Of a DNA stretch of 64,000 nucleotides, positions 1 to 64,000 are shown piece by piece; the first letter of the stretch is position 1, and the number at the start of each line of letters is the position of its first letter. Under the pieces are notes generated by a model. It did not search any database. It had not been told where the DNA came from and was given only the letters and a program-made list of their open reading frames with translations. A program made the position numbers and the translations under genes. The DNA comes from Pseudomonadota bacterium (GTDB lineage: Bacteria; Pseudomonadota; Gammaproteobacteria; Steroidobacterales; Steroidobacteraceae): contig JAFEDU010000001.1 in assembly GCA_018241425.1 (NCBI GenBank), positions 744,001 through 808,000 on the forward strand, given 5' to 3'.

Positions 1-64
1 ACAGGAACGTGAACAGCCCGATCAGCGCCCGGCGCGGATCGAACAACAGCCAGAGTCTCCACAT
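1..64 (-). CDS. pufA: LH1 alpha subunit PufA (5' part only)
   Basis: The first 21 codons of the light-harvesting 1 alpha polypeptide are visible before the window ends. The protein starts Met-Trp-Arg-Leu-Trp and continues with the Phe-Asp-Pro-Arg-Arg stretch that precedes the single membrane helix in LH1 alpha chains. It sits 15 bp downstream of pufB in the same orientation, the normal pufBA order. With pufB it would form the LH1 ring around the reaction centre in the intracytoplasmic membrane. The bacteriochlorophyll-ligand histidine and the C-terminus lie outside the window. Confidence 0.93.
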   Translation of the reverse strand, partial: MWRLWLLFDPRRALIGLFTFL

Positions 65-79
65 GGTCGATCCCCCTGT

Positions 80-277
80 TTATGCCAAGTAGTAGGCGCT
101 GAGTGCGCCGACGGCGTCGCGCATCGACGTGTAACCGTGCGGCCCCGGCAACCAGGGACGCCACTGCCACACGAGAATGTGAGCGACGATCGCGATCAGC
201 AGGAAAACAATGAAGCTCGCCATGAAGATACGGTGAAACTCCTTCGCCTCCTGCTCAGTCAAGCCCGATAAAGACAT
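80..277 (-). CDS. pufB: LH1 beta subunit PufB
   Basis: A 65-residue light-harvesting 1 beta polypeptide. It has a polar N-terminus ([14 protein letters not shown]), one hydrophobic helix (about residues 20-40) and the conserved His in [15 protein letters not shown] that ligates bacteriochlorophyll a. Length and motif order fit the family throughout. It is the first puf gene after bchZ, and no pufQ-sized reading frame fits in the 94 bp between them. A good AGG-type ribosome site precedes the ATG. It belongs to the crtEF-bchCXYZ-pufBA superoperon, but probably also has its own or a processed transcript (see the hairpins at 318-359). Confidence 0.96.
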
Positions 278-317
278 ACCTCACCTCCAAAGGCCTTGCG
301 GCCGTTCCCGCACAAAA

Positions 318-332
318 CCCGGCGCGGCCGGG
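318..332 (-). terminator. Terminator-like hairpin between bchZ and pufB
   Basis: Read on the minus strand, two 6-bp arms (CCCGGC / GCCGGG) surround a 3-base loop and are followed directly by TTTTG. This looks like a weak intrinsic terminator or attenuator placed after bchZ and before pufB. It would let read-through and puf-specific transcripts be set separately. An mRNA-stability role is equally possible. Confidence 0.45.
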
Positions 333-337
333 GCTTC

Positions 338-359
338 GTACGGCACTTGCATGCCGTAC
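338..359 (-). other. Perfect 8-bp hairpin downstream of bchZ
   Basis: GTACGGCA and TGCCGTAC flank a 6-base loop, 13 bp after the bchZ stop codon. It is the first of two tandem stem-loops in the bchZ-pufB gap. Intercistronic stem-loops of this kind set mRNA half-lives in puf operons of other purple bacteria; that role here is inference. Confidence 0.4.
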
Positions 360-371
360 CCAACATCAACC

Positions 372-1829
372 TCACGCGGCGCGCCCCGAGGCCAGCGCCT
401 CGCGCGCCTGCTGCAGCCGTGCCACGCTCACGCGCGCCTCGCCCGCCGCGCGCGCCTCGCGCTCGGCGCGGTCGCGCAGCTGCTTGGCCGCGGAGATCCG
501 GATCAGCACCGGCTGGGTCTCCAGGTACTCATCGAGCTGGCGCTGCGCCTCCGGGTCCCAGGGCGTCGCCGGCAGGCGCGTGACGCGCGCCGGGGTAGCC
601 TCCACGCGGTCGAGCTCGGTGCCGAGCGGCAGGATGTGGAACAGCGCATCGAACAGCGCGTTGCACACTTCCTGCACCAGGAAAGTCGCCCCGGCGTAGC
701 CCATGAAGGGGGTGCCGGTGTGGCGGCGCACGATCGCCCCCGGGAAGGAAGCCGGGATGAAGACGCCGCGGCCCCCGCACTCGGCGAGGTACATGCGCTC
801 GTTGTAGCTGCCGAACAGCACGAGCGGCGTGCGCTCGCGCACCGCGCGCTGCACGGCGGCATTGTCGGGCTTGACGCCGGCGCGGCGCGCGAAGCTGAAG
901 TTGCACGCAAGCCCGAGCTCGTCCTCGAGGAAGTGGCGGATGCCGCGCGCGTGCGTCTCGTTCGCGACGATGCCGAAGGTCGCGGTGCCGAAGAAATCCT
1001 GGGTGACCGAGCGCCACAGGTCCCACAGGGGCTTGACGGTCGTGTGCTTCTCGCGCGCGATGAAGGGCTCCGGGTCAAGGCCGAGGAGCTCCCCGAGCGC
1101 GCGCAGGAAGGCGGTGGTGCTGTGCAGCCCGATGGGGGCCTGCAGGTAGGGCCGGTCGAGCGTCTCGCACAGGAGCCGCCCGAACTCGCGGTACATGCAG
1201 ACGTTGACCTCCGCGTCCGCGAGGCGCGGGATGTCCGCGAGGTGACTGCCGAGCGGGAAGGTCAGGTTGATTTCAGCCCCGATCCCCTCGATCAGGCGCC
1301 GCACCTCGGCGAGGTCCGACCAGCTGTTGAAGTAGCCGTAGGCCGGCCCGATGATGTTGACGCGGGGCTTGGCGCCGGCGGCGCGCGGCTTCAGGGCTGG
1401 CACGCGCTTGGGTCCGTACTCGGTCCACAGCCAGTTCATGGCGCGGTTGGCGCTCTGCCACTGGTCCTCGTCGATGGTACGCGGCAGGAAGCGCTTGATG
1501 TTGGTGCCCTCGGGGGTCACCCCGCCGCCGATCATCTCGGCGATCGAGCCGGTGACCACAACGCTCGGCAGCCCGGGGTCGAGGCTCTGGTGCGCGCGGC
1601 GCATGGCCCCCTCGGTGCCGTGCTGCCCGAGCTCTTCCTCGCCCAGGCCGGTCACCACGATCGGCAGTTCGTGCGGCGGCAGCGCGTCGGTGTAGTGCAG
1701 CACGGAGGTGACCGGCAGGTTCTCGCACCCGACCGGTCCGTCGATGATCACCTGCAGGCCCTTGATGGCGGTGAACACGTACACCGCGCCCCAGTAGCCG
1801 CCCGCACGATCGTGGTCGATGACCAGCAT
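372..1829 (-). CDS. bchZ: Chlorophyllide reductase subunit BchZ
   Basis: A 485-residue subunit of the nitrogenase-like chlorophyllide a oxidoreductase (COR, BchXYZ), which reduces ring B to give the bacteriochlorin. Together with BchY it forms the catalytic component that receives electrons from BchX. Recognisable are the N-terminal [12 protein letters not shown] region with the cluster-ligand type Cys, the [20 protein letters not shown] block, and the basic C-terminal extension usual for BchZ. The ATG at 1829 shares its A with the bchY TGA (TGATG), which fixes the start and implies translational coupling, even though the frame stays open far upstream. Confidence 0.96.
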
Positions 1830-3349
1830 CAGACCATCTCCTCGGCCCTGCGCGCCTTCGCGACCTTCGCCAGCTGCGCCTGGTAGCGCTCGCGGAACTC
1901 CGGGCGCGGCACCGGGGTGTCGGTCCAGATGCCGCTCGTGTCCTTCTTTCCCACGCCGCCGAAGAAGTCCTGCATCGCGGCGAAGCGCGCCTTGTTGCCG
2001 AGGGCTGCGTTGATCACCGTGGCGAGCGAACCGGCGCCGGCCGGTCCCATGAGCGGCCGCGCAGAGATGAGGTTGGTGAAGTACAGCGCGGGGATCGCCG
2101 CCTCCTTGGCCTTCTGCACCACCGGCGTGGTGCCGATCGCAAGGTCGGGTGAGTATTCGGCGACCGCCGCGAGGTCCTGCTCGAGTGAGGCGCGGAAGCG
2201 CACCTGCACGCCGCGCGCCTCGAGCCACTCGCGGTCGGGATCCGACCACGGAGTGCGCGGGCAGGCGGTGCCGACGTAGCGCAGCTCCGCACCGCTCTCG
2301 ATCAGCAGCCGCCCGACCAGGAGCTCCGAGCCCTCGTAGCCGCTTAGCGTGATCCGCCCCTTGATCGGCATGCGTGCGAGCGCCCCCTGGATCGCCGGCA
2401 GGAAGCGCTGCTTCGCCAGGGCGACCTTCGGCTCGGATACGTTGCAGGCCGCGCCGATCGCCTCGAGCCATGCCGCGGTACCCTCGTAGCCGACCGGTGC
2501 CGAACCCACGACCCGGCGACCGGCCACCTGGAACTCGCGCACGCTCGCGGTATAGAACGGATGCAATGCCGCCACCGCCTCGCAGTCGAGCGCGGCGTAC
2601 AGCTCGCGCCACTCGCGCGTCGGCACCACCGGTCCCGCGGCGAGCCCGAGGGGCTCGAGCAGCGCGCCCACGGTCACCGGGTCGGCGGGGAAGACCTCGC
2701 CCAGCAGCGTCACGGTCGGCTGCGAGCTCACGCCCGCGCGCGGCGCGGCCACCGGACCGGCCTCGGCCTCGGTGCGGGCGTAGCGCAGCATGGCCGCGGC
2801 GAGCACGTCCTTGGCCTCCGCGTGCGTCGGCACCCCGAAGCCGGGGACGTCGATGCCGATGACGCGCACGCCGTTGATGTCCTTGGGCAGCATCTGCAGC
2901 GGCACACCCGAGGCCGTGGGCACGCACAGGTTGATCACCACCACGGCGTCGTACGCCTGGGGATCGGCGAGCTGGTTGACTGCCTCGCGGATGTCCTCGT
3001 AGAGCTTGCCGGTGACGAGCGTCTCGGAGTTGAAGGGCACGTAGCCGACCGGGCGGCGTGCGCCGTAGAAGTGCGAGGTGAAGGTGAGGCCATACACGCA
3101 GCAGGCCGAGCCGCTGAGCACCGTGGCCGTGCGGCGCATGCGCAGCCCGACGCGCAGCGCGCCGAACGCCGGGCACATGCTCTGCGGCTGGTCGTGGGGA
3201 CCTGCCGGATAGTCCTTCGCATAGCGCTCGAGCGTCTCACCCTTGCCGGCGGCCTTCGCGGCCGCGCGCAGCTGCTCGCGCCCGCCATGGCAGTCCCGCC
3301 CCTCCGCGGGCAGGCTTGCAGGCTCGGCCACGGCCGCCTCAGGGCTCAT
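1829..3349 (-). CDS. bchY: Chlorophyllide reductase subunit BchY
   Basis: A 506-residue COR subunit paired with BchZ in the catalytic heterotetramer. The conserved Cys-containing block around [15 protein letters not shown] and the segment GSACCVYGL supply residues of the type that bind the 4Fe-4S cluster. The end is coupled to bchZ by a one-base overlap, and the start follows bchX by 6 bp. Length is normal. It sits in the canonical bchC-X-Y-Z order and shares the PpsR-type control region upstream of bchC. Confidence 0.96.
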
Positions 3350-3355
3350 GCGCGC

Positions 3356-4378
3356 TCAGACCGCGTCATAGACCACTTCCAGGGACGGCTTCTCGTGGAT
3401 CACCCCGCCGCACATGTCTTCGGCACTCGCCGGCTGCAGCTGGTAACCGCGCCCTACGGCCTCGCCCTTGAACAGGCCCAGGAGCGCCTCCTGGCTGAGC
3501 GGGCGTGGATGGTTCGGGCCGGCCTCGGCGACCTGCGCGGCGAGTTCCTCGAACAGCGCGCTCCAGGTGCCGCCGGGGCGGCCGATGATCTCGTAGTTGG
3601 CGCTCTTGCGGCGGATGTCCTCGTGCGCCGGAATGGCGGCGAGCACCGGGATCCCGGCCGCGGCCGCGAATGCCTGGGCCTCGCCCGTCCCGTCGTCCTT
3701 GTTGACGACCAGGCCCGCAACGCCCACGTTGCCCCCGAGCTTGCGGAAGTACTCGACCGCCGAGCACACGTTGTTGGCCACGTACAGGGACTGCAGGTCG
3801 TTGGAGCCGACCACGATCACCTTCTGGCACATGTCGCGCGCGATCGGCAGCCCGAAGCCGCCGCAGACCACGTCGCCCAGGAAGTCGAGCAGCACGTAGT
3901 CGAAGCCCCACTCGTGGAAGCCAAGCTTCTCGAGCAGCTCGAACCCGTGGATGATGCCGCGCCCGCCGCAGCCGCGGCCCACCTCCGGACCGCCGAGCTC
4001 CATCGCGAACACGCCGTCGCGCTTGAAGCAGACGTCCCCGATGCGCACCTGCTCGCCGGCGAGCTTCTTCTTCGCCGAGGTCTCGATGATGGTGGGACAG
4101 GCGCGGCCGCCGAAGAGGAGCGAGGTCGTGTCGCTCTTGGGGTCGCAGCCGATCAGGAGCACCCGCTTGCCCTGCTGGGCCATCATGTAGGAGAGGTTGG
4201 CGAGCGTGAAGCTCTTGCCGATGCCGCCCTTGCCGTAGATCGCGATGATCTGGGTGGTCTTCTTTGGCGCCTCGGTGGCGACCGGGTCGGGCTCGACGGC
4301 GGCCTCGGCCCGCAACCGGGCCTGCACGGCCTGCAGCGCGATCGAGGCCTCGGATACCTTGGGGGCTGGGCAACTCAT
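3356..4378 (-). CDS. bchX: Chlorophyllide reductase iron protein BchX
   Basis: The ATP-dependent electron donor of COR, homologous to NifH/BchL. It has the P-loop YGKGGIGKS near residue 50, the switch region GCDPKSDTT, and two Cys-bearing blocks (GRGCGGRG and DVVCGGFG) that bridge the 4Fe-4S cluster between monomers. The ATG at 4378 overlaps the bchC stop (ATGA), so I prefer it. An in-frame ATG at 4384 would add only two residues. About 340 residues, normal for BchX. Confidence 0.97.
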
Positions 4379-5316
4379 GCGCATGCTCTCCAGTCGATGA
4401 TCATCTTCAGGCAGTCCGCATCCCCGAAGGCGGTGCGGTAGGCATCGGCCGCACGCTCGGCCGGGCGCCGGTGCGTGATCAGCCCGTCGAGCGACAGCTC
4501 ACCCGCCTCCGCCAGCGCCCGCACGGCCTCGAGGTCCTGCGGCCGCCACTCGGCCGCGACCCGGATGCGCGCCTCGCGCATGAACGCGGGCGGGAACTGG
4601 AACGACAGGGCCTGCTCGTAGAAGCCGGCGAGCACGAGCTCGCCGCCGCGGGCGAGCCGTCCGATGAGAGAGTCGAGGAGCGACGCATCGCCGCTCACGT
4701 CGTAGATCGAGCGGTAGTCGCGGCGCGCATCGGTCTCCGGGTCCACCACGCGGTAGCCCGGACCTGCGCCGCCGCGGCGGGTCGCGTTGCGTTCCCACAC
4801 CGTCGGGGACGCGCCCCGCAGTACCGCGAGTCGTGCCAGCAGGCGGCCGAGCACCCCGTGGCCCACGATGAGCTCGGGGGCGGCGGCACCGGGAGCCGCC
4901 AGGGCGTGGTGCGCGGTCGCGGCGAGGGCCAGGAGGACACCCTGCTCCTGCATGTGCTCACCGATGCGCACGACGCGGCTGCCGGGCGTCACCAGGCGCG
5001 CGGCGGCGCCGCCGAAGAGCGCGTGGACGTTGCCGAAGCAGCGTGCGCCCGGAACGAACACCCATTCGCCGGCGGAAGCGCCGGAGCGCGGGCCGGCCTC
5101 TGAGATGCGGCCGATGCACTCGTAGCCCGGCACCAGGGGGTAGCCCATGCCCGGGAAGCTCGGCATGCGCCCGGACCACAGGAGGCGCTCGGTGCCGGTG
5201 CTGATGCCGCTGAAGGCGACGTCGATGACGACGTCATCCTCACCGGGGGGTGACAGCTCGAGCCGGCTGAGTGCCAGCTGCTCAGGACCCTCGAGAACCA
5301 CGGCGACGGTTTGCAT
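4375..5316 (-). CDS. bchC: Bacteriochlorophyllide a dehydrogenase BchC
   Basis: A 313-residue zinc-alcohol-dehydrogenase-superfamily enzyme that oxidises the 3-hydroxyethyl group of bacteriochlorophyllide to 3-acetyl. It keeps the GroES-like N-terminal half ([26 protein letters not shown]) and a Rossmann half, but lacks the structural-zinc Cys cluster, as BchC does. First bch gene of the leftward operon. Its 84-bp leader carries the PpsR/CrtJ palindromes. ATGA overlap with bchX. Confidence 0.95.
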
Positions 5317-5361
5317 TTGGAATTTGCGGCCGTACCTGCGGGAACTGGGAAAGACGCCAGA

Positions 5362-5379
5362 TGTCAGCCTAGCATTACT
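5362..5379. promoter_or_regulatory. Imperfect PpsR/CrtJ half-palindrome (bchC promoter)
   Basis: TGT-N12-ACT, one base off the TGT-N12-ACA consensus. It lies exactly 8 bp from the perfect site at 5388-5405, the tandem spacing known for CrtJ/PpsR operators at the Rhodobacter bchC promoter. It would cover the -10 region of bchC. Confidence 0.6.
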
Positions 5380-5387
5380 CTTCGGAG

Positions 5388-5405
5388 TGTCAAGTGTTGT
5401 TTACA
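5388..5405. promoter_or_regulatory. PpsR/CrtJ palindrome upstream of bchC
   Basis: A perfect TGT-N12-ACA site, 72 bp upstream of the bchC ATG and overlapping the end of crtF. On the minus strand its last six bases read TTGACA, a consensus -35 element, so repressor and RNA polymerase would compete directly. This supports an internal bchC promoter inside the superoperon under redox/light-responsive PpsR. Confidence 0.8.
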
Positions 5406-6582
5406 TCTGAAGACGGCTCGCGCCGGGCGGCCCGCGGCGCGTGGCGGGCTTGCGTGCCGTGACGATGCGCACCAGGAGCGGCAGGCTCGTGCGCCGCTGC
5501 GTGACCGCGACGAACCCCGCGCGGCGCAGCAGGCCGGCGATCTCGGCCGGGGAGCGCGGCCGGCCGGAGCCCATCGCCAGGAGATACATGCCGAAGTAGG
5601 CGTGCGCGACCCGCAGGTCGCGTCCGCGCGCGGCCATCGGCTCGGCGATCACGAGGGTGCCACCCGGGGACAGCGCCGCGTGAGCGCCCCTGAGCAGCCG
5701 CTCGACTGCCGCATCGTCGTGGTCGTGCAGGACGCGCAGCAGGGTGATCGCATCGGCACCTGCAGGCAGCGGCTCGCCGGTGATGTCCCGCGCCAGGGCC
5801 CGCGCCCGCGGCGCGAGCGCCCCGAGCCGCTGCGCCGCGCGGCGCGCCACGGCCGGTAGGTCCACGCACCACACCTCGAGGCCGGGGAACCGCTGCGCCA
5901 CGGCGGCCGCGAAGGCCCCCTCCCCGCCCCCGAGGTCCATGAGAACCCGGTGGCGGCCGAACGGGTACGCTTCGCACACCTGCGCGGCAACCAGGCCCTG
6001 GGACACGGTCATCAGCTCGCTGTACGGCCCGATCCCCTGCGCGCCGAGGGCCCGCGGCTCGGCGCTGCCCGCGTAAGCCCAGAAGGCCTGCAGCTGCGTG
6101 GGTGCGCGCCGTGCCCGCAGCAGGGCGAGTGGCTGCGCGAGGTCCGCGTACAGGAGCGCGTGGTGCCGGATCATGGGCAGCAGCCCGGGATTGCCGAGTA
6201 TCTCGGCGCCGCGGCCCGCGAGGGACACATGTCCGGTGCCCGCGTCCCAGCGCACTAGGCCGAGCGATTGCGCCGCCCGCAGCAGGGTGAGGAGCCCGTC
6301 GCGGTCGACCTCGAGGTCGCGCGCCAGCGCGCCCAACTCGCGTGGCCCGGGCGCCAGCCGCTCGAGGAGCCCCGCTTCGGCGCAGGCAAACAGCACCTGG
6401 GAATAGACGAAGCCCGCGCACAGGTCGAACAGCGCCAGCGCGCGCCGCCGCGCGATTGCGCGCGTCAGGGGGAAGCGGGCCGCCCAGCGCTGGAAGTCCG
6501 CCCTGCACAGCACTGCTGCGCTTGCCGCGCGCCAGCGTTCGGGCCACGCCCGCCAGTGCAACAGCCGCGCGGAGGCCGCCAT
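5401..6582 (-). CDS. crtF: Demethylspheroidene O-methyltransferase CrtF
   Basis: A 393-residue SAM-dependent O-methyltransferase that methylates the 1-hydroxy group of the acyclic carotenoid. The N-terminal dimerisation/winged-helix part (about residues 50-150) and the SAM-binding motif MDLGGGEG near residue 215 are clear. The following acidic VDLPAV and the HDHDD region match the family. It sits 31 bp after crtE and upstream of bchC, as in most purple bacteria. The last codons carry the operator for bchC. Confidence 0.93.
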   Translation of the reverse strand: MAASARLLHWRAWPERWRAASAAVLCRADFQRWAARFPLTRAIARRRALALFDLCAGFVYSQVLFACAEAGLLERLAPGPRELGALARDLEVDRDGLLTLLRAAQSLGLVRWDAGTGHVSLAGRGAEILGNPGLLPMIRHHALLYADLAQPLALLRARRAPTQLQAFWAYAGSAEPRALGAQGIGPYSELMTVSQGLVAAQVCEAYPFGRHRVLMDLGGGEGAFAAAVAQRFPGLEVWCVDLPAVARRAAQRLGALAPRARALARDITGEPLPAGADAITLLRVLHDHDDAAVERLLRGAHAALSPGGTLVIAEPMAARGRDLRVAHAYFGMYLLAMGSGRPRSPAEIAGLLRRAGFVAVTQRRTSLPLLVRIVTARKPATRRGPPGASRLQM

Positions 6583-6613
6583 GGCTGCGGCGCCGTTAAG
6601 CGCCGCGCGCCCC

Positions 6614-7483
6614 TTACGCAGCCCGCCGCACGAGCGCCTTGGGCAGCAGCCGCGCCGATTCCGTGCGGATGAGCTTGTGCAGCAGCGTCGAGCCGGGGCA
6701 CGCCGGGATGGCGCGCTGCGCCTCGGCGATCAGGTGGTCGAGCCGCGCCAGCGCACCGCTCACGCCGAGCTCGTTCACGGCGCTCGGCCGGCCGAGGTCC
6801 GCATCGCGCCCGGGCACCTTGCCAAGCTCCACCACGCTCGCCAGCACGTCGCGCAGGTCATCGGCCACCTGGAATGCCTCCCCCAGCCGCTCGCCAAACA
6901 GCCGCCAGGGGGCCGCATCGCGCCCGGAGGCGCGGGCGCCGGCCATGGCGGCCGCCGCGAACAGCGCGCCGGTCTTCCCCTGGTGGTAGCGGGAGAGGTC
7001 GAGCTGCGGCTCGCACTCCCAGGCCTGGCCGGCCACGATCCCGGAGACCGCGTTCACCGCCGTCGCCACGATCCCGAACAGCTCCGCGAAGCGCGCCGGA
7101 TCGCGCGCCGCCACGCGCGACAGGCTCTGGAAGGCGAGAACGATGAGCCCGTCCCCGGCGAGCACCGCCAGGCGCTCGCCGTACGCCTTGTGCACGGAGG
7201 GCTGACCGCGGCGCAGGGCCGCATCGTCGAAGCACGGCAGGTCATCGTGCACGAGGGAGGCGCAGTGCAGGAGCTCGATCGAGGCCGCGGCGGCCAGGGC
7301 GGCGGCGAGGTCCTGCGTCTCGCAGGCGAGCGCGACCGCCATGCACAGGCGGGGGCGGACCCGGGCGCCGCCCGGGAAGACCGCGTGGCGCAGTGCCTGG
7401 CTGAGCAGCGGCGGCACGTCAGCTGCGGTCGTGGTGGCAAGGATGCCTTCCAGTTCGTGCTCGATGCGTGTCAGCAGATTCAC
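6614..7483 (-). CDS. crtE: Geranylgeranyl diphosphate synthase CrtE
   Basis: A 289-residue trans-prenyltransferase. The first aspartate-rich motif is DDLPCFDD near residue 80 and the second is DDLRD near residue 215, with the GGARVRPRL substrate segment before them. It makes GGPP for carotenoids and for the bacteriochlorophyll phytyl/geranylgeranyl tail. It begins the leftward crtEF-bchCXYZ-puf operon and is divergent from crtD across a PpsR-type operator pair. Confidence 0.95.
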   Translation of the reverse strand: MNLLTRIEHELEGILATTTAADVPPLLSQALRHAVFPGGARVRPRLCMAVALACETQDLAAALAAAASIELLHCASLVHDDLPCFDDAALRRGQPSVHKAYGERLAVLAGDGLIVLAFQSLSRVAARDPARFAELFGIVATAVNAVSGIVAGQAWECEPQLDLSRYHQGKTGALFAAAAMAGARASGRDAAPWRLFGERLGEAFQVADDLRDVLASVVELGKVPGRDADLGRPSAVNELGVSGALARLDHLIAEAQRAIPACPGSTLLHKLIRTESARLLPKALVRRAA

Positions 7484-7501
7484 GATCAGCCCTCCCAGAA
7501 G

Positions 7502-7519
7502 TGTAACTTGTATTTGTCA
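7502..7519. promoter_or_regulatory. Imperfect PpsR/CrtJ site (crtE/crtD)
   Basis: TGT-N12-TCA, one base from consensus, again exactly 8 bp from a perfect site (7528-7545). It forms the second half of a tandem operator between divergent crtE and crtD. Confidence 0.55.
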
Positions 7520-7527
7520 CTCTGGAG

Positions 7528-7545
7528 TGTAATGTACTATAGACA
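7528..7545. promoter_or_regulatory. PpsR/CrtJ palindrome between crtE and crtD
   Basis: A perfect TGT-N12-ACA sequence in the 96-bp divergent region. It would allow co-repression of crtE (left) and crtD (right). A TTGTCA/TATAGA pair with an 18-bp spacer, pointing at crtD, overlaps it. Confidence 0.8.
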
Positions 7546-7579
7546 CTAGGACTCAAGCGCGTCAAACCCAAGGGAAAGC

Positions 7580-9130
7580 GTGCGAGCGATGCCGGCCCCA
7601 CGTGTTGCAGTGATCGGAGCCGGCATGGCCGGCCTCAGCGCGGCGCTCACGCTGGCCGCGCGCGGCGCGCGGGTCGTGGTCCTCGAGCGCGCCCAGGCCG
7701 TGGGCGGCAAGCTGCGCCAGACCCGCATCGAGGATGCCCTCATCGACGCAGGTCCCACCGTGTTCACCATGCGGCCGGTCTTCGAGGAACTCCTCAGGTG
7801 CGCCGGCCACTCCCTCGAGGAACGCCTGCCGCTGGTGCGGGCCGACGTCCTCGCCCGTCATGCCTGGAGCGAGAGCGAGCGCCTCGACCTCTACGCCGAC
7901 CGCGCCCGCACGGCCGATGCGATCGGTACTTTCGCCGGGGCGCGGGAGGCGCAGGGCTACCTGCGATTCGCGCGCGACGCGCAGCGGGTCTTCCGCGCCA
8001 TGGAGGTCGCGTACCTGCGCGATGCACGCCCCGGCCCCCTGCGGCTCGTGCGGCGCATGGGCGCGCGGGCGCTACCGGCCCTGTGGTACCTGCGCCCGTT
8101 CGAGTCGCTGTGGCGTGCGCTGGCGCGCTACTTCCGCGACGCACGGCTGCAGCAGCTGTTTGGCCGGTACGCCACGTACTGCGGCTCCTCGCCCTTCCAG
8201 GCGCCCGCGACCCTCATGCTGGTCGCGCACGTCGAGCAGGAAGGCGTCTGGGTCGTCCCCGGCGGCATGCAGCGCGTCGCCCAGACCGTGGCAGACCTCG
8301 CGCAGGAGTGCGGCGCGGAGCTGCGACTGGGGAGCGATGTCCAGCGGATACTGCTGCGCGCCGGGCGCGTGAATGGGGTAAGCCTCGCGACCGGCGAGTT
8401 CGTGCCGGCGGACGCGGTGATCCTCAACGCCGACGTCGCGGCGCTCGCCGATGGTTCCTTCGGTGCGGAGCTGGCCCATGCCGTGCCGCGACCCCGGGCC
8501 GGCGGCCGCTCGCTGTCGGCCATCACCTGGGCGGTGCTCGGGCATGCCGAGGGGTTCCCCCTCAGCCGGCACAACGTGTTCTTCTCGCCGGACTACGCCG
8601 CCGAGTTCGCCCAGCTGTTCGGCGCGCGGCAGGTCCCGGCGTGGCCGACGGTCTACGTGTGTGCCCAGGACCGCGACGCCGGCCCCGGCACGGCGCCCGA
8701 TGCGGCCGAGCGCCTCCTGTGCCTGATCAATGCCCCCGCGGACGGCGACGACCGGTCCTATTCCCCCACGGAGCTCGAGCAATGCGAACGCCGGACCTTC
8801 TCGTTCCTGGAGCGCTGCGGACTGAAGGTGCGGCGCAGCCCGTCGCAGACGCTGATCACGACACCGCGGCAGTTCGAGACCCTGTACCCGGCGACCGGGG
8901 GCAGCCTCTACGGGTCGGCCACCCACGGCTGGCGGGGAGCCTTCAGCCGCCCGGGCGCCCGGACCCGGGTGCCGGGCCTGTACCTCGCGGGCGGCAGCGT
9001 GCATCCGGGACCGGGACTGCCGATGACGGTGCTGTCGGGGTCACTCGCGGCGACGTGCCTCCTGAAGGACGCCGCTTCATCGCGCCGCAGGCGGGGGCGG
9101 GATACGCGTGGTGGTACCTCGATGCCGTGA
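7580..9130 (+). CDS. crtD: Carotenoid 3,4-desaturase CrtD
   Basis: A 516-residue FAD-dependent phytoene-desaturase-family enzyme that desaturates 1-hydroxy carotenoids at C-3,4 (methoxyneurosporene dehydrogenase). The dinucleotide fold VAVIGAGMAGLSAAL is at the N-terminus. The C-terminal FAD motif GLYLAGGSVHPGPGLP is the hallmark of CrtI/CrtD enzymes. Neighbouring crtC and the position opposite crtE identify it as crtD rather than a second crtI. Start is GTG at 7580, five bases after an AGGGA site, or ATG at 7589. Confidence 0.92.
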   Translation: MRAMPAPRVAVIGAGMAGLSAALTLAARGARVVVLERAQAVGGKLRQTRIEDALIDAGPTVFTMRPVFEELLRCAGHSLEERLPLVRADVLARHAWSESERLDLYADRARTADAIGTFAGAREAQGYLRFARDAQRVFRAMEVAYLRDARPGPLRLVRRMGARALPALWYLRPFESLWRALARYFRDARLQQLFGRYATYCGSSPFQAPATLMLVAHVEQEGVWVVPGGMQRVAQTVADLAQECGAELRLGSDVQRILLRAGRVNGVSLATGEFVPADAVILNADVAALADGSFGAELAHAVPRPRAGGRSLSAITWAVLGHAEGFPLSRHNVFFSPDYAAEFAQLFGARQVPAWPTVYVCAQDRDAGPGTAPDAAERLLCLINAPADGDDRSYSPTELEQCERRTFSFLERCGLKVRRSPSQTLITTPRQFETLYPATGGSLYGSATHGWRGAFSRPGARTRVPGLYLAGGSVHPGPGLPMTVLSGSLAATCLLKDAASSRRRRGRDTRGGTSMP

Positions 9131-9999
9131 GCGACGACGGCCGGCACGCGCTCGTGGTGATCGCGTTCCTGGGCTACGTTTTCTCTCCGCGGTTTGTACG
9201 CGCGCAGCGCCACGGCGCGGTGCCGCCGTGCACCCACGCGGCGCTGAACGCTGCGCTTTATTCACCGCAGCGCCACCGGTGGGCGCTCACCGAGTACCCC
9301 GAGGGCGAGCTGCTCGAGGGGGGCGCAGCGCTGCGCCTGGGGAAGAACGCGCTGCGCTGGGACCAGGGCACCCTCGACATCGAGGTTGACGAGCGCGAAG
9401 CGCCCGTCCCGCGCCGCCTGCGCGCGCGCATCGAGGTCCGGCCGGGCATCGCAAGCGACCTTACGTGGCCGCTCGATGAAGCCGGTGCGCACGGGTGGCA
9501 TCCGCTCGCGCCCCAGGCGCGCGTGCGCGTCGAGGTGCCCGGCGGCCCGCACTGGAACGGGACGGGTTACCTCGACTGCAACCGGGGCGCGGGTGCGCTC
9601 GGCGACTCGTTCCACGGCTGGAGCTGGCTGCGTGCCCACGGGGCGGCGCGCACGACGGTGGTGTATGAGACCACGGCCGCGACGAGGGGTGCGGTACCCC
9701 GCCGGCACCTGCTCAGGTTCAGTGCCGGCGGCGACCGGGTCTCGATCGGGGCGCCGCCGGCCGCGCAGCCCCTCGCCCGGACGCGCTGGGGCATCGAACG
9801 CAGCGTGGCCTGCGATGCGGGCAGCACGCCGCGGCTGCTGCGCACGCTCGAGGACACCCCGTTCTATGCCCGTTCGCTCGTGGAAACCCGGCTTCTGGGC
9901 GAGCGGATGTCGGCCGTCCACGAAAGCCTGTCGCTGGCGCGCTTCCAGTCGCGCTGGGTCCAGGCACTCCTGCCGTTCCGGTCGCGCCGCGCACGCTGA
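9055..9999 (+). CDS. crtC: Carotenoid 1,2-hydratase CrtC
   Basis: About 314 residues; hydrates the psi end of acyclic carotenoids to the 1-hydroxy form, the step before CrtD and CrtF. The conserved N-terminal block GYAWWYLDAVSDDGRH and IAFLGYVFSP, and the later GTGYLDCNRG and FHGWSWLRAHG motifs, are typical. Keeping the YAWWY block requires the GTG at 9055, so crtC overlaps crtD by 76 bp in another frame. A start at GTG 9127 would delete a conserved strand. The gene ends 15 bp from the convergent crtB. Confidence 0.88.
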   Translation: MPPEGRRFIAPQAGAGYAWWYLDAVSDDGRHALVVIAFLGYVFSPRFVRAQRHGAVPPCTHAALNAALYSPQRHRWALTEYPEGELLEGGAALRLGKNALRWDQGTLDIEVDEREAPVPRRLRARIEVRPGIASDLTWPLDEAGAHGWHPLAPQARVRVEVPGGPHWNGTGYLDCNRGAGALGDSFHGWSWLRAHGAARTTVVYETTAATRGAVPRRHLLRFSAGGDRVSIGAPPAAQPLARTRWGIERSVACDAGSTPRLLRTLEDTPFYARSLVETRLLGERMSAVHESLSLARFQSRWVQALLPFRSRRAR

Positions 10000-10014
10000 G
10001 GCCGCGCGCCTGGG

Positions 10015-11040
10015 TCAGGGCAGCCCGAGCCGCTCCCGCTCCAGGCGCTCGAAGAGCCCCAGCAGCCAGTCGATCCGCGGCTGGCGTGGTCGCACGGCAG
10101 CGCCGCTGCCCGTCAGGGCCGCCGCCCGCACCAGGAAGTCGGTCACCGCAAGCCCGGGAGCCTCCGCTACGGCCCCGTCCCCGGGTACCGGGCGGCCCGC
10201 GCGCAGGAGCAGCGCGGTCTTGCGCCAGGCAGGTACCACGGCGCGTCGGGAGACGGAGTCGAAATCGTTGCGTGCGACGGCGTCCCCGATCGCGGCATAG
10301 AGCCCGGCGGCCGCACGGATACCCCAGCGGCAGTCACCGGGCAGTCGCTCGATCCCGGTCCCCGCACGGCCATACAACCCGGCCGCCGACTCCAGCAGGC
10401 GCGCGACGACGCCGCGCAGCCGGGCGCAGGCCACCGGCTCGCGCAGCCAGCAATCCGGGTCCAGTCCCGCATCCGCCATCCACTCGAGCGGCAGGTAGAG
10501 GCGTCCGGCGCGCGCATCGCCGCCGACGTCGCGCGCGATGTTGGTGAGCTGCATCGCCACGCCCAGCTCGCAGGCGCGCGCCAGGAGCGAAGCGCTGCGC
10601 ACCGACATCAGGCAGGCCATCATCGCCCCGACGCTGCCAGCCACGCGCGCGGCGTACGCACACAGCTCATCGAGCGTGCGGTAGCGGCGCCCGGCGAGGT
10701 CCCACGCGAAGCCCTCCAGCAGCGCCTCCGGCAGCGCGCGGGGTATCGCGAACTCCGCCACGACCTGCGCGAAGGCGCGGTCGACGGCGCCATCGCGCGG
10801 CGCGCCGGCGTAGACGCGCTCGAGGCGGGCATGCAGCTCCTCGAGCGCGGCGGGATCGCCGCCCTCGTCGACGGCATCGTCCGCGACCCTGCAGAACGCG
10901 TAGAGGCCGAGTGCCGGTGAGCGCAGGCGCTCCGGCAGGAGCCGTGATGAGGCGAAGAACGTCTTCGAGCCCTGGCGGATCAGGGCGCGGCACGCCGCCC
11001 AGTCCGCACTGCTGGCAAGCTGGCCCTCAGTTCCAGGCAT
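10015..11040 (-). CDS. crtB: Phytoene synthase CrtB
   Basis: A squalene/phytoene synthase of about 341 residues that condenses two GGPP to phytoene. The two aspartate-rich motifs are RVADDAVDE and NIARDVGGDARAGR, and the start region contains GSKTFFASSRLLP. ATG at 11040 or 11046; both overlap the 3' end of crtI by 14-20 bp, indicating coupling. Last gene of the bchIDO-crtIB unit. Confidence 0.95.
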   Translation of the reverse strand: MPGTEGQLASSADWAACRALIRQGSKTFFASSRLLPERLRSPALGLYAFCRVADDAVDEGGDPAALEELHARLERVYAGAPRDGAVDRAFAQVVAEFAIPRALPEALLEGFAWDLAGRRYRTLDELCAYAARVAGSVGAMMACLMSVRSASLLARACELGVAMQLTNIARDVGGDARAGRLYLPLEWMADAGLDPDCWLREPVACARLRGVVARLLESAAGLYGRAGTGIERLPGDCRWGIRAAAGLYAAIGDAVARNDFDSVSRRAVVPAWRKTALLLRAGRPVPGDGAVAEAPGLAVTDFLVRAAALTGSGAAVRPRQPRIDWLLGLFERLERERLGLP

Positions 11041-12514
11041 GGGCATGCGGCACCACCCGGTCGAGCACCCGCGCGGAGGACAGGACCCCGGGGACACCGG
11101 CACCCGGGTGCGTGCCCGCCCCCACCAGGTACAGCCCCTCGATGTCCTCGCTGCGGTTGTGCGGGCGGAAGTAGGCACTCTGGCGCAGGAGCGGCTGGAG
11201 GCCGAAGCCGGCCCCGTGCACCGACAGCCAGCGGTCGCGGATGTCCAGCGGGGTGAGTGTCCGCGAGGTCACGACACGCTCGCGCAGGCCGGGCAGGAGG
11301 GTTGCCTCCAGGTGCGCCTCGATGGCCCGCCGGTAGGGCTCGGCGGCCGTGCGCCAGTCCACCTCGCCCTGCAGGTTCGCGACCGGCGAGAGCACGTAGA
11401 AGGCATCGCAGTCAGCGGGCGCGAGCGAGGGATCGGTGGCGGTCGGCCGGTGCAGGTAGAGGCTGAAGTCCTCGGGCAGCACCTTGCGCCGGAAGATGTC
11501 GGACAGCAGGCTCCGGTAGCGCGGCCCGAAGAGGATCGTGTGGTGCGCGACGTCCGGGTAGCGGCCGCGCGTGCCGAAGTACCAGACGAACAGGCTCATC
11601 GAGTAGCGGGCGCGCGCCAGCCGCCGCGGGGTCCAGTGACGGCAGGTCCCGGCCGGCAGGAGGCGCGAGTAGGTCCATGCCGCGTCGGCATTCGACACCA
11701 CCACCTGGGCCGGCAGCCGCTCCCCGCCCGCGAGCTGCACGCCCACGGCGCGCCGCCGCTCGAGCTCGATCGAGCGCACCTCGGCGCCCAGGCGCACGGT
11801 GGCGCCCTGCCCTTCGATGAGCTTCAGCAGCCCCTGCACCAGCCGCCCGGTCCCGCCCATGCAGAAGTGCACCCCATGTTGGCGCTCGAGGTGCGCGATG
11901 AGCGCGTACACGGCGGTGGTGTCGAAGGGATTCCCGCCGACCAGCAGCGGGTGGAACGACAGGAGCGTGCGCAGCCGCGGATCGCGCACCAGCTTCGCGA
12001 CCAGCTGGTAGACGCTCTGGTGCCCGGACAGCCGCAGCAGCGCCGGCAGCACGCGCAGCATGTCGGCCCAGGAGTTGAAGGGGACGTGGCCGAGCCGCTC
12101 GAAGCCGACCCGGTAGATCTCCTCGCTGCTGCGCAGGAAGCGCTCGAAGCCGTCCACGTCCCCGGGCGCAAGCCGCGCCACCTGCGCCCGCATCTGCTGC
12201 GCATCGCCGCTGTAGTCGAAGCGGGTCCCGTCGCAGAACTGCAGGCGGTAGAACGGGTGCAGGGGCCGCAGGTCGACGTCGTCCTGCATGCGTCGCCCGC
12301 ACAGCTGCCACAGTTCCTCGAGCAGGAACGGGGCGGTGATGATCGTGGGCCCGGAGTCGAACGTGAAGCCGTCCTGCTCATAAACGGATGCACGGCCGCC
12401 GGGTCGGTCGGCCCGCTCGCACACGGTGACGCGATAGCCGCGGGCCCCGAGGCGCACGGCGGCGGCGAGCCCGCCGAAGCCGCTGCCGATGACGACGGCC
12501 TGCGGACGTGGCAC
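11027..12514 (-). CDS. crtI: Phytoene desaturase CrtI
   Basis: A 495-residue FAD-dependent desaturase converting phytoene to neurosporene/lycopene. The N-terminal VVIGSGFGGLAAAVRLGARGY fold and the C-terminal GLYLVGAGTHPGAGVPGV signature are present, with the FDSGPTIITAP substrate-entry region between. The GTG at 12514 is the start that places the dinucleotide fold right at the N-terminus, and it follows the bchO stop by 4 bp. Overlaps crtB. Whether it makes three or four desaturations cannot be read from the sequence. Confidence 0.94.
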   Translation of the reverse strand: MPRPQAVVIGSGFGGLAAAVRLGARGYRVTVCERADRPGGRASVYEQDGFTFDSGPTIITAPFLLEELWQLCGRRMQDDVDLRPLHPFYRLQFCDGTRFDYSGDAQQMRAQVARLAPGDVDGFERFLRSSEEIYRVGFERLGHVPFNSWADMLRVLPALLRLSGHQSVYQLVAKLVRDPRLRTLLSFHPLLVGGNPFDTTAVYALIAHLERQHGVHFCMGGTGRLVQGLLKLIEGQGATVRLGAEVRSIELERRRAVGVQLAGGERLPAQVVVSNADAAWTYSRLLPAGTCRHWTPRRLARARYSMSLFVWYFGTRGRYPDVAHHTILFGPRYRSLLSDIFRRKVLPEDFSLYLHRPTATDPSLAPADCDAFYVLSPVANLQGEVDWRTAAEPYRRAIEAHLEATLLPGLRERVVTSRTLTPLDIRDRWLSVHGAGFGLQPLLRQSAYFRPHNRSEDIEGLYLVGAGTHPGAGVPGVLSSARVLDRVVPHAHAWN

Positions 12515-12518
12515 GCCG

Positions 12519-13403
12519 CTAACCCCGCCCGATCGCGGCCTGGGTGGCCGTGCGCAGGATGACCTCGGCCGTGCGCGCCGGTTCCTCCTCATGCGCGAGG
12601 TGCCCCAGCGCCCCGAGGGAGACGGTCTTCGCGTCCGGCAGGATCGACTTCACGCGGGCGCTCTGCTCGGGGGGAATGGTGCGGTCGCGCGCCGAGGCCA
12701 GGAGCACCAGCGGGACCTGCAGCCGCGGCAGGTCGTGCGCGAGCGCATGCAGGTCCCACTGCGCCATCATCTGCAGGGCCGCGGCGACGTGGCGCGGCCG
12801 CTGGGCGAGGGCCTGGTAGCAGCGGATCCCTTCCGCGTCCAGGCGCGAGCCGGTGTTGCGGATGAGGCGCTCGATGACGCCGCGGTCGCGCGCGCGGCGC
12901 GCAACCCAGTGCGGGATGAAGTCGCTGCGCGCCATGAGCCGCGCGAGCGGGGCGAACATCCAGCCCGGGAACCCCGACATCGGCAGCAGCGCCCCGTTGA
13001 TGCTGACGAGGGCACGCGGCGTGATGAGGCGGTCGAGGGCCATGCGCACGAGGATCGCGGCCCCGGCGGAGTGCCCGACCGCGATGACCGGGTCGACCGC
13101 CAGCTTGTACAGGAGCGCATGGACCGCCCGCCCCATGCCGACGATGGAAAACTCCTCGGCGGTGGCCGGGCTGCCCGAGAAGCCGTGCCCGGGCAGGTCG
13201 GGCGCGAGCACGCGGAAGTGCTCGGCCAGGAGCGGCGCCAGGGCGCGCCAGGAATGGCTCGCCGCCCCCGTGCCATGCAGCATCAGGAGTGCCGGGCCGG
13301 AACCGAAGTCCTGCAGGTGCCAGGTGAGCCCCCCTGCCTCGACCTTCACGCTCGCCGCGGCATTGGGCCACCGCAGGTCGAGCGCTGCCGGCAGGGCACT
13401 CAC
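12519..13403 (-). CDS. bchO: Mg-chelatase-associated hydrolase BchO
   Basis: A 294-residue alpha/beta hydrolase, the conserved third gene of bchIDO clusters, assumed to assist Mg-protoporphyrin formation though its reaction is not established. The fold signatures are LHGTGAASHSWRAL, the nucleophile elbow GHSAGA and the terminal LGHLAHEEEP around the catalytic His. The GTG start at 13403 overlaps the bchD stop (GTGA). The frame extends upstream but without homology. Confidence 0.9.
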   Translation of the reverse strand: MSALPAALDLRWPNAAASVKVEAGGLTWHLQDFGSGPALLMLHGTGAASHSWRALAPLLAEHFRVLAPDLPGHGFSGSPATAEEFSIVGMGRAVHALLYKLAVDPVIAVGHSAGAAILVRMALDRLITPRALVSINGALLPMSGFPGWMFAPLARLMARSDFIPHWVARRARDRGVIERLIRNTGSRLDAEGIRCYQALAQRPRHVAAALQMMAQWDLHALAHDLPRLQVPLVLLASARDRTIPPEQSARVKSILPDAKTVSLGALGHLAHEEEPARTAEVILRTATQAAIGRG

Positions 13404-15184
13404 CGACGCGCTCCGGCAGCCACGGCACCGGCAACCTGCGCGATGGCCTCGGCGCTCGCATGCGGCAACGGTACGTAGCGTGCGCCCGCAAGCTGTGCCA
13501 TTGCCTCGGCCTCGGCCGAGGGACGGAGCGAGGTGTCCACGACGACCGTTGCGAGGGCGAGCCGCCGCAGCCGCCCGGCCGCAGCGTGGGTGTCCGCGCG
13601 CGCCTGGGCGCGGTCGGGCTTGCCCTGGCGGGTGATGTTCGCGCGCCCGTCGGTCAGCAGCACCAGCGAGGGCGTGTCCCCGCCGCGGCGCAGTGACTCG
13701 GCGAGCTGCGCCGCCATCTCGATGCCCTGCGCGAGCGGCGTCCCGCCACCCCCGGGGAGCGAGGCGAGGCAACGCCGGGCGCGCACGAGTGACCGCGTCG
13801 GCGCCAGCAGCACCTGTGCGCCGGTGCCGCGGAAGGCGAGCAGCGCCACCCGGTCGCGGCGCACGTAGCATTCCCGCAGCAGGAGCTCGACGGCGCCCTT
13901 GGCTTCGGCCAGCCGGTGCAGCGCCTGCGACCCGGAGGCGTCGACCGCGAAGATCGTGGTGCAGGGAGATTTCTGCTCGAAGCGGCGGACGCGGAAGTCG
14001 CGGCGGCTGATGCAGACCACGCCGGCGGCGGGCAAGTCGCGCTTGCGGATGCGCTGCCAGGGGGCCGCCGCAGTCAGGGTCGCCAGGAGGTCGAGCCGCG
14101 CCCCCTGCGCGGGGCTCCCGGCGACGCTCCCGATCTGGCGGCCGCGCTGCGAGGCGCGCTGCGCGGCACCGGCACCGGAGGTGGTGCTCGGGCGGCGCCG
14201 CGGTCGCGGCACGCCCGCGCCCGAGTCCAGGAGGTTCGCGGGGATCGCGGCCCGGGCCGCGGCCACGACACTCTCCTCCAGCGCACCCTGCTCCCGTGAG
14301 TCCGCCGACGGGGGCTGAGCATCACGTGATTCGTCCGGGGCCGGCGATTCAGGCTCCTGATCCTCAGCCGCGCCACTTTCCTGGGGCAGGCGCGTAGCGC
14401 GCGGCGCAAACACCAGCCGTGCGGCGAAACTCACGTCCGACTGGTCCGGCGTGAGGCGCGCGTCCAGCGCCGCCGAACAGCGGGCCACCCGCGCAGCACT
14501 CAGGAGCGCGCGGATCGAACGGATCCCGAGCGCCTCGGCGAGGCGGGCGAGACGCTCGATGAGGTCCGGGTCCTGCGCGCGGCGGCGCAACCGGGATCGC
14601 GCCGCCAGGAGCTTGGCGCGCACCGTGTCGATGGACTCCGCTTCAGAGGGTGCGACCGACTCCGGCAACCTCAGCTGGATGCCGAGGCGCTCCAGGAGCG
14701 CAGCCGGCGGGCGCTCATCGTCCTCCAGCCCCTCATCGAGCGCGATGACGCCGATGCAGGCCCGGAAGCGCAGCGAGCTGCCGTCGCGCTCCAGGAGGCC
14801 CTCGTGGGTGTCGAGCGCCCGGGTGATGGGAATGACGGCAGCATCGCTCCAGCGTTCCGCCATCGAGAGCACCAGGACCTGCGTGTGCTCGCTCGCGAGC
14901 AACCCCCGTTCCACCACCCGCGTCCCGGATGCGAGCGTGCGGCTGATGTCGAGGCCGCCGACGAGGCTCGCCTGCGAGGCATGCAGCGGCACCGGCCTTA
15001 AGGGAACCTCGGGGGCGAGGAGCGTCTCGAGCAGGGAAAGCCAGCGACGGCGCACGGCCCCGGGCCCGCTGCGCACGCTGGCGCCGCCACAACCCAGGGG
15101 GTCGAGCGCGAGCACCGCAGCAGCACGACAGGCGTCATCCCAGCGCTGCTGCCCCTCGGCTTCGCGGTGCGCAGCGGCGCTCAT
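13400..15184 (-). CDS. bchD: Mg-chelatase subunit BchD
   Basis: A 594-residue subunit of Mg-protoporphyrin IX chelatase that couples the BchI ATPase ring to BchH. The order is a degenerate AAA+ N-terminal domain (residues 1-250), an acidic/proline-rich linker around 280-330 and a C-terminal von Willebrand A domain with the MIDAS motif DASGS and TDGRANI. The Walker A motif is lost, as is usual for BchD. Coupled at both ends: ATGA overlap with bchI and GTGA overlap with bchO. Confidence 0.95.
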   Translation of the reverse strand: MSAAAHREAEGQQRWDDACRAAAVLALDPLGCGGASVRSGPGAVRRRWLSLLETLLAPEVPLRPVPLHASQASLVGGLDISRTLASGTRVVERGLLASEHTQVLVLSMAERWSDAAVIPITRALDTHEGLLERDGSSLRFRACIGVIALDEGLEDDERPPAALLERLGIQLRLPESVAPSEAESIDTVRAKLLAARSRLRRRAQDPDLIERLARLAEALGIRSIRALLSAARVARCSAALDARLTPDQSDVSFAARLVFAPRATRLPQESGAAEDQEPESPAPDESRDAQPPSADSREQGALEESVVAAARAAIPANLLDSGAGVPRPRRRPSTTSGAGAAQRASQRGRQIGSVAGSPAQGARLDLLATLTAAAPWQRIRKRDLPAAGVVCISRRDFRVRRFEQKSPCTTIFAVDASGSQALHRLAEAKGAVELLLRECYVRRDRVALLAFRGTGAQVLLAPTRSLVRARRCLASLPGGGGTPLAQGIEMAAQLAESLRRGGDTPSLVLLTDGRANITRQGKPDRAQARADTHAAAGRLRRLALATVVVDTSLRPSAEAEAMAQLAGARYVPLPHASAEAIAQVAGAVAAGARR

Positions 15185-16200
15185 GCCGCCGCCGCGGCAA
15201 AGTGCTCCTGTAAGGCTCGCTCGATCCGCGTGGTGGATGCGGATTCATCGAGTGGATCGCGGCGCAGCCGATGCCGCAGCGCCGGGGCCGCCATCGCGCG
15301 TATGTGCTCGGGTCCGCACGTCGCGTCTCCCTGCCACGCGCAGTACGCCCGCGCGGCGCGCACGAGCGTGAGTTCGCCGCGCAGGCCATCGGTACCCAAC
15401 CGCATGCACAATTCGGACACGCACCGCAGCGTCGACTCCGGGGTTCCGACGGTCGGCAGGCGCTTGCGTGCCGCGACGAGCTGGGTCCGGACGCGCGCGT
15501 CCTGCTTGGCCCATTTCTGCCGGAACGCCTCCGGGTGCCGGTCGAACTCGTCGCGGCGGCGGACCACCTCGACGCGCACCGCCAGCTCCTCGGGAGTCCG
15601 GATCTCGACCGACAGGCCGAACCGGTCCAGGAGCTGCGGCCGCAGCTCGCCCTCTTCCGGGTTGCCGCTGCCGACCAGGATGAAGCGCGCCGGGTGACGC
15701 ACGCTCAGGCCATCGCGCTCGACGATGTTCTCCCCCGAGGCGGCGACGTCCAGCAACAGGTCGACCAGGTGGTCCTCGAGCAGGTTTACCTCATCGACAT
15801 AGAGGAAGCCGCGGTTGGCCCGCGCCAGGAGGCCCGGCTCAAAGACCTTCTTGCCCTCGAGCAGCGCGCGCTCGAGGTCGATGGCGCCCACCACACGGTC
15901 TTCGGTCGCCCCCAGCGGCAGGTCCACGACCGGCACGGGCACCAGACCCGCCTTAGGATGGGGCCGGCGCCGGCAGTCCTCACACTGGAGGTCGGTTCGC
16001 TCCGGATCGCACTGATAACGGCACGCGAGGATCGCCGGCATCGGTGGCAGCAGTTGTGCCAGCGCGCGTACCGCCGTGGACTTACCCGTCCCCCGGTCCC
16101 CGAACAGCAGGACGCCGCCGACGCCCGGGTCCACCGCGGACACCAGCAGCGCCCGCCTGGATTCGTCCTGCCCCACGATGGCTGAGAATGGGAAAGCCAT
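15181..16200 (-). CDS. bchI: Mg-chelatase ATPase subunit BchI
   Basis: A 339-residue AAA+ ATPase forming the hexameric motor of Mg-chelatase. Walker A is GDRGTGKST (near residue 35), Walker B is GFLYVDEVNLL, and the insert with NPEEGELRPQLLDRFGLSVEI carries the sensor 1/arginine-finger region. Length is standard. First gene of bchIDO-crtIB. Its upstream region contains a PpsR palindrome whose last six bases form the -35 element. Confidence 0.97.
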   Translation of the reverse strand: MAFPFSAIVGQDESRRALLVSAVDPGVGGVLLFGDRGTGKSTAVRALAQLLPPMPAILACRYQCDPERTDLQCEDCRRRPHPKAGLVPVPVVDLPLGATEDRVVGAIDLERALLEGKKVFEPGLLARANRGFLYVDEVNLLEDHLVDLLLDVAASGENIVERDGLSVRHPARFILVGSGNPEEGELRPQLLDRFGLSVEIRTPEELAVRVEVVRRRDEFDRHPEAFRQKWAKQDARVRTQLVAARKRLPTVGTPESTLRCVSELCMRLGTDGLRGELTLVRAARAYCAWQGDATCGPEHIRAMAAPALRHRLRRDPLDESASTTRIERALQEHFAAAAA

Positions 16201-16234
16201 GCTGCGGCCGATTAAATGCCACCGGTGCGCCGAG

Positions 16235-16252
16235 TGTCAAGCTACATGGACA
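16235..16252. promoter_or_regulatory. PpsR/CrtJ palindrome upstream of bchI
   Basis: A perfect TGT-N12-ACA site, 35 bp upstream of the bchI ATG. On the minus strand it ends in TTGACA, followed after 17-18 bp by ATTTAAT, a plausible sigma70 promoter for bchI. A second TGT lies 8 bp further at 16261, but its partner triplet is CGG, so only half the second site is kept. On the plus strand TATAAT at 16256-16261 could serve the divergent gene. Confidence 0.78.
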
Positions 16253-16259
16253 CTCTATA

Positions 16260-16751
16260 ATGTCCATCAATATGGCGGCACGAGCCATCAAGCTGCTGCA
16301 CGAGCTGGGCTCCATGGGCACCCTGGGGTCGGTCGCCGTCTGCCTGCTGCTGCTCCTGCACCGCGGGCCTGGATCCGCACCCGATCTGGTCGTGATCAGT
16401 GATGCGGTCTCGATGGTGGTCCGATGGGTGCTCCTCCCGTCGTTCATCGCCACGATCCTGAGCGGGCTCCTCGCGCTGGTGGCGACCCCTCCTTATATGG
16501 ACAGCGGCTGGGCGTGGCTGAAAGCCCTGCTGAGCCTCAGCCTGTTCGAGGCCTCGCTGATGCTGAGCGGAACCGCCCACGACCTCGGGTTGCTCAGCCG
16601 CCAGGCGGCCGGGGGAACTGACGTGTGGCTCGAGATCGTTCACACCCAGCGCACCGAGAGCGGCGTGCTCTGGGTGTTGCTCGGTGTAAGCATCGTTAAC
16701 GTAGTGTTCGGAATCTGGCGTCCGCGGCTCATGCGACGCGGCCCGTCCTGA
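16260..16751 (+). CDS. Small integral membrane protein (DUF2269-like)
   Basis: About 160 residues with four hydrophobic segments, starting AIKLLHELGSMG and containing LPSFIATILSGLLAL and a PYMDSGWAWLKALLSL loop. The pattern resembles DUF2269-type predicted membrane proteins; I cannot assign a function. It is divergent from bchI, and the PpsR palindrome lies between them, so it may be co-regulated with pigment genes. ATG at 16260 overlaps a TATAAT element. If that element is a real -10, the start would be ATG 16272 on an almost leaderless transcript. Confidence 0.7.
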   Translation: MSINMAARAIKLLHELGSMGTLGSVAVCLLLLLHRGPGSAPDLVVISDAVSMVVRWVLLPSFIATILSGLLALVATPPYMDSGWAWLKALLSLSLFEASLMLSGTAHDLGLLSRQAAGGTDVWLEIVHTQRTESGVLWVLLGVSIVNVVFGIWRPRLMRRGPS

Positions 16752-17354
16752 TCGGGCACCCGCGCCGGCCATTTGCGGCGACGCAGGAGCGCTTCGGCCC
16801 ACCCCGGGTCGACAGGCCGACCGCGGTCGGCCGACATACCCCGCACTGAATTGCGCTGCGCGTGTAAGCGCCGGCTGCCCGAGGACGTTAGGTTCACCGG
16901 GTATGGAATCGGCTCACCCGAGGCAGTGCAGGAGGCGTTGATGCCGCCGACATCGAAGCGACGCATCCAGACCGTAGCTGGACCCGATGGTCTGGTGCAG
17001 GAACACCCTACGAGGGTATTCCCGGGCTCTGCGTGCGGCGCATTTCGCCGTGTCCGCTGGTCATGGCGCCCGTGGAGCGACTGCTGCCATACCTGTGGGG
17101 GCCTGCAGTCCGCCGGAGGAACTTCCGAGCGATGCCGCGCGATGAAGGCTTCCGATCCCGGCGGCCAGCGGCGCGGGTGCGTCTTCGCGCGACCCGCCAT
17201 CCGATCGACATCCCAGATCTGAGGGCCGCAGCCGCATGCGGCGGCGATCGGCGCAGCGAACAGCTTGACCCAGACTCGCTGAGAACTGGCGGCCGGGCTG
17301 CCCTACTACATTGCCAGTTCATCCAATGCGAAGTGGCCCGCATGCACGCCACTC
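16752..17354. other. Gene-poor stretch at the end of the photosynthesis cluster
   Basis: About 600 bp in which several reading frames stay open by GC bias, but none has a ribosome site, a recognisable domain or a protein-like composition (all are Arg/Pro/Ser/Cys-rich). I see no transposase, inverted repeat or RNA gene. It separates the pigment genes from unrelated accessory genes and may be a decayed region. Confidence 0.5.
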
Positions 17355-18077
17355 TCAGCCGTGGCCGCCCTCCAGCGCCTGATGCACCAAGGCGCTGATC
17401 TGCGGGAGTGTCAGTGCGGAAAGGTCCACGTCGATCACACGCACGACGTTGCGGTGCGTTTCGGGATGGTGCCGCTTCAGGTAGTCCATGAGGTGCAGGG
17501 CCGAGTCGCTCTTGCCCCGCCCATGCCCCACCACCACGATCCGGGTCGCAGCCGCAAGCGCCTCGCTGATCCGTGCGTAGAAGCTCGGGTCTTCTGCGCT
17601 TCGCTGCCCTTCCTCGCGCGACTGGCCCTTGTGCGTCAGGTGATGCAGGAAGTGGTGCGGGTCGTACGGCTTGATGTCCCGGACCTGGGAATTCGCAGCG
17701 GGTGTCCCGAGACTGAAAAGCTTCGCGGCGTGGTGGTCGATCTCAACGACGATGACGTCCTGGGGCGTCACCGTGCCCGACCCCTGCCCGCGCCGGATCA
17801 GGTCCCGCAGGCTCGCGACCTCTGATGCGTTCACATCCTTGCCGTGGCCCCTGGGGAGCACCAAGTGCTGCCCACCGAACTCGAACGAGACCTTGTCATT
17901 GGGCTTTTCGCGCACTGCCCCAATGTTCTCGAACAGCGAGATCACATCCATCCACTCGAGATTCTGGGCCGTGGGATGCCGGAACAGGGCGTCCAGAGTC
18001 CTGCGGTGGCCTCCATTGAGCTCACCGATTCCTGGACCGATTGCTCCAGCGCCGCCTTCGCTCGTGCTGTCTTTCAT
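17355..18077 (-). CDS. HicA-like domain fused to eRF1-domain-3-like (baeRF) protein
   Basis: About 240 residues, two domains. Residues about 20-95 (THRTL-type pattern HRRTLDALFRHPT, EWMDVISLFENIGA, LPRGHGKDV) follow the HicA-like dsRNA-binding/RNase fold. Residues about 115-240 (VIVVEIDHHAAKLF, DPHHFLHHLTHKG, RIVVVGHGRGKSDSALHLMDYL) match the archaeo-eukaryotic release-factor-like or host-attachment family. ATG at 18077 has an AGAGGA site four bases upstream; the open frame continues to 18134. A stand-alone relative of the C-terminal half lies at 23157-23564. A role on stalled ribosomes or RNA is inference from the folds. Confidence 0.75.
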   Translation of the reverse strand: MKDSTSEGGAGAIGPGIGELNGGHRRTLDALFRHPTAQNLEWMDVISLFENIGAVREKPNDKVSFEFGGQHLVLPRGHGKDVNASEVASLRDLIRRGQGSGTVTPQDVIVVEIDHHAAKLFSLGTPAANSQVRDIKPYDPHHFLHHLTHKGQSREEGQRSAEDPSFYARISEALAAATRIVVVGHGRGKSDSALHLMDYLKRHHPETHRNVVRVIDVDLSALTLPQISALVHQALEGGHG

Positions 18078-18409
18078 ACGTCCTCTCGCGATAGCCGCCG
18101 CAACGGATGGGCTGCGCCTTGCAGGTCGCACCACGGAAGACTACCGCGCTAAGCCCGCCGATGCAGCCTGTACCGACGGCGAATTTCCGCGCCTTTCATT
18201 CGTAGTACGCGGGAATCAATTTGAGCGAGTCGGCCTGGCGCTTGACGTGGTTGATGAAGAAGGTCGCCTTGTGGGTGGCGATAAGGGTGCCGGCCCCGGC
18301 AGCCGGCATTTTTGTTGTAAAGCCCCGGTCGCGGCGGATGCTGTCGCGTGTTATTTCTTTTTTCCCGCATTCCCCGGCGAAGGTGGATGTTCTGACATCA
18401 CGAAGGCCA
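18078..18409. other. Intergenic stretch with one doubtful mini-ORF
   Basis: The only protein-like reading is on the minus strand at 18196-18309, 37 codons ending in FFINHVKRQADSLKLIPAYYE, with no convincing ribosome site. It may be the 3' end of a deleted gene. Nothing else is recognised. Confidence 0.3.
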
Positions 18410-18631
18410 TCAGGGCGACCCGAACGCCCCCGCCTGAAGATCCTGCTCCAAGGCGGTCAGCCATTCGCTCCGATAGGTCTTCGACGTCTCGCCCTTCTTC
18501 TGGACCCGGGTTACGGTGACCGTAGTGACACCCGACTTGAACTCCCGAATTTGAAACTCGCCGGGGTCATATCCAGCCGCAGCCATCGCCAGGAACGCCG
18601 TCTGCCGCTCACTTTCGAGTGATTCCACCAT
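18410..18631 (-). CDS. Small conserved-type hypothetical protein
   Basis: 73 residues with balanced composition (FLAMAAAGYDPGEFQIREF, TTVTVTRVQKKGETSKTY, a Trp near the C-terminus). Start ATG 18631 is fixed by an excellent GAGGAGGG site six bases upstream. I do not recognise the family. The short charged beta-rich protein recalls small cytoplasmic proteins of unknown function common in beta/gammaproteobacteria. It is divergent from the antitoxin remnant. Confidence 0.65.
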   Translation of the reverse strand: MVESLESERQTAFLAMAAAGYDPGEFQIREFKSGVTTVTVTRVQKKGETSKTYRSEWLTALEQDLQAGAFGSP

Positions 18632-18774
18632 CCACTCCCTCCTCAAATCTGGAAAGTTGAGTGCACGGAGTTTGCACTGAACGCTACCCCAAAGGGGAGG
18701 ATTACCCTCGTCCATCAATGATCTGGTTCGCGGATCCACGGACTGGTCATCATACAAACGACCGGCGAACCGGC

Positions 18775-18957
18775 ATGGGCAATGAAATCGGCAACGCGGC
18801 CCGTGCGCACGGCGCCAGGATTAAGCTTGCCAAGGAAGCCGGAATCACTCGAGCCGGTTTGCACAAGGCGCTCAGTAAAGACGGCAACCCAAGCTTCGAC
18901 ACGATCGTTAAGACCATGCGCGCCCTCGGAGTCAAACTGGTTCCCAAGGCAGCCTGA
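18775..18957 (+). CDS. Truncated HigA-type antitoxin (HTH) remnant
   Basis: 60 residues with the core of the addiction-module antidote family: IGNAARAHG, KEAGITRAGLHKALSKDGNPSFDTIVKTMRALG. That is the Cro-like HTH in which Asn-Pro-Xaa-Phe follows the recognition helix. Family members usually have about 40 more residues at the N-terminus, which are absent in all frames here, and no toxin gene is adjacent. Probably a deletion remnant; a functional orphan DNA-binding protein is less likely. Confidence 0.6.
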   Translation: MGNEIGNAARAHGARIKLAKEAGITRAGLHKALSKDGNPSFDTIVKTMRALGVKLVPKAA

Positions 18958-19054
18958 CGCACAGCTGGAGATCAGTCTCTGACCCGGTTTCAAGCGTGCG
19001 CGGGAGCATCGGCGGGCTTCCTCTAAGTCAGCCGCGATTTCGGACGGTAGAGAG

Positions 19055-19127
19055 CGCCCCCGGCCGGAGTTGAACCGACGACCTACCGCTTAGGAGGCGG
19101 TCGCTCTATCCACTGAGCTACGGGGGC
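19055..19127 (-). tRNA. tRNA-Arg(CCT)
   Basis: A complete cloverleaf. Acceptor GCCCCCG pairs with CGGGGGC, the D-arm GCTC/GAGC is present, the anticodon stem ACCGC/GCGGT encloses loop CTCCTAA (anticodon CCT), and the T-arm GTCGG/CCGGC encloses TTCAACT. Discriminator G; CCA is not encoded. It reads the rare AGG codon. tRNA-Arg genes are common integration sites, but I found no duplicated 3' end nearby. Confidence 0.96.
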
Positions 19128-19321
19128 TAAAACCCAAGTTTAGCTCCCGCAAGGCGCTACTGGAACGACTGCCGGATCGTGCGGGGTCAATGCGTGGACT
19201 TCCAGCGCGATTCCCGTGAGTGGCATCGCACTTAACACCGTTTGGCCGGCCCGACCAGACGCCGGCTCCCTCAGATTCTGTCGCAGCCTGTAGGTACAGA
19301 GAACTGTCACGGAATGACAGG

Positions 19322-20254
19322 CTAGCGCAGCGATCGATGCCGGCCGAGCAGATAGCGCGCGGTCGCCAAGTCAGCGAGCCCGGTCCCCACGCTCTTAAAC
19401 ACCGTGACGTCCTGATCGGAGGTTCGACCCAAGCTGGGTGTGCTCAGAAGAGCCGAAAGGTCGGGAACCTCCCGTGTGATGGCACCCTCCTGAAGTGGAA
19501 CCATGACATCACCGCTCTCATCAAATGCCGTCGCGGTATCGACCACCACCCGCGCCCGGCGAAATAAATCGGTATCGCCTTCACGCATCTTGGGGGTATA
19601 GCTGCCGACCAGATCCACGTGAGTGCCCGGCCTTACCAGAGCACCGCTTACCAGCGGTTCGTTCGCGAGCGTAGCGCAACTGATGACGTCGGCGTCGCGC
19701 AGCGCCGCACCCAGGTCAGCCGCAGCCTCGACCTGAAGCCCATCACGGCTCAGCTTTTCAGCCAGTGCGGACGCCTTCTCGGCGGTGCGACCCCATACCA
19801 ACACGCGCTCGAAACTCCGTACGGCGCGATAGGCCGCGATCAGAAACGGCACGAGGTTTCCGGTCCCGATCATGAGTAGCACTTTGGCGTCCCTGCGCGA
19901 CATGACCGAGGTGGCGAGTGCGCATACGCCTGCAGTCCTGAGCGCGGTGAGCGACCTGGCGCTGAAGGCCGCCAGCGGGCTGCCGGCCTGGCCGTCAAGC
20001 AGCACGTACGAGCCATCCACCGTCGGCAGTCCCCGGGACGCATTGGCGGGCATCACCGTGATCACCTTGACGCCGATGGCTTCGCGCTCGCTCCAGCTCG
20101 GCATCACCAGCAGCTGCGCCCCTCCCTCTCCCGGGAGCGGATAGTGCAGGCGCGGCGGGGTAGTGGACGCACCCCGGAATGCCGATGCCAAGGCAGCCAG
20201 CAGCCCCGGCTGCTCCACCATTCTCATCATCTGGGCGTCATCTAAGGTAATCAC
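19322..20254 (-). CDS. Ornithine cyclodeaminase/mu-crystallin family protein
   Basis: A 310-residue Rossmann-fold enzyme. The family signs are an N-terminal lid (residues 1-60, RLHYPLPG), VKVITVMPANASRGLPTVDGSYVLLD, the NAD(P) loop MIGTGNLVPFLIAAY near residue 130, and GTHVDLVGSYTPKMREGD. Members deaminate ornithine to proline, make alanine, or reduce cyclic imines (pyrroline- or piperideine-2-carboxylate); the sequence alone does not say which. It is divergent from the aldehyde dehydrogenase at 20434, suggesting an amino-acid/amine degradation pair. Confidence 0.88.
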   Translation of the reverse strand: MITLDDAQMMRMVEQPGLLAALASAFRGASTTPPRLHYPLPGEGGAQLLVMPSWSEREAIGVKVITVMPANASRGLPTVDGSYVLLDGQAGSPLAAFSARSLTALRTAGVCALATSVMSRRDAKVLLMIGTGNLVPFLIAAYRAVRSFERVLVWGRTAEKASALAEKLSRDGLQVEAAADLGAALRDADVISCATLANEPLVSGALVRPGTHVDLVGSYTPKMREGDTDLFRRARVVVDTATAFDESGDVMVPLQEGAITREVPDLSALLSTPSLGRTSDQDVTVFKSVGTGLADLATARYLLGRHRSLR

Positions 20255-20395
20255 GGCTATTTCTGCGTGGCCCTGGGCGCAACGTATTGGTGCCGCCCTT
20301 TACGGGCCCGATGCTCATTATGACCGGAGTGTATTTGGCAGCGATTTTCAACCATGCGGAGGCGCTGCGCGACACCGCTTAGCGCTACTATTCGA

Positions 20396-20414
20396 GGCCC
20401 GGCGACGCCGGGCC
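20396..20414 (+). other. Hairpin in the leader of the aldehyde dehydrogenase gene
   Basis: GGCCCGGC and GCCGGGCC with a 3-base loop end 19 bp before the ATG at 20434, just ahead of the ribosome site. There is no T-run, so it is more likely a 5'-UTR structure than a terminator. Confidence 0.3.
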
Positions 20415-20433
20415 CAACTTATCGGAGCTTCCT

Positions 20434-21855
20434 ATGCGCGAATACACGCGCTTCTACATCAATGGTGCGTGGGTGAGCCCCGCCCAGCCCAAGACCTTGG
20501 ATGTCATCAACCCGGCCACCGAGGCGGTGGCGGGCCGGATCTCCCTCGGCAGCGCCGCGGACGTCGATCGTGCCGTGCAGGCCGCGCGCCAGGCGTTCAC
20601 CACCTGGGGCGCGAGCTCCCGGGAAGAGCGGCTCGAGGCCCTGGGTAGGCTCGCGGCCGAGTATCGCAAGCGGATGGACGACATCGCCGCGGCGATCACC
20701 GAGGAGATGGGCGCGCCGCGAAAGCTCGCCCACACCGCGCAGGCGCCGAGCGGACTCGGCCACATCGAGACGGCCATCGCCGTGCTGCGCGACTACCCGT
20801 TCGAGCAGGTGCGCGGCACGACCCGGATCGTGAAAGAACCGATCGGGGTCTGCGCCCTGATCACGCCCTGGAACTGGCCGATGAACCAGATCGCCTGCAA
20901 GGTGGCCCCGGCGCTCGCGACCGGCTGCACCGTCGTGCTCAAGCCCTCGGAGATCGCGCCGTTCTCCGGTCACATCTTCGCCGAGATCGTCGAGGCCGCG
21001 GGCCTGCCGCCCGGAGTGTTCAACCTGGTCGACGGCGACGGGCCGACGGTCGGGGCCGCCCTCGCCTCGCACCCGGAGGTCGACCTCGTCTCCTTCACCG
21101 GATCGACGCGGGCCGGCATCGAGGTCGCCAAAAACGCCGCGGCGACCGTCAAGCGCGTGGCGCAGGAGCTCGGCGGCAAGTCCCCGAACATCCTCCTGGA
21201 CGATGCCGACTTCGAGAAAGCCGTCACCGCCAGCATCCGCAGCGTCATGAGCAACTCAGGACAGTCCTGCAATGCGCCCACGCGCATGCTCGTGCCGGCG
21301 CACCGCATGGCCGAGGTCACGCAGATCGCCCGGCGCGCCGCCGAGGCCATCCGGGTCGGGGACCCGGGCGGGGACGCCGATTTGGGCCCGGTGGTCTCCG
21401 CGGTACAGTGGAAGAAGATCCAGGACCTCATCGCGGTGGGCATCGATGAGGGCGCCGAGCTCATCGCGGGAGGGCTGGGACTGCCGAACGGGCTGTCGCG
21501 CGGCTACTACGTCAGGCCGACGGTCTTCGCCGGCGTCACCAACGACATGCGGATCGCGCGTGAGGAGATCTTCGGCCCCGTGCTCACGATCCTCGGCTAC
21601 GAGTCCCCGGAGCAGGCCGTCGCGATTGCCAACGACACCGAGTACGGGCTGGCCGCCTACATCTGGGGCACCGACCCTGCGAAGCTCAGGAAGGTGATCC
21701 CGCGCCTGCGCGCGGGCAGGGTCGGGGTCAACGGCGCCGGCGGCGACCTGTTTGCACCCTTCGGTGGCTATAAGCGCAGCGGCAACGGCCGCGAATGGGG
21801 CGAGTACGGATTCCATGAGTTCGTGGAGCTGAAGGCCGTGCTCGGAGCTCCCTAG
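20434..21855 (+). CDS. NAD(P)-dependent aldehyde dehydrogenase
   Basis: A 473-residue ALDH-superfamily enzyme. ITPWNWPMNQIACKVAPAL begins the cofactor site, QELGGKSP (near residue 250) supplies the catalytic Glu, and SGQSCNAPTR (near residue 282) the nucleophilic Cys. IFGPVLTILGYE and the C-terminal FGGYKRSGNGREWGEYG motif are complete. Substrate is not evident; the sequence type is close to enzymes annotated as aldehyde dehydrogenases of aromatic or amine catabolism. Divergent from the ornithine cyclodeaminase homologue. Confidence 0.92.
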   Translation: MREYTRFYINGAWVSPAQPKTLDVINPATEAVAGRISLGSAADVDRAVQAARQAFTTWGASSREERLEALGRLAAEYRKRMDDIAAAITEEMGAPRKLAHTAQAPSGLGHIETAIAVLRDYPFEQVRGTTRIVKEPIGVCALITPWNWPMNQIACKVAPALATGCTVVLKPSEIAPFSGHIFAEIVEAAGLPPGVFNLVDGDGPTVGAALASHPEVDLVSFTGSTRAGIEVAKNAAATVKRVAQELGGKSPNILLDDADFEKAVTASIRSVMSNSGQSCNAPTRMLVPAHRMAEVTQIARRAAEAIRVGDPGGDADLGPVVSAVQWKKIQDLIAVGIDEGAELIAGGLGLPNGLSRGYYVRPTVFAGVTNDMRIAREEIFGPVLTILGYESPEQAVAIANDTEYGLAAYIWGTDPAKLRKVIPRLRAGRVGVNGAGGDLFAPFGGYKRSGNGREWGEYGFHEFVELKAVLGAP

Positions 21856-21968
21856 CCTTACGCAGCGACGGCGAGGTTGCGGCCCGGCTCTTCGAACCCG
21901 GCCGGTTTCCGGTGGCTGCGGACCTGCACTCCGTGACGGTCTTCGGCGGCAGCCCCAGCCCGACCCAA

Positions 21969-22616
21969 TCACCGGGTGATGGCAGGCCCGGAGCGGAATA
22001 CCCCGAAGTAGACGTACGACGTACCGGCCCGGGTGCCGGGCGGCACACGCGGCGGGACCGCGTTGGCGATCGCGGGAATGGTGCGCAGGTACGCCACCAC
22101 GGCGGCCACATCATCGTCGGTCATGCGCTGGTACAGCGGCCACGACATTACGACCAGGTGGCCGGGTTCGCCGTTGAGGCTGCCGGTGCGGATCGCCGCG
22201 GCGATCTGGGCGTCGGTCCAGTTGCCGAGGCCCATCGCCGGGTCAGGCGTGAGGTTCGCCGGGTAGGCCACTCCCGGGAAACCCCCGCGCATCGGGTTGG
22301 TGTAGGCGATGCCCAGGTGCGAGCCGGCCAGCTCCCGCCTGGGATCCGGTTCCCCGACCAGGGCCCCGTCGGTATGGCAGGCGGCACATCCGGTGATCTG
22401 GACGAGGTAGCGACCGTGCGCGATCCGCACCTGCTGCTGCGGGGTCTGCCGCTCCAGGGTCGCAGGATCGGGAGCCGGCGTCTCGAGGGCCGCCTTGGAA
22501 TAGACGGCCTCATAGTGCTCGAGCGGGTAGCCCACCCCGCCGCAGGCGGACAGGACTGCGCAAGAGGCGGCCAAAAGCAGGTTCGAAACGCGGCGACTGA
22601 CGGGCGCAGTGATCAT
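21969..22616 (-). CDS. Lipoprotein c-type cytochrome
   Basis: About 215 residues with a lipoprotein signal (AASCAVLSACGG) and one haem-binding CAACH motif near residue 80. A methionine-rich C-terminal region (VVMSWPLYQRMTDDDVAAVVAYLRTIP) fits the axial ligand and terminal helix of a class I cytochrome c. ATG 22616 has GAGG four bases upstream. Last gene of a four-gene leftward set with a second cytochrome, an eRF1-like protein and a CBS protein. It probably carries electrons at the periplasmic face of a membrane; its partner is unknown. Confidence 0.85.
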   Translation of the reverse strand: MITAPVSRRVSNLLLAASCAVLSACGGVGYPLEHYEAVYSKAALETPAPDPATLERQTPQQQVRIAHGRYLVQITGCAACHTDGALVGEPDPRRELAGSHLGIAYTNPMRGGFPGVAYPANLTPDPAMGLGNWTDAQIAAAIRTGSLNGEPGHLVVMSWPLYQRMTDDDVAAVVAYLRTIPAIANAVPPRVPPGTRAGTSYVYFGVFRSGPAITR

Positions 22617-22690
22617 GGAACCTCGGACAATCCAGTCATAGGCACTGAGTCTCAAGGATGCGCCCTTCGATGTCGACCTCCGACGACCTG

Positions 22691-23131
22691 CTACGGCCGT
22701 GCCGATCGCTCGGCGGTCAGCTCGGTGCGGATGACCTGCACTACATCGCTCAGCTGCTGCGCGAGAGACCCCAGCAGATCGTCCACCGAGAGCACGCCGA
22801 CCAGCTGACCTTCGGCAACTACCGGGACGCGGCGCACGCCGGCCTCGCGCATGAGGCCGAGCGCGCTGACGGGAGACTGTGACTCTTCGATGAGTAGCGG
22901 GTTACGCGTCATGACGTCCCCGACCGTGAATTCCGACGGGCTGGCGCCCTGGGCCACCACCGCGGTCACGATGTCGCGGTCCGTGATGACGCCCACCACG
23001 CGCTGCTGCTGCGGCCGGATCACCACCAGGAACCCGACGTGGGTCTCGCGCATGCGCTGCGCCGCCACAGGGAGCGATTCTGACTCATAGGCGGTGAGCG
23101 GGCTGCGCCGGCACAATCGTGCGACCGTCAT
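22691..23131 (-). CDS. CBS-pair protein
   Basis: 146 residues made of two CBS motifs: residues 10-65 (LTAYESESLPVAAQRMRETHVGFLVVI, VVGVITDRDIV) and 75-130 (VGDVMTRNPLLIEESQSPVSALGLMREAGVRRVPVV, LVGVLSVDDLL). Such pairs bind adenine nucleotides or NAD and report energy state. ATG 23131 is chosen for its GGGAGA site. It lies between cytochrome and eRF1-like genes in a cluster that also includes Usp, so a stress or low-oxygen role is inferred. Confidence 0.88.
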   Translation of the reverse strand: MTVARLCRRSPLTAYESESLPVAAQRMRETHVGFLVVIRPQQQRVVGVITDRDIVTAVVAQGASPSEFTVGDVMTRNPLLIEESQSPVSALGLMREAGVRRVPVVAEGQLVGVLSVDDLLGSLAQQLSDVVQVIRTELTAERSARP

Positions 23132-23156
23132 GGCACTCTCCCTCGAGGCTCGGGGG

Positions 23157-23564
23157 TCAGCGCTTCGGCGCCACCTGGGACTGCATGCGGTCATCCGCAT
23201 GGAAGAACTTCCGGCCGATGGCCGCAAGCTCCCCGTCGCTGGGATGGTCGAGCGACTCGATGCCCACGATGCACGAGGCGATCCTCGGGTGACGACGCTC
23301 CAGGTACGACATCAGCTCCAGCTTGGCGCTGGCGGGGCCGGTGAGAAGAATCCGCGCGTAACCCTGAAGTGCCTGCGAGACCCGCTCCAGGTAGTCGGTG
23401 TCGACCGCAGCATGCCCGCTGCCGGATTCGTTGGCCTTGTGGTGCAGATGCCGGTGAGGGTGCGTGCTCGCAACCTTCTGCCAGCGAATCTCCCCGCCCT
23501 CCAGAGCCGCGAGTTTCGCCAGCTGGTGGTCGATCCAGACCAGTAAATGAACATTTTGCATCAT
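23157..23564 (-). CDS. Stand-alone eRF1-domain-3-like (baeRF/host-attachment) protein
   Basis: 135 residues beginning VHLLVWIDHQLAKLAAL, with the His-rich HPHRHLHHKANESG segment and an ARILLTGPASAKLELMSYLERRHP core. This is the same architecture as the C-terminal half of the protein at 17355-18077. The domain is related to the third domain of archaeal/eukaryotic release factors and Pelota, found in bacteria near stress genes. Function in ribosome rescue is proposed for some relatives; not shown here. Confidence 0.78.
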   Translation of the reverse strand: MMQNVHLLVWIDHQLAKLAALEGGEIRWQKVASTHPHRHLHHKANESGSGHAAVDTDYLERVSQALQGYARILLTGPASAKLELMSYLERRHPRIASCIVGIESLDHPSDGELAAIGRKFFHADDRMQSQVAPKR

Positions 23565-23597
23565 ACGCTGCCGCTTCTGTCCTGTGGCCCTGGTCGT

Positions 23598-23987
23598 CTA
23601 GAACTGGCACCGCCCGCGCAGGGAGAGCACGTAGCGGGCCACCTGTGCCGCCTGGTCCGGCATCAGCATGGGGTCTGGCATGGTGATACGCACCGAGTTC
23701 TCGTCCCAGTGGGTATGGAGGACGAACTGGCTCACTGACTTGAGTGTCGTCTCCGGCCTGTTTGCAATCGCGCAGAAACTCGGCGTGACGTGGTTAAGGA
23801 TCGGCGGCTCTTGCTGGGTCGCGGCAACGACGTGGCAAGCCGAGCAGACCTGCAGGGCGAGTTTCTCTCCGGGTTCGCTGGCCAGCGCCAAGCCCACGCC
23901 AAGCAGGCCGAACAGCGCAACCTGTATCCTGGCTTTCCAAACCTGCTTTTTGCACGACCGAAGGGGCACCACATACCTCAGCTTCAA
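23598..23987 (-). CDS. Monohaem cytochrome c
   Basis: 129 residues. An N-terminal export signal (VALFGLLGVGLALA), one CSACH haem motif near residue 48, and a C-terminal MPDPMLMPDQAAQVARYVLSL helix with candidate Met ligand. First gene of the leftward cluster, 142 bp from the divergent alcohol dehydrogenase. Short soluble or periplasmic class I cytochrome; partners unknown. Confidence 0.85.
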   Translation of the reverse strand: MKLRYVVPLRSCKKQVWKARIQVALFGLLGVGLALASEPGEKLALQVCSACHVVAATQQEPPILNHVTPSFCAIANRPETTLKSVSQFVLHTHWDENSVRITMPDPMLMPDQAAQVARYVLSLRGRCQF

Positions 23988-24129
23988 CGCTCACGATAGT
24001 CTGGGCACGCCAGGCGGGCCCGCATCCGGAAAAGTACCTACCTTCCCCGGGCCTCGGCAGCAGGTGCAAGCTCATGCGACGATTGCAGCGTTGCACTGCG
24101 CAAGAAGACCGCGGAGGCGCCATAGGTCA

Positions 24130-25116
24130 ATGAAAGCGATGCGAGTGCATCCCGGACGTCGCGCTCTGGTGTGCGAGGAGCTCGAAATCCCGGAACCGCG
24201 CGACCAGCAACTGCTGATCCAGGTGTCCGCCTGCGGCGTGTGTCGCACCGACCTGCACGTGCTCGATGGGGAACTTCCGGACCTGCACTTGCCACTGACG
24301 CCCGGCCACGAAGTGGTCGGCACGGTCGTGCGTGCAGCGATCCCCGGACCCTTCGTCCCGGGCGACCGGGTCGGGGTTCCCTGGCTGGCGCACACCTGCG
24401 GCGCCTGCTCCTTCTGCAGAGGGGGGCAGGAGAACCTGTGCGCGGACGCGCAATTCACCGGCTACACGTGCGATGGCGGATATGCCGAATACCTCATCGC
24501 AGACTGGCGTTACTGCCTCGCGATCCCCCGCCATTACTCGGACATCGCCGCCGCACCCCTCCTGTGCGCGGGACTCATCGGCTACCGGGCCTACCGCGCG
24601 GCAGGCGAGGCCGCTGCCCTGGGGCTGTATGGGTTCGGCGCCTCCGCCCACCTGCTGGCGCAGCTGGCGTGTGCACAGCACCGACGCGTCTACGCCTTCA
24701 CCCGACCCGGCGATGTCGCAGCGCAGAACCTCGCCCGGAGCCTGGGGGCGACGTGGGCCGGAGCTTCCTGCGAACGGCCCCCGGAACCCCTCGATGCCGC
24801 GATAATCTTCGCGCCCCTCGGTTCTCTGATACCGCAGGCCCTGGCCGCGTGCCGGCGGGGCGGTCGCGTGGTCTGTGCCGGGATCCACATGTCTGACGTC
24901 CCGGCCTTTCCCTATTCGCTGCTTTGGGGTGAGCGCACGGTCACCTCCGTGGCGAACCTTACCCGGAGGGATGGCCAGGAATTCATGGCGCTCGCCTCGG
25001 ATCTCGTGCTGCGTCCCCATGTCGAGACCTATCCGCTGGAAGGGGCCAATGAGGCGCTCGAGCGGCTCAGGGGCGGCAACGTCAACGGCTGCGCAGTGCT
25101 GGCCGTCGCGCGCTGA
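24130..25116 (+). CDS. Zinc-dependent alcohol dehydrogenase
   Basis: A 328-residue medium-chain dehydrogenase of the AdhA/AdhP type. The catalytic-zinc region CGVCRTDLHVLDGELP plus GHEVVG, the structural-zinc cluster CGACSFCRGGQENLC (near residues 95-110), and a Rossmann half starting LGLYGFGASAHLLAQLA (a variant of the usual Gly-rich loop). It would interconvert short alcohols and aldehydes with NAD(H). Start ATG 24130. Paired with a tandem Usp gene downstream, as in low-oxygen/stress regulons of other proteobacteria. Confidence 0.9.
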   Translation: MKAMRVHPGRRALVCEELEIPEPRDQQLLIQVSACGVCRTDLHVLDGELPDLHLPLTPGHEVVGTVVRAAIPGPFVPGDRVGVPWLAHTCGACSFCRGGQENLCADAQFTGYTCDGGYAEYLIADWRYCLAIPRHYSDIAAAPLLCAGLIGYRAYRAAGEAAALGLYGFGASAHLLAQLACAQHRRVYAFTRPGDVAAQNLARSLGATWAGASCERPPEPLDAAIIFAPLGSLIPQALAACRRGGRVVCAGIHMSDVPAFPYSLLWGERTVTSVANLTRRDGQEFMALASDLVLRPHVETYPLEGANEALERLRGGNVNGCAVLAVAR

Positions 25117-25198
25117 GCAGCGCTAGGTATTTCTGCGGATCCCGCTGCGGCATGTCCGGATTTCCGTGCACAGGGCGCATCGCAAAATCGCCTCCACC

Positions 25199-26197
25199 AT
25201 GGCCCGTCGTCCCGCCAAGATCGCGCGAATCCTGGTCGCCCTGAAGGACATCAGGCGTACACCCGCGCACGTGCTGGGCAAGGTGCTCCACCTGGCGAAG
25301 GGGCTCAATGCCGAGGTCTGCCTGTTCCACGCGCTCAGCGACCCGGTCTTCATCAACAGCGTCACGCTCGCGACCACCTCGCTCGAGGTCATCGAAGCGC
25401 GCGCGCAGAAGCGTGCCCCGCACCGGCTCGAGTCCCTGGCCGGCCTCCTGCGACGCAAGGGCGTCACCACGACCACCCGCGTGGACTGGGACTATCCGGC
25501 CCATGAGGCGGTGATCCGCGCCACCATGAGTTGGGCGGCGGACCTGGTGATCGTGGACTGCTACCGCACGCAGCATCGCGCCCCCTGGCTGCTGCGCTTC
25601 ACCGACTGGGAGCTGCTGCGCAACTGTCCGGTTCCAGTGCTCCTGCTCAAGAACCGGCGCCTGTATGCTCGCCGCCCGGTGTTGGCGGCGGTCGATCCCC
25701 TGCACGCCTTCGCGAAGCCCGCGAAGCTCGATGGCGAGATCCTGAGCTATGCGAGTGCCGCGGCCGCGGCGCTGCGCTCGCCCCTGCACGCGGTAAGTGC
25801 CTACAACCCGCTGCTGACCGGCATGACGCCTGCCGAACTCATCGCCCCCGGCGGGATCAAGCGTGCCCAGGCCGCCGCTGCCGATCGGGCACGCCGCAGC
25901 GCGGAGCCGGAACTCGAGCAGCATGGCATCACCCAGCGGCGCCGGCATATCGTCGACCACGCCCCGGCCGCCGCCATCCAGCAGACCGCGGCCGAGATCG
26001 ATGCCCAGATGGTCGTGATGGGTGCCATCTCGCGCACGGGACTCAAGCGCCTGCTGGTGGGCAACACTGCCGAGCGGGCGCTCGACCTCCTGGAGTGCGA
26101 CGTTTTGGTGGTCAAGCCGCCGGGGTTCCGGCCGCGGGTCCCGCGCAGCAGCCGTGGCCCCCAGCTGCTCGCGGTCGCGACGATCGCCGGCATGTAG
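25199..26197 (+). CDS. Tandem universal stress protein (UspE-like)
   Basis: About 332 residues with two Usp domains. The first (residues 8-150) begins ARILVALKDIRRTPAHVL and ends ...NCPVPVLLLKNRR. The second (about 155-310) contains the ATP-binding-type GNTAERALDLLECDVLVVKPPGF, preceded by MGAISRTGLKRLLV. The first domain lacks the G-x9-G-S/T motif, so only the second is likely to bind nucleotide, as in UspE. ATG 25199 preferred because the upstream 11 residues are not family-like. Confidence 0.85.
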   Translation: MARRPAKIARILVALKDIRRTPAHVLGKVLHLAKGLNAEVCLFHALSDPVFINSVTLATTSLEVIEARAQKRAPHRLESLAGLLRRKGVTTTTRVDWDYPAHEAVIRATMSWAADLVIVDCYRTQHRAPWLLRFTDWELLRNCPVPVLLLKNRRLYARRPVLAAVDPLHAFAKPAKLDGEILSYASAAAAALRSPLHAVSAYNPLLTGMTPAELIAPGGIKRAQAAAADRARRSAEPELEQHGITQRRRHIVDHAPAAAIQQTAAEIDAQMVVMGAISRTGLKRLLVGNTAERALDLLECDVLVVKPPGFRPRVPRSSRGPQLLAVATIAGM

Positions 26198-26246
26198 CGG
26201 AATACGGCCGGCAGTCTCCGGACTGACCCGCCGCGCACCCAGCCGC

Positions 26247-27635
26247 TCACTGGCTGAGCATCTCCACCTCGTTCGTGTTGTTGTCGTTGAAGTAGACGAG
26301 ATCATGTCCGGCTGAATCCAGGGTCGCGACCAGGCCGAACAGCGCCCCGGGCGTACCACTGGTATCCAGCTGCAGCGGGTCGCCCACGAAGCCGATGGCG
26401 GGCGAGATCTCGAACACGAGGTTCGGAACGGCGGGGTTGTCGATGTCGGCGTTGGCGACCAGCAGGTCCCCGTCGGACAGCAGCGCGGCGCTCAGCGGCG
26501 CGTTGAACTGGCCGCCGGTGGCTATGACGCGTGCGGATGCCGCGGAGGGCCCGCTGAAGGAGAGCGCCGGCGTCGGGGTCGCGCCGCCGCGCTGCCCTGC
26601 GACGACCACGGCATCGGTGCCGAAGGCCGAGATCCCCTTCAGGGCCACCACGCTGTACGAGCTGGTGTCGACGACGTAGAGCGTGTCGATGCTCGCATCG
26701 TAGGTCAGCCCGGCGGGCGCGTAGATCGCCCCCGGAGTCCCGCTCGCGCAGAACCCCTTTACGACCTCGGTAAAGCCCGTCGGCGCATCGCCACTTAGCG
26801 TGATGCGCACGATCGAGCCATCACCGGCATTCGAGACATAGAGTGCGGCCGGTTGTGCGCCGGCGGCCGCGACGAACACCTCGCCCCACGGGAGCGCGAA
26901 GGTGTGGCTCCCGAAGGGATTGGCCAGCGTGCCGGCGGAACTCACCAGCGGATTGAGGTTGGCACTGTAGGCGGCCGCGGAGATCGAGTCGTCCGGGAGC
27001 AGTGCGAGCGCGTTGCAACCCTCGAGCGAGGGTGAATTGGCGATGCTGTAGGGTTGCGAACCGGGCACCGGATGCAACCCCGTGATCGTGGTGCCGTGGC
27101 CCTGGGTATTGGTGAGGCCATCGTTGAAGTTGCAGACGATGAGGTCACCCTTGGTGATGAGCCCTGAGGTTGCCGGCGCGAGCGTCAGCCCATACGGGTT
27201 CCCGCCCATCTCCACCGGATCCGGCGTCGGGCCGATGACGGTGATCGTCTTCAGGGTGCTCAGAATCGACGCAGTAACGCTCACGGCCATCGAGTGAGCC
27301 GTCACCATACCCCCGCTGCCGCTGCATGCCAGTGTGTAGGTGTAGTCCCCGGTGGCGGTGGGCGCAACCGCCTGTGTTCCGCTGGTCGCGACCGCGCCGT
27401 CGAAGGTGCCCGCCCCGGTGCCGGAGGTACCGGCCGTACAGGAGGAGGCGTACGTGGTACCCCACGTCAGGGATACCGTCTGGCCGAGGCGCACGCTGAC
27501 CGCCTGCGTGGGCTGCGAAAACTCAGCCGTCGGTGGATAAATGGTCATGCCACCGCCGTAGCCGGAGCCCCCACATGAGACCAATGCGACCGGAGCTGCG
27601 GCCAGCATGGCCGCGCGCACGAACGTTACCCTCAT
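26247..27635 (-). CDS. Lipoprotein with beta-propeller-like repeats
   Basis: 462 residues with a clear lipoprotein signal (LAAAPVALVSCGG). An Ig-like segment (residues 35-120) is followed by a region of NHL/SMP-30-like repeats: GDLIVCNFNDG, AALYVSNAGDGSIVRI, DTLYVVDTSSYSVVAL, GDLLVANADIDN, HDLVYFNDNNTNEVEML. ATG 27635 has a GGAGG site. Likely cell-envelope protein; no enzyme motif seen. Similar lipoproteins are widespread in soil gammaproteobacteria without known role. Confidence 0.8.
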   Translation of the reverse strand: MRVTFVRAAMLAAAPVALVSCGGSGYGGGMTIYPPTAEFSQPTQAVSVRLGQTVSLTWGTTYASSCTAGTSGTGAGTFDGAVATSGTQAVAPTATGDYTYTLACSGSGGMVTAHSMAVSVTASILSTLKTITVIGPTPDPVEMGGNPYGLTLAPATSGLITKGDLIVCNFNDGLTNTQGHGTTITGLHPVPGSQPYSIANSPSLEGCNALALLPDDSISAAAYSANLNPLVSSAGTLANPFGSHTFALPWGEVFVAAAGAQPAALYVSNAGDGSIVRITLSGDAPTGFTEVVKGFCASGTPGAIYAPAGLTYDASIDTLYVVDTSSYSVVALKGISAFGTDAVVVAGQRGGATPTPALSFSGPSAASARVIATGGQFNAPLSAALLSDGDLLVANADIDNPAVPNLVFEISPAIGFVGDPLQLDTSGTPGALFGLVATLDSAGHDLVYFNDNNTNEVEMLSQ

Positions 27636-27880
27636 GAGCCATCCTCCGTTTTTTGTGGGTGTCCCGATGGGTGCGATGAAGGCGAGGCGCCGTTCAAGTT
27701 CCCGTGCAATGTCCGCGTTCCTCGGGTGACGAGTTGGGCACGACTCGCCCTGCGTCCGGTGCGTAGGCAGATCCCTGCGCACCCCTGGCGTGACGGGAAA
27801 TCAGGGACGGCGTAGGCTTGATGGCAAAGACCCGCGGTGCCTCTGCACCCACACTAATAAGACATCCGGGGAGTGTTCCA

Positions 27881-29816
27881 ATGCGTATCCTGATCGCCGC
27901 GGCGTGCGTCCTATCCACGGTCTGCGCAAGTTCGGGAGTCCATGCCACGCCGCCCACGCTCCAGGTGGGAACGGTCCTCCTGACCCGGTGCGATCCGGGC
28001 CAGGGCGGCTACTGTGGTTCCATCGAACGCCCGCTCGACCCGACCAACCCGGACTCGGAACTGATCACGGTCGGCTTCGAGTTCTACCCGCACACGGACA
28101 CCAGCCACCCATCAGTCGGGACGCTGCTGCCGCAGGAGGGTGGCCCCGGTTATTCGACCACCGGCTCGGGTGACTTCTACCTCAGCATCTTCGGTCCCCT
28201 GCGCAAGACGCGCGACGTGGTGATCATCGACAAGCGCGGCACGGGCACCTCCGATGCGCTCGACTGTCCGCAGTTGCAGGCCGGGACGGGAGACTTCCAG
28301 AAGGCCGTTGCCGCGTGTGCCCGCCAGCTCGGCGCGAACGCGTACCAGTACGGCACCGTACTGGCCGCCGGTGACGTCGCCGCGGTCCTCGACGCGCTGG
28401 GCATCGGGCAGGTCGACTTCTACGGTGACAGCTACGGGACCTTCTTCGGCCAGGTCTTCGCAGCCCTGTACCCGCAGCGACTGCGCAGCATCGTCCTGGA
28501 CAGTGCCTACCCGGTGCGGCCGCCGGATGTCTGGTTCGGCACGGACTGGAAGACCGCGTGGGCCGGGATCGACCTGTCGTGCAGCCGGTCGCTCTCGTGC
28601 AGCAACCTCGGGGGCTCGGCGAGCGGCCGGGTCCGCTCGCTGATCGCCCAGATCCGGCAGACCCCCATCCAGGGCACGGCCCCGGACGCGAACGGCACGG
28701 CGACCGCGATCACCCTGGATGCGCCCACGCTGCTCTACACCCTCGACACGGCCGGCTACGGCCCGGTGATCTACCGCGACCTGGACGCCGCGACGCGTGC
28801 CTGGCAGCAGCATGGGGATCCGCTGCCGCTATTGCGCCTGGCGGCGGAGGCCGAGACCGCGGAAGTGGACGCCCCGGCCGACTTCAGCGATGCGCTCTAC
28901 ACGGCCGTCAGCTGCCAGGACTACCCGCTCCTGTATGACCTGCGGGCCTCCAAGGCGCAGCGCACGCTCCAGTACCAGGACGCGCTCGAGGATACGTCGC
29001 TCAAGCGCCCGGACCTGTTTGCGCCGTTCTCGTTTGCCGAGGGGATGGCTTCGCAGGCCTACATCACCCCGCTGGACACCTGCCTCAACTGGCCCCGGCC
29101 GCCGGCTGCCGTGGTTCCGGGCCAGCCTCTTCCACCGGCCGTATCGTTTCCTTCCGTCCCGACGCTGGTGCTGTCGGGGGACCTGGACTCGGTGACCTCG
29201 CCCGAGGACGCCGCCGAGACGACTCAGCAGTTCCCGGACGCGGTGCACCTGATCATCCCCAACCTGCCGCATGTCACCGCCGGCAGCGACGACCTCGGGT
29301 GCGTGACCCGAATCCTGCGCACGTTCGTCCGTACGCTCACCCCGGGCGACACGAGCTGCATCCCCCCTGGTGCGCCCGATCCGCACGGTTCCGCAGTTCG
29401 CCGTCAGCAGCGACGGGCTCGAGCCCATCTCACCGCTGACGGACAACCGCGCCTCGACCGCGGAACTGCGGGTGGCGGCCGCGGCACTCGAGAGCGTCGG
29501 CGACGTCATCGCGCGCTCGTATTATTTCGTCACCGCCGGCGCCGGGCTTCGCGGCGGCACCTTCAGGATCCGCTCAACCAACGTGGGATATGACTTCACC
29601 CTGCACAACGTCCGGTGGACGAAGGACCTCGCCGTCTCCGGGACTGCGACCTGGGGTGCAAGCGCGAAGATCAGCGCGCAAGTCACGCTTGTCCAGGGCG
29701 GCCAAAACATCGGCTCCCTCACGATGAGCTGGAGCGACGGGGACATCGAGGCGGTCGCAACCGTTACCGGGACCATCAATTCACACCGGGTGCACGGTAC
29801 GCGGATCGCCCCGTGA
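27881..29816 (+). CDS. Secreted TAP-like alpha/beta hydrolase, frameshifted near the 3' end
   Basis: A signal peptide (ILIAAACVLSTVCASSGVHA) precedes a tripeptidyl-aminopeptidase/proline-iminopeptidase-like hydrolase: oxyanion LLPQEGGPG, DKRGTGTSD, nucleophile elbow GDSYGTFFG near residue 190, and a C-terminal VLSGDLDSVTSPEDA and LPHVT with catalytic Asp and His. In the starting frame sense is lost after TSCIPP at about 29367. Removing one C from a run of six there restores a family-like continuation (VRPIRTVPQFAVSSDG...) to the stop at 29816. The catalytic domain itself is intact, and the unshifted frame would end at 29593. A sequencing error or a natural indel are both possible. Confidence 0.75.
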
Positions 29817-29911
29817 CCCAACCCGGTACGCCGCCTGGAACCCGCGAGGTCCAGAGCCGACGTCGGCGTTCTGTACGCTTCTCAATGACTCGCCCATGGA
29901 GACCCCGCTGC

Positions 29912-30580
29912 ATGCGAATCTTCTGCCTGCTCCTCTTTATCGTCGTGACGCCAGCGGCTTCGATTTCCGCCACGCCCGCGAACTCCGGCGATTGGCGCAC
30001 GACGGTCCGGGATTTTGCGGCCGCGCATTTTCACAACCCCGCGTGGGGTTATTCCCACTGCGAGCGCGACTACGCCCTGGCGCGCGAACTTGCGGCCGCC
30101 GACCACGTGAAGCTGGATGACGACGTGCTCTTCGCCGCGGCCTACCTGCACGACCTCGCCGCATTCAAGCCCTGGGAGAACGAGAAGCTGGACCACGCCG
30201 ACGTGGCCGCGGACCGGGTCCATGAATTTCTCCAGGGCACCGGATTCCCCATGCAGAAGATCGATGCCGTACGCGCCGCGATCCGGACGCACATGTACGA
30301 CCGCGACCCCGGGAGCCCGGAGGCGCTGTACCTGCATGATGCGGATGCCCTGGACTGGCTGGGCGCGATCGGGGTCGCGCGCATCATCGGGCTCGTCGAC
30401 GCGAACGGCGGCAAGCCGACCGGTCCCGAGGTCATCCCGATGCTCGAGGAAAACCTGGCGAAGGTCCCTAAGCGGGTGCTCTCGCCCGCCGGGCGCGCGC
30501 GCGTGCCATTGCGCGAGCATGAGCTCGCGGAGTTCCTCAAGGAGTTACGACGGGAGACGCAGGACCTGAGAACGCTCTGA
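29912..30580 (+). CDS. Exported HD-domain hydrolase
   Basis: About 222 residues: signal peptide (RIFCLLLFIVVTPAASISA), then an HD fold with SHCERDYALARELA, AAYLHDLAAF (the HD metal pair), HADVAADRVHEFL, HMYDRDPGSPEALYLHDADALDWLG. That is the pattern of small HD phosphohydrolases. Most relatives act on nucleotides in the cytosol, so the signal peptide is notable. Start could be ATG 29885, but 29912 gives a cleaner signal. Confidence 0.82.
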   Translation: MRIFCLLLFIVVTPAASISATPANSGDWRTTVRDFAAAHFHNPAWGYSHCERDYALARELAAADHVKLDDDVLFAAAYLHDLAAFKPWENEKLDHADVAADRVHEFLQGTGFPMQKIDAVRAAIRTHMYDRDPGSPEALYLHDADALDWLGAIGVARIIGLVDANGGKPTGPEVIPMLEENLAKVPKRVLSPAGRARVPLREHELAEFLKELRRETQDLRTL

Positions 30581-30747
30581 GGCGCGGCCACAGTTCCGCG
30601 ACGTCTCCACGGTGTCGGCGCTCGCGCCCTGCATGAAGTGGTGCGACCCGGGTGTTTTCAACATCCGGTAGCGCGTCGGACTTAAGGGAAATACAGGCAT
30701 CGAGACGACATCACGAAGTCGTCACTCGATGTTGATATCCAAGGAGA

Positions 30748-30823
<76 letters not shown>

Positions 30824-30955
30824 GTTTCAAGGCGCGCGATTCTAGCATCGCCCTCCCCCTCGTCCAATGAACTTTTTACCGCTCCGGCAAAGGCTTGCGG
30901 CTATGATCCCGGTTGGGGGACTTTTCAGGGGGCCAGCGGCCCCGGAGACCACGCC

Positions 30956-31453
30956 ATGCTGCCGATCGGCGGGCGCGCGCCTGAATTTACGTTGCCGGAC
31001 CAGAGCGACCAGAGCGTCTCGCTGAGCACGCTGCTGCGCCACGGGCCGTTGATACTCTATTTCTACCCGGCTGACTTCACGCCCGGGTGTACCCGCGAAG
31101 CCTGCAGCATCCGCGACCTGCACGCCGAGGTCCTGCAGGCGGGGCTCGATGTGGCCGGTGTCAGCCCGCAGTCTCCCGACACCCATCGGCGCTTCCGCGA
31201 GAAATACAACCTGCCCTTCACCCTGCTCTCGGACCAGGACAAGTTCGTGATCCGCATGTACGACGTGCTGGGTCCGCTGGGCTTCGGCGTCCGCCGCGCC
31301 ACCTATCTCATCGACCAGGCGCGTTACATCCGCTCGGCTGTGCTGGCGGACTTCCGGATCGGCGAGCACGCGGAATTCGTGAGGCGCGCGGCGGCACTGA
31401 GTGCCGGGGCGAGCCGGCGCGAAGGCGCCCCCGAAGCCGGCGGAGGCTCCTGA
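30956..31453 (+). CDS. Peroxiredoxin (BCP/AhpC-TSA type)
   Basis: 165 residues. The peroxidatic site is FYPADFTPGCTREACSIRD, with the catalytic Cys near residue 45 and a second Cys five residues later, as in atypical 2-Cys BCP/PrxQ enzymes. It reduces hydroperoxides in the cytoplasm using thioredoxin. The C-terminal 15 residues are low-complexity. Ends 2 bp from the convergent next gene. Confidence 0.9.
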   Translation: MLPIGGRAPEFTLPDQSDQSVSLSTLLRHGPLILYFYPADFTPGCTREACSIRDLHAEVLQAGLDVAGVSPQSPDTHRRFREKYNLPFTLLSDQDKFVIRMYDVLGPLGFGVRRATYLIDQARYIRSAVLADFRIGEHAEFVRRAAALSAGASRREGAPEAGGGS

Positions 31454-31454
31454 C

Positions 31455-32003
31455 TCACAGGCGCAGCCGCACCAGGCGGATCTGTCCGAAGGTCGGAACG
31501 GTCGCAAGGTACATGACGTCCGGCTCGTCCGTCGCGGTGGCCTGAACGCCCACGGCCTCCGCGAGCTTCACGTACGCGGGACCCCCGGCGATTACGAGCA
31601 CCGCACCGCCGGAGTGAGCGCGCACTGCAGCACGGATGATGCCCGCGGCCGCCTCGGGCGAGAACGTCTGGGCCGTGAGGTGCAGGCGATCAATCAGCGG
31701 CGCAATGGTCTGCTGTGCGCGGCGGTCCTCGCTCACGTAGATCGCGTCTAAACCGGTGCCGGGGTGGCTGTCACCGAACAGATGGGCGAGGCGCTGGGCG
31801 CGTGCCTCGCCCTCGGGCGAGATCGGCGGATCCGCAATGGTGCCGGGGTCCTTCTCTGCGGCGTGCACCAGGACGACCAGCGTGGTGCCCGAGGCGCGGT
31901 AGACGACGAAGACCAGGACCGCCACGAGCAGCCCCGCGAGCATCGTCAGCCAGAGGGGCGCCAGAAACGGGCGGCGATGGCGTGTGACGGCGGGTGCTTC
32001 CAT
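31455..32003 (-). CDS. Membrane-anchored histidine-phosphatase-fold protein lacking catalytic residues
   Basis: 182 residues with one N-terminal membrane helix (WLTMLAGLLVAVLVFVVY). The outer part keeps the phosphoglycerate-mutase-like layout: VVLVHAAEKDP at the first strand, LSPEGEARAQ-like helix, IYVSEDRRAQQT, and a VLVIAGGPAY strand. The invariant RH of the RHG-type motif reads HA here, and the second catalytic His (normally GH) reads GG. Predicted catalytically inactive; perhaps a binding or regulatory protein. Confidence 0.72.
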   Translation of the reverse strand: MEAPAVTRHRRPFLAPLWLTMLAGLLVAVLVFVVYRASGTTLVVLVHAAEKDPGTIADPPISPEGEARAQRLAHLFGDSHPGTGLDAIYVSEDRRAQQTIAPLIDRLHLTAQTFSPEAAAGIIRAAVRAHSGGAVLVIAGGPAYVKLAEAVGVQATATDEPDVMYLATVPTFGQIRLVRLRL

Positions 32004-32127
32004 GGGGACCGCATGATACTAGCGTCGCCGGACGATCGGACGGCTGCGGAGAGCGGTTTCAGGATTAACGTCTCCGGGCACCTGCCGGTGGGTTAATCTG
32101 CGCTTAACCGCACACAGGAGGGCTCGG

Positions 32128-33162
32128 GTGGCAGCGGGCGGACAAACCACGGTAATTCAGCGGATCCTCGAACGTCGCGCCGAGCGTCCGCCGGTCAATG
32201 CCGAGGAAACCACCGCCAGCATCGCGGTGATGCTCCGGGTCGTCCCGCCCCCGAAAGCCCTGCTGATGATCCTCGATCCGAACGTTCGCCAGATCATCGA
32301 GCGCCGCATCACCTCCGACATCCTGGACTACCTCTCGCTGCCCGAAGAAGCCGAGGCCCTGCGCCGCTTCACCGACGAGTACCGCCCCGTCGTCATCACC
32401 GACTCCATGGAGCTGGTGCGCCGACTGCGCGCCCGCGGCGGCGAGCGCGCCCCCTTCATTCTCTATATATCGGACCTCGACGAGAGCTCGGAACGCGAGG
32501 CCGGGCTTGCCGCGGGTGCCGATGATAGCGTGGGGCGGCGCGCCACCGAGCGCGAGCTGGACGCGCGCATCGCCGCCGCACGCCGCATCGCCGAACTCGA
32601 GGCAGTGCTGCGGATCACCCTCGCCGAGAACCGCAAGCTGTCGGCGACCGACGACCTCACCCGCGTCGCCAGCCGCCGGTTCTTCAGCAAGCACTTCCCG
32701 CGCGAAATGGAGCGAGCCGCCCGCTACGGCCGCGGGCTGTCGCTCATCCTGTGCGACATCGACCACTTCAAGAAACTCAACGACACGCTGGGCCACGCCG
32801 CAGGCGATCACATCCTGCGCGGCTTCGGCGCACGCCTGCAGCAGAACCTGCGGCGCGGCGTCGACTGGGTGGCGCGCATCGGCGGCGAGGAATTCGCCAT
32901 CGTGCTGCCCGAGACCCCCTACGAACCGGCGCTCGAGGTCGCCCGCAAGCTGCGCGCCGCGATCGCAAAGACGCCCTTCAGCTACGACCGCAAGAGCATC
33001 GAGGTAACGGCGAGCTTCGGGCTGTGCGGGCTCGATCGCGTCCCCGCCGGCGAGCGCCAGCTCGCGCAGCGCGTGCTCAAGATCGCGGACGCTGCGCTCT
33101 ACCGAAGCAAGAACAGCGGGCGCAACCGCGTCACGGCGACCATGTTCGGCGGGACGACCTGA
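32128..33162 (+). CDS. Diguanylate cyclase with receiver-like N-terminus
   Basis: 344 residues. The N-terminal ~150 residues resemble a receiver fold but lack a clear phospho-Asp site. The GGDEF domain (about 180-335) has DLTRVASRRFF, DIDHFKKLNDTLGHAAGD, active site GGEEF, and an I-site RGVD five residues before it, so product inhibition by c-di-GMP is expected. GTG 32128 follows an AGGAGG site. Predicted cytoplasmic, making c-di-GMP from GTP. Confidence 0.88.
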   Translation: MAAGGQTTVIQRILERRAERPPVNAEETTASIAVMLRVVPPPKALLMILDPNVRQIIERRITSDILDYLSLPEEAEALRRFTDEYRPVVITDSMELVRRLRARGGERAPFILYISDLDESSEREAGLAAGADDSVGRRATERELDARIAAARRIAELEAVLRITLAENRKLSATDDLTRVASRRFFSKHFPREMERAARYGRGLSLILCDIDHFKKLNDTLGHAAGDHILRGFGARLQQNLRRGVDWVARIGGEEFAIVLPETPYEPALEVARKLRAAIAKTPFSYDRKSIEVTASFGLCGLDRVPAGERQLAQRVLKIADAALYRSKNSGRNRVTATMFGGTT

Positions 33163-33250
33163 ATCGCGGTTGGCGAAAACGCGCGCACCGCAACGCAAGT
33201 TCTTGCCGTAGCTCAGCCTTTGCCCCCACCAGGGCATTCTGTCCACATAC

Positions 33251-33273
33251 TTATGCACAAATTCTGTGGATAA
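33251..33273. promoter_or_regulatory. Inverted pair of perfect DnaA boxes
   Basis: TTATGCACA (33251-33259) and TGTGGATAA (33265-33273, the complement of TTATCCACA) stand five bases apart and face each other. A weaker 7-of-9 match precedes them at 33238-33246. They sit 70 bp upstream of the histone-like gene. They could be a DnaA-controlled promoter or a titration site; there is no dnaA, gidA or rpmH nearby to suggest oriC. Confidence 0.6.
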
Positions 33274-33342
33274 GTCGGCGCGGTGGTAAGCGCCTGCGGC
33301 TTGTGTGACACTTAATGCCGCACCGCTTCGCAGAGCCGCACG

Positions 33343-33954
33343 ATGAAGAAGACAGGCAGCGAACCGAATTCCACCCCAGAGCCTTTTGAGCGCGCCCAGC
33401 TGCAGGCTGACGTCGCCAAGCAGCGTGTACGCCTGGCAAAGGAAGAACTCAAGCGTGCCCGTAAGCGCCTGAAGGAAGCCAAGCGCGAAGCGCGCCGTGC
33501 CCGCAAGGCCGCCGCAGTGGCCCACAAGGCCTTCAAGCGCGCCCGCCGCAAGAACAAAAAGACGAAGACGAAGGGTGCGAAGGCCCCGGTCAAGACGTCC
33601 AAGACCGCGAGGCCAACAAAGCCCAAGGCGTCACGGCGCTCGAGAGTCAAGTCATCGAAGCCCGCAGCAGCCAAGAAGGCGGCCCGAGGAGTTCGCAAGC
33701 CGGAGCGCGCCGTCCGGAAGACCCGGCGCGCCGCAGTGCACCCGGTACGACAGGTCGCGAAAGTCACGCGCCGCCCGGCGGCGAAGCCGGTACGGCGCAA
33801 GCCCGCGGCACTCCCCGCGCTGAAGCCCCGGCCCCGTCGCTCTCGCGGGGCGGCGAGCGCCGCCCCCGTGCCGGCCGCAAATTCGATAGCCCAGGAGCTC
33901 CCGGCAGCTGGGACTCCCGAGCCTGAAGCCGCGGCCCCGGACCAGGCCGCCTGA
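33343..33954 (+). CDS. Histone H1-like lysine/arginine/alanine-rich protein
   Basis: 203 residues. A charged coiled-coil N-terminal third (LQADVAKQRVRLAKEELKRA) leads into a long low-complexity tail of Lys, Arg, Ala and Pro (motifs such as KPAAAKKAARGV) and a short acidic Ala/Pro end. Composition matches AlgP/HC1-type bacterial H1 homologues that bind DNA. Specific homology cannot be argued from low-complexity sequence. Followed after 29 bp by the next gene. Confidence 0.72.
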   Translation: MKKTGSEPNSTPEPFERAQLQADVAKQRVRLAKEELKRARKRLKEAKREARRARKAAAVAHKAFKRARRKNKKTKTKGAKAPVKTSKTARPTKPKASRRSRVKSSKPAAAKKAARGVRKPERAVRKTRRAAVHPVRQVAKVTRRPAAKPVRRKPAALPALKPRPRRSRGAASAAPVPAANSIAQELPAAGTPEPEAAAPDQAA

Positions 33955-33983
33955 TCGCTTATCTCGGAAGGATCGTCAACGAC

Positions 33984-34472
33984 ATGGCCGCACGCAGTGC
34001 CCCCTCCAGCTCGCGGATGCTTGCGAGCTACCTGAGCGACATCGAGCAACTCCTCGAGGAGCAGCGCTGGGACGCCGCGCTGCGCGAGGCGAGCGATCTG
34101 CCGAAAATTGCCGTCGCCCTCAGCGATCCGGGCCTGCGGTGCTCCGGCGATGACGTCGGCGAATGGTGTGCGCGCTGGCTGCCTGCCGATGGAGTGGAAG
34201 CCGGCGCGCAACCCGATCCAACGGGCGATGAGGACGAGGGGCCCGCCGCGGTCCCGACCAATGCCCTTCGCAGGCTCCAGCTGCGCCGGCACGTGCGTAC
34301 GCCGCCGCGCGGCTACGCGCCGCTGACCGAGGAGAGCGCGGACCCCACGGAAAGCGAGACCCTGGAAGCCGGGCGCGCACTCGTGGGCGCCGCGCGTCGC
34401 TGGTATGCAAAGCACGGGTGCCACGACCCCACCGTGCAGACCAACCTCGCGCGGCTCGCCGTCCTGCGCTGA
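33984..34472 (+). CDS. Hypothetical protein downstream of the H1-like gene
   Basis: 162 residues with a helical N-terminus (MLASYLSDIEQLLEEQRWDAALREASDLPKIAV pattern), an acidic middle (DEDEGPAAVPT) and a helical end ([21 protein letters not shown]). GGA-type ribosome site at about 33968. No known domain recognised. Same strand and close spacing suggest an operon with the H1-like gene. Confidence 0.55.
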   Translation: MAARSAPSSSRMLASYLSDIEQLLEEQRWDAALREASDLPKIAVALSDPGLRCSGDDVGEWCARWLPADGVEAGAQPDPTGDEDEGPAAVPTNALRRLQLRRHVRTPPRGYAPLTEESADPTESETLEAGRALVGAARRWYAKHGCHDPTVQTNLARLAVLR

Positions 34473-34700
34473 TAACTCGGACCTCCCTCCTGCTGCCACC
34501 GCACCGGCGGCGGACTGCGCACGCGTCCTTGCCCCATTCCGGCCATGCCTGAACGTGCATTCAACGTGGCGTTCCTGACGATAAAGCCACGGTCGCGCTC
34601 GCAGGCTTCTGTAAACAAAGCACTTATACGACTGTTCAGCTGTGTCTTGCGTCCGACTGGGGGTTAATGGAATATAGGCGTACGGGGGAGATCACAATAA

Positions 34701-34717
34701 TTGAGTGCGCGTTCAAT
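34701..34717 (+). promoter_or_regulatory. BetI-type operator at the start of the GlxA-family regulator
   Basis: TTGAGTGCGCGTTCAAT, a partial palindrome overlapping the ATG at 34716. It matches 14 of 17 positions of the site at 44534-44550 inside the betI-betB region, and the following GCC is also shared. It suggests that the BetI protein controls this regulator. Confidence 0.55.
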
Positions 34718-35771
34718 GCCTCACTCAGGTCTGACGGCTAGAGCGAATACGCCCGAACGCACGACGCGTCCGCCGCTGCGCGTTGGCGTGGTCCTGGCCC
34801 ATCACTTCACCCTGTCCGCATTCGCGGTCTTCATCGATCACCTGCGCCTCGCCGCAGACGAAGGGGACCGCAGTCGCCCCCTTCATGTGCAGTGGTCCAT
34901 CATGTCGAGCCGCCCGCAGGAGGCCGTGTCGGCCAGCTGCGGCGTCCTCATACAGCCGACCAGCCCGCTTTTGTCTTCCGACCAGCTCGACTACGTGGTC
35001 GTGATCGGCGGGATCCTGCACGCCGGTCCGCAGGTGGACGAGTCGACCGCGCGCTACCTGCGCGAGGTCGGCGCCACGGCCGTGCCGCTGATCGGCATCT
35101 GCACGGGCAGCTTCGTGCTGTGCCGCGCCGGCCTCATGAAGGGACGGCGGTCCTGCGTGAGCTGGTACCACTACCAGGACTTCCTCGAGGCCTTCCCCAA
35201 CCAGGATGTCATCGCCGATCGCCTGTTCCTCGCCGACGGCCCCCGCATCACCTGCGCCGGCGGCGCGGGCGCGGCCGCCCTGGCGACCTTCCTGATCGAG
35301 CAGCATCTGGGCCGCGCCGTGGCGCAGAAGGCGAGCCAGGTGCTGCTGTTCGACCGCCCGCGCTCGGGGAGCGATGCGCAGCCGCACCCGCCGCTGTCTG
35401 AGACCGTCTCCGAGCCGCGCGTGCGCCGGGCGCTGCTGCTCATGGAGCAGAACCTCGCGCGGCCGATCGCGGTCGCCGCGGTGGCCTCGGAACTCGGGCT
35501 GTCCGCCCGCCAGCTCGAGCGGCTGTGCCGCCAGCACGTGGGCATGGGACCGGCCTCGCTCTACCGGCAGCTGCGCATGCGCTACGCCAACTGGCTCATC
35601 GAGAACACCGATCGCTCGGTGACCGATATCGCCAACGAGGCCGGCTTCGCGGACTGCGCGCACTTCTCGCGCCAGTTCAAGGATGCATACGGGCTCTCGC
35701 CCTCCACACGACGCCTGCAGCCGCAACGCGCGGCGCGCGCCGATGCGGCACGGGCGCGGGTGTTCGAGTGA
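34716..35771 (+). CDS. GlxA/GbdR-type AraC-family regulator
   Basis: About 351 residues. The N-terminal DJ-1/PfpI-like sensory domain (residues 20-200) has the GICTGSFVLCRAGLMKGRR nucleophile-elbow region and WYHYQDFLEAFP. The C-terminal double HTH (about 245-335) contains AVAAVASELGLSARQLERLC and TDIANEAGFADCAHFSRQFKDAYGLSP. GbdR/CdhR relatives activate glycine betaine, dimethylglycine or carnitine catabolism. The choline island downstream fits. TTG 34701 is an alternative start. Confidence 0.85.
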   Translation: MPHSGLTARANTPERTTRPPLRVGVVLAHHFTLSAFAVFIDHLRLAADEGDRSRPLHVQWSIMSSRPQEAVSASCGVLIQPTSPLLSSDQLDYVVVIGGILHAGPQVDESTARYLREVGATAVPLIGICTGSFVLCRAGLMKGRRSCVSWYHYQDFLEAFPNQDVIADRLFLADGPRITCAGGAGAAALATFLIEQHLGRAVAQKASQVLLFDRPRSGSDAQPHPPLSETVSEPRVRRALLLMEQNLARPIAVAAVASELGLSARQLERLCRQHVGMGPASLYRQLRMRYANWLIENTDRSVTDIANEAGFADCAHFSRQFKDAYGLSPSTRRLQPQRAARADAARARVFE

Positions 35772-35909
35772 TTTTTGGGTCTAACTTGCTTTAAGCGTTG
35801 AGCAGTTCCGGGGGAGGGGCCGAGGCGCGCCGCCTGTGAGGCGCAGCGGCCGCGCGCAGGTCCCGCGCGATGGCCTCCCCCACTGCCGGACATACCAGGG
35901 GAGTCGTCC

Positions 35910-38642
35910 ATGAATTCGAAGATCTCGTGTGCGGTCGCGGCCATTCTTTCCGGCGCGGCCCTCAGCGCCATCGGCACGGCCCACGCCGCCGATACCACGG
36001 TCACCAGCACCGACACCAACCCCGAAGGGCTGCAGGAGATCACGGTCACCGCGCAGCGCCGCACGCAGAGCATGCAGGACGTGCCGATCTCGATGCAGGC
36101 CTTCACCGGCCAGACCCTGCAGGAGCTCAAGGTCACGACCCTGGATGACTACCTGAAGTACCTGCCCAACGTCACGACGGCCAACAATGGCCCCGGGCAG
36201 AACGAGGTCTTCATGCGCGGCCTGTCGGCCGGCTCCCAGCCGAGCCAGGGGAGCGGCTCGACGGGCCTGTGGCCGAACGTCGCCATCTACCTGGACAACC
36301 AGTCCGGCCAGCTGCCGAACCGCAACCTGGACATCTACGCGGTCGACCTGGAGCGCATCGAGGTGCTGGAGGGCCCGCAGGGAACCCTGTTCGGCTCCGG
36401 TGCCGAGGCCGGCGTGATCCGCTACATCACCAACCAGCCGAAGCTCAACAAGTTCGAGGCCAACGTGACGGCCGGCTACGGCACGACCGCCCACGGCGAC
36501 CCGAACAGCAACATCAACGCGGTGGTCAACATCCCGCTGATCGATGACAAGATGGCCGCGCGCGCGGTCTTCTACAACGACCGGCGCGGCGGCTACATCA
36601 ACAACGTGCCGGCGACGTTCACGCGCAAGAACACCGACATCGGCATCCACTACGCCGGTTACCCGGCCAACGGTGCCGGCCAGTGCCCCGACGGCCTGCC
36701 CAACAGCGGCTACTGCGTGCCGCCGGGAAGCCCCTCGATCAATAACTCCTCCTACGTGGGAAGCGCCATCAACCCGGTGACCTACCAGGGCGTGCGTGCC
36801 GAGCTCCTCTACAAGTTCAGCGACGACTGGGACGCCCTGATCACGCAGAGCTACCAGAGCATGGATGCGCGCGGCGTGTTCTACCAGCAGCCGAATGCCT
36901 CCGACGGGCAGGCCCTCGCGCCGCTGGAGGTCACTCTCTTTAACCCTTCCTACGACAAGGACCGCTTCGAGAGCACGGCGTGGACGCTGAACGGCAAAAT
37001 CGGAGACCTCAAGGCCGTGTACACCGGCGGGTACCTGGTCCGCAACGTGGAGCAGGTCGGTGATTACACCAACTACTCGCGCGGCGTGTACGCCGACTAC
37101 TACCAGTGCTACGGCCCCTCTTACTACCACCCGAACCTGAAGCCGACCTGCTTCTCCCCGAGCGCCTACTGGACCTCCCAGGAGCGCAACGTCCACCAGC
37201 AGCACGAGTTCCGCCTGAGTACGCCGGACGACTGGCGCCTGCGCGGCATCGCGGGTGCGTTCTGGGAGAGCAACACGCTGTACGACCAGACCGGCTGGGA
37301 CTACAAGAACGTCCCCACCTGCACCTCCGACGGTGCCCAGGACACCCCGGGGAACACCGGCTGCTTTGCCAACGTCGGGACGATCCCCGGATCGAGCGTG
37401 GTGAACCCGGGCATCCAGGGCGACCACACCTCGTTCTACCAGGACACGCAGCGCAAGACGAAGCAGACCGCGTTCTTCGTGTCGTTCGACTACGACATCA
37501 TCCCGAAGGTGCTCACCATCACCGCCGGCACGCGCCACTTCCGCTTCGACAACTACTCCGCGGGCAGCGTGCTCTCGAGCTTCGGCTGCTTCGAGGGCGG
37601 CACGCCGCCGGACGGCTGCCACGTCACGCAGACCCCGACGAACAGCCCCTACTACTACAGCTACAACCTGAACGCCGCCAACCTCAAGGACACCGAGTCC
37701 GGGTTCAAGAGCCGCGGCAACCTCACCTGGCACGTCACGCGCGACACCATGGTGTACTACACCTTCTCCCAGGGGTTCCGGCCGGGCGGCTTCAACCAGA
37801 ACGGCAGCTCGCCGCACGCCTTCACACCCGGCGTGGCCCCGACCGACCCGTCCTCGCCGCAGTACTTCATCCCGAAGTCCTACTCGTCCGACAAGCTGAC
37901 CAACAACGAGATCGGCTGGAAGACCGAGTTCTTCAACCACACCCTGCAGTGGAACGGCGCGGTCTACCGCGAGAACTGGGACAACGTGCAGGTCGCGTTC
38001 TTCGATCCCGGCGTCGTCGGCAACATCTTCTTCAACACCAACGGCCAGGACTTCCTGATCCGCGGTGTCGAGACCTCGCTGGTGTGGCGTGCAATGGCCG
38101 GGCTCACCCTCCAGGGTGCAGCCTCCTGGAACCACAGTGAGCAGACCAACTCCCCGGTGCTCGTGAACAACAACCCGCTGAGCCCCGGCTACGGCAAGCC
38201 GATCACCGCGGCGTGCAACAGCTTCGGCACGGGCTGTGCCCCGGTGGTGAACCCGTTCGGCCCGGTCGGGTCCCCCAGCGCCAACGCGCCGCCACTGCAG
38301 TTCAGCCTGCGGGCGCGCTACGAGTGGAGCATGGCCGGCGGCTACGCGCCGTACGTGCAGCTCGCGGCGAGCCACAGCGGGCACTCGTTCACCCAGGCCG
38401 GCTCTAACCCGACCATCGGCTCGGGCACCATCAGCACCGGCCGCCTGCGCTTCGAAAACCCCGCGTACACGACCTACGACGCCTCGATCGGGGTGGCAAA
38501 GGATGCGTGGACGTTCGACATCTACGGACAGAACATCAGCAACTCCAACGCCAGCACCTTCGTGAGCACCGACCAGTTCATCGTGGCGCAGACCCCGCTG
38601 CGCCCGCGCGTGCTCGGCGCGGAGTTCGGCTACAAATTCTAG
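35910..38642 (+). CDS. TonB-dependent outer-membrane receptor
   Basis: 910 residues: signal peptide ending THAAD, TonB-box/plug start EITVTAQRRTQSMQDVPIS, plug motifs VFMRGL and ERIEVLEGPQGTLFGSGAEAG, and a barrel ending GAEFGYKF with terminal Phe. It is of the large family used for uptake of siderophores, glycans or small organics; the substrate is not readable. It lies between the GlxA regulator and the TPR-sulfotransferase and ends in two strong hairpins. Confidence 0.93.
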   Translation: MNSKISCAVAAILSGAALSAIGTAHAADTTVTSTDTNPEGLQEITVTAQRRTQSMQDVPISMQAFTGQTLQELKVTTLDDYLKYLPNVTTANNGPGQNEVFMRGLSAGSQPSQGSGSTGLWPNVAIYLDNQSGQLPNRNLDIYAVDLERIEVLEGPQGTLFGSGAEAGVIRYITNQPKLNKFEANVTAGYGTTAHGDPNSNINAVVNIPLIDDKMAARAVFYNDRRGGYINNVPATFTRKNTDIGIHYAGYPANGAGQCPDGLPNSGYCVPPGSPSINNSSYVGSAINPVTYQGVRAELLYKFSDDWDALITQSYQSMDARGVFYQQPNASDGQALAPLEVTLFNPSYDKDRFESTAWTLNGKIGDLKAVYTGGYLVRNVEQVGDYTNYSRGVYADYYQCYGPSYYHPNLKPTCFSPSAYWTSQERNVHQQHEFRLSTPDDWRLRGIAGAFWESNTLYDQTGWDYKNVPTCTSDGAQDTPGNTGCFANVGTIPGSSVVNPGIQGDHTSFYQDTQRKTKQTAFFVSFDYDIIPKVLTITAGTRHFRFDNYSAGSVLSSFGCFEGGTPPDGCHVTQTPTNSPYYYSYNLNAANLKDTESGFKSRGNLTWHVTRDTMVYYTFSQGFRPGGFNQNGSSPHAFTPGVAPTDPSSPQYFIPKSYSSDKLTNNEIGWKTEFFNHTLQWNGAVYRENWDNVQVAFFDPGVVGNIFFNTNGQDFLIRGVETSLVWRAMAGLTLQGAASWNHSEQTNSPVLVNNNPLSPGYGKPITAACNSFGTGCAPVVNPFGPVGSPSANAPPLQFSLRARYEWSMAGGYAPYVQLAASHSGHSFTQAGSNPTIGSGTISTGRLRFENPAYTTYDASIGVAKDAWTFDIYGQNISNSNASTFVSTDQFIVAQTPLRPRVLGAEFGYKF

Positions 38643-38652
38643 AGGGGGCCTC

Positions 38653-38688
38653 GCGTGCGGCCGCGCCACCCATGGCGCGGCCGCACGC
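38653..38688 (+). terminator. Long perfect hairpin after the TonB receptor
   Basis: Arms of 15 bp (GCGTGCGGCCGCGCC and its complement) with a 6-base loop begin 10 bp after the stop codon. The T-run after it is poor (TTCTCC). Likely transcription terminator or mRNA 3' stabiliser. Confidence 0.6.
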
Positions 38689-38697
38689 TTCTCCGCC

Positions 38698-38718
38698 CCG
38701 GGACCGGTGCGGTCCCGG
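38698..38718 (+). terminator. Second hairpin after the TonB receptor
   Basis: CCGGGACCG and CGGTCCCGG with a 3-base loop, 9 bp after the first hairpin. No T-run follows. It may act together with the first. Confidence 0.4.
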
Positions 38719-38785
38719 CCGGCGCCGATGCCTTTGCGGTATTCTCGGGCCTGCCGGCTTGGGGCCTGCGGCTTCCGGCATCCCT

Positions 38786-40792
38786 ATGAACGCACCCTCA
38801 CCCGTCGAGCTTGCCGTCCTGCGCCTGCGTGAAATGGTGCAGGCGCGCCGCTTTGCGCCCGCGCTGGCCGCCGCGGACGCGCTGCTGCGGGAAGTGCCGG
38901 AAAACCGCGACGTCCTCTACCTGCGCGCGCTCGCGCAGCGCCACCTGGGTGACACTCCGGCCGCGCTTGCCACCCTGGATGAGCTCAAGCGGCTGCACCC
39001 GGGCTTCAGCCTCGGCTACCAGGAGCGCGGCCACTGCCACGTCGCCCAGCGCCGTGCACCCGAGGCCATCGAGGCTTTCCTGCGCGCGGTGAACATCAAC
39101 CCGGCCCTGCCGGCAAGCTGGGGCATGCTCGAAGGCCTCTACCGCATGACGGGCGATACCACCAATGCGGCGCTGGCGGCCGAGCACGTCGCGACACTCA
39201 GGCGCCTGCCGCCCGAAGTCGTCACCGCGACCAGCCTGTTCTCCGACGGGGACCTGGTGGCCGCCGAGGACATCGTGCGCACCTTCCTGAACACGCACGG
39301 CCACCACGTCGAGGCGATGCGGCTCCTCGCCCGCATCGGGGTGCGCCGCGACGTCCTGGACGATGCGCAGCTGCTGCTGGAAGCCGTACTGCAGATGGTT
39401 CCGGACTACCACGCGGCTCGTTTCGACCTGGCCCAGGTCTTCATCGAGCGCCATATGTATGCGCGCGCCCAGGAGCAGGCGCAGCACCTGCTGGCCGCCG
39501 ACCCGGGCAACCGCGGCTACCGGACGCTCTACGCGATGACCTGCGTGGGCCTCGGCCAGCATGAGCGCGCCGTGACGCTGTATCGCGAACTGCTCCCGGG
39601 CGCCGCGCAGCCCTGGGAACTGCACCTGTCGATCGCGCACTCGCTGAAGACCCAGGGCCAGCGGGATGCGGCGATCGCGGAATACCGGGCCGCGGCGGCG
39701 GCGCGCCCGGACTATGGCGATGCGTACTGGAGCCTCGCCAACCTCAAGACCTACCGCTTCACGGAGGCGGAACTGCACGCCATGCGCGCCGCGGAAGGGG
39801 CGCCGGGTACGAACCCCGTGGATCGCTACCACCTGTGCTTCGCGCTCGGAAAGGCGCTGGAGGACCGTGCCGAGTACCGCGAGTCGTTCGAGCACTACGC
39901 GCGCGGCAACGCCCTGAAACACGCCCAGGTGCACCACCGCCCCGAGCAGTTCGAGCGCAACACGCGCCTCCAGGTCGAGGTGTGCACGCGCGAGTTCTTC
40001 GCGCAGCGCGCTGGCGCAGGGGACCCGAGCCCCGCGCCCATCTTCGTCGTGGGCCTGCCCCGCTCCGGCTCGACCCTCATCGAGCAGATCCTGGCCTCGC
40101 ATTCGGCGGTCGAGGGCACCCAGGAGCTGGCCGAGATTCCCCGCATGGTGGTCGACCTCCAGGGACGGGAGTGGCAGCCGGACAATCCCCGCTATCCCCA
40201 GGTGCTGAAGGACCTTGAGCCCGGGCAACTGCGGGAACTCGGCGAGAAGTACCTGCGCGACACCCTCGCCTTCCGCACCGGGCGTCCGCACTTCATCGAC
40301 AAGATGCCGAACAACTTCCGGCACCTGGGCCTCATCCACCTCATCCTGCCGAACGCCCGCATCATCGACGCGCGGCGTGAACCCATGGCCTGCTGCTTCG
40401 GGAACTTCAAGCAGCTGTTCGCGAGCGGCCAGGAGTTCGCCTACGACCTCGGTGACCTCGCCCGCTACTACCGCACGTACCTCGAGCTCATGCAGCACTG
40501 GGACCGCGTGCTCCCGGGCCGCGTGCTCAGGGTCCAGCACGAGGATCTGGTCGAGGACCTCGAGGGCCAGGTGCGCCGGATCCTCGACTACTGCGGCCTC
40601 GAGTTCGAGACTGCCTGCGTGGAGTTCCACAAGACCGAGCGCAGCGTGCGCACGGCCAGCTCCGAGCAGGTCCGCCAGCCGATCTACCGTGAGGGGCTCG
40701 ACCAGTGGCGCAACTTCGAGCCCTGGCTGGAACCCCTGCGCACCGCGCTCGGCGATGCGCTCGTGCGCTACCGCGGGCCGGCGACTGCGTAG
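38786..40792 (+). CDS. TPR-containing sulfotransferase
   Basis: 668 residues. The first ~400 are tetratricopeptide repeats (e.g. DVLYLRALAQRHLGDTPAAL, YRELLPGAAQPWELHLSIAHSLKTQGQRDAAIAEYRAA). The C-terminal ~260 form a sulfotransferase domain starting PIFVVGLPRSGSTLIEQIL, the 5'-phosphosulfate loop for PAPS, with DKMPNNFRHLGL and DARREPMACCFGNFKQ after it. Such fusions often accompany TonB receptors in alpha/gammaproteobacteria. The acceptor is unknown. Ends 4 bp from convergent betA. Confidence 0.88.
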   Translation: MNAPSPVELAVLRLREMVQARRFAPALAAADALLREVPENRDVLYLRALAQRHLGDTPAALATLDELKRLHPGFSLGYQERGHCHVAQRRAPEAIEAFLRAVNINPALPASWGMLEGLYRMTGDTTNAALAAEHVATLRRLPPEVVTATSLFSDGDLVAAEDIVRTFLNTHGHHVEAMRLLARIGVRRDVLDDAQLLLEAVLQMVPDYHAARFDLAQVFIERHMYARAQEQAQHLLAADPGNRGYRTLYAMTCVGLGQHERAVTLYRELLPGAAQPWELHLSIAHSLKTQGQRDAAIAEYRAAAAARPDYGDAYWSLANLKTYRFTEAELHAMRAAEGAPGTNPVDRYHLCFALGKALEDRAEYRESFEHYARGNALKHAQVHHRPEQFERNTRLQVEVCTREFFAQRAGAGDPSPAPIFVVGLPRSGSTLIEQILASHSAVEGTQELAEIPRMVVDLQGREWQPDNPRYPQVLKDLEPGQLRELGEKYLRDTLAFRTGRPHFIDKMPNNFRHLGLIHLILPNARIIDARREPMACCFGNFKQLFASGQEFAYDLGDLARYYRTYLELMQHWDRVLPGRVLRVQHEDLVEDLEGQVRRILDYCGLEFETACVEFHKTERSVRTASSEQVRQPIYREGLDQWRNFEPWLEPLRTALGDALVRYRGPATA

Positions 40793-40796
40793 GAGA

Positions 40797-42467
40797 TCAG
40801 CGCTGGGCGGTCTGCCAGCCCGAGGCGGTGAAGAAGGGCTCCTGTGCCTGGGGCAGCGCATCCTGGCCGCGGATGTAATCCGCGCACTTCTCGGCCAGCA
40901 TGATGGTCGGCGCGTTAAGGTTCCCGGTGGTGATCGCCGGCATGATCGATGAGTCCACGACCCGCAGGCCCTCGAGCCCGATGACGCGCGCCTGGGGGTC
41001 GACCACCGCAAGCGGGTCGGACGGGCTGCCCATGCGGCAGGTGCAGGACGGGTGGTAGGCGCTCTCGACCTTCGCGCGGATGAACTCGTCGATCTGCGCG
41101 TCGCTCGTGACATCCGCACCCGGCTGGATCTCCCGGCCGCGGTACCGGTCGAAGGCCGCCTGGGCGAAGATCTCCCGGGTCAGGCGCACGCACGCCCGCA
41201 TCTCGATCCAGTCCTCCTCGCGCGACATGTAGTTGAAGAAGATCTTCGGCTTGTCCTGGGGTTCCGCCGACCGCAGGCGCACCGAGCCCTGGCTGCGCGA
41301 GCGCATCGGCCCGACATGGGCCTGGAAGCCGTGCTCCTTCGCGAGCGAGGAACCGTCGTAGCTGACGGCCAGCGGCAGGAAGTGGTACTGGATGTCCGGG
41401 TACGGGATGCCGGGCCGGCTGCGGATGAAGCCGCCGGTCTCGAAGTGGTTGCTGGCGCCGAGCCCATCGTGGGTCGCGAGCCAGCGCATGCCGATGAGCG
41501 CACGACGCCACCAGGACATCTCGCTGAAGAGCGTCACCGGCTCGCGGGAGGCGATCTGGAAGTAGAACTCCAGATGGTCCTGGAGGTTCTCCCCGACCCC
41601 GGGCAGGTCGTGGACCGGCGCGATACCAAATTCGGCGAGCTCCTCCCCGGGACCCACCCCGGAGAGCTTCAGGAGCTGCGGTGAGTTGATCGGACCTGCG
41701 CACACGATCACCTCGCGGCGCGCACGGACCTCGCCGCGCAGGTCGCCCTGCCGGAAGCGCACGCCCACCGCGCGCCGCCCCTCGAACAGGACGCGCGTCG
41801 CGAGCGCGTGGGTGTGCACCTTGAGATTCGCGCGCCCCATCGCCGGGTGCAGGTAGGCCCGGGCGGCACTGCAGCGCCGCCCGTCGCCGACGGTCATGTC
41901 CATGTACCCGACGCCTTCCTGCTGGAAGCCGTTCATGTCCTCGGTGAAGGGGTAACCGGCCTGCTTGCCCGCCTCGAGCCAGGCGGCGTGCAGCGGATTG
42001 GTCAGGAGCCCACGCCGGGTGGCGAGCTTGCCCTCCCCGCCGCGGTAGGCGTTACCGCCACCGGCGCGCAGCTCAGCCCGCTTGAAGTACGGCAGCACGT
42101 CGCGGTAGCCCCAGCCGCGGGCGCCACGCTCGACCCAGCCCTCGTAGTCGAGCGCGTTGCCGCGCACGTAGACCATGCCGTTGACCGAGGAGGAGCCCCC
42201 GAGCACCTTGCCACGCGGGGTGTGCAGGCGGCGGTTGTTGAGGTTCGCCTCCGGTTCGGTGTAATAGCGCCAGTCGTAGCGCTCCATGTTCATCGGGATC
42301 GACAGCGCCGTGGGCATCTGGATCCACAGCGAGCGGTCCGAGCCGCCGAACTCCAGGAGGGCCACGGAGCTGCGCCCGTCCTCGGTGAGCCGGTCCGCGA
42401 GCACGCAACCGGCCGACCCTGCACCTACGATCACGTAGTCGAACGTTTCCATACCGGCGGCGCTCAT
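40797..42467 (-). CDS. betA: Choline dehydrogenase BetA
   Basis: A GMC-family FAD oxidoreductase of 556 residues (551 from the Met at 42452). YVIVGAGSAGCVLADRL binds ADP; TPRGKVLGGSSSVNGMVYVRGN and VIVCAGPINSPQLLKLSGVGP are the two GMC signatures; SAYHPSCTCRMG and STIMPAITTGNLNAPTIMLAEK-like end supply the catalytic His/Asn. It oxidises choline to betaine aldehyde at the membrane. It directly follows the betI-betB fusion by 3 bp, giving the usual betIBA order. Confidence 0.94.
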   Translation of the reverse strand: MSAAGMETFDYVIVGAGSAGCVLADRLTEDGRSSVALLEFGGSDRSLWIQMPTALSIPMNMERYDWRYYTEPEANLNNRRLHTPRGKVLGGSSSVNGMVYVRGNALDYEGWVERGARGWGYRDVLPYFKRAELRAGGGNAYRGGEGKLATRRGLLTNPLHAAWLEAGKQAGYPFTEDMNGFQQEGVGYMDMTVGDGRRCSAARAYLHPAMGRANLKVHTHALATRVLFEGRRAVGVRFRQGDLRGEVRARREVIVCAGPINSPQLLKLSGVGPGEELAEFGIAPVHDLPGVGENLQDHLEFYFQIASREPVTLFSEMSWWRRALIGMRWLATHDGLGASNHFETGGFIRSRPGIPYPDIQYHFLPLAVSYDGSSLAKEHGFQAHVGPMRSRSQGSVRLRSAEPQDKPKIFFNYMSREEDWIEMRACVRLTREIFAQAAFDRYRGREIQPGADVTSDAQIDEFIRAKVESAYHPSCTCRMGSPSDPLAVVDPQARVIGLEGLRVVDSSIMPAITTGNLNAPTIMLAEKCADYIRGQDALPQAQEPFFTASGWQTAQR

Positions 42468-42470
42468 GGG

Positions 42471-44555
42471 CTAGTAGGGCGCCTCGATGTCGGCGAGCGC
42501 CACGTAGACGCTCTTGAGCTGGGTGTAGTGCTCCAGTGCGGCGCGACCGTTCTCCCGGCCGAGACCGGAGAGCTTCACGCCGCCGAAGGGCAGCTCGATG
42601 GGCGTGATGTTGTAGTGGTTGATCCAGCAGGTCCCGGCCTCCAGCTGCGCGATCACGCGATGCGCGCGGGTAAGGTCCTGGGTGAAGACCGCCGCCGAGA
42701 GGCCGAAGTCGGTGGCGTTGGCACGGGCCACCACCTCGGCCTCGTCCTCGAACTCGAGCACCGACATCACGGGCCCGAAGATCTCCTGGCGGACAATGTC
42801 CATCTCGTCGCGGCAGCCATCGAAGACGGTCGGCTGCACGAAGTATCCGCGGGCCAGCGCCCCGGTGGTGACGCGCGCGCCCCCGCACACCAGGCGCGCC
42901 CCCTGTGAGCGGCCGCGCGCGATGAAGCCCAGGACCTTGTCCATGTGCTCCTCGGAGATCAGCGCCCCGACCTGCGTCTCGGGATCCAGCGGATCGCCGA
43001 CCTTCATCGCCTGGGTGCGCTCGCGCAGGCGCTCGATGAACTCACCGCGCAGGCGCTTGTGCACGAAGACGCGGGTCCCGTTCGAGCACACTTCGCCGGC
43101 GGAGTAGAAATTGCCGAGCAGCGCACCGGCAACCGCGTTGTCGAGCTTCGCGTCCTCGAACACGATCAGCGGGGACTTGCCACCCAGCTCCAGCGTGACC
43201 TGCTTGAGCGTGCCGGCCGCATCGGCCATCACGGCCTTGCCCGTCCCGACCTCCCCGGTGAGGGATACCTTGCGGATCTGGGGGTGGCGCGTGAGCAGCC
43301 GCCCGGTATCGGCGAGGCCCTGCACGACCTGGAAGACCCCGGGGGGCACCCCCGCGGCGAGGTAGATTTCCTCGAGCTTGACGGCCGTCAGCGGGGTGAG
43401 CTCGGCGGGCTTGAACAGCATGGCGTTGCCACAGGCCAGCGCCGGCGCCGACTTCCAGCAGGCGATCTGGATCGGATAGTTCCAGGCACCGATGCCCGCC
43501 ACCACGCCGAGGGGCTCACGGCGGGTGTAGCCGAAGGCCTTCGGTCCCAGGTCGAGGTGCTCGCCGGCGATGCCCGCCGCGATGCCGGCGTAGTACTCCA
43601 GGCAGTCCGCGCCCGAGAGCACGTCCACGGCGCGCGTCTCCTGGACGGGCTTGCCGGTATTGAGAGTCTCCAGATGCGCCAGCTCGTCGTTGCGCTGGCG
43701 CAGCAGCTGCGCGGCGCGCTGGAGGATCCGGCCGCGCTCGGCGCCCGTGAGGGCGGCCCACTGCTTCTGGGCCACCTGGGCGCGCGCCACCGCGGCATCC
43801 ACCTCGGCCGGCCCGTCGATCGGCAGGCGCGCGAGCACCTCGCCGGTGGCGGGATTGATGACCCGGAAGGAGGTCTCGGCCCTGGGGGGCCGCCGCGCGC
43901 CCGCGCTGGCGGCGGTGAGTTCCTTGAGCCGTCCTTCGACGAAGGCGGTCAGCAGGCCGCGGGCGCCGCCGCTGTCGGCCTCCTGCCATTCCGAGAGCGC
44001 CGCGCGCAACCACACGCCGTCGATCATGGCCGCGATCATCGAGGCCAGGGTGCGTGCCTCGTCCGTGGGAATGATCTGCTTCAGGTCGCTGCGCAGGTTG
44101 GACAGCATGCGCTTCTGGTAAGCGGTCTGGACGCGCTTGAGGCCGGCCACGTGCAGGACCTGCCCCCAGAAGGCGAGCCAGGCGGTGCCGGTGCGCTTGT
44201 CGAATTCCTCGGGTGCGAGGTTCGTGTCAATCACCGCCTGCACTCGCGCACGCGGGCTGGGTGCCATCGCCAGCACGCCGCGCATGCGGTTTGCGAGCGT
44301 GCGGGCGAGCTTACGGAAGGCCGCCTCCAGCAGCCCGTCCTTGTCGTCGAAGTAGTGGGCCACGAGCCCGGGGGACACCCCAGCGCGGCGGGCGATCTCG
44401 GCGAGCGTGGTGCCGACGTAGCCCACCTCCGCGAGACTGTCGATCGTCACCTCGATCAGCTGGCTACGGCGAGCCTCCTCGGCCTCGTCCCGGACCGGAG
44501 GTGCCGGACGCGAGACCGTATCCCGAGGTGTGGTTGATTGCCTGTTCAATGCCAC
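42471..44555 (-). CDS. betB: BetI repressor fused to betaine aldehyde dehydrogenase BetB
   Basis: One uninterrupted frame of about 694 residues. Residues about 28-212 are a full TetR-family Bet[25 protein letters not shown], then [12 protein letters not shown] and [12 protein letters not shown], the choline-sensing regulator. A 16-residue Ala/Arg/Pro linker leads to residues 229-694, a BetB aldehyde dehydrogenase with [19 protein letters not shown], catalytic Glu456 (LELGGK) and Cys490 (EVCSNGTR). The first ~22 residues of free BetB are missing and no internal start or ribosome site lies in the linker, so this is a true fusion. Start: GTG 44555; TTG 44549 has a better-spaced GGGAG site; the frame is open to GTG 44654. 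Confidence 0.9.
44534..44550 (-). promoter_or_regulatory. BetI-type operator at the betI-betB start
   Basis: TTGATTGCCTGTTCAAT on the plus strand, with TTGA...TCAA arms, resembling BetI operators of enterobacteria (TTGATTG-N3-GTTCAAT, from memory). It overlaps the first codons of betI-betB, and exactly the candidate TTG start, so a bound repressor would block autogenously. Confidence 0.6.
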
Positions 44556-44672
44556 GCTCCCAAGACGCGCGCCGGGGGGGCCGTGACGGCCTCTGAGTCT
44601 TGCGCTCCGGGCGGCGATACTTCCAGTCCCTACAGGGACTTGCCAATGATTCACGGACTTGACAGCGGTTCG

Positions 44673-44689
44673 ATTAAACGGCTATTCAA
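44673..44689 (+). promoter_or_regulatory. BetI-type operator before the choline transporter
   Basis: ATTAAACGGCTATTCAA; on the minus strand TTGAATAGCCGTTTAAT, sharing TTGA-T, GTT and AAT with the other two sites. It lies 76-92 bp upstream of the transporter ATG at 44765, in the divergent region. Confidence 0.45.
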
Positions 44690-44764
44690 GACCGGACAAG
44701 AATGATGAAGTCGGGGGGCGCGGCGGTCAAGCCCGGAACGCGCCGCTCACGCGCGGGAGAACGC

Positions 44765-46618
44765 ATGCGACATTCCAACGCCGTCCGGCCCCGCACGTCG
44801 CTGCTCGTAGCGTCCACCCTCCTCCTGCTCCTCACCGGGACGCAACGGGCGGCCGCCGAAGGCTCCGCACCGGCCCTGGTACGCGACCCGCCGCAGTGCC
44901 AGCTCGTGCGCCTGCCCGACATCGGCTGGACGGACGTCACCGCCACCACCGCGGTGTTCAGCGCACTGCTCACGCGACTCGGCTACCGCCCCACGATCAC
45001 GGTGCTCTCGGTGCCCGTCGCCTTCGCTTCGCTCCGCCATAAGGACCTCGACGTGTTCCTCGGCAACTGGATGCCGGTGCAGGAGCGCGATCGCCGCCCC
45101 TACATCGAGGACGGCTCGATCGAGGTTGGCCGCGCGAACCTCACGGGCGCCAAGTACACCCTCGCCGTGCCGGCCTACGCCTACGATGCCGGCCTCAGGA
45201 CCTTCGCCGACATCGAGCGCTTCGCCACACCACTGCACGGATCGATCTACGGGATCGAGGCCGGCAACGACGGCAACCACCTGGTGCTGTCGATGATCAA
45301 CCGGAACCTCTTCGGCCTGGGCTCGTTCAAGCTGGTCGAGTCGAGCGAACAGGGGATGCTGGCCGAAGTCGAGCGCGCGGTGCGCGCGCACCGGCCGATC
45401 GTGTTCCTCGCCTGGGACCCGCACCCGATGAACATGCGGTTCGACATCCGCTACCTCGATGGCGGGGACAGCGTCTTCGGGCCGCACTACGGGGAGGCGA
45501 CGGTTTATACCAACACCCGCGCCGGCTTCACCCGCGAATGCCCGAACCTCGGGCGACTGCTGAAGAACCTTTCCTTCACGACCCGGCAGGAGAGCCGGGT
45601 CATGGACGACATCCTGAACCGGCACCAGCCGCCGGAGGTCGCGGCGGCAAGCTTCCTGAAAGCCAACCCCGACACGGTCGCCACCTGGCTCCAGGGGGTT
45701 GCGACCTTCGACGGGCGCCCGGCACTGGCGGCCATGCTGGGCACGGACAAGCTGATCGCACGCGTGAGCCTCGAGCGCTGGCTCGCCGACCACAAGATCC
45801 CGGTCGGGGACACCGTGGCGCAGTTCATCGAGTGGGTTAAGGCCCACGGGAGCCTCATCTTCAATGGCGTGTCCGCGGTGATCCGCGGTGGCGTCGAGGG
45901 CCTGACCGCGCTGCTGCGCATCATCCCCTCCCCGCTCCTGGTGCTGGGAGCCGCGGGGCTCGCCTACTTCCTGCGCCGCTCCTGGGCGCTCGCGGGGTTC
46001 GTGATCGCCGCGCTGCTCTTCATCATGAACCAGGGCTACTGGGAGCCGACGCTGGAGACCCTGTCGCTCGTGATCGCCGCGGCCGTGGTCTCGACCCTCA
46101 TCGGCGTACCCCTCGGGGTCGCGTGCGCGCACCGGCCGCGCCTGTACGCGACACTGCGCCCGGTGCTCGACCTCATGCAGACGCTGCCGACGTTCGTCTA
46201 CCTCATCCCGACGCTCGTGCTGTTCGGGCTCGGGGTCGTGCCTGGCCTGATCTCGACGGTGATCTTCGCCCTGCCCGCCCCGATCCGCCTGACGCAGCTC
46301 GGCATCAGCTCGGTGCCGAAGTCGCTCATCGAGGCGGGCGACGCCTTCGGTGCGACTCCCGCACAGCGCCTGTGGAAGGTGGAGCTGCCCAGTGCCGCGC
46401 CGACGATCCTCGCCGGCATCACCCAATGCATCATGCTCAGCCTCTCGATGGTGGTCATCGCCGCCCTGGTGGGGGCCGGGGGCCTCGGGGTGCCGGTCGT
46501 GCGGGCGCTCAACAGCGTGCAGGTCGGCATGGGCTTCGAGGCCGGTTTTGTCATCGTGCTGCTCGCGATCGTGCTCGATCGCATCACGCGCCCGGCCGAC
46601 CGGGACGGTGGAGCATGA
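44765..46618 (+). CDS. Choline ABC transporter: substrate-binding protein fused to permease
   Basis: 617 residues. Signal peptide (LLVASTLLLLLTGTQRAAA), then a ChoX/OpuAC-like binding domain (residues about 40-310: LPDIGWTDVTATTAVFSALL, DVFLGNWMP, FLAWDPHPMN), then a ProW/ChoW-type permease (about 370-610) with the EAA loop EAGDAFGATPAQRLWKVELP. The binding domain therefore precedes the membrane domain, the reverse of lactococcal OpuABC. ATG 44702 would add a poor leader. Overlaps the ATPase gene by ATGA. Divergent from betI-betB, as choline importers often are. Confidence 0.88.
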   Translation: MRHSNAVRPRTSLLVASTLLLLLTGTQRAAAEGSAPALVRDPPQCQLVRLPDIGWTDVTATTAVFSALLTRLGYRPTITVLSVPVAFASLRHKDLDVFLGNWMPVQERDRRPYIEDGSIEVGRANLTGAKYTLAVPAYAYDAGLRTFADIERFATPLHGSIYGIEAGNDGNHLVLSMINRNLFGLGSFKLVESSEQGMLAEVERAVRAHRPIVFLAWDPHPMNMRFDIRYLDGGDSVFGPHYGEATVYTNTRAGFTRECPNLGRLLKNLSFTTRQESRVMDDILNRHQPPEVAAASFLKANPDTVATWLQGVATFDGRPALAAMLGTDKLIARVSLERWLADHKIPVGDTVAQFIEWVKAHGSLIFNGVSAVIRGGVEGLTALLRIIPSPLLVLGAAGLAYFLRRSWALAGFVIAALLFIMNQGYWEPTLETLSLVIAAAVVSTLIGVPLGVACAHRPRLYATLRPVLDLMQTLPTFVYLIPTLVLFGLGVVPGLISTVIFALPAPIRLTQLGISSVPKSLIEAGDAFGATPAQRLWKVELPSAAPTILAGITQCIMLSLSMVVIAALVGAGGLGVPVVRALNSVQVGMGFEAGFVIVLLAIVLDRITRPADRDGGA

Positions 46619-47499
46619 GCACCGCGCTCGAGTTCCGCGCCGTCGACATCCTCTTCCCGCCCAAGGGGAGGAGCCGTAGCGCTGCGGCGGCGGGCCTCGC
46701 CCAGGCGCTCGTCGCGCTCGATGCCGGCCGCAACCGCGCCGAGATCGCCAGCGCGACCGGCGTCGTCCTGGGTGTCGCCGGCGCCTCGCTCGCCGTCGTC
46801 CGCGGCGAGATCTCGGTGCTCATGGGCCTGTCGGGTTCCGGCAAGTCGACGCTCCTGCGCGCCGCCAATGGCCTGAATCCGGTGACGCGCGGCCAGGTGC
46901 TGGTGGCCGACGGCGAGCAGACGGTCGACATCGGCGTCGGGTGCGACCCGGATACGCTGCGGCACATCCGCCGCCGCCGCATCGCCATGGTGTTCCAGCA
47001 GTTCGGGCTCCTCCCCTGGCGCACCGTGCGCGAGAACGTGGCGTTCCCGCTCGAGCTGCGCGGGGATCCGCCAGAGCAGCGCCGCGAGATGGTCGCGCGG
47101 CAGCTGGAGATCGTCGGGCTCTCGCAATGGGCCGACCGCCACACGAGCGAGCTGTCCGGGGGCATGCAGCAGCGCGTGGGACTCGCGCGCGCGTTCGCCA
47201 CCGATGCGGACATCCTGCTCATGGACGAGCCGTTCTCGGCGCTCGACCCGCTGATCCGGCGCAAGCTCCAGGACGAGCTGCTGGCCCTCCAGGAGCGGGT
47301 GCGCAAGACGATCCTGTTCGTCAGCCACGACCTCGACGAGGCCCTGAAGCTCGGTGATCGTGTGACCCTCATGGAGGGCGGTCGCATCATCCAGAGCGGC
47401 ACCAGCCGCGACATCATCGAGCGCCCGGCCAACGAGTACGTGAGCGAGTTCGTGCGGCACGTGAATCCCAACACCCCCATCAAGGGGGCCGCCTCCTGA
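46615..47499 (+). CDS. choV: Choline/betaine ABC transporter ATP-binding protein
   Basis: 294 residues. Walker A GLSGSGKST (near residue 80), Q-loop FQQFGLLPWRT, signature LSGGMQQRVGLARAF, Walker B ILLMDEPFSALD, switch His in FVSHDLDEAL. The order and RTVRENVAFPLELRG mark the ProV/ChoV family. The C-terminal CBS pair of osmoregulated ProV/OpuAA is absent, consistent with a catabolic rather than osmotic transporter. Starts inside the stop codon of the fused permease gene. Confidence 0.92.
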   Translation: MSTALEFRAVDILFPPKGRSRSAAAAGLAQALVALDAGRNRAEIASATGVVLGVAGASLAVVRGEISVLMGLSGSGKSTLLRAANGLNPVTRGQVLVADGEQTVDIGVGCDPDTLRHIRRRRIAMVFQQFGLLPWRTVRENVAFPLELRGDPPEQRREMVARQLEIVGLSQWADRHTSELSGGMQQRVGLARAFATDADILLMDEPFSALDPLIRRKLQDELLALQERVRKTILFVSHDLDEALKLGDRVTLMEGGRIIQSGTSRDIIERPANEYVSEFVRHVNPNTPIKGAAS

Positions 47500-47646
47500 G
47501 GATCTGCCAACCGGTCTGAACGGGCGCGGCATGCGAGGCATCCCGGCGTCGCTTTTGTTCAAATCGGTCGGCGCGCAGGTGCTAACTTCCGTCACGGACG
47601 CGGGCGCATCATTCGCGCCCACGCACTGAAGCGGGCGGACCCTCGG

Positions 47647-48897
47647 ATGCAACCCTTCTCCGGACTTGCGCTGCTCCTGCGGGGGCTTACCGGCCAGAAG
47701 GGCTGGCGGCCACAATGGCGCAACGCCGAACCCAAGAAGAGCTATGACGCGCTGATCATCGGCGGCGGCGGCCATGGGCTGGGCGCGGCGTACTACCTGG
47801 CCGCCGAGCACGGCTTCACGAACATCGCGGTGCTTGAAAAGGGCTGGATCGGGGGCGGCAACACCGGTCGCAACACCACGATCATCCGCTCCAACTACCT
47901 CTTCGACGAGAGCGCGGCGCTCTACGACCACGCCGTGAAGATGTGGGGGGACCTGAGCCAGGTCCTCAACTACAACGTCATGTTCTCCCCGCGCGGGGTC
48001 ATGATGCTCGCGCACACGGTGCACGACATGCAGGTGTTCAAGCGCCACGTGTATGCCAACCGCGCCTCGGGCGTGGACAACGAGTGGCTGACCCCGGAAG
48101 AAGCCAAGGCCTTCTGCCCGCCCCTGAACATTGGCGACATCCGCTACCCCGTCATCGGGGCCGCGCTGCAGCGCCGTGGTGGCACCGCGCGGCACGACGC
48201 GGTCGCCTGGGGCTACGCGCGCGCCGCCGATGCGCTCGGGGTCGACATCATCGAGAACTGCGAGGTCACCGGGATCCTCAAGGACCCCTCCGGCCGGGTC
48301 GCGGGCGTCGAGACCACGCGCGGGACGATCCACGCCCCCCGCATCGGGGTCTCCGCCGCCGGCAACACCAGCGTCGTGATGAAACTCGCCGGCGTGCACC
48401 TGCCGCTGGAGAGCTATCCGCTCCAGGCCCTGGTGTCCGAGCCGGTCAAGCCCTGCTTTCCGTGCGTGGTGATGTCCAACACCATCCACGCCTACATCAG
48501 CCAGTCCGACAAGGGCGAGCTGGTGATCGGCGCCGGCACGGATGCCTATACCTCGTACACCCAGCGTGGCGGCCTGCACATCACCAGCCACGCGCTGGAG
48601 GCGATCTGCGAGCTGTTCCCCATGTTCCGCCGCATGAAGATGCTGCGCAGCTGGGGCGGCATCGTCGACGTGACCCCGGACCGCTCCCCGATCATCGGCA
48701 AGACGCCCGTGCCCGGTCTCTACGTCAACTGCGGCTGGGGCACCGGCGGCTTCAAGGCGACGCCCGGCTCCGCACACGTGTTCGCCTGGACGATCGCCCG
48801 CGACGAGCCGCACCCGATCAACGCACCCTTCACGCTCGAGCGCTTCCGCGACGGCAACCTCATCGACGAGGCGGCCGCGGCGGCGGTGGCGCACTAG
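47647..48897 (+). CDS. soxB: Sarcosine oxidase beta subunit SoxB
   Basis: 416 residues. FAD-binding fold [19 protein letters not shown] near residue 35, [19 protein letters not shown] (flavin region), and C-terminal [21 protein letters not shown]. The subunit binds FAD and covalent FMN and oxidises sarcosine in the heterotetrameric enzyme. First of soxBDAG; a 147-bp leader separates it from the transporter. Product: glycine plus a C1 unit passed to tetrahydrofolate by SoxA. Confidence 0.95.
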
Positions 48898-48906
48898 GTC
48901 CGCACC

Positions 48907-49194
48907 ATGCTCCTGATCAACTGCCCCTACTGCGGCGAACGCCCGGAACCGGAGTTCGTCTACGGCGGCCAGGCCCACATCGCCCGCCCGGCGCAACCCG
49001 CCGGCGTCGAAGCGCAGGACTGGGCCGACTACCTCTACCGCCGCGACAACGTCCGCGGCGTGCACGCGGAGCGCTGGCGCCACACCCGGGGCTGCGGGCG
49101 CTTCTTCAACGCGCTGCGCGACACGACCACGGATCACTTCCTCGCGACCTACAAGGTCGGCGAGCCGCGCCCGGCGGCCGGAGGCACGCGGTGA
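48907..49194 (+). CDS. soxD: Sarcosine oxidase delta subunit SoxD
   Basis: 95 residues. CPYCGERPEPEF at the N-terminus and HTRGCGRFFNALRDTTTDHF near the C-terminus provide the Cys/His ligands for the zinc of SoxD. Normal length. Stop overlaps the soxA GTG (GTGA). Confidence 0.95.
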   Translation: MLLINCPYCGERPEPEFVYGGQAHIARPAQPAGVEAQDWADYLYRRDNVRGVHAERWRHTRGCGRFFNALRDTTTDHFLATYKVGEPRPAAGGTR

Positions 49195-52100
49195 TCGAGG
49201 GACTTCGCACCGGGCACGGCGGCCAGGTCGATCGCGGCCGTCCCGTGCATTTTCAGTTCGACGGGCGCCGCTACCAGGGTTTCGCGGGCGACACGCTGGC
49301 CTCGGCGCTCCTCGCCAACGGCGTGCACCTGATGGGCCGCTCGTTCAAGTATCACCGGCCGCGGGGGCTGCTGGCCGCGGGGCCCGAGGAGCCCAACGCC
49401 CTGGTCACGGTGCGCCGCGACGCCGCGCGCGTGACGCCGAACCTGCGCGCCACGCAGGTCGAGATCTACGAGGGCCTGGTCGCCGAGAGCCAGAATCGCT
49501 GGCCCTCGCTGCGCTTCGACGTGGGCGCGATCAACGACTTCTTCTCGCCCTTCATCCCGGCCGGCTTCTACTACAAGACCTTCATGTGGCCGCGCCGTGC
49601 CTGGTACTCGCTCTACGAGCCGCGCATCCGTGCCGCCGCCGGCTTAGGTACGGCCCCGACGCTGCCCGATCCGGACCGCTACGCCAACCGCTTCGCGCAC
49701 TGCGACGTGCTGGTGGTCGGCGCAGGACCTGCAGGCCTCGCGGCCGCCACCGCTGCGGCGCAGGCGGGGGCGCGCGTGATCCTCGCCGACGAGCAGGCCC
49801 AGGCGGGCGGGTCGCTCCTGAGCGATGCCGCCGGCAGCAGCGCGCTCATCGAGGGACGGCCGGCCACGCAGTGGCTCACGCAGGCCCTCGCGGCGCTCAC
49901 CTCGAACCCGCGGGTCACGGTGCTCACCCGCACCACGGCGTTCGGCTACTTCCCGCACAACCTCGTGGCGTTGAGCGAGCGGATCACCGACCACCTGGCC
50001 ACCCCGTCCCCCGATGCCCCGCGCGAGCGGCAGTGGCAGGTACGGGCGCGTGAGGTGGTGATCGGTGCCGGCGCGATCGAGCGGCCCCTGGTGTTCTCCG
50101 GCAACGACCGTCCGGGAATTCTCCTCGCCGGGGCTGCGCGCACCTTCCTGAACCGTTACGGCGTGCTCCCGGGCACGCGCGCGGTGCTGGTGACAGCCGA
50201 CGATGCCGCCTACCAGGCCGCCCTGGACCTGCAGGACGCGGGAGTCTTCATCGCGTGCATCGCCGACACCCGCGCCGCCGGCGCAGCCGGCGAACGGGCG
50301 CGCGCGGCCGGCATCCCGGTCCTCAACGATGCGTGCGTCCTTGCCACCCAGGGTCGCCGCCGCGTGAATGCCATCGAGCTCGCGCGCCGCACGGATGGCG
50401 GACTCGCCGAGCGCCAGACGCAGCCATGCGACCTGGTGCTGATGTCCGGGGGCTTCACCCCGAGCGTGCACCTGCACTCGCAGTCGCGCGGCAAGCTCGA
50501 CTGGAGCGAGGCGCTGCAGGTCTTCCTGCCCGGCGCCAGCCCCGAGCGCTGCCGCAGTGCCGGTGCGTGCCGCGGCGTGTTCGGCCTCGAAGCCGCCGTG
50601 GGCGACGGCTCCGCCGCGGGGGCCGCCGCCGCCCGCGATGCGCTCGACCCGAGGCGCTCGGGCGTCGACCCGGGCGGCGCCGCCGGCCGCGCGAGCGCGC
50701 AGGTCGCGCCCGCCCCGGCCCAGAGCGCAGGCTTCAGCGGCGCACTCCCGGTGAACGGGCGCGTCCGCGGCCGCGCCTTCGTCGACTGGCAGAACGACGT
50801 GACCTCCAAGGACCTGGCGCTCGCCCTGCGGGAGGGTTTCCGCTCGATCGAGCACGTGAAGCGCTACACGACGACCGGCATGGCGACCGACCAGGGCAAG
50901 ACCTCGAACCTCAACGCCCTCGGGATCGTCGCGAGTGCCCTGAAGCGCACCCCGCCGCAGGTGGGACTGACGACGTTCCGCATGCCCTACACGCCGGTCA
51001 CCTTCGGCAGCTTCGCGGGCCTGCAGCGCGGGGAACTGTTCGACCCGGTGCGGCGCACGCCCATGTACGACTGGGCCGCGGCCCGCGGCGCGGTGTTCGA
51101 GGACGTCGGCCTGTGGAAGCGAGCGCGCTACTTCCCGCGCTCCGGCGAGGACATGCACGCCGCCGTCAACCGCGAGTGCCGCGCAGCACGCTCCGGCTGC
51201 GGCATCTTCGACGCCTCGACCCTCGGCAAGATCGAGGTGGTCGGGCCCGATGCGGTCACGTTCATGAACCGGCTCTACGTGAATGCCTGGAACTCGCTCG
51301 CGGTGGGCCGCTGTCGCTACGGCATCCTCACGCGCGATGACGGCTTCATCTATGACGACGGTGTAGTTGCGCGCATCAGCGACCAGGTCTTCCACGTCAC
51401 CACCACCACGGGCGGCGCGCCGCGGGTGCTCGCGATGATGGAGGACTACCTGCAGACCGAGTGGAATGAACTGAAGGTGTGGCTCACCTCCACCACGGAA
51501 CAGTGGGCGGTGATCGCGGTGCAGGGCCCGAAGGCGCGCGCGGTCCTCGAGGGCCTCGTCGACGTGGATCTCGCCCCGGCGGCCTTCCCGCACATGAGCG
51601 TCGCGCGCGGGCACATCCTGGGCGTGCCGATGCGACTCTTCCGGGTCAGCTTCACCGGCGAGCTCGGCTACGAGGTCAACGTGCCCGCCGACTTCGGGCG
51701 CGCCGTGTGGGAAGCCATCTACGAGCGCGGCCAGGCCCATGGCATGACGCCCTATGGCACGGAGGCCATGCACGTCCTGCGGGCCGAGAAGGGCTACATC
51801 ATCGTGGGCCAGGATACCGATGGCACCGTCACGCCCGAGGATGCCGGACTCAGCTGGGCGGTCGGCAAGAGCAAGCCCGACTATGTGGGCAAGCGCTCGC
51901 TCGCGCGCCCCGCAATGAGTGCGCCAGAGCGCCGGCAACTGGTGGGCCTCACCACCCGCGACGGCGCGGTTGTGCTCGAGGAAGGCGCCCAGGTGCTGGC
52001 CCAGTCCGGCGCGCCCGTGCCCACCCGCCCGCTCGGATTCGTCACCTCCTCTTACTTCAGCGCCAACCTCGGTCGGTCGATCGCGATGGGCCTGGTGTCC

Positions 52101-52217
52101 GGGGGTCGCGCGCGCACGGGGCAGACCCTGTACGTGCCCACCGAGCACGGCGAGGTGGCCGTCGAGGTTACCGGCACGGTGTTCCTGGATCCCAAGGGGG
52201 AGCGCATCAATGGCTGA
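49191..52217 (+). CDS. soxA: Sarcosine oxidase alpha subunit SoxA
   Basis: 1008 residues. An N-terminal ferredoxin-like region (residues 15-90, FDGRRYQGFAGDTLASALLANGVHL), an NAD/FAD-binding part starting DVLVVGAGPAGLAAATAA near residue 173, and a C-terminal aminomethyltransferase (GcvT-like) half from about residue 600 (FEDVGLWKRARYFPR, SLGWE-type TGELGYEVNVPADFG). The last half transfers the methylene group to tetrahydrofolate. GTG 49191 is fixed by coupling with soxD; the frame is open upstream in soxB/soxD. Confidence 0.95.
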   Translation: MIEGLRTGHGGQVDRGRPVHFQFDGRRYQGFAGDTLASALLANGVHLMGRSFKYHRPRGLLAAGPEEPNALVTVRRDAARVTPNLRATQVEIYEGLVAESQNRWPSLRFDVGAINDFFSPFIPAGFYYKTFMWPRRAWYSLYEPRIRAAAGLGTAPTLPDPDRYANRFAHCDVLVVGAGPAGLAAATAAAQAGARVILADEQAQAGGSLLSDAAGSSALIEGRPATQWLTQALAALTSNPRVTVLTRTTAFGYFPHNLVALSERITDHLATPSPDAPRERQWQVRAREVVIGAGAIERPLVFSGNDRPGILLAGAARTFLNRYGVLPGTRAVLVTADDAAYQAALDLQDAGVFIACIADTRAAGAAGERARAAGIPVLNDACVLATQGRRRVNAIELARRTDGGLAERQTQPCDLVLMSGGFTPSVHLHSQSRGKLDWSEALQVFLPGASPERCRSAGACRGVFGLEAAVGDGSAAGAAAARDALDPRRSGVDPGGAAGRASAQVAPAPAQSAGFSGALPVNGRVRGRAFVDWQNDVTSKDLALALREGFRSIEHVKRYTTTGMATDQGKTSNLNALGIVASALKRTPPQVGLTTFRMPYTPVTFGSFAGLQRGELFDPVRRTPMYDWAAARGAVFEDVGLWKRARYFPRSGEDMHAAVNRECRAARSGCGIFDASTLGKIEVVGPDAVTFMNRLYVNAWNSLAVGRCRYGILTRDDGFIYDDGVVARISDQVFHVTTTTGGAPRVLAMMEDYLQTEWNELKVWLTSTTEQWAVIAVQGPKARAVLEGLVDVDLAPAAFPHMSVARGHILGVPMRLFRVSFTGELGYEVNVPADFGRAVWEAIYERGQAHGMTPYGTEAMHVLRAEKGYIIVGQDTDGTVTPEDAGLSWAVGKSKPDYVGKRSLARPAMSAPERRQLVGLTTRDGAVVLEEGAQVLAQSGAPVPTRPLGFVTSSYFSANLGRSIAMGLVSGGRARTGQTLYVPTEHGEVAVEVTGTVFLDPKGERING

Positions 52218-52752
52218 TCTCGCGCACGCGCGCACCGCGCCGCTGGTGGACGAGAATCGCTGGCTGCGCATGCTCCCGGACGTCTGCCGGTGGGTGCTGC
52301 GCGGTGACGAACCCGTCCGCGCGGCGGCCGAGGCCGCGCTCGGCCTGCCGGTCCCCGCCGAGGCCTGCCGCGCGGGCACCAGCGGCGAGCGCGCGGCCCT
52401 GTGGCTGGGTCCCGACGAGTGGCTCCTGATCGCGCCCGAGGGCCAGGAGGGCCTCGCCGACCGGCTGGCGCGCGCGCTCGAGGGACGGCCCCACTCGCTC
52501 GTCGACGTCAGCCACCGACAGGTGGGGTTGCTCGTCCACGGCGATGTGGCCACGACCCTCCTCGCCAGCGGCTGCCCGCTCGACCTCTCGGACCGCGCCT
52601 TCCCGGTCGGGATGTGCACACGCACCGTGCTCGCCAAGGCCGAGGTGGTCCTGTGGCGCACCGGGGTCGACGAGTTCCGTCTCGAGGTGTGGCGCTCGTT
52701 TGCCCCCTATGTCACCCAGTTCCTCGCGGAGAGCGCCCGCGGGACGATTTAG
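52210..52752 (+). CDS. soxG: Sarcosine oxidase gamma subunit SoxG
   Basis: 180 residues. ALWLGPDEWLLIAP, SLVDVSHRQVGLLVHGD and GCPLDLSDRAFPVGMCTRTVLAKAEVVLWR are the conserved SoxG segments. Overlaps soxA by 8 bp. Completes the BDAG set. No glyA or purU follows, unlike several classical sox operons. Confidence 0.93.
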   Translation: MADLAHARTAPLVDENRWLRMLPDVCRWVLRGDEPVRAAAEAALGLPVPAEACRAGTSGERAALWLGPDEWLLIAPEGQEGLADRLARALEGRPHSLVDVSHRQVGLLVHGDVATTLLASGCPLDLSDRAFPVGMCTRTVLAKAEVVLWRTGVDEFRLEVWRSFAPYVTQFLAESARGTI

Positions 52753-52860
52753 ACAAGGGCCCGTCGCAATTGGAGTCCCGGGTCGGGGACCGCGGGCTAC
52801 ACTGACTCCATCACCGGCAGCGCTGCCTGCTGCCGCGCATTTTATGCGGAGAAATCAGCC

Positions 52861-55320
52861 GTGAAGACGCATGTTCGGGTCCTTGTCATCGGCGGTGGCG
52901 TGGTCGGCGTAAGCACGCTCTATCACCTGACGAAGAAGGGCTGGAAGGACGTCGCGCTCATCGAGCGCACCGAGCTCACTGCCGGCTCGACCTGGCACGC
53001 CGCAGGGCTCCTGCCGCTCTTCAACATGAGCTACACCGTCGGCCAGCTCCACAAGTACTCGGTGGACCTCTACAAGCGCCTCCCCGGGGAGACTGGCCAG
53101 GACGTCAGCTTCCACGTCTCAGGCAACCTGCGCCTTGCGACCTGCAAGGCACGCATGGACGAGTACCAGAAGTACTGCGGCACGGCGAACACGATCGGCG
53201 TCCCGTTCGAGATCATCACCCCGGCGCGCGTCAAGGAGCTGTGGCCGCTCGCGGAGCTCGGCGGCAGCGGCGATACGCCGGCGATCATCGGCGCGCTCTA
53301 CCATCCTGATGACGGCCACATCGCGCCGGCCGACCTCACCATGGCGCTGCGCAAGGGCGCCCGCGCCGGCGGGGCGGAGATCTACGAACACACCGAGGCG
53401 CAGGCCATCGAGCGCACCCCTTCCGGCGAGTGGAAGGTCAAGACCTCCAAGGGCGACATCACCGCCGAGCACCTGGTGCTGGCTACCGGCAACTACGCCC
53501 GCCAGACCGGCCAGCTCCTCGGCCTCAACGTGCCGGCAATCCCCGTCGAGCACCAGTACATCGTCTATGACGAATCCCCGGAGCTGAAGGCATACCGCCA
53601 GAAGGGCGGCAAGGAGCTCGCGGTGCTGCGCGAGTCCGACGAGTCCTACTATCTGCGCGAGGAGCGCATGGGCTGGATCCTGGGCCCCTACGAGAAGGGG
53701 GCGCCGGCACGCTTCGCCGATGGCGTCCCGGACTGGTTCGGCCGCAGCCTCTTCCCGGGCGACCTCGATCGCCTGGTCCCCCACGTCGAGGCGGCGACCC
53801 GCCGCGTACCGGCGCTGGAGAACTGCGGCATCAAGGACATCGTGAACGGCCCGATCTCGTACACCCCGGACGGCAGCCCCCTCATAGGTCCCGCCTGGGG
53901 AGTACCGAACGTGTGGCTGAACGAAGGCCACAGCTTCGGCATCACCGCCGCCGGCGGCTCGGGATGGCAGCTCGCCGAATGGATCACGGAGGGCGAGCCG
54001 GGCATCGACATGCTCGCCGTCGACCCGCGGCGCTACGGCGCCTACACCAGCAAGCGCTACGTGGTGAAGAAGAACGAGGAGACCTACCGCAACGTCTTCA
54101 CGATCCACTTCCCGGACGAAGAGCGCCCGGACGCGCGCCCGGCCAAGACCAGTCCCGTGTACGACAAGCTGAGCGCCAAGGGCGCGGTCTGGGGCCAGCG
54201 CTACGGCTGGGAGCGGGCCACCTGGTTCGCCCCGCAGGGCGTCGCGCGCAAGGATGAGTGGAGCTTCCGCCGCAGCAACTACTTCCCTCACGTCGGGCGC
54301 GAAGTGCAGCTGATGCGCGAGCAGGTCGGCATCATCGACCTGACGCCCTTCACGAAGCACGAGGTGACCGGCCCCGGGGCCGAGGCCTGGCTCGACACCC
54401 TGGTCGCGAACAAGGTGCCGGCCAAGATCGGCCGCATGGCCCTGTCGCACGCGCTCACCCCGCGCGGCGGCATCCGCTCGGAGTTCACGATCACCAAGGT
54501 GGCCGACCAGCACTTCTACGTGGTCAGCGCCGGCGCGGCCGAGCGCTTCGACGGCGACTACCTGCAGAAGAAGCTGCCGCGCGACGGCTCGGTGTCGCTG
54601 CGCAACATCACCAACACCCGCGGCTGCTTCGTGGTCGCAGGTCCCAAGTCGCGTGCGGTGCTCACCCAGCTCACCGATACCCCGCTCGACAACGACAACT
54701 TCCCATGGCTCACGGCGCAGACCATCGAGGCGGCCCTCGCCGTCGACGTGTACGCGTTGCGCGTGAACTTCGTCGGCTCCCTGGGGTGGGAGCTGCACTT
54801 CCCGATCGAGTATGCGCACGGCCTGTTCGATGCGCTGTTCGAGGCCGGCGCGAGCCACGGCATCGGCATGGTCGGCATGCGCGCCATGGAGTCGCTGCGC
54901 ATGGAGAAGTCCTACCGGATGTGGGGCAGCGACATGACGCCGGACTACACGCCCTTCGAGGCGAGCCTGGACCGGTTCGTGCGCATGAAGAAGGGCACCT
55001 TCATCGGCAAGGAAGCGCTCGAGAAACAGCTGGCCGCGGGCGTACCGAACCGCTTCGTGACGCTCGAGGTGCACGGGGTCACCGACGCCGACCCGCTCGG
55101 CAACGAGCCGCTGTTCGACAAGAGCGGCAAGATGATCGGGCGCGCCACGTCCGGCTACTACGGCCACCACATCAAGAAGAGCCTGGCCATCGGCTACGTG
55201 AAGGCCGAGTACGCAGAGCCGGGGACGCCGCTGTCGATCCTGATCCTGGGCGAGCGGAAACAGGCCACGGTGCTGCGCGAGTCGCCCTACGACCCGGACA
55301 ACAACGACCTGAAGGCTTAA
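52861..55320 (+). CDS. Dimethylglycine/sarcosine dehydrogenase family protein
   Basis: 819 residues. N-terminal FAD domain RVLVIGGGVVGVSTLYHL followed by STWHAAGLLP, whose His is the covalent-FAD residue in mammalian DMGDH/SARDH. A GcvT-like C-terminal half (from about residue 430: FPHVGREVQLMREQVGIIDLTPF, FVGSLGWELHFPIEYAHGLFDALF). It would demethylate dimethylglycine to sarcosine, feeding SoxBDAG. GTG start with a GGAGA site. Substrate choice between dimethylglycine and sarcosine is inferred from context. Confidence 0.85.
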   Translation: MKTHVRVLVIGGGVVGVSTLYHLTKKGWKDVALIERTELTAGSTWHAAGLLPLFNMSYTVGQLHKYSVDLYKRLPGETGQDVSFHVSGNLRLATCKARMDEYQKYCGTANTIGVPFEIITPARVKELWPLAELGGSGDTPAIIGALYHPDDGHIAPADLTMALRKGARAGGAEIYEHTEAQAIERTPSGEWKVKTSKGDITAEHLVLATGNYARQTGQLLGLNVPAIPVEHQYIVYDESPELKAYRQKGGKELAVLRESDESYYLREERMGWILGPYEKGAPARFADGVPDWFGRSLFPGDLDRLVPHVEAATRRVPALENCGIKDIVNGPISYTPDGSPLIGPAWGVPNVWLNEGHSFGITAAGGSGWQLAEWITEGEPGIDMLAVDPRRYGAYTSKRYVVKKNEETYRNVFTIHFPDEERPDARPAKTSPVYDKLSAKGAVWGQRYGWERATWFAPQGVARKDEWSFRRSNYFPHVGREVQLMREQVGIIDLTPFTKHEVTGPGAEAWLDTLVANKVPAKIGRMALSHALTPRGGIRSEFTITKVADQHFYVVSAGAAERFDGDYLQKKLPRDGSVSLRNITNTRGCFVVAGPKSRAVLTQLTDTPLDNDNFPWLTAQTIEAALAVDVYALRVNFVGSLGWELHFPIEYAHGLFDALFEAGASHGIGMVGMRAMESLRMEKSYRMWGSDMTPDYTPFEASLDRFVRMKKGTFIGKEALEKQLAAGVPNRFVTLEVHGVTDADPLGNEPLFDKSGKMIGRATSGYYGHHIKKSLAIGYVKAEYAEPGTPLSILILGERKQATVLRESPYDPDNNDLKA

Positions 55321-55327
55321 GACCCGG

Positions 55328-55349
55328 GACGCCGCCTCACAGCGGCGTC
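55328..55349 (+). terminator. Hairpin between convergent genes
   Basis: GACGCCGC and GCGGCGTC with a 6-base loop, 8 bp after the dehydrogenase stop and overlapping the 3' end of the convergent lipoprotein gene. Possible terminator without T-run. Confidence 0.4.
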
Positions 55350-55801
55350 GACCACACCACCCGGGTGCAGTGCTCGGTCTTGTCGGCGATGCAGATCAGA
55401 TCGTGATCGCCGCCGGCGGCGGTGCGCCGGTGGGCGATGAAGTCCCAGGCCGGGTTCCAGTGCACGCCGCAATCCCCGTTCGGCCCCGGAAAGTTCATCG
55501 GCATCCCATAGCACCAGGTCGCCGGCCCCAGGGCCGCGACCAGCTCGGCCCGGCCGATGCCATTCAACGGCGTGAGCTTCGCCTGCAGGCAGGGCCAATT
55601 GCGCTGCGGCGGCTGGCCGGCATCGATCAGGTCAAGACAGGTCTTCAGCTGGTTCAGGAGCGCAGCCCGCCCGGGAGCGGAGCCGCCGTGCGGCGCTCCC
55701 GCACTGCACGCAGCGATGAGCGCTACGGTGGTGACGATGAGCGCGCGTCGCACCCGTTCTGCCGCACCGTCGGCTTTTGATGTCGTGATGATCAACGCCA
55801 T
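55337..55801 (-). CDS. Small lipoprotein of unknown function
   Basis: 154 residues with a lipoprotein signal (RALIVTTVALIAACSAG) after a 20-residue extension. The mature part has several Cys (KTCLDLIDAG, NWPCLQAK, TWCYGMPMN, GDCGVHW, LICIADKTEHC), suggesting disulfides. ATG 55801 has a good GAGGGG site; GTG 55753 is the alternative. No family recognised. Divergent from the alpha/beta hydrolase across two palindromic operators. Confidence 0.7.
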   Translation of the reverse strand: MALIITTSKADGAAERVRRALIVTTVALIAACSAGAPHGGSAPGRAALLNQLKTCLDLIDAGQPPQRNWPCLQAKLTPLNGIGRAELVAALGPATWCYGMPMNFPGPNGDCGVHWNPAWDFIAHRRTAAGGDHDLICIADKTEHCTRVVWSTPL

Positions 55802-55881
55802 GTCCCCTCACCTCTTCACAGAGACCGCGCGAGCGAAACGGGATTCTAAGGGGGCGCGCCGGGACTGCCGCGACCACGCCT

Positions 55882-55918
55882 TATACGGCCGTATAGTACT
55901 GATTTATATGGTCGTATA
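55882..55918. promoter_or_regulatory. Tandem palindromic operator (two 14-mers)
   Basis: TATACGGCCGTATA (55882-55895, a perfect palindrome) and TATATGGTCGTATA (55905-55918, near-perfect) are spaced 23 bp centre to centre, about two helical turns. They lie in the divergent region of the lipoprotein and hydrolase genes. The form suits a TetR-family dimer pair; the TetR at 59361-59996 is a candidate. Confidence 0.6.
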
Positions 55919-55986
55919 GTGTTGCGGCCACCAGAGGCGCTATATATTATCGATGGCATAATATTAAGCACGGGCGCAAAGACCGC

Positions 55987-56949
55987 GTGTCATCCAGGCT
56001 CGAAACGGGTCTTGTCTCAAAGGCGGCCGCACTGCTGGCGGCGGCCCTCCTCGTCACCCTTTCACTGGCCCGCCCGGCGCTGTGCGCGCCCAAGCCCATC
56101 GACCTCGACACCTTCGATGCGCTGAAGAAAGAGGTGCGCCTCCCGAACGGCGAGACCCTCGCCTATGTGCCGCTCGGCAATCCGCACGGGCAGCCGGTCA
56201 TCCTGATCCACGGCTACACCGACAACGCACGCGACTGGGTGCCGCTGGTGCCGTACCTCGACCCGAAGCTGCGCCTGATACTCGTGGACATCCGCGGCCA
56301 CGGTGCCTCGTCCAAGCCCGAGTGCTGTTACACCCGCTACGACTTCGCCTACGACGTGAAGCTGCTCATGGATGCGCTCCACGTGCAGCGCGCCGACATC
56401 GTGGGGCACTCCCTCGGCAGCATCATTGCGCAGACCTTCGCGGAAGCCTGGCCGGAGCACACCGGCCACGTCGTGCTGATCGCCTCCACCGGCGGCCACC
56501 GCGCGGGCACGATGCCCAGGAAGCCCGCCTACGATTTCGCCAGCGAGATCCGCAAGCTCAAGGAGCCGATCGATCCGGACTCGCCGTTCATGGTCGAGTG
56601 GTGGTCCTCGCCCACTCCGGTCGATGCGGACTTCCTCAGGCGCCAGCGCAAGGATGCCGCGGCCATCCCGCTACGGGTGTGGCTCGCGGTGCTCGACCAG
56701 GGCGTGACGGACGCCGACCTGCAGCGCACGTTGCCGAAGCTTGCTTCACCCACGCTCCTGATCTGGGGGTCCAAGGACCCGATCATGCAGGATGAGGTGC
56801 GCCAGACACTCATCGAGGCCCTGCCCCACGCGCAGGTGAAGATCCTCGCGGGCCTGGGGCACAACCCGTTCTGGGAAGACCCGGCGGCCTGCGCCGCCCT
56901 CATCAACGCTTTCCTGGCCGCAGCGCCCCAGGGTGCTGCGACCCACTAG
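55987..56949 (+). CDS. Exported alpha/beta hydrolase
   Basis: 320 residues: signal peptide ending ARPALCA, then ILIHGYTDNARDWVPL, VDIRGHGASSKP, nucleophile elbow VGHSLGSI near residue 140, Asp in IWGSKDPIM and His in LGHNPFWED. Full catalytic triad. Substrate unknown. GTG 55987 start. Followed after 46 bp by a TonB receptor, with which it may act on an imported compound. Confidence 0.87.
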   Translation: MSSRLETGLVSKAAALLAAALLVTLSLARPALCAPKPIDLDTFDALKKEVRLPNGETLAYVPLGNPHGQPVILIHGYTDNARDWVPLVPYLDPKLRLILVDIRGHGASSKPECCYTRYDFAYDVKLLMDALHVQRADIVGHSLGSIIAQTFAEAWPEHTGHVVLIASTGGHRAGTMPRKPAYDFASEIRKLKEPIDPDSPFMVEWWSSPTPVDADFLRRQRKDAAAIPLRVWLAVLDQGVTDADLQRTLPKLASPTLLIWGSKDPIMQDEVRQTLIEALPHAQVKILAGLGHNPFWEDPAACAALINAFLAAAPQGAATH

Positions 56950-56995
56950 CCGGCTGCGCTCAATTCCAAATCGACCGATGCAGGGGAGTTTCAAC

Positions 56996-59335
56996 ATGAA
57001 GTCGATGACAGTTGTCAGGGGTCTGTACGGCGCAGTTCTCGCCGCGTTCGGGGCGCTGAGCCTCACCGTCGGCGCACCGGCGGCCGCCCAGGAGCAGGCC
57101 GCGAGCGAGAGCTCCGGCCCGATCGAGACCATCGTCGTCAGCGCCAGAAAGCGCGAGGAATCGATCGCCGCGGTGCCGACCAGCATCACCGCCTTCACCG
57201 CCGAGACGCTCAAGGACTACAACATCGAGTCCTTCGGCGACTACGCCAGCAAGACTCCCAACATGTCCTTCAGCTACGGCGGCGGCCCGACGGGCATCGC
57301 CGATGCGCGCACCATCGCCATCCGCGGCATCACCGGGCAGAACCTGTTTGGCACCGCCGGCGCCACCGGCTTCTACATCGACGACACCCCGGTGCCGGGC
57401 TCGATTGACCCGCGCGTCGTTGATCTCGCAAGCATCGAGGTGCTGAAGGGTCCACAGGGCACCCTCTACGGCGAGAGCTCCCTCGGCGGCAACGTGCGCC
57501 TCATCACTCACCAGCCGAACCTCACCGAGAATGGCTACGGCCTCATGGGCGAGCTCGGCGCGACCTCCGGTGGCGGCAGTGCCGACGGCGGTGGCAACCT
57601 CATCGGCAACATCGTGCTGGTGCCGGGCACCGCGGCGCTGCGCGTGGTCCTGTTCGGCAACCACGATGCGGGCTACCTCACCCGCACCTACCCGTCCGAC
57701 CCCAACAGCGCGTGCGCCGGAGACCCGTTCGCGAGCTGCGCGCGCACCAGCGTCGGTGACCAGGGTGCCATGGCCGCGTACGGCGGCTCGGCAGCTCTCC
57801 TGTGGAAGTTCACCGACGCGCTCGACGTGAAGCTGCGCGTCATGTTCCAGGACTCGACCGACCACGGGTTCCCGACCGCATTCGCGCCGCTCCCGGGCTT
57901 CAGCCCGCAGTACACCATCGACCGTGCCTTCAACGTGCAATCGCATGCGTCCGACTCCTGGACGATGCCGACGCTCGACATCAAGTACTCCGGCTCCGGC
58001 TGGCAGATCGTGTGGGCGAACAGCTACTTCTACCGTCACACGCAGGATGTGGAGGACTCCAGCTACGGCACGCAGCAGGTGCTCAACGGCTACTACCAGG
58101 TGGTCGGGCTCCCCTCGCAGCCCTACCTGTGGGACGGCGAGCACCACCACGACCAGGTCTCGAGCGAGCTGCGCTACTCCTTCGATCCCATCCACAACGT
58201 GAGCGGCACCTTCGGCCTCTACTACGCCAATACCCACTCGCGCTTCACGATCCCGCCGACCTACGCCCAGGGCCTGACCAACGCCACGGTCGACGGCGCG
58301 CAGGCCTGGCCGACGGACGAGATCTGGACGCAGACCAACCCGGGCACGCAGGAGGACAAGTCGATCTTCGGCGAGCTGTACTGGAAGTTCCTGCCCAGCC
58401 TCACGGCCACCTTCGGGGCGCGCGGCTACTGGCTCAACCAGACGACCGACTACACCGCCGACGGCTTCATGAACTTCGGGCCCACCCCGAGCGCGCCGCA
58501 GTCCAACAGCCAGAGCGGGATCAACCCCAAGGCGGCGCTCTCCTTCCAGGCGAGCGACGAGGTGATGGTGTACGGCTCGGCCTCCAAGGGCTTTCGCGCC
58601 GGCGGTGCCCAGCCGTTCCTCACCTTCTGCGAACAGCCGGGACTGCCGGTCGATGCCATCACGCACCTGAAGTCCGACACCCTGTGGACCTACGAGGTGG
58701 GCACCAAGGTGCAGCTGCCGCGCTTCCTGATCTCGGCGGCGGCCTACGACATCGAGTGGAGCAACCTGCAGCAACAGGTCGGTCTTGCCTGCGGCTACTA
58801 CCTGCAGGTCAATGGCGGCAAGGCGCGCATCCGTGGCGGTGAGATCGAGGCGAATGGCCGCATCGTCGGGGGACTGAACTTCCGGCTCGGCCTCGGGTAC
58901 GAGGACACCAACGTCACCGACCCGGGCGCGCTCGGCAGCCTCGGCGTGCTCGCCGGATCGCGCATCAGCGGCGTGCCGGCCTTCACCGGTTCGGTCGGCG
59001 CGGTGTATTCGCAGCCGATCACCTCGGGCGGCACCGACGGCTTCCTCTCGGCAGACTACAGCTACACCGGCAACAGCGTGGCGCTCCTGGTGGGCGGCGC
59101 CGGATCGGAGGCCACGCGCGCGGGCTACTCGCTGCTGAACGCTCGCGTCGGCGTCAGCCACGGGTTGCAGGAGCTGGCGCTCAACTTCCGCAACATCACC
59201 AATTCCAAGCCGAACCTGGGTGACATCGGCTACGTGGGTTACGCGCAGTACAACCAGGCGGGCAACGTGATCCCGCAGGCGGCGACGCTGCAGCCGTTCA
59301 CCGTGACGTTGCAGTACACCAAGTCGATCCAGTAG
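56996..59335 (+). CDS. TonB-dependent outer-membrane receptor
   Basis: About 779 residues: signal peptide (VGAPAAAQE), TonB-box/plug start ETIVVSARKREESIAAVPTS, IAIRGITGQNLFG, ASIEVLKGPQGTLYGESSLGGNVRLIT, then barrel strands. It ends QYTKSIQ without the usual terminal aromatic residue, though FTVTLQY lies just before. ATG 56996 has GGGGAG upstream. Groups with the hydrolase before it and the TetR/NCS1 pair after it. Confidence 0.92.
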   Translation: MKSMTVVRGLYGAVLAAFGALSLTVGAPAAAQEQAASESSGPIETIVVSARKREESIAAVPTSITAFTAETLKDYNIESFGDYASKTPNMSFSYGGGPTGIADARTIAIRGITGQNLFGTAGATGFYIDDTPVPGSIDPRVVDLASIEVLKGPQGTLYGESSLGGNVRLITHQPNLTENGYGLMGELGATSGGGSADGGGNLIGNIVLVPGTAALRVVLFGNHDAGYLTRTYPSDPNSACAGDPFASCARTSVGDQGAMAAYGGSAALLWKFTDALDVKLRVMFQDSTDHGFPTAFAPLPGFSPQYTIDRAFNVQSHASDSWTMPTLDIKYSGSGWQIVWANSYFYRHTQDVEDSSYGTQQVLNGYYQVVGLPSQPYLWDGEHHHDQVSSELRYSFDPIHNVSGTFGLYYANTHSRFTIPPTYAQGLTNATVDGAQAWPTDEIWTQTNPGTQEDKSIFGELYWKFLPSLTATFGARGYWLNQTTDYTADGFMNFGPTPSAPQSNSQSGINPKAALSFQASDEVMVYGSASKGFRAGGAQPFLTFCEQPGLPVDAITHLKSDTLWTYEVGTKVQLPRFLISAAAYDIEWSNLQQQVGLACGYYLQVNGGKARIRGGEIEANGRIVGGLNFRLGLGYEDTNVTDPGALGSLGVLAGSRISGVPAFTGSVGAVYSQPITSGGTDGFLSADYSYTGNSVALLVGGAGSEATRAGYSLLNARVGVSHGLQELALNFRNITNSKPNLGDIGYVGYAQYNQAGNVIPQAATLQPFTVTLQYTKSIQ

Positions 59336-59340
59336 CGGGC

Positions 59341-59375
59341 GCTGCGGGCGCCTGAGCGGTTCAGGTGCCCGCAGC
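59341..59375 (+). terminator. Terminator-like 15-bp hairpin after TonB receptor 2
   Basis: Arms GCTGCGGGCGCCTGA and TCAGGTGCCCGCAGC pair with one G-T wobble around a 5-base loop. The stem starts 5 bp after the receptor stop, and its right arm reaches into the TetR stop codon, so it can serve the rightward transcript. Confidence 0.6.
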
Positions 59376-59996
59376 CCTGCGGGTGGCCCCGGCGTTGTGC
59401 ATCGCCCAGCCGTGCAGCAGCGCCAGCTGCAGGCGCAACTGCTCGACCTGCCGCTCCGCCGGCCAGTCGCCTGAATTGGCCACCGCGCCGGCGGTGAGAC
59501 CGTTGATGAAGGTCACGAGCGAGCGTAGCACCTGCTCGCGCACCGGCTCCGGCCACGCCTCCCACTCGGCCCAGCACTGAGCGAGGCAGCGCTCGAACAG
59601 CCGCAGGTACTCCTTGTGCACCCAGCTGTTGATGCGCTTCAGGCGCCTGTCGGTGCTCACCTGGCCCCAGAACGTGGTCCAGAACGCGCACTCGGTGCGT
59701 CGGTGCTCGTCCACGGGCAGCGCCTCGGTGAGCAGTGCCAGAAGGTCCGGGCGCGCGCCGCCGGGATCCTCGGGCTGCGTAAGGCGCTCGTCGATGCGCC
59801 TGAGGATCAGGCGCAGCGCCGCGATGACGATGTCCTGCTTGCTGTCGAAGTAGTGCGCCAGCATGCCGGTCGTGTAGCCGGCGCCGCGCGCGATGCGCAC
59901 CATGCTCGCCTTCTCGAAGCCGTGCTCGGCCACCACCTTGCAGGCGACCAGGGCGATCTCGTCGCGGCGTTCGTCGTGGTCCACGATCTTGGGCAT
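59361..59996 (-). CDS. BetI-like TetR-family regulator
   Basis: 211 residues. HTH SMVRIARGAGYTTGMLAHYFDSK (about residues 30-52). The C-terminal part TECAFWTTFWGQVSTD and FINGLTAGAVA resembles the BetI/TetR_C_6 ligand domain. Follows the NCS1 permease by 8 bp in an operon; convergent with TonB receptor 2. Ligand unknown; a quaternary amine or nucleobase-like compound is an inference from its relatives and neighbours. Confidence 0.87.
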   Translation of the reverse strand: MPKIVDHDERRDEIALVACKVVAEHGFEKASMVRIARGAGYTTGMLAHYFDSKQDIVIAALRLILRRIDERLTQPEDPGGARPDLLALLTEALPVDEHRRTECAFWTTFWGQVSTDRRLKRINSWVHKEYLRLFERCLAQCWAEWEAWPEPVREQVLRSLVTFINGLTAGAVANSGDWPAERQVEQLRLQLALLHGWAMHNAGATRRAAGT

Positions 59997-60004
59997 GGCG
60001 GCGG

Positions 60005-61441
60005 CTAAGTCCTGGCGGCGGGGCGCAGGCCCTGTTCCTCGAGTCCCGCATCGGCCGCCGCGGCCCGGGCTTCCTCGGACTTGAGGTCAAAGCCGCGGTA
60101 GGCCCACAGGTACACCGCCGCGGACACCGGCAGCCCGATGAGCATGGCAATATCGGCACCGCCGAGCGCCCGCGCCACCGGGCCCTTCCACTCGTCGGTG
60201 ACGAAGAACGGCACCATGGCGACGAACCCTACGAGGTAGGCGGCGAGCCCGCGCCAGTTCCAGCGCCCGTACATGCCATCCGGGTTGAAGATCTCGCGGA
60301 TCGAGTAGTGGCCCTTGCGCACCACGTAGAAGTCCACGAGGTTGATCGCCGTCCACGGCGTGAAGAGGTACAGCAGGACCGACAGCAGGTCGGAGAAGCG
60401 CGCGCCGAAGCTGCTGGAGGAGGCGAGCGCGATCGAGGTGCTCGCGACGAACGCTATGCCCAAGGTCACCATGCGCTTGGTCACCGTGCTGCGGATCGGC
60501 TTCAGGGTATCGGCGACGCTCAGGAGGGTGAGCGAGGCCCCGTAGAAATTGAGGGTCGAAACGCATACCAGCCCCAGTACCGCACCGACCAGCAGCACCT
60601 TGCCGAAGCCCGGGAACAGCTGGTCGGCGGCTGCCTCCATGGCGGCCGCCATCTCGAGCTTCGGGGCAAAGGCCGCAGCGGCCGTCCCCACGAGCATCAT
60701 CCAGGCCCCGCCGATCAGCGCGCCGAGATAGGTCCACCAGAACGACTCGCGCACGCCGACGTCACGTGGCAGGTAGCGCGAATAGTCCGAGACATAGATC
60801 GACCAGCTGAGCTGGTAGGAGGCGGCCGCGAACAGCTGGGCGAGGAAGGGAACGCCCTTGAAGCCGGCCGGATCCCACTGCTGTGCGGGGAACTTGAGCA
60901 CCAGCGCCCCGCCGACCGTGAACACGACCAGGATCGCGATCATGAGGTACGCAAAGCCGCGCTGCGCGAGGTGGATCTTGTCGTAGCCGATTGCGGCGAG
61001 CACCAGGGCGAAGAGCGCGAAGACGGTAATCGCCGTGGGCGACGTCGCCGCGATGTGCGGGTAGAGCTGGTGGATTGCCTGGCCAGCCAGCACCTGGTTG
61101 AAGGCGTTGTAGCCGATGTAGGAAACCATCGCCACGCCCCACACCAGGAGCGCCCCGGTGTAACCGAACTGGGGGCGCGACTGGATCATCTGCGGGAGGC
61201 CGAGCTGCGGTCCCTGAGTCGAGTGGAAGGCCATGAAGAAGGTGCCGAGCAGGCACCCGAGGATGACTGCGACCGAGGTCCACAGGAGGTTGCCGCCCAT
61301 GGTGATGCCGAGGACCCCGACCGCCACCGTCGCCATGTGGGCATCGCCGGCGAACCACACGGGCCACAGGTGCCAGACCTTGCCGTGGCGCTCGGCGAGC
61401 GGAACGTAGTCAATCGAGCGGGATTCGAGCAGATTCGCCAT
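60005..61441 (-). CDS. NCS1-family cytosine/purine-type permease
   Basis: 478 residues with about 12 membrane helices. GNLLWTSVAVILGCLLGTFFMAFHSTQGPQLGLPQMIQSR-type helices 1-3, VSYIGYNAFNQVLAG, SYQLSWSIYVSDYSRYLP, FTPWTAINLVDFYVVRKGHYSI are NCS1 hallmarks. Cation symporter for nucleobases, allantoin, hydantoins or vitamins; the exact substrate cannot be read. Operon with the BetI-like TetR gene. An AT-rich upstream region (TTATTTAATAATTA) probably holds the promoter. Confidence 0.88.
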   Translation of the reverse strand: MANLLESRSIDYVPLAERHGKVWHLWPVWFAGDAHMATVAVGVLGITMGGNLLWTSVAVILGCLLGTFFMAFHSTQGPQLGLPQMIQSRPQFGYTGALLVWGVAMVSYIGYNAFNQVLAGQAIHQLYPHIAATSPTAITVFALFALVLAAIGYDKIHLAQRGFAYLMIAILVVFTVGGALVLKFPAQQWDPAGFKGVPFLAQLFAAASYQLSWSIYVSDYSRYLPRDVGVRESFWWTYLGALIGGAWMMLVGTAAAAFAPKLEMAAAMEAAADQLFPGFGKVLLVGAVLGLVCVSTLNFYGASLTLLSVADTLKPIRSTVTKRMVTLGIAFVASTSIALASSSSFGARFSDLLSVLLYLFTPWTAINLVDFYVVRKGHYSIREIFNPDGMYGRWNWRGLAAYLVGFVAMVPFFVTDEWKGPVARALGGADIAMLIGLPVSAAVYLWAYRGFDLKSEEARAAAADAGLEEQGLRPAART

Positions 61442-61519
61442 CGCGGATTCTTGGCCCGTTATTTAATAATTATGGGGCCAACATTACAGCAAAGCGGCGC
61501 GCTGGGCGCATCTCGACGG

Positions 61520-63292
61520 TCAGTGCCGGGCATTCTCCAGTATCTTGACGAAGTCGGGCTCGTTGCGCAGCGATGCGAGGTCCGGGTCGTTCGCCATCCA
61601 GCCGGGATTCACCGGGGCGGTGCCCGACTTCAGCAAGGTGTCCAGGGCACGCCGCGTCTGGCCGAGGCGCGCATAGACACAGGCACAGTTGTAGAGGATC
61701 AGCGGGTCATCCGGACTCAGCTCGAGCGCCTTCGCCGTCTCCTTAAGCGCCTCGTCCGTGCGCTGCACCTCCGAGAGCGACACCGCGTAGATCACCCGGG
61801 CCCGCGAGTCGTCGGGATTCTGCAGCAGGTACGTCGGTATCAGCTCCATGAGCCGCGCGCGTGCGGCGCGCGACTCCGCGAGGCGCTCGAGGCGCTCGCA
61901 GGTCATGGCGAAATCCAGGTAGCCGGTGAAGAAAGTCGGCTTGAGCTCGATCACGCGCTGGAACTCCCGGTACGCCTCCTCGAGCTCACCGTTGGTGAAC
62001 TGGATGCGGCCGAGGGTCCAGTGGGCCACGAAGTCGTCAGGATTCAGCTCGACGGCCTTGCGGCTGGAGGCGCCCGCCTCGTCCAGCTTGTCCCAGAGGA
62101 AGTATGACAGGCCCATCGCCGTGTAGGCCTCCGGCAGGTTGCCGTCGTACATGAGCGCCTTGAAGCTCAGCTCCTGCGCACGGTTGCGGTGCTCCTCGTC
62201 CCGCGAGAAATACTGGTACATCTGCCCGCAGGCGCTCGAGCAGGCGGCGTAGGCGGCCGCGTAGCGCGGGTCGAGTTCGATCGCCTTCTCGAACAGCTGG
62301 ATGGCGTACTCCATGCTGCGCTTGGTCATGCGGTACATGTAGTCGAGGCCGCGCAGGTACAGATCGTAGGCCTGCACGTTGCCGGTCTGGCGCTTGGTGA
62401 GCGAGATTTTCTCGGCGAAGGACAGCTTCAGCTTCAGGGCCTCGACGATCTGCTGCGCGACCTGCTCTTGGATGTCGAAGATGTCATCGAGCTTGCCCTT
62501 GTAGGTCGTGCCCCAGAGCTGCCGGTTGGTCTGGGTATCCACCAGCTGCACCGTGATGCGCACCGAATCCTGGAAGCGGCGCACGCTGCCGCCGACGATG
62601 TAGCGCGCGCCGAGCTCGGCCCCCAGGGCCCGCGCGTCGGCCTTCCGATCCTTCATCTGCTTGGTCGCCCAGCGCGAGATCAGCTCGATCTCGCTCACCA
62701 GCGACAGGCGCGCGATCAGCTCCTCGGTCAGCCCGTCGCTGAAGTAATCGGTCTCCTGGTCCGGGCTGATGTTGTCGAAGGGCATCACCGCAAGCGCGCC
62801 GCGCTCGCTGCTGGCGGCAGACGGCGCGGCGGGTGCATCTGCGGGGGCGGCCGCGGGCCGTGGCACCGCCGGGGCGGTGGCCATCGTGCGCACCCCGATT
62901 CTCTCGAGCGCCCGCAGGATGGCCTGCTGGCCCGCCCTGGGGTCACGGTAGTACTCGACGTGCTGGATACCGGCGAGCGGGTACTTGAGCGCGGTCGGGA
63001 TCACCGTGGGCTCGAGGTGCACGGGCAGGATGTGCCCCTTGCGCTCGCTGACGAGCACGACCTCCTTGGCCACGTTGTGCGACTGCACTGCCGCCTCGCT
63101 CACCATGAGCAGCAGGGCCTTGGCGCCCTCGAGCGCGTTCACGATCTGCTCGCTCCAGAGGGTCGCGGCATCGATGCCGCCCTGGTCGATCCACAGCGAG
63201 ACGCCGGCCTCGCGCAGGCGGGCGACCAGTTCGGATACGCGGGGCAGGTCCTCGCGGGAGTAGCTGACGAAGACTTCGGCGGGCTGGGTCAC
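61520..63292 (-). CDS. TIR - TolB_N-like - TPR protein
   Basis: 590 residues from GTG 63292 (the frame is open to 63472 without homology). TIR domain residues 5-125: VFVSYSREDLPRVSELVARL, LWIDQGG, ATLWSEQIVNALEGAKALLLMVSEAA, with Glu48 where TIR NADases have their catalytic Glu. Then a Pro/Ala linker, a TolB-N/FlgO-like domain (ALAVMPFDNISPDQETDYFSDGLTEELIARLS) and about eight TPR units to the end. Related proteins often carry an adenylate cyclase domain instead of TIR. NAD cleavage or scaffold signalling are both possible; no defence genes surround it. Confidence 0.82.
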   Translation of the reverse strand: MTQPAEVFVSYSREDLPRVSELVARLREAGVSLWIDQGGIDAATLWSEQIVNALEGAKALLLMVSEAAVQSHNVAKEVVLVSERKGHILPVHLEPTVIPTALKYPLAGIQHVEYYRDPRAGQQAILRALERIGVRTMATAPAVPRPAAAPADAPAAPSAASSERGALAVMPFDNISPDQETDYFSDGLTEELIARLSLVSEIELISRWATKQMKDRKADARALGAELGARYIVGGSVRRFQDSVRITVQLVDTQTNRQLWGTTYKGKLDDIFDIQEQVAQQIVEALKLKLSFAEKISLTKRQTGNVQAYDLYLRGLDYMYRMTKRSMEYAIQLFEKAIELDPRYAAAYAACSSACGQMYQYFSRDEEHRNRAQELSFKALMYDGNLPEAYTAMGLSYFLWDKLDEAGASSRKAVELNPDDFVAHWTLGRIQFTNGELEEAYREFQRVIELKPTFFTGYLDFAMTCERLERLAESRAARARLMELIPTYLLQNPDDSRARVIYAVSLSEVQRTDEALKETAKALELSPDDPLILYNCACVYARLGQTRRALDTLLKSGTAPVNPGWMANDPDLASLRNEPDFVKILENARH

Positions 63293-63452
63293 GGGCGAAT
63301 GGGTTCGCGTCTTTTTCGGCGCAGGCCTTGGAGCCCGACAGGGAAGACTAGCACGGTCCGGCGTAGGCCCAATTCGGCCGTCCGGGGCGGCCTTCAACGC
63401 GTCGGATCGACCCCCTGTCGCAATCAGGCAAGAAAGGCGTAAAATCCGGCAC

Positions 63453-64000
63453 GTGGCACTCCCCCGCAGCAAGTTCGCGTTTCTGACGCTCCCGCGCTAC
63501 TCGATGATCGCGCTCTCGAACGCCGTCGAGCCGCTGCGCATGGCCAACATCATCACCGGCCAGGGCGTGTACGAGTGGTCGATCGCGAGCCTCGATGGCG
63601 CACCCGTGCCGGCGAGCAACGGGCTGCAGCTGTCTCCGACGATCGCCCTCGACACGGTGGGCGCCGTGGACATCCTGTTCGTGTGCGGCGGGGTCGACGT
63701 GCAGGCGGCCGTCTCGCCCAAGATGCTCGCGGCGCTGAAGCGCCTGGCCGAACGCCGCGTGCCGCTCGGCGCACTGTGCACCGGCGGATACGCGCTCGCC
63801 AAGGCGGGGCTCCTCGACCGCTACCGCGCCACGATCCACTGGGAGAATCTCTCCGCGCTGCGCGAGGAATTCCCGCGCATCCAGCTTAGCGACCAGCTCT
63901 TCAGCATCGACCGCGACCGCTTCACCTGTTCCGGTGGCGTCGCGCCGCTGGACCTGATGCTGAACCTCGTGGAGTCCAAGCTCGGCGCGCACGTCTCGCA
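63453..64000 (+). CDS. GlxA/GbdR-type regulator (5' part)
   Basis: 182 codons to the window edge. GTG start; begins LPRSKFAFLTLPRYSMIALSNAVEPLRMAN, then ILFVCGGVDVQAAVSP, GALCTGGYALAKAGLLDRYRATIHWENL and FTCSGGVAPLDLML. This is the complete DJ-1/PfpI-like sensor of GbdR-class regulators. The AraC-type DNA-binding half lies beyond the window. GbdR activates betaine, dimethylglycine and sarcosine catabolic genes in Pseudomonas, which fits the island to its left. Confidence 0.88.
   Translation, partial: MALPRSKFAFLTLPRYSMIALSNAVEPLRMANIITGQGVYEWSIASLDGAPVPASNGLQLSPTIALDTVGAVDILFVCGGVDVQAAVSPKMLAALKRLAERRVPLGALCTGGYALAKAGLLDRYRATIHWENLSALREEFPRIQLSDQLFSIDRDRFTCSGGVAPLDLMLNLVESKLGAHVS

Follow-up and report, generated by a model that had tools for sequence, protein, structure and literature searches.

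A HicA-like domain fused to an eRF1/Pelota/Balon-type domain 2 in bacteria: a protein that probably acts on ribosomes under stress

The gene P0001 of the studied Steroidobacteraceae genome encodes a HicA-like domain and a release-factor-type domain in one reading frame. Nearly full-length relatives in other genomes show that this frame is not due to chance, and the fusion is thus confirmed as real. As judged from sequence profiles and a predicted structure, its second half is a domain 2 of the eRF1/Pelota/Balon type, with an RNase H-type fold, and belongs to the aeRF-1 superfamily. The fusion protein probably acts on ribosomes under stress. The reading that we prefer, at slightly less than even confidence and by analogy, is that of a stress or hibernation factor that would bind the A site without catalysis, in the manner of Balon, and contact RNA through its HicA domain. 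The fusion shows a toxin-family RNA-binding domain recruited to a release-factor-type domain, a link of toxin-antitoxin genes to ribosome control, and the related stand-alone domain-2 family offers candidate ribosome factors in genomes without a recognised Balon, such as this one. The features of the locus are collected in Table 1, in which positions refer to the window, i.e., the whole stretch of 64,000 nucleotides that was analysed.

Table 1 Features of the fusion locus and its surroundings in the window
Feature	Position	Strand	Remarks
Fusion gene P0001, 240 aa + stop	17355..18077	-	ATG at 18077, stop 17355-17357, coding 17358-18077
HicA-like domain (dsRBD-type alpha-beta3-alpha), residues about 17-100	17778..18029	-	Profile comparison and model elements
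eRF1/Pelota/Balon domain-2-like domain, residues about 106-240	17358..17762	-	Structure and profile
His-rich loop KPYDPHHFLHHLTHKGQSREEGQRSAE, at the putative place of the eRF1 GGQ loop	17592..17672	-	Alignments, from which the placement is inferred
His78, conserved in the HicA-like half; differs from the GxH catalytic position	17844..17846	-	Alignment column
Orphan HI1420-type addiction-module antidote gene	18661..18957	+	PF21716, E 2.1e-12, 47.2 bits vs cut-off 27
Aldehyde dehydrogenase	20434..21855	+	tblastn, 31% to annotated succinate-semialdehyde dehydrogenase beside the Granulicella fusion
CBS-domain protein; listed start maybe too far upstream	22691..23227	-	NCBIfam CBS-containing families, all below cut-offs
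P0002, stand-alone relative of the second half, 135 aa	23157..23564	-	34% identity, E 3.9e-8; no Pfam/NCBIfam family
Zinc-type alcohol dehydrogenase	24127..25116	+	43% to annotated ADH beside the Granulicella fusion
Tandem universal-stress protein	25166..26197	+	PF00582 at G000:C11:769226-770116 = window 25226-26116

The second half is a release-factor-type domain 2

Direct searches of P0001 and P0002 against Pfam and NCBIfam returned no relevant match. A profile of 27 second halves matched domain 2 of archaeal Pelota with an E value of 1.1e-5, the sole PDB sequence match under E 0.001, followed at E 0.006-0.009 by another Pelota and by FSP1, an unrelated FAD enzyme. A profile built from 12 stand-alone second halves matched Pelota at E 0.0019. 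When the 27 members were scanned singly, the NCBIfam pelota model was matched by 10, the highest number for any model (best E 5.6e-4, yet far short of the cut-off). Weak Pfam matches were obtained for baeRF_family2 (four members), eRF1_2 (three), Host_attach (two) and baeRF_family10 (two); these sit amid unrelated families of similar strength, with a best baeRF E value of 0.004, and the baeRF matches are by inference below cut-off.

An AlphaFold2 model of the fusion, built from seven sequences, is of middling quality (pLDDT 70.9, pTM 0.49). Its best Foldseek matches were Dom34 (E 8.8e-4) and Balon (E 9.9e-4), then Rv2629, with the actin-fold protein 3hrg at rank 4. In VIA-align, rows 1-29 had Z scores of 8.5-11.9, nearly all over residues 102-240; 24 of these rows name eRF1/aRF1, Pelota/Dom34 or Balon, and rows 8, 12, 17, 22 and 26 have titles without a factor name. 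Pelota reached Z 11.9 and Balon 10.2-11.0, and the first unrelated row was YqgF at Z 8.3. The sequence-only reading had proposed an eRF1-like half with the fold of domain 3: a release-factor-type domain is indeed predicted by profile and structure alike, but the assignment to domain 3 was rejected, as both lines of evidence fall on domain 2. The C-terminal, GTPase-binding domain 3 is absent, since P0001 ends with domain 2 and has no room for it.

According to PMC10901736, it is domain 2 that contacts the catalytic centre of the ribosome in Balon and aeRF1, and by analogy ribosome binding through the second half of the fusion is plausible. A rather unlikely alternative is a regulator or ribosome-assembly factor that has nothing to do with the A site and would only bind RNA with its two halves, the second doing so in the way of ribosomal proteins with this fold: the RNase H-type fold and the matches of the model to YqgF and, at Z 7.5, to mitochondrial small-subunit chains that we take to be uS11 agree with it, but the names borne by most of the 29 top structural rows, the lack of any PDB sequence match other than Pelota below E 0.001 and the large share of members matching NCBIfam pelota all point to release-factor-type proteins. 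In the window's genome, no acVLRF1 (PF18859) match was found, and no baeRF_family2 (PF18844) match at E 0.001, P0001 and P0002 giving none either.

The earlier observation that the second half has a stand-alone version some 5 kb away proved correct (P0002 in Table 1), and the fused second halves as a group are homologous to the stand-alone family (E 1e-25). With a profile threshold of E 1e-8, stand-alone second halves were detected in 7 of the 199 phylum genomes sampled, one of them the window's, and also on named plasmids of Bradyrhizobium and Variovorax. Their motifs are VWIDHxxAK, HLHHKA, GPxxAK and DHPTDxE. The family is named by no Pfam or NCBIfam family; it goes by the name 'translational machinery protein', on which nothing relevant was found in the literature. 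It may represent an unannotated group of ribosome factors. A model of P0002 alone (pLDDT 58, all-helical) was set aside.

A conserved His-rich loop without GGQ

The loop that probably occupies the place of the eRF1 GGQ loop has the consensus KPYDPHHFxHHLxHKxQ...GQR, which hardly varies within the main group of fusions, and the model has pLDDT values below 50 at residues 140-147 and 155-159 in this region. GGQ itself was found in none of the 27 second halves (12 fusions and 15 stand-alone). In the HicA half, P0001 does contain the letters GGQ (residues 68-70), as does its relative L006 (residues 61-63), which we take to be due to chance.

It is nevertheless conceivable that the loop's GQR is a GGQ variant and that the protein is an active peptide-release or rescue factor hydrolysing peptidyl-tRNA on stalled ribosomes. 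The loop is the densest run of invariant columns in the fusion alignment, GQR or GQK is present in 10 of the 12 intact fusions, and PMC6514570 argues that a conserved Gln of the catalytic loop marks active families, GG not being strictly required. However, G057 (with GDR) and G728 have lost the motif, and it is missing from the loop of the stand-alone second halves, so that we consider such an activity quite improbable. A separate suggestion from the sequence is that the His-rich loop might bind a metal ion. Five His residues lie within nine positions of the loop and are invariant in all seven aligned fusions.

The first half is HicA-like and lacks the catalytic histidine

The HicA-like nature of the first half, already proposed in the sequence-only reading, was borne out by profile comparison: the profile of fused first halves matched that of stand-alone HicA-like proteins with a probability of 99.4 and an E value of 5e-22 over 84 columns, whereas cross-comparisons of unlike halves gave probabilities of about 0.1. 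All 19 stand-alone relatives of the first half (about 85 aa) match PF07927 (HicA_toxin) at E values up to 10, the best being 1.4e-11; among seven fusions compared directly with PF07927 one matched (E 0.097), and P0001 itself gave no match. Through these stand-alone relatives, profile evidence places the first half in the HicA family (PF07927). The AlphaFold2 model has a helix (residues 42-52), three strands (54-58, 62-67 and 70-75) and a second helix (84-97) in this half, an order that agrees with the dsRBD fold given for HicA in the cited section of PMC11594946. The list of structural matches contains no HicA chain and covers residues 1-101 of the model poorly.

According to the same section of PMC11594946, mutagenesis showed that HicA toxins need the His of the GxH motif. 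This residue is present in none of the 12 intact fusions and in none of the 19 stand-alone relatives, in which the position is occupied by Arg, Ala or Ser. The GSR motif of the stand-alone HicA-like family is gone in all 12 fusions. What is kept is His78, which aligns with the second His of the HxPH motif of the stand-alone family; the column holds His in 11 of the 12 intact fusions, and the Nostoc fusion has Lys, with a His one residue further.

The fusions also differ from their stand-alone relatives in gene context. A HicB antitoxin gene adjoins none of the 13 fusion loci, and the sole HicB match near a fusion is a weak one (E 5e-4) at a distance of 4.4 kb in L001. By contrast, 27 of 31 stand-alone HicA-like genes are directly followed by a Pfam HicB gene (30 downstream frames scanned, 27 matching); the 31 are those with locus sequence and do not include six further first-half matches, the second Polymorphobacter plasmid and G024. 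Three stand-alone genes without a HicB neighbour are L032, L037 and L092. One scanned downstream frame, judged from its sequence to be that after L037, has a GIY-YIG match, and the frame after L092 resembles polyphosphate kinase on inspection of the sequence.

The idea that one half acts on mRNA is therefore not sustained, given the missing catalytic His and the absence of HicB beside the fusions as opposed to its presence beside most stand-alone genes. Put in full, this would be a single-chain ribosome-rescue nuclease that docks in the A site through domain 2 and uses the HicA domain to cleave the mRNA at that site. The kinds of domain found in the two halves suit such a role, and His78 remains in nearly all fusions; moreover, cleavage with other residues is conceivable because the stand-alone relatives, which likewise lack the GxH His, mostly keep HicB, so that the subfamily may use a different active site. 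Against this stand the loss of both the GxH His and the GSR motif from every intact fusion, the lack of an adjacent HicB and the description of HicA toxins as ribosome-independent in the cited part of PMC11594946, and we hold such a nuclease to be distinctly improbable. A broader two-part effector is unlikely in our view: in the A site, domain 2 would take up the side of the peptidyl-transferase centre, and the HicA-derived domain would reach the mRNA or decoding centre and cut, by means of a non-canonical active site, or clamp the mRNA. Such a protein, originating from toxin-antitoxin material, would switch ribosomes off in stress without an antitoxin.

Distribution and origin of the fusion

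In six public genomes (L001-L006), near full-length relatives of P0001 were confirmed by tblastn, at 42-47% identity (43-49% over the best segment); the record names are those of Alphaproteobacteria, Rhizobiales, Rhodospirillales, Acetobacteraceae and Verrucomicrobia assemblies and of Lichenifustis flavocetrariae. In all, 13 fusion loci are known to us (the window and 12 others), 12 with an intact frame, from Proteobacteria, one Verrucomicrobia MAG and plasmids of Cyanobacteria and Acidobacteriota. A plasmid of Nostoc sp. C052 carries one fusion copy, and the copy on a plasmid of Granulicella tundricola is broken by a frameshift into two annotated genes; both plasmids were typed as conjugative. 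The two annotated genes of the Granulicella copy overlap (L021:5935-6619), and their cause is a frameshift or a sequencing error.

Within the window's genus, the fusion was found in 3 of 99 genomes searched (the window's own, G020 and G057), and in the class of G408 in 2 of 386 sampled genomes (G779 and G728). Across the phylum, sampled evenly with 397 genomes, it occurred in the window's genome only, and the first half alone was found in at least 25 other genomes and the second half alone in at least 6, counts that are lower bounds because at most six candidates were scored per genome. Among 50,697 phage records, no relative of P0001 was detected at E 0.1.

This rarity and scatter, together with the frameshifted Granulicella copy, would be in keeping with a fusion without selected function, formed from a toxin fragment and the gene next to it and now decaying. 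We regard this as very improbable, since the 12 intact copies have an identical domain order across at least three phyla and group on one branch, and a seven-sequence alignment of fusions contains 57 invariant columns.

A tree of 27 second halves has a branch (98/95, present in 99% of bootstrap trees) that sets the 12 intact fusions apart from the stand-alone sequences, a pattern that one fusion event would fit. The fusion-type first halves are likewise split from the other HicA-like ones (branch 99/96), and two solitary fusion-type first halves, on a Polymorphobacter plasmid and in G024, fall inside the fusion-type group. Both trees are unrooted and leave the direction of the fusion event unfixed. 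Its patchy occurrence across phyla and on plasmids suggests that the fusion was transferred laterally, and the two solitary first halves seem to have lost their second half afterwards. On the Polymorphobacter plasmid (L023:5941-6306), the fusion-type first half stands alone and is followed by an unrelated gene. The neighbourhood of this first half is again one of an oleate hydratase and a zinc alcohol dehydrogenase.

Genomic neighbourhood

Next to the fusion, remnants of a toxin-antitoxin locus had been suspected. An HI1420-type antidote gene is indeed present, its PF21716 match lying above the cut-off, but no partner toxin was recognised beside it among the frames at the locus in Pfam and NCBIfam scans. 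Two further genes of the window locus resemble cytochromes c by their CxxCH motifs.

A zinc alcohol dehydrogenase (ADH) and an aldehyde dehydrogenase (ALDH) occur together within 8 kb at 4 of 10 fusion loci, those whose flanks total 8 kb or more, vs 0 of 24 controls (Fisher p 0.0045). Without the two loci that supplied the queries, the ratio is 2/8 vs 0/24 (p 0.056); in the HicA-only control L075, an ALDH lies at 8.5 kb, just past the 8-kb limit. Neither gene is present at 6 of the 10 fusion loci.

A universal-stress protein is found near both the window fusion and the Granulicella fusion; overall, such proteins are near 2 of 10 fusions vs 1 of 24 controls (p 0.2), with no significant excess. 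Around the stand-alone second halves, some of which are on short contigs, a Pfam profile detected them within 8 kb in 3 of 12 genomes (G000, G001 and G221), and within the same distance of 0 of 5 stand-alone HicA-like controls, yet two controls have one at 9.9 kb; an enrichment near the second half is suggestive only.

Pooled Pfam scans, listed for the 25 commonest families, gave Aldedh 5, ADH_N 5 and BON 3 among 104 fusion neighbours and HicB 7 among 123 HicA-only neighbours, the second-half-only pool numbering 116; the neighbours were chosen by a composition rule, and some window genes by hand, so that real genes were missed. In 21 genomes, the surroundings of fusions and stand-alone second halves contained no HPF/RaiA gene up to a distance of 10 kb, the nearest being 11.5 kb away in G618; 5 of the 21 carry the fusion, several contigs are short, and the set does not take in L001-L006 and the plasmids.

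A possible mode of action and known systems

In the reading that we prefer, that of a non-catalytic stress factor, domain 2 would behave like its counterparts in eRF1, Pelota and Balon and enter the large-subunit A site close to the peptidyl-transferase centre. There, the conserved His-rich loop, being without GGQ, would block or monitor this centre and release no peptide. The HicA-like domain would replace the domain with which eRF1 recognises codons and would bind RNA, either rRNA or the mRNA in the A site. The outcome would be ribosomes silenced or protected during stress, as with Balon or in the way proposed for the single-domain baeRF proteins.

This reading draws on the domain identities, on the complete absence of GGQ from the second halves and of the GxH His from the intact fusions, and on the lack of an adjacent HicB. 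It further draws on the tree pattern of one origin, the ADH/ALDH context, the chaperone genes of L004 and the universal-stress proteins near two fusions, as well as on the reported location of Balon genes in stress operons and on the window's genome having no match to baeRF_family2 or acVLRF1. Several points argue against it: no HPF/RaiA gene is nearby, the EF-Tu-binding third domain is lacking and the stress context is uneven; the conservation of the loop, with GQR or GQK in most intact fusions, would fit a catalytic loop as well; and the model is middling, with an actin-fold protein among its first Foldseek matches.

The combination of HicA and domain 2 appears to be a new architecture within the known aeRF-1 superfamily. 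Among the literature matches listed, no fusion of HicA with a release-factor domain was found (for PMC6514570, in the main text, from which the word 'HicA' is absent), and 'HicA' and 'Pelota' were not found together. The first half shares with the HicA toxins of HicAB systems the family profile and the order of structural elements, but the fusion has neither the GxH His nor a HicB partner and is joined to another domain. Pelota/Dom34 and eRF1 have the same domain 2 fold and the helix-strand profile segment (E 1.1e-5; Z 11.9; NCBIfam 10/27), but are archaeal and eukaryotic proteins of three domains.

Closer likenesses are bacterial. Burroughs and Aravind (2019) described at least 19 families and proposed non-catalytic A-site regulation for most baeRF families, including those without flanking domains (PMC6514570). 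The single-domain baeRF-1 families of that work have, like the second half, an RNase H-fold domain 2 without the flanking domains of eRF1 and without GGQ; here, however, the Pfam baeRF models match weakly (best E 0.004) and a HicA domain stands in front. Balon (Rv2629/Msmeg1130), a hibernation factor homologous to aeRF1, is likewise bacterial, with the domain 2 fold (Z 10.2-11.0), no GGQ and partly stress-type neighbourhoods, and is by analogy an experimental precedent for translation silencing at the A site in stress. It differs in having three domains, with an EF-Tu-binding C-terminal domain, as opposed to a HicA-like domain and domain 2 only, and in that its genes are most often beside RaiA, as given in the cited parts of PMC10901736, in contrast to the 21 genomes surveyed here. 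The Balon-related profile baeRF_family2 (PF18844) is weakly matched by 4 of the 27 second halves, with a best E value of 0.004. The cited parts of PMC10901736 place Balon genes in stress operons, some with chaperones. At L004, genes for DnaJ, GrpE, DnaK and GroEL, named from their sequences, surround the fusion, and in the pooled Pfam scan HSP70 and Cpn60 each matched 1 of the 104 fusion neighbours.
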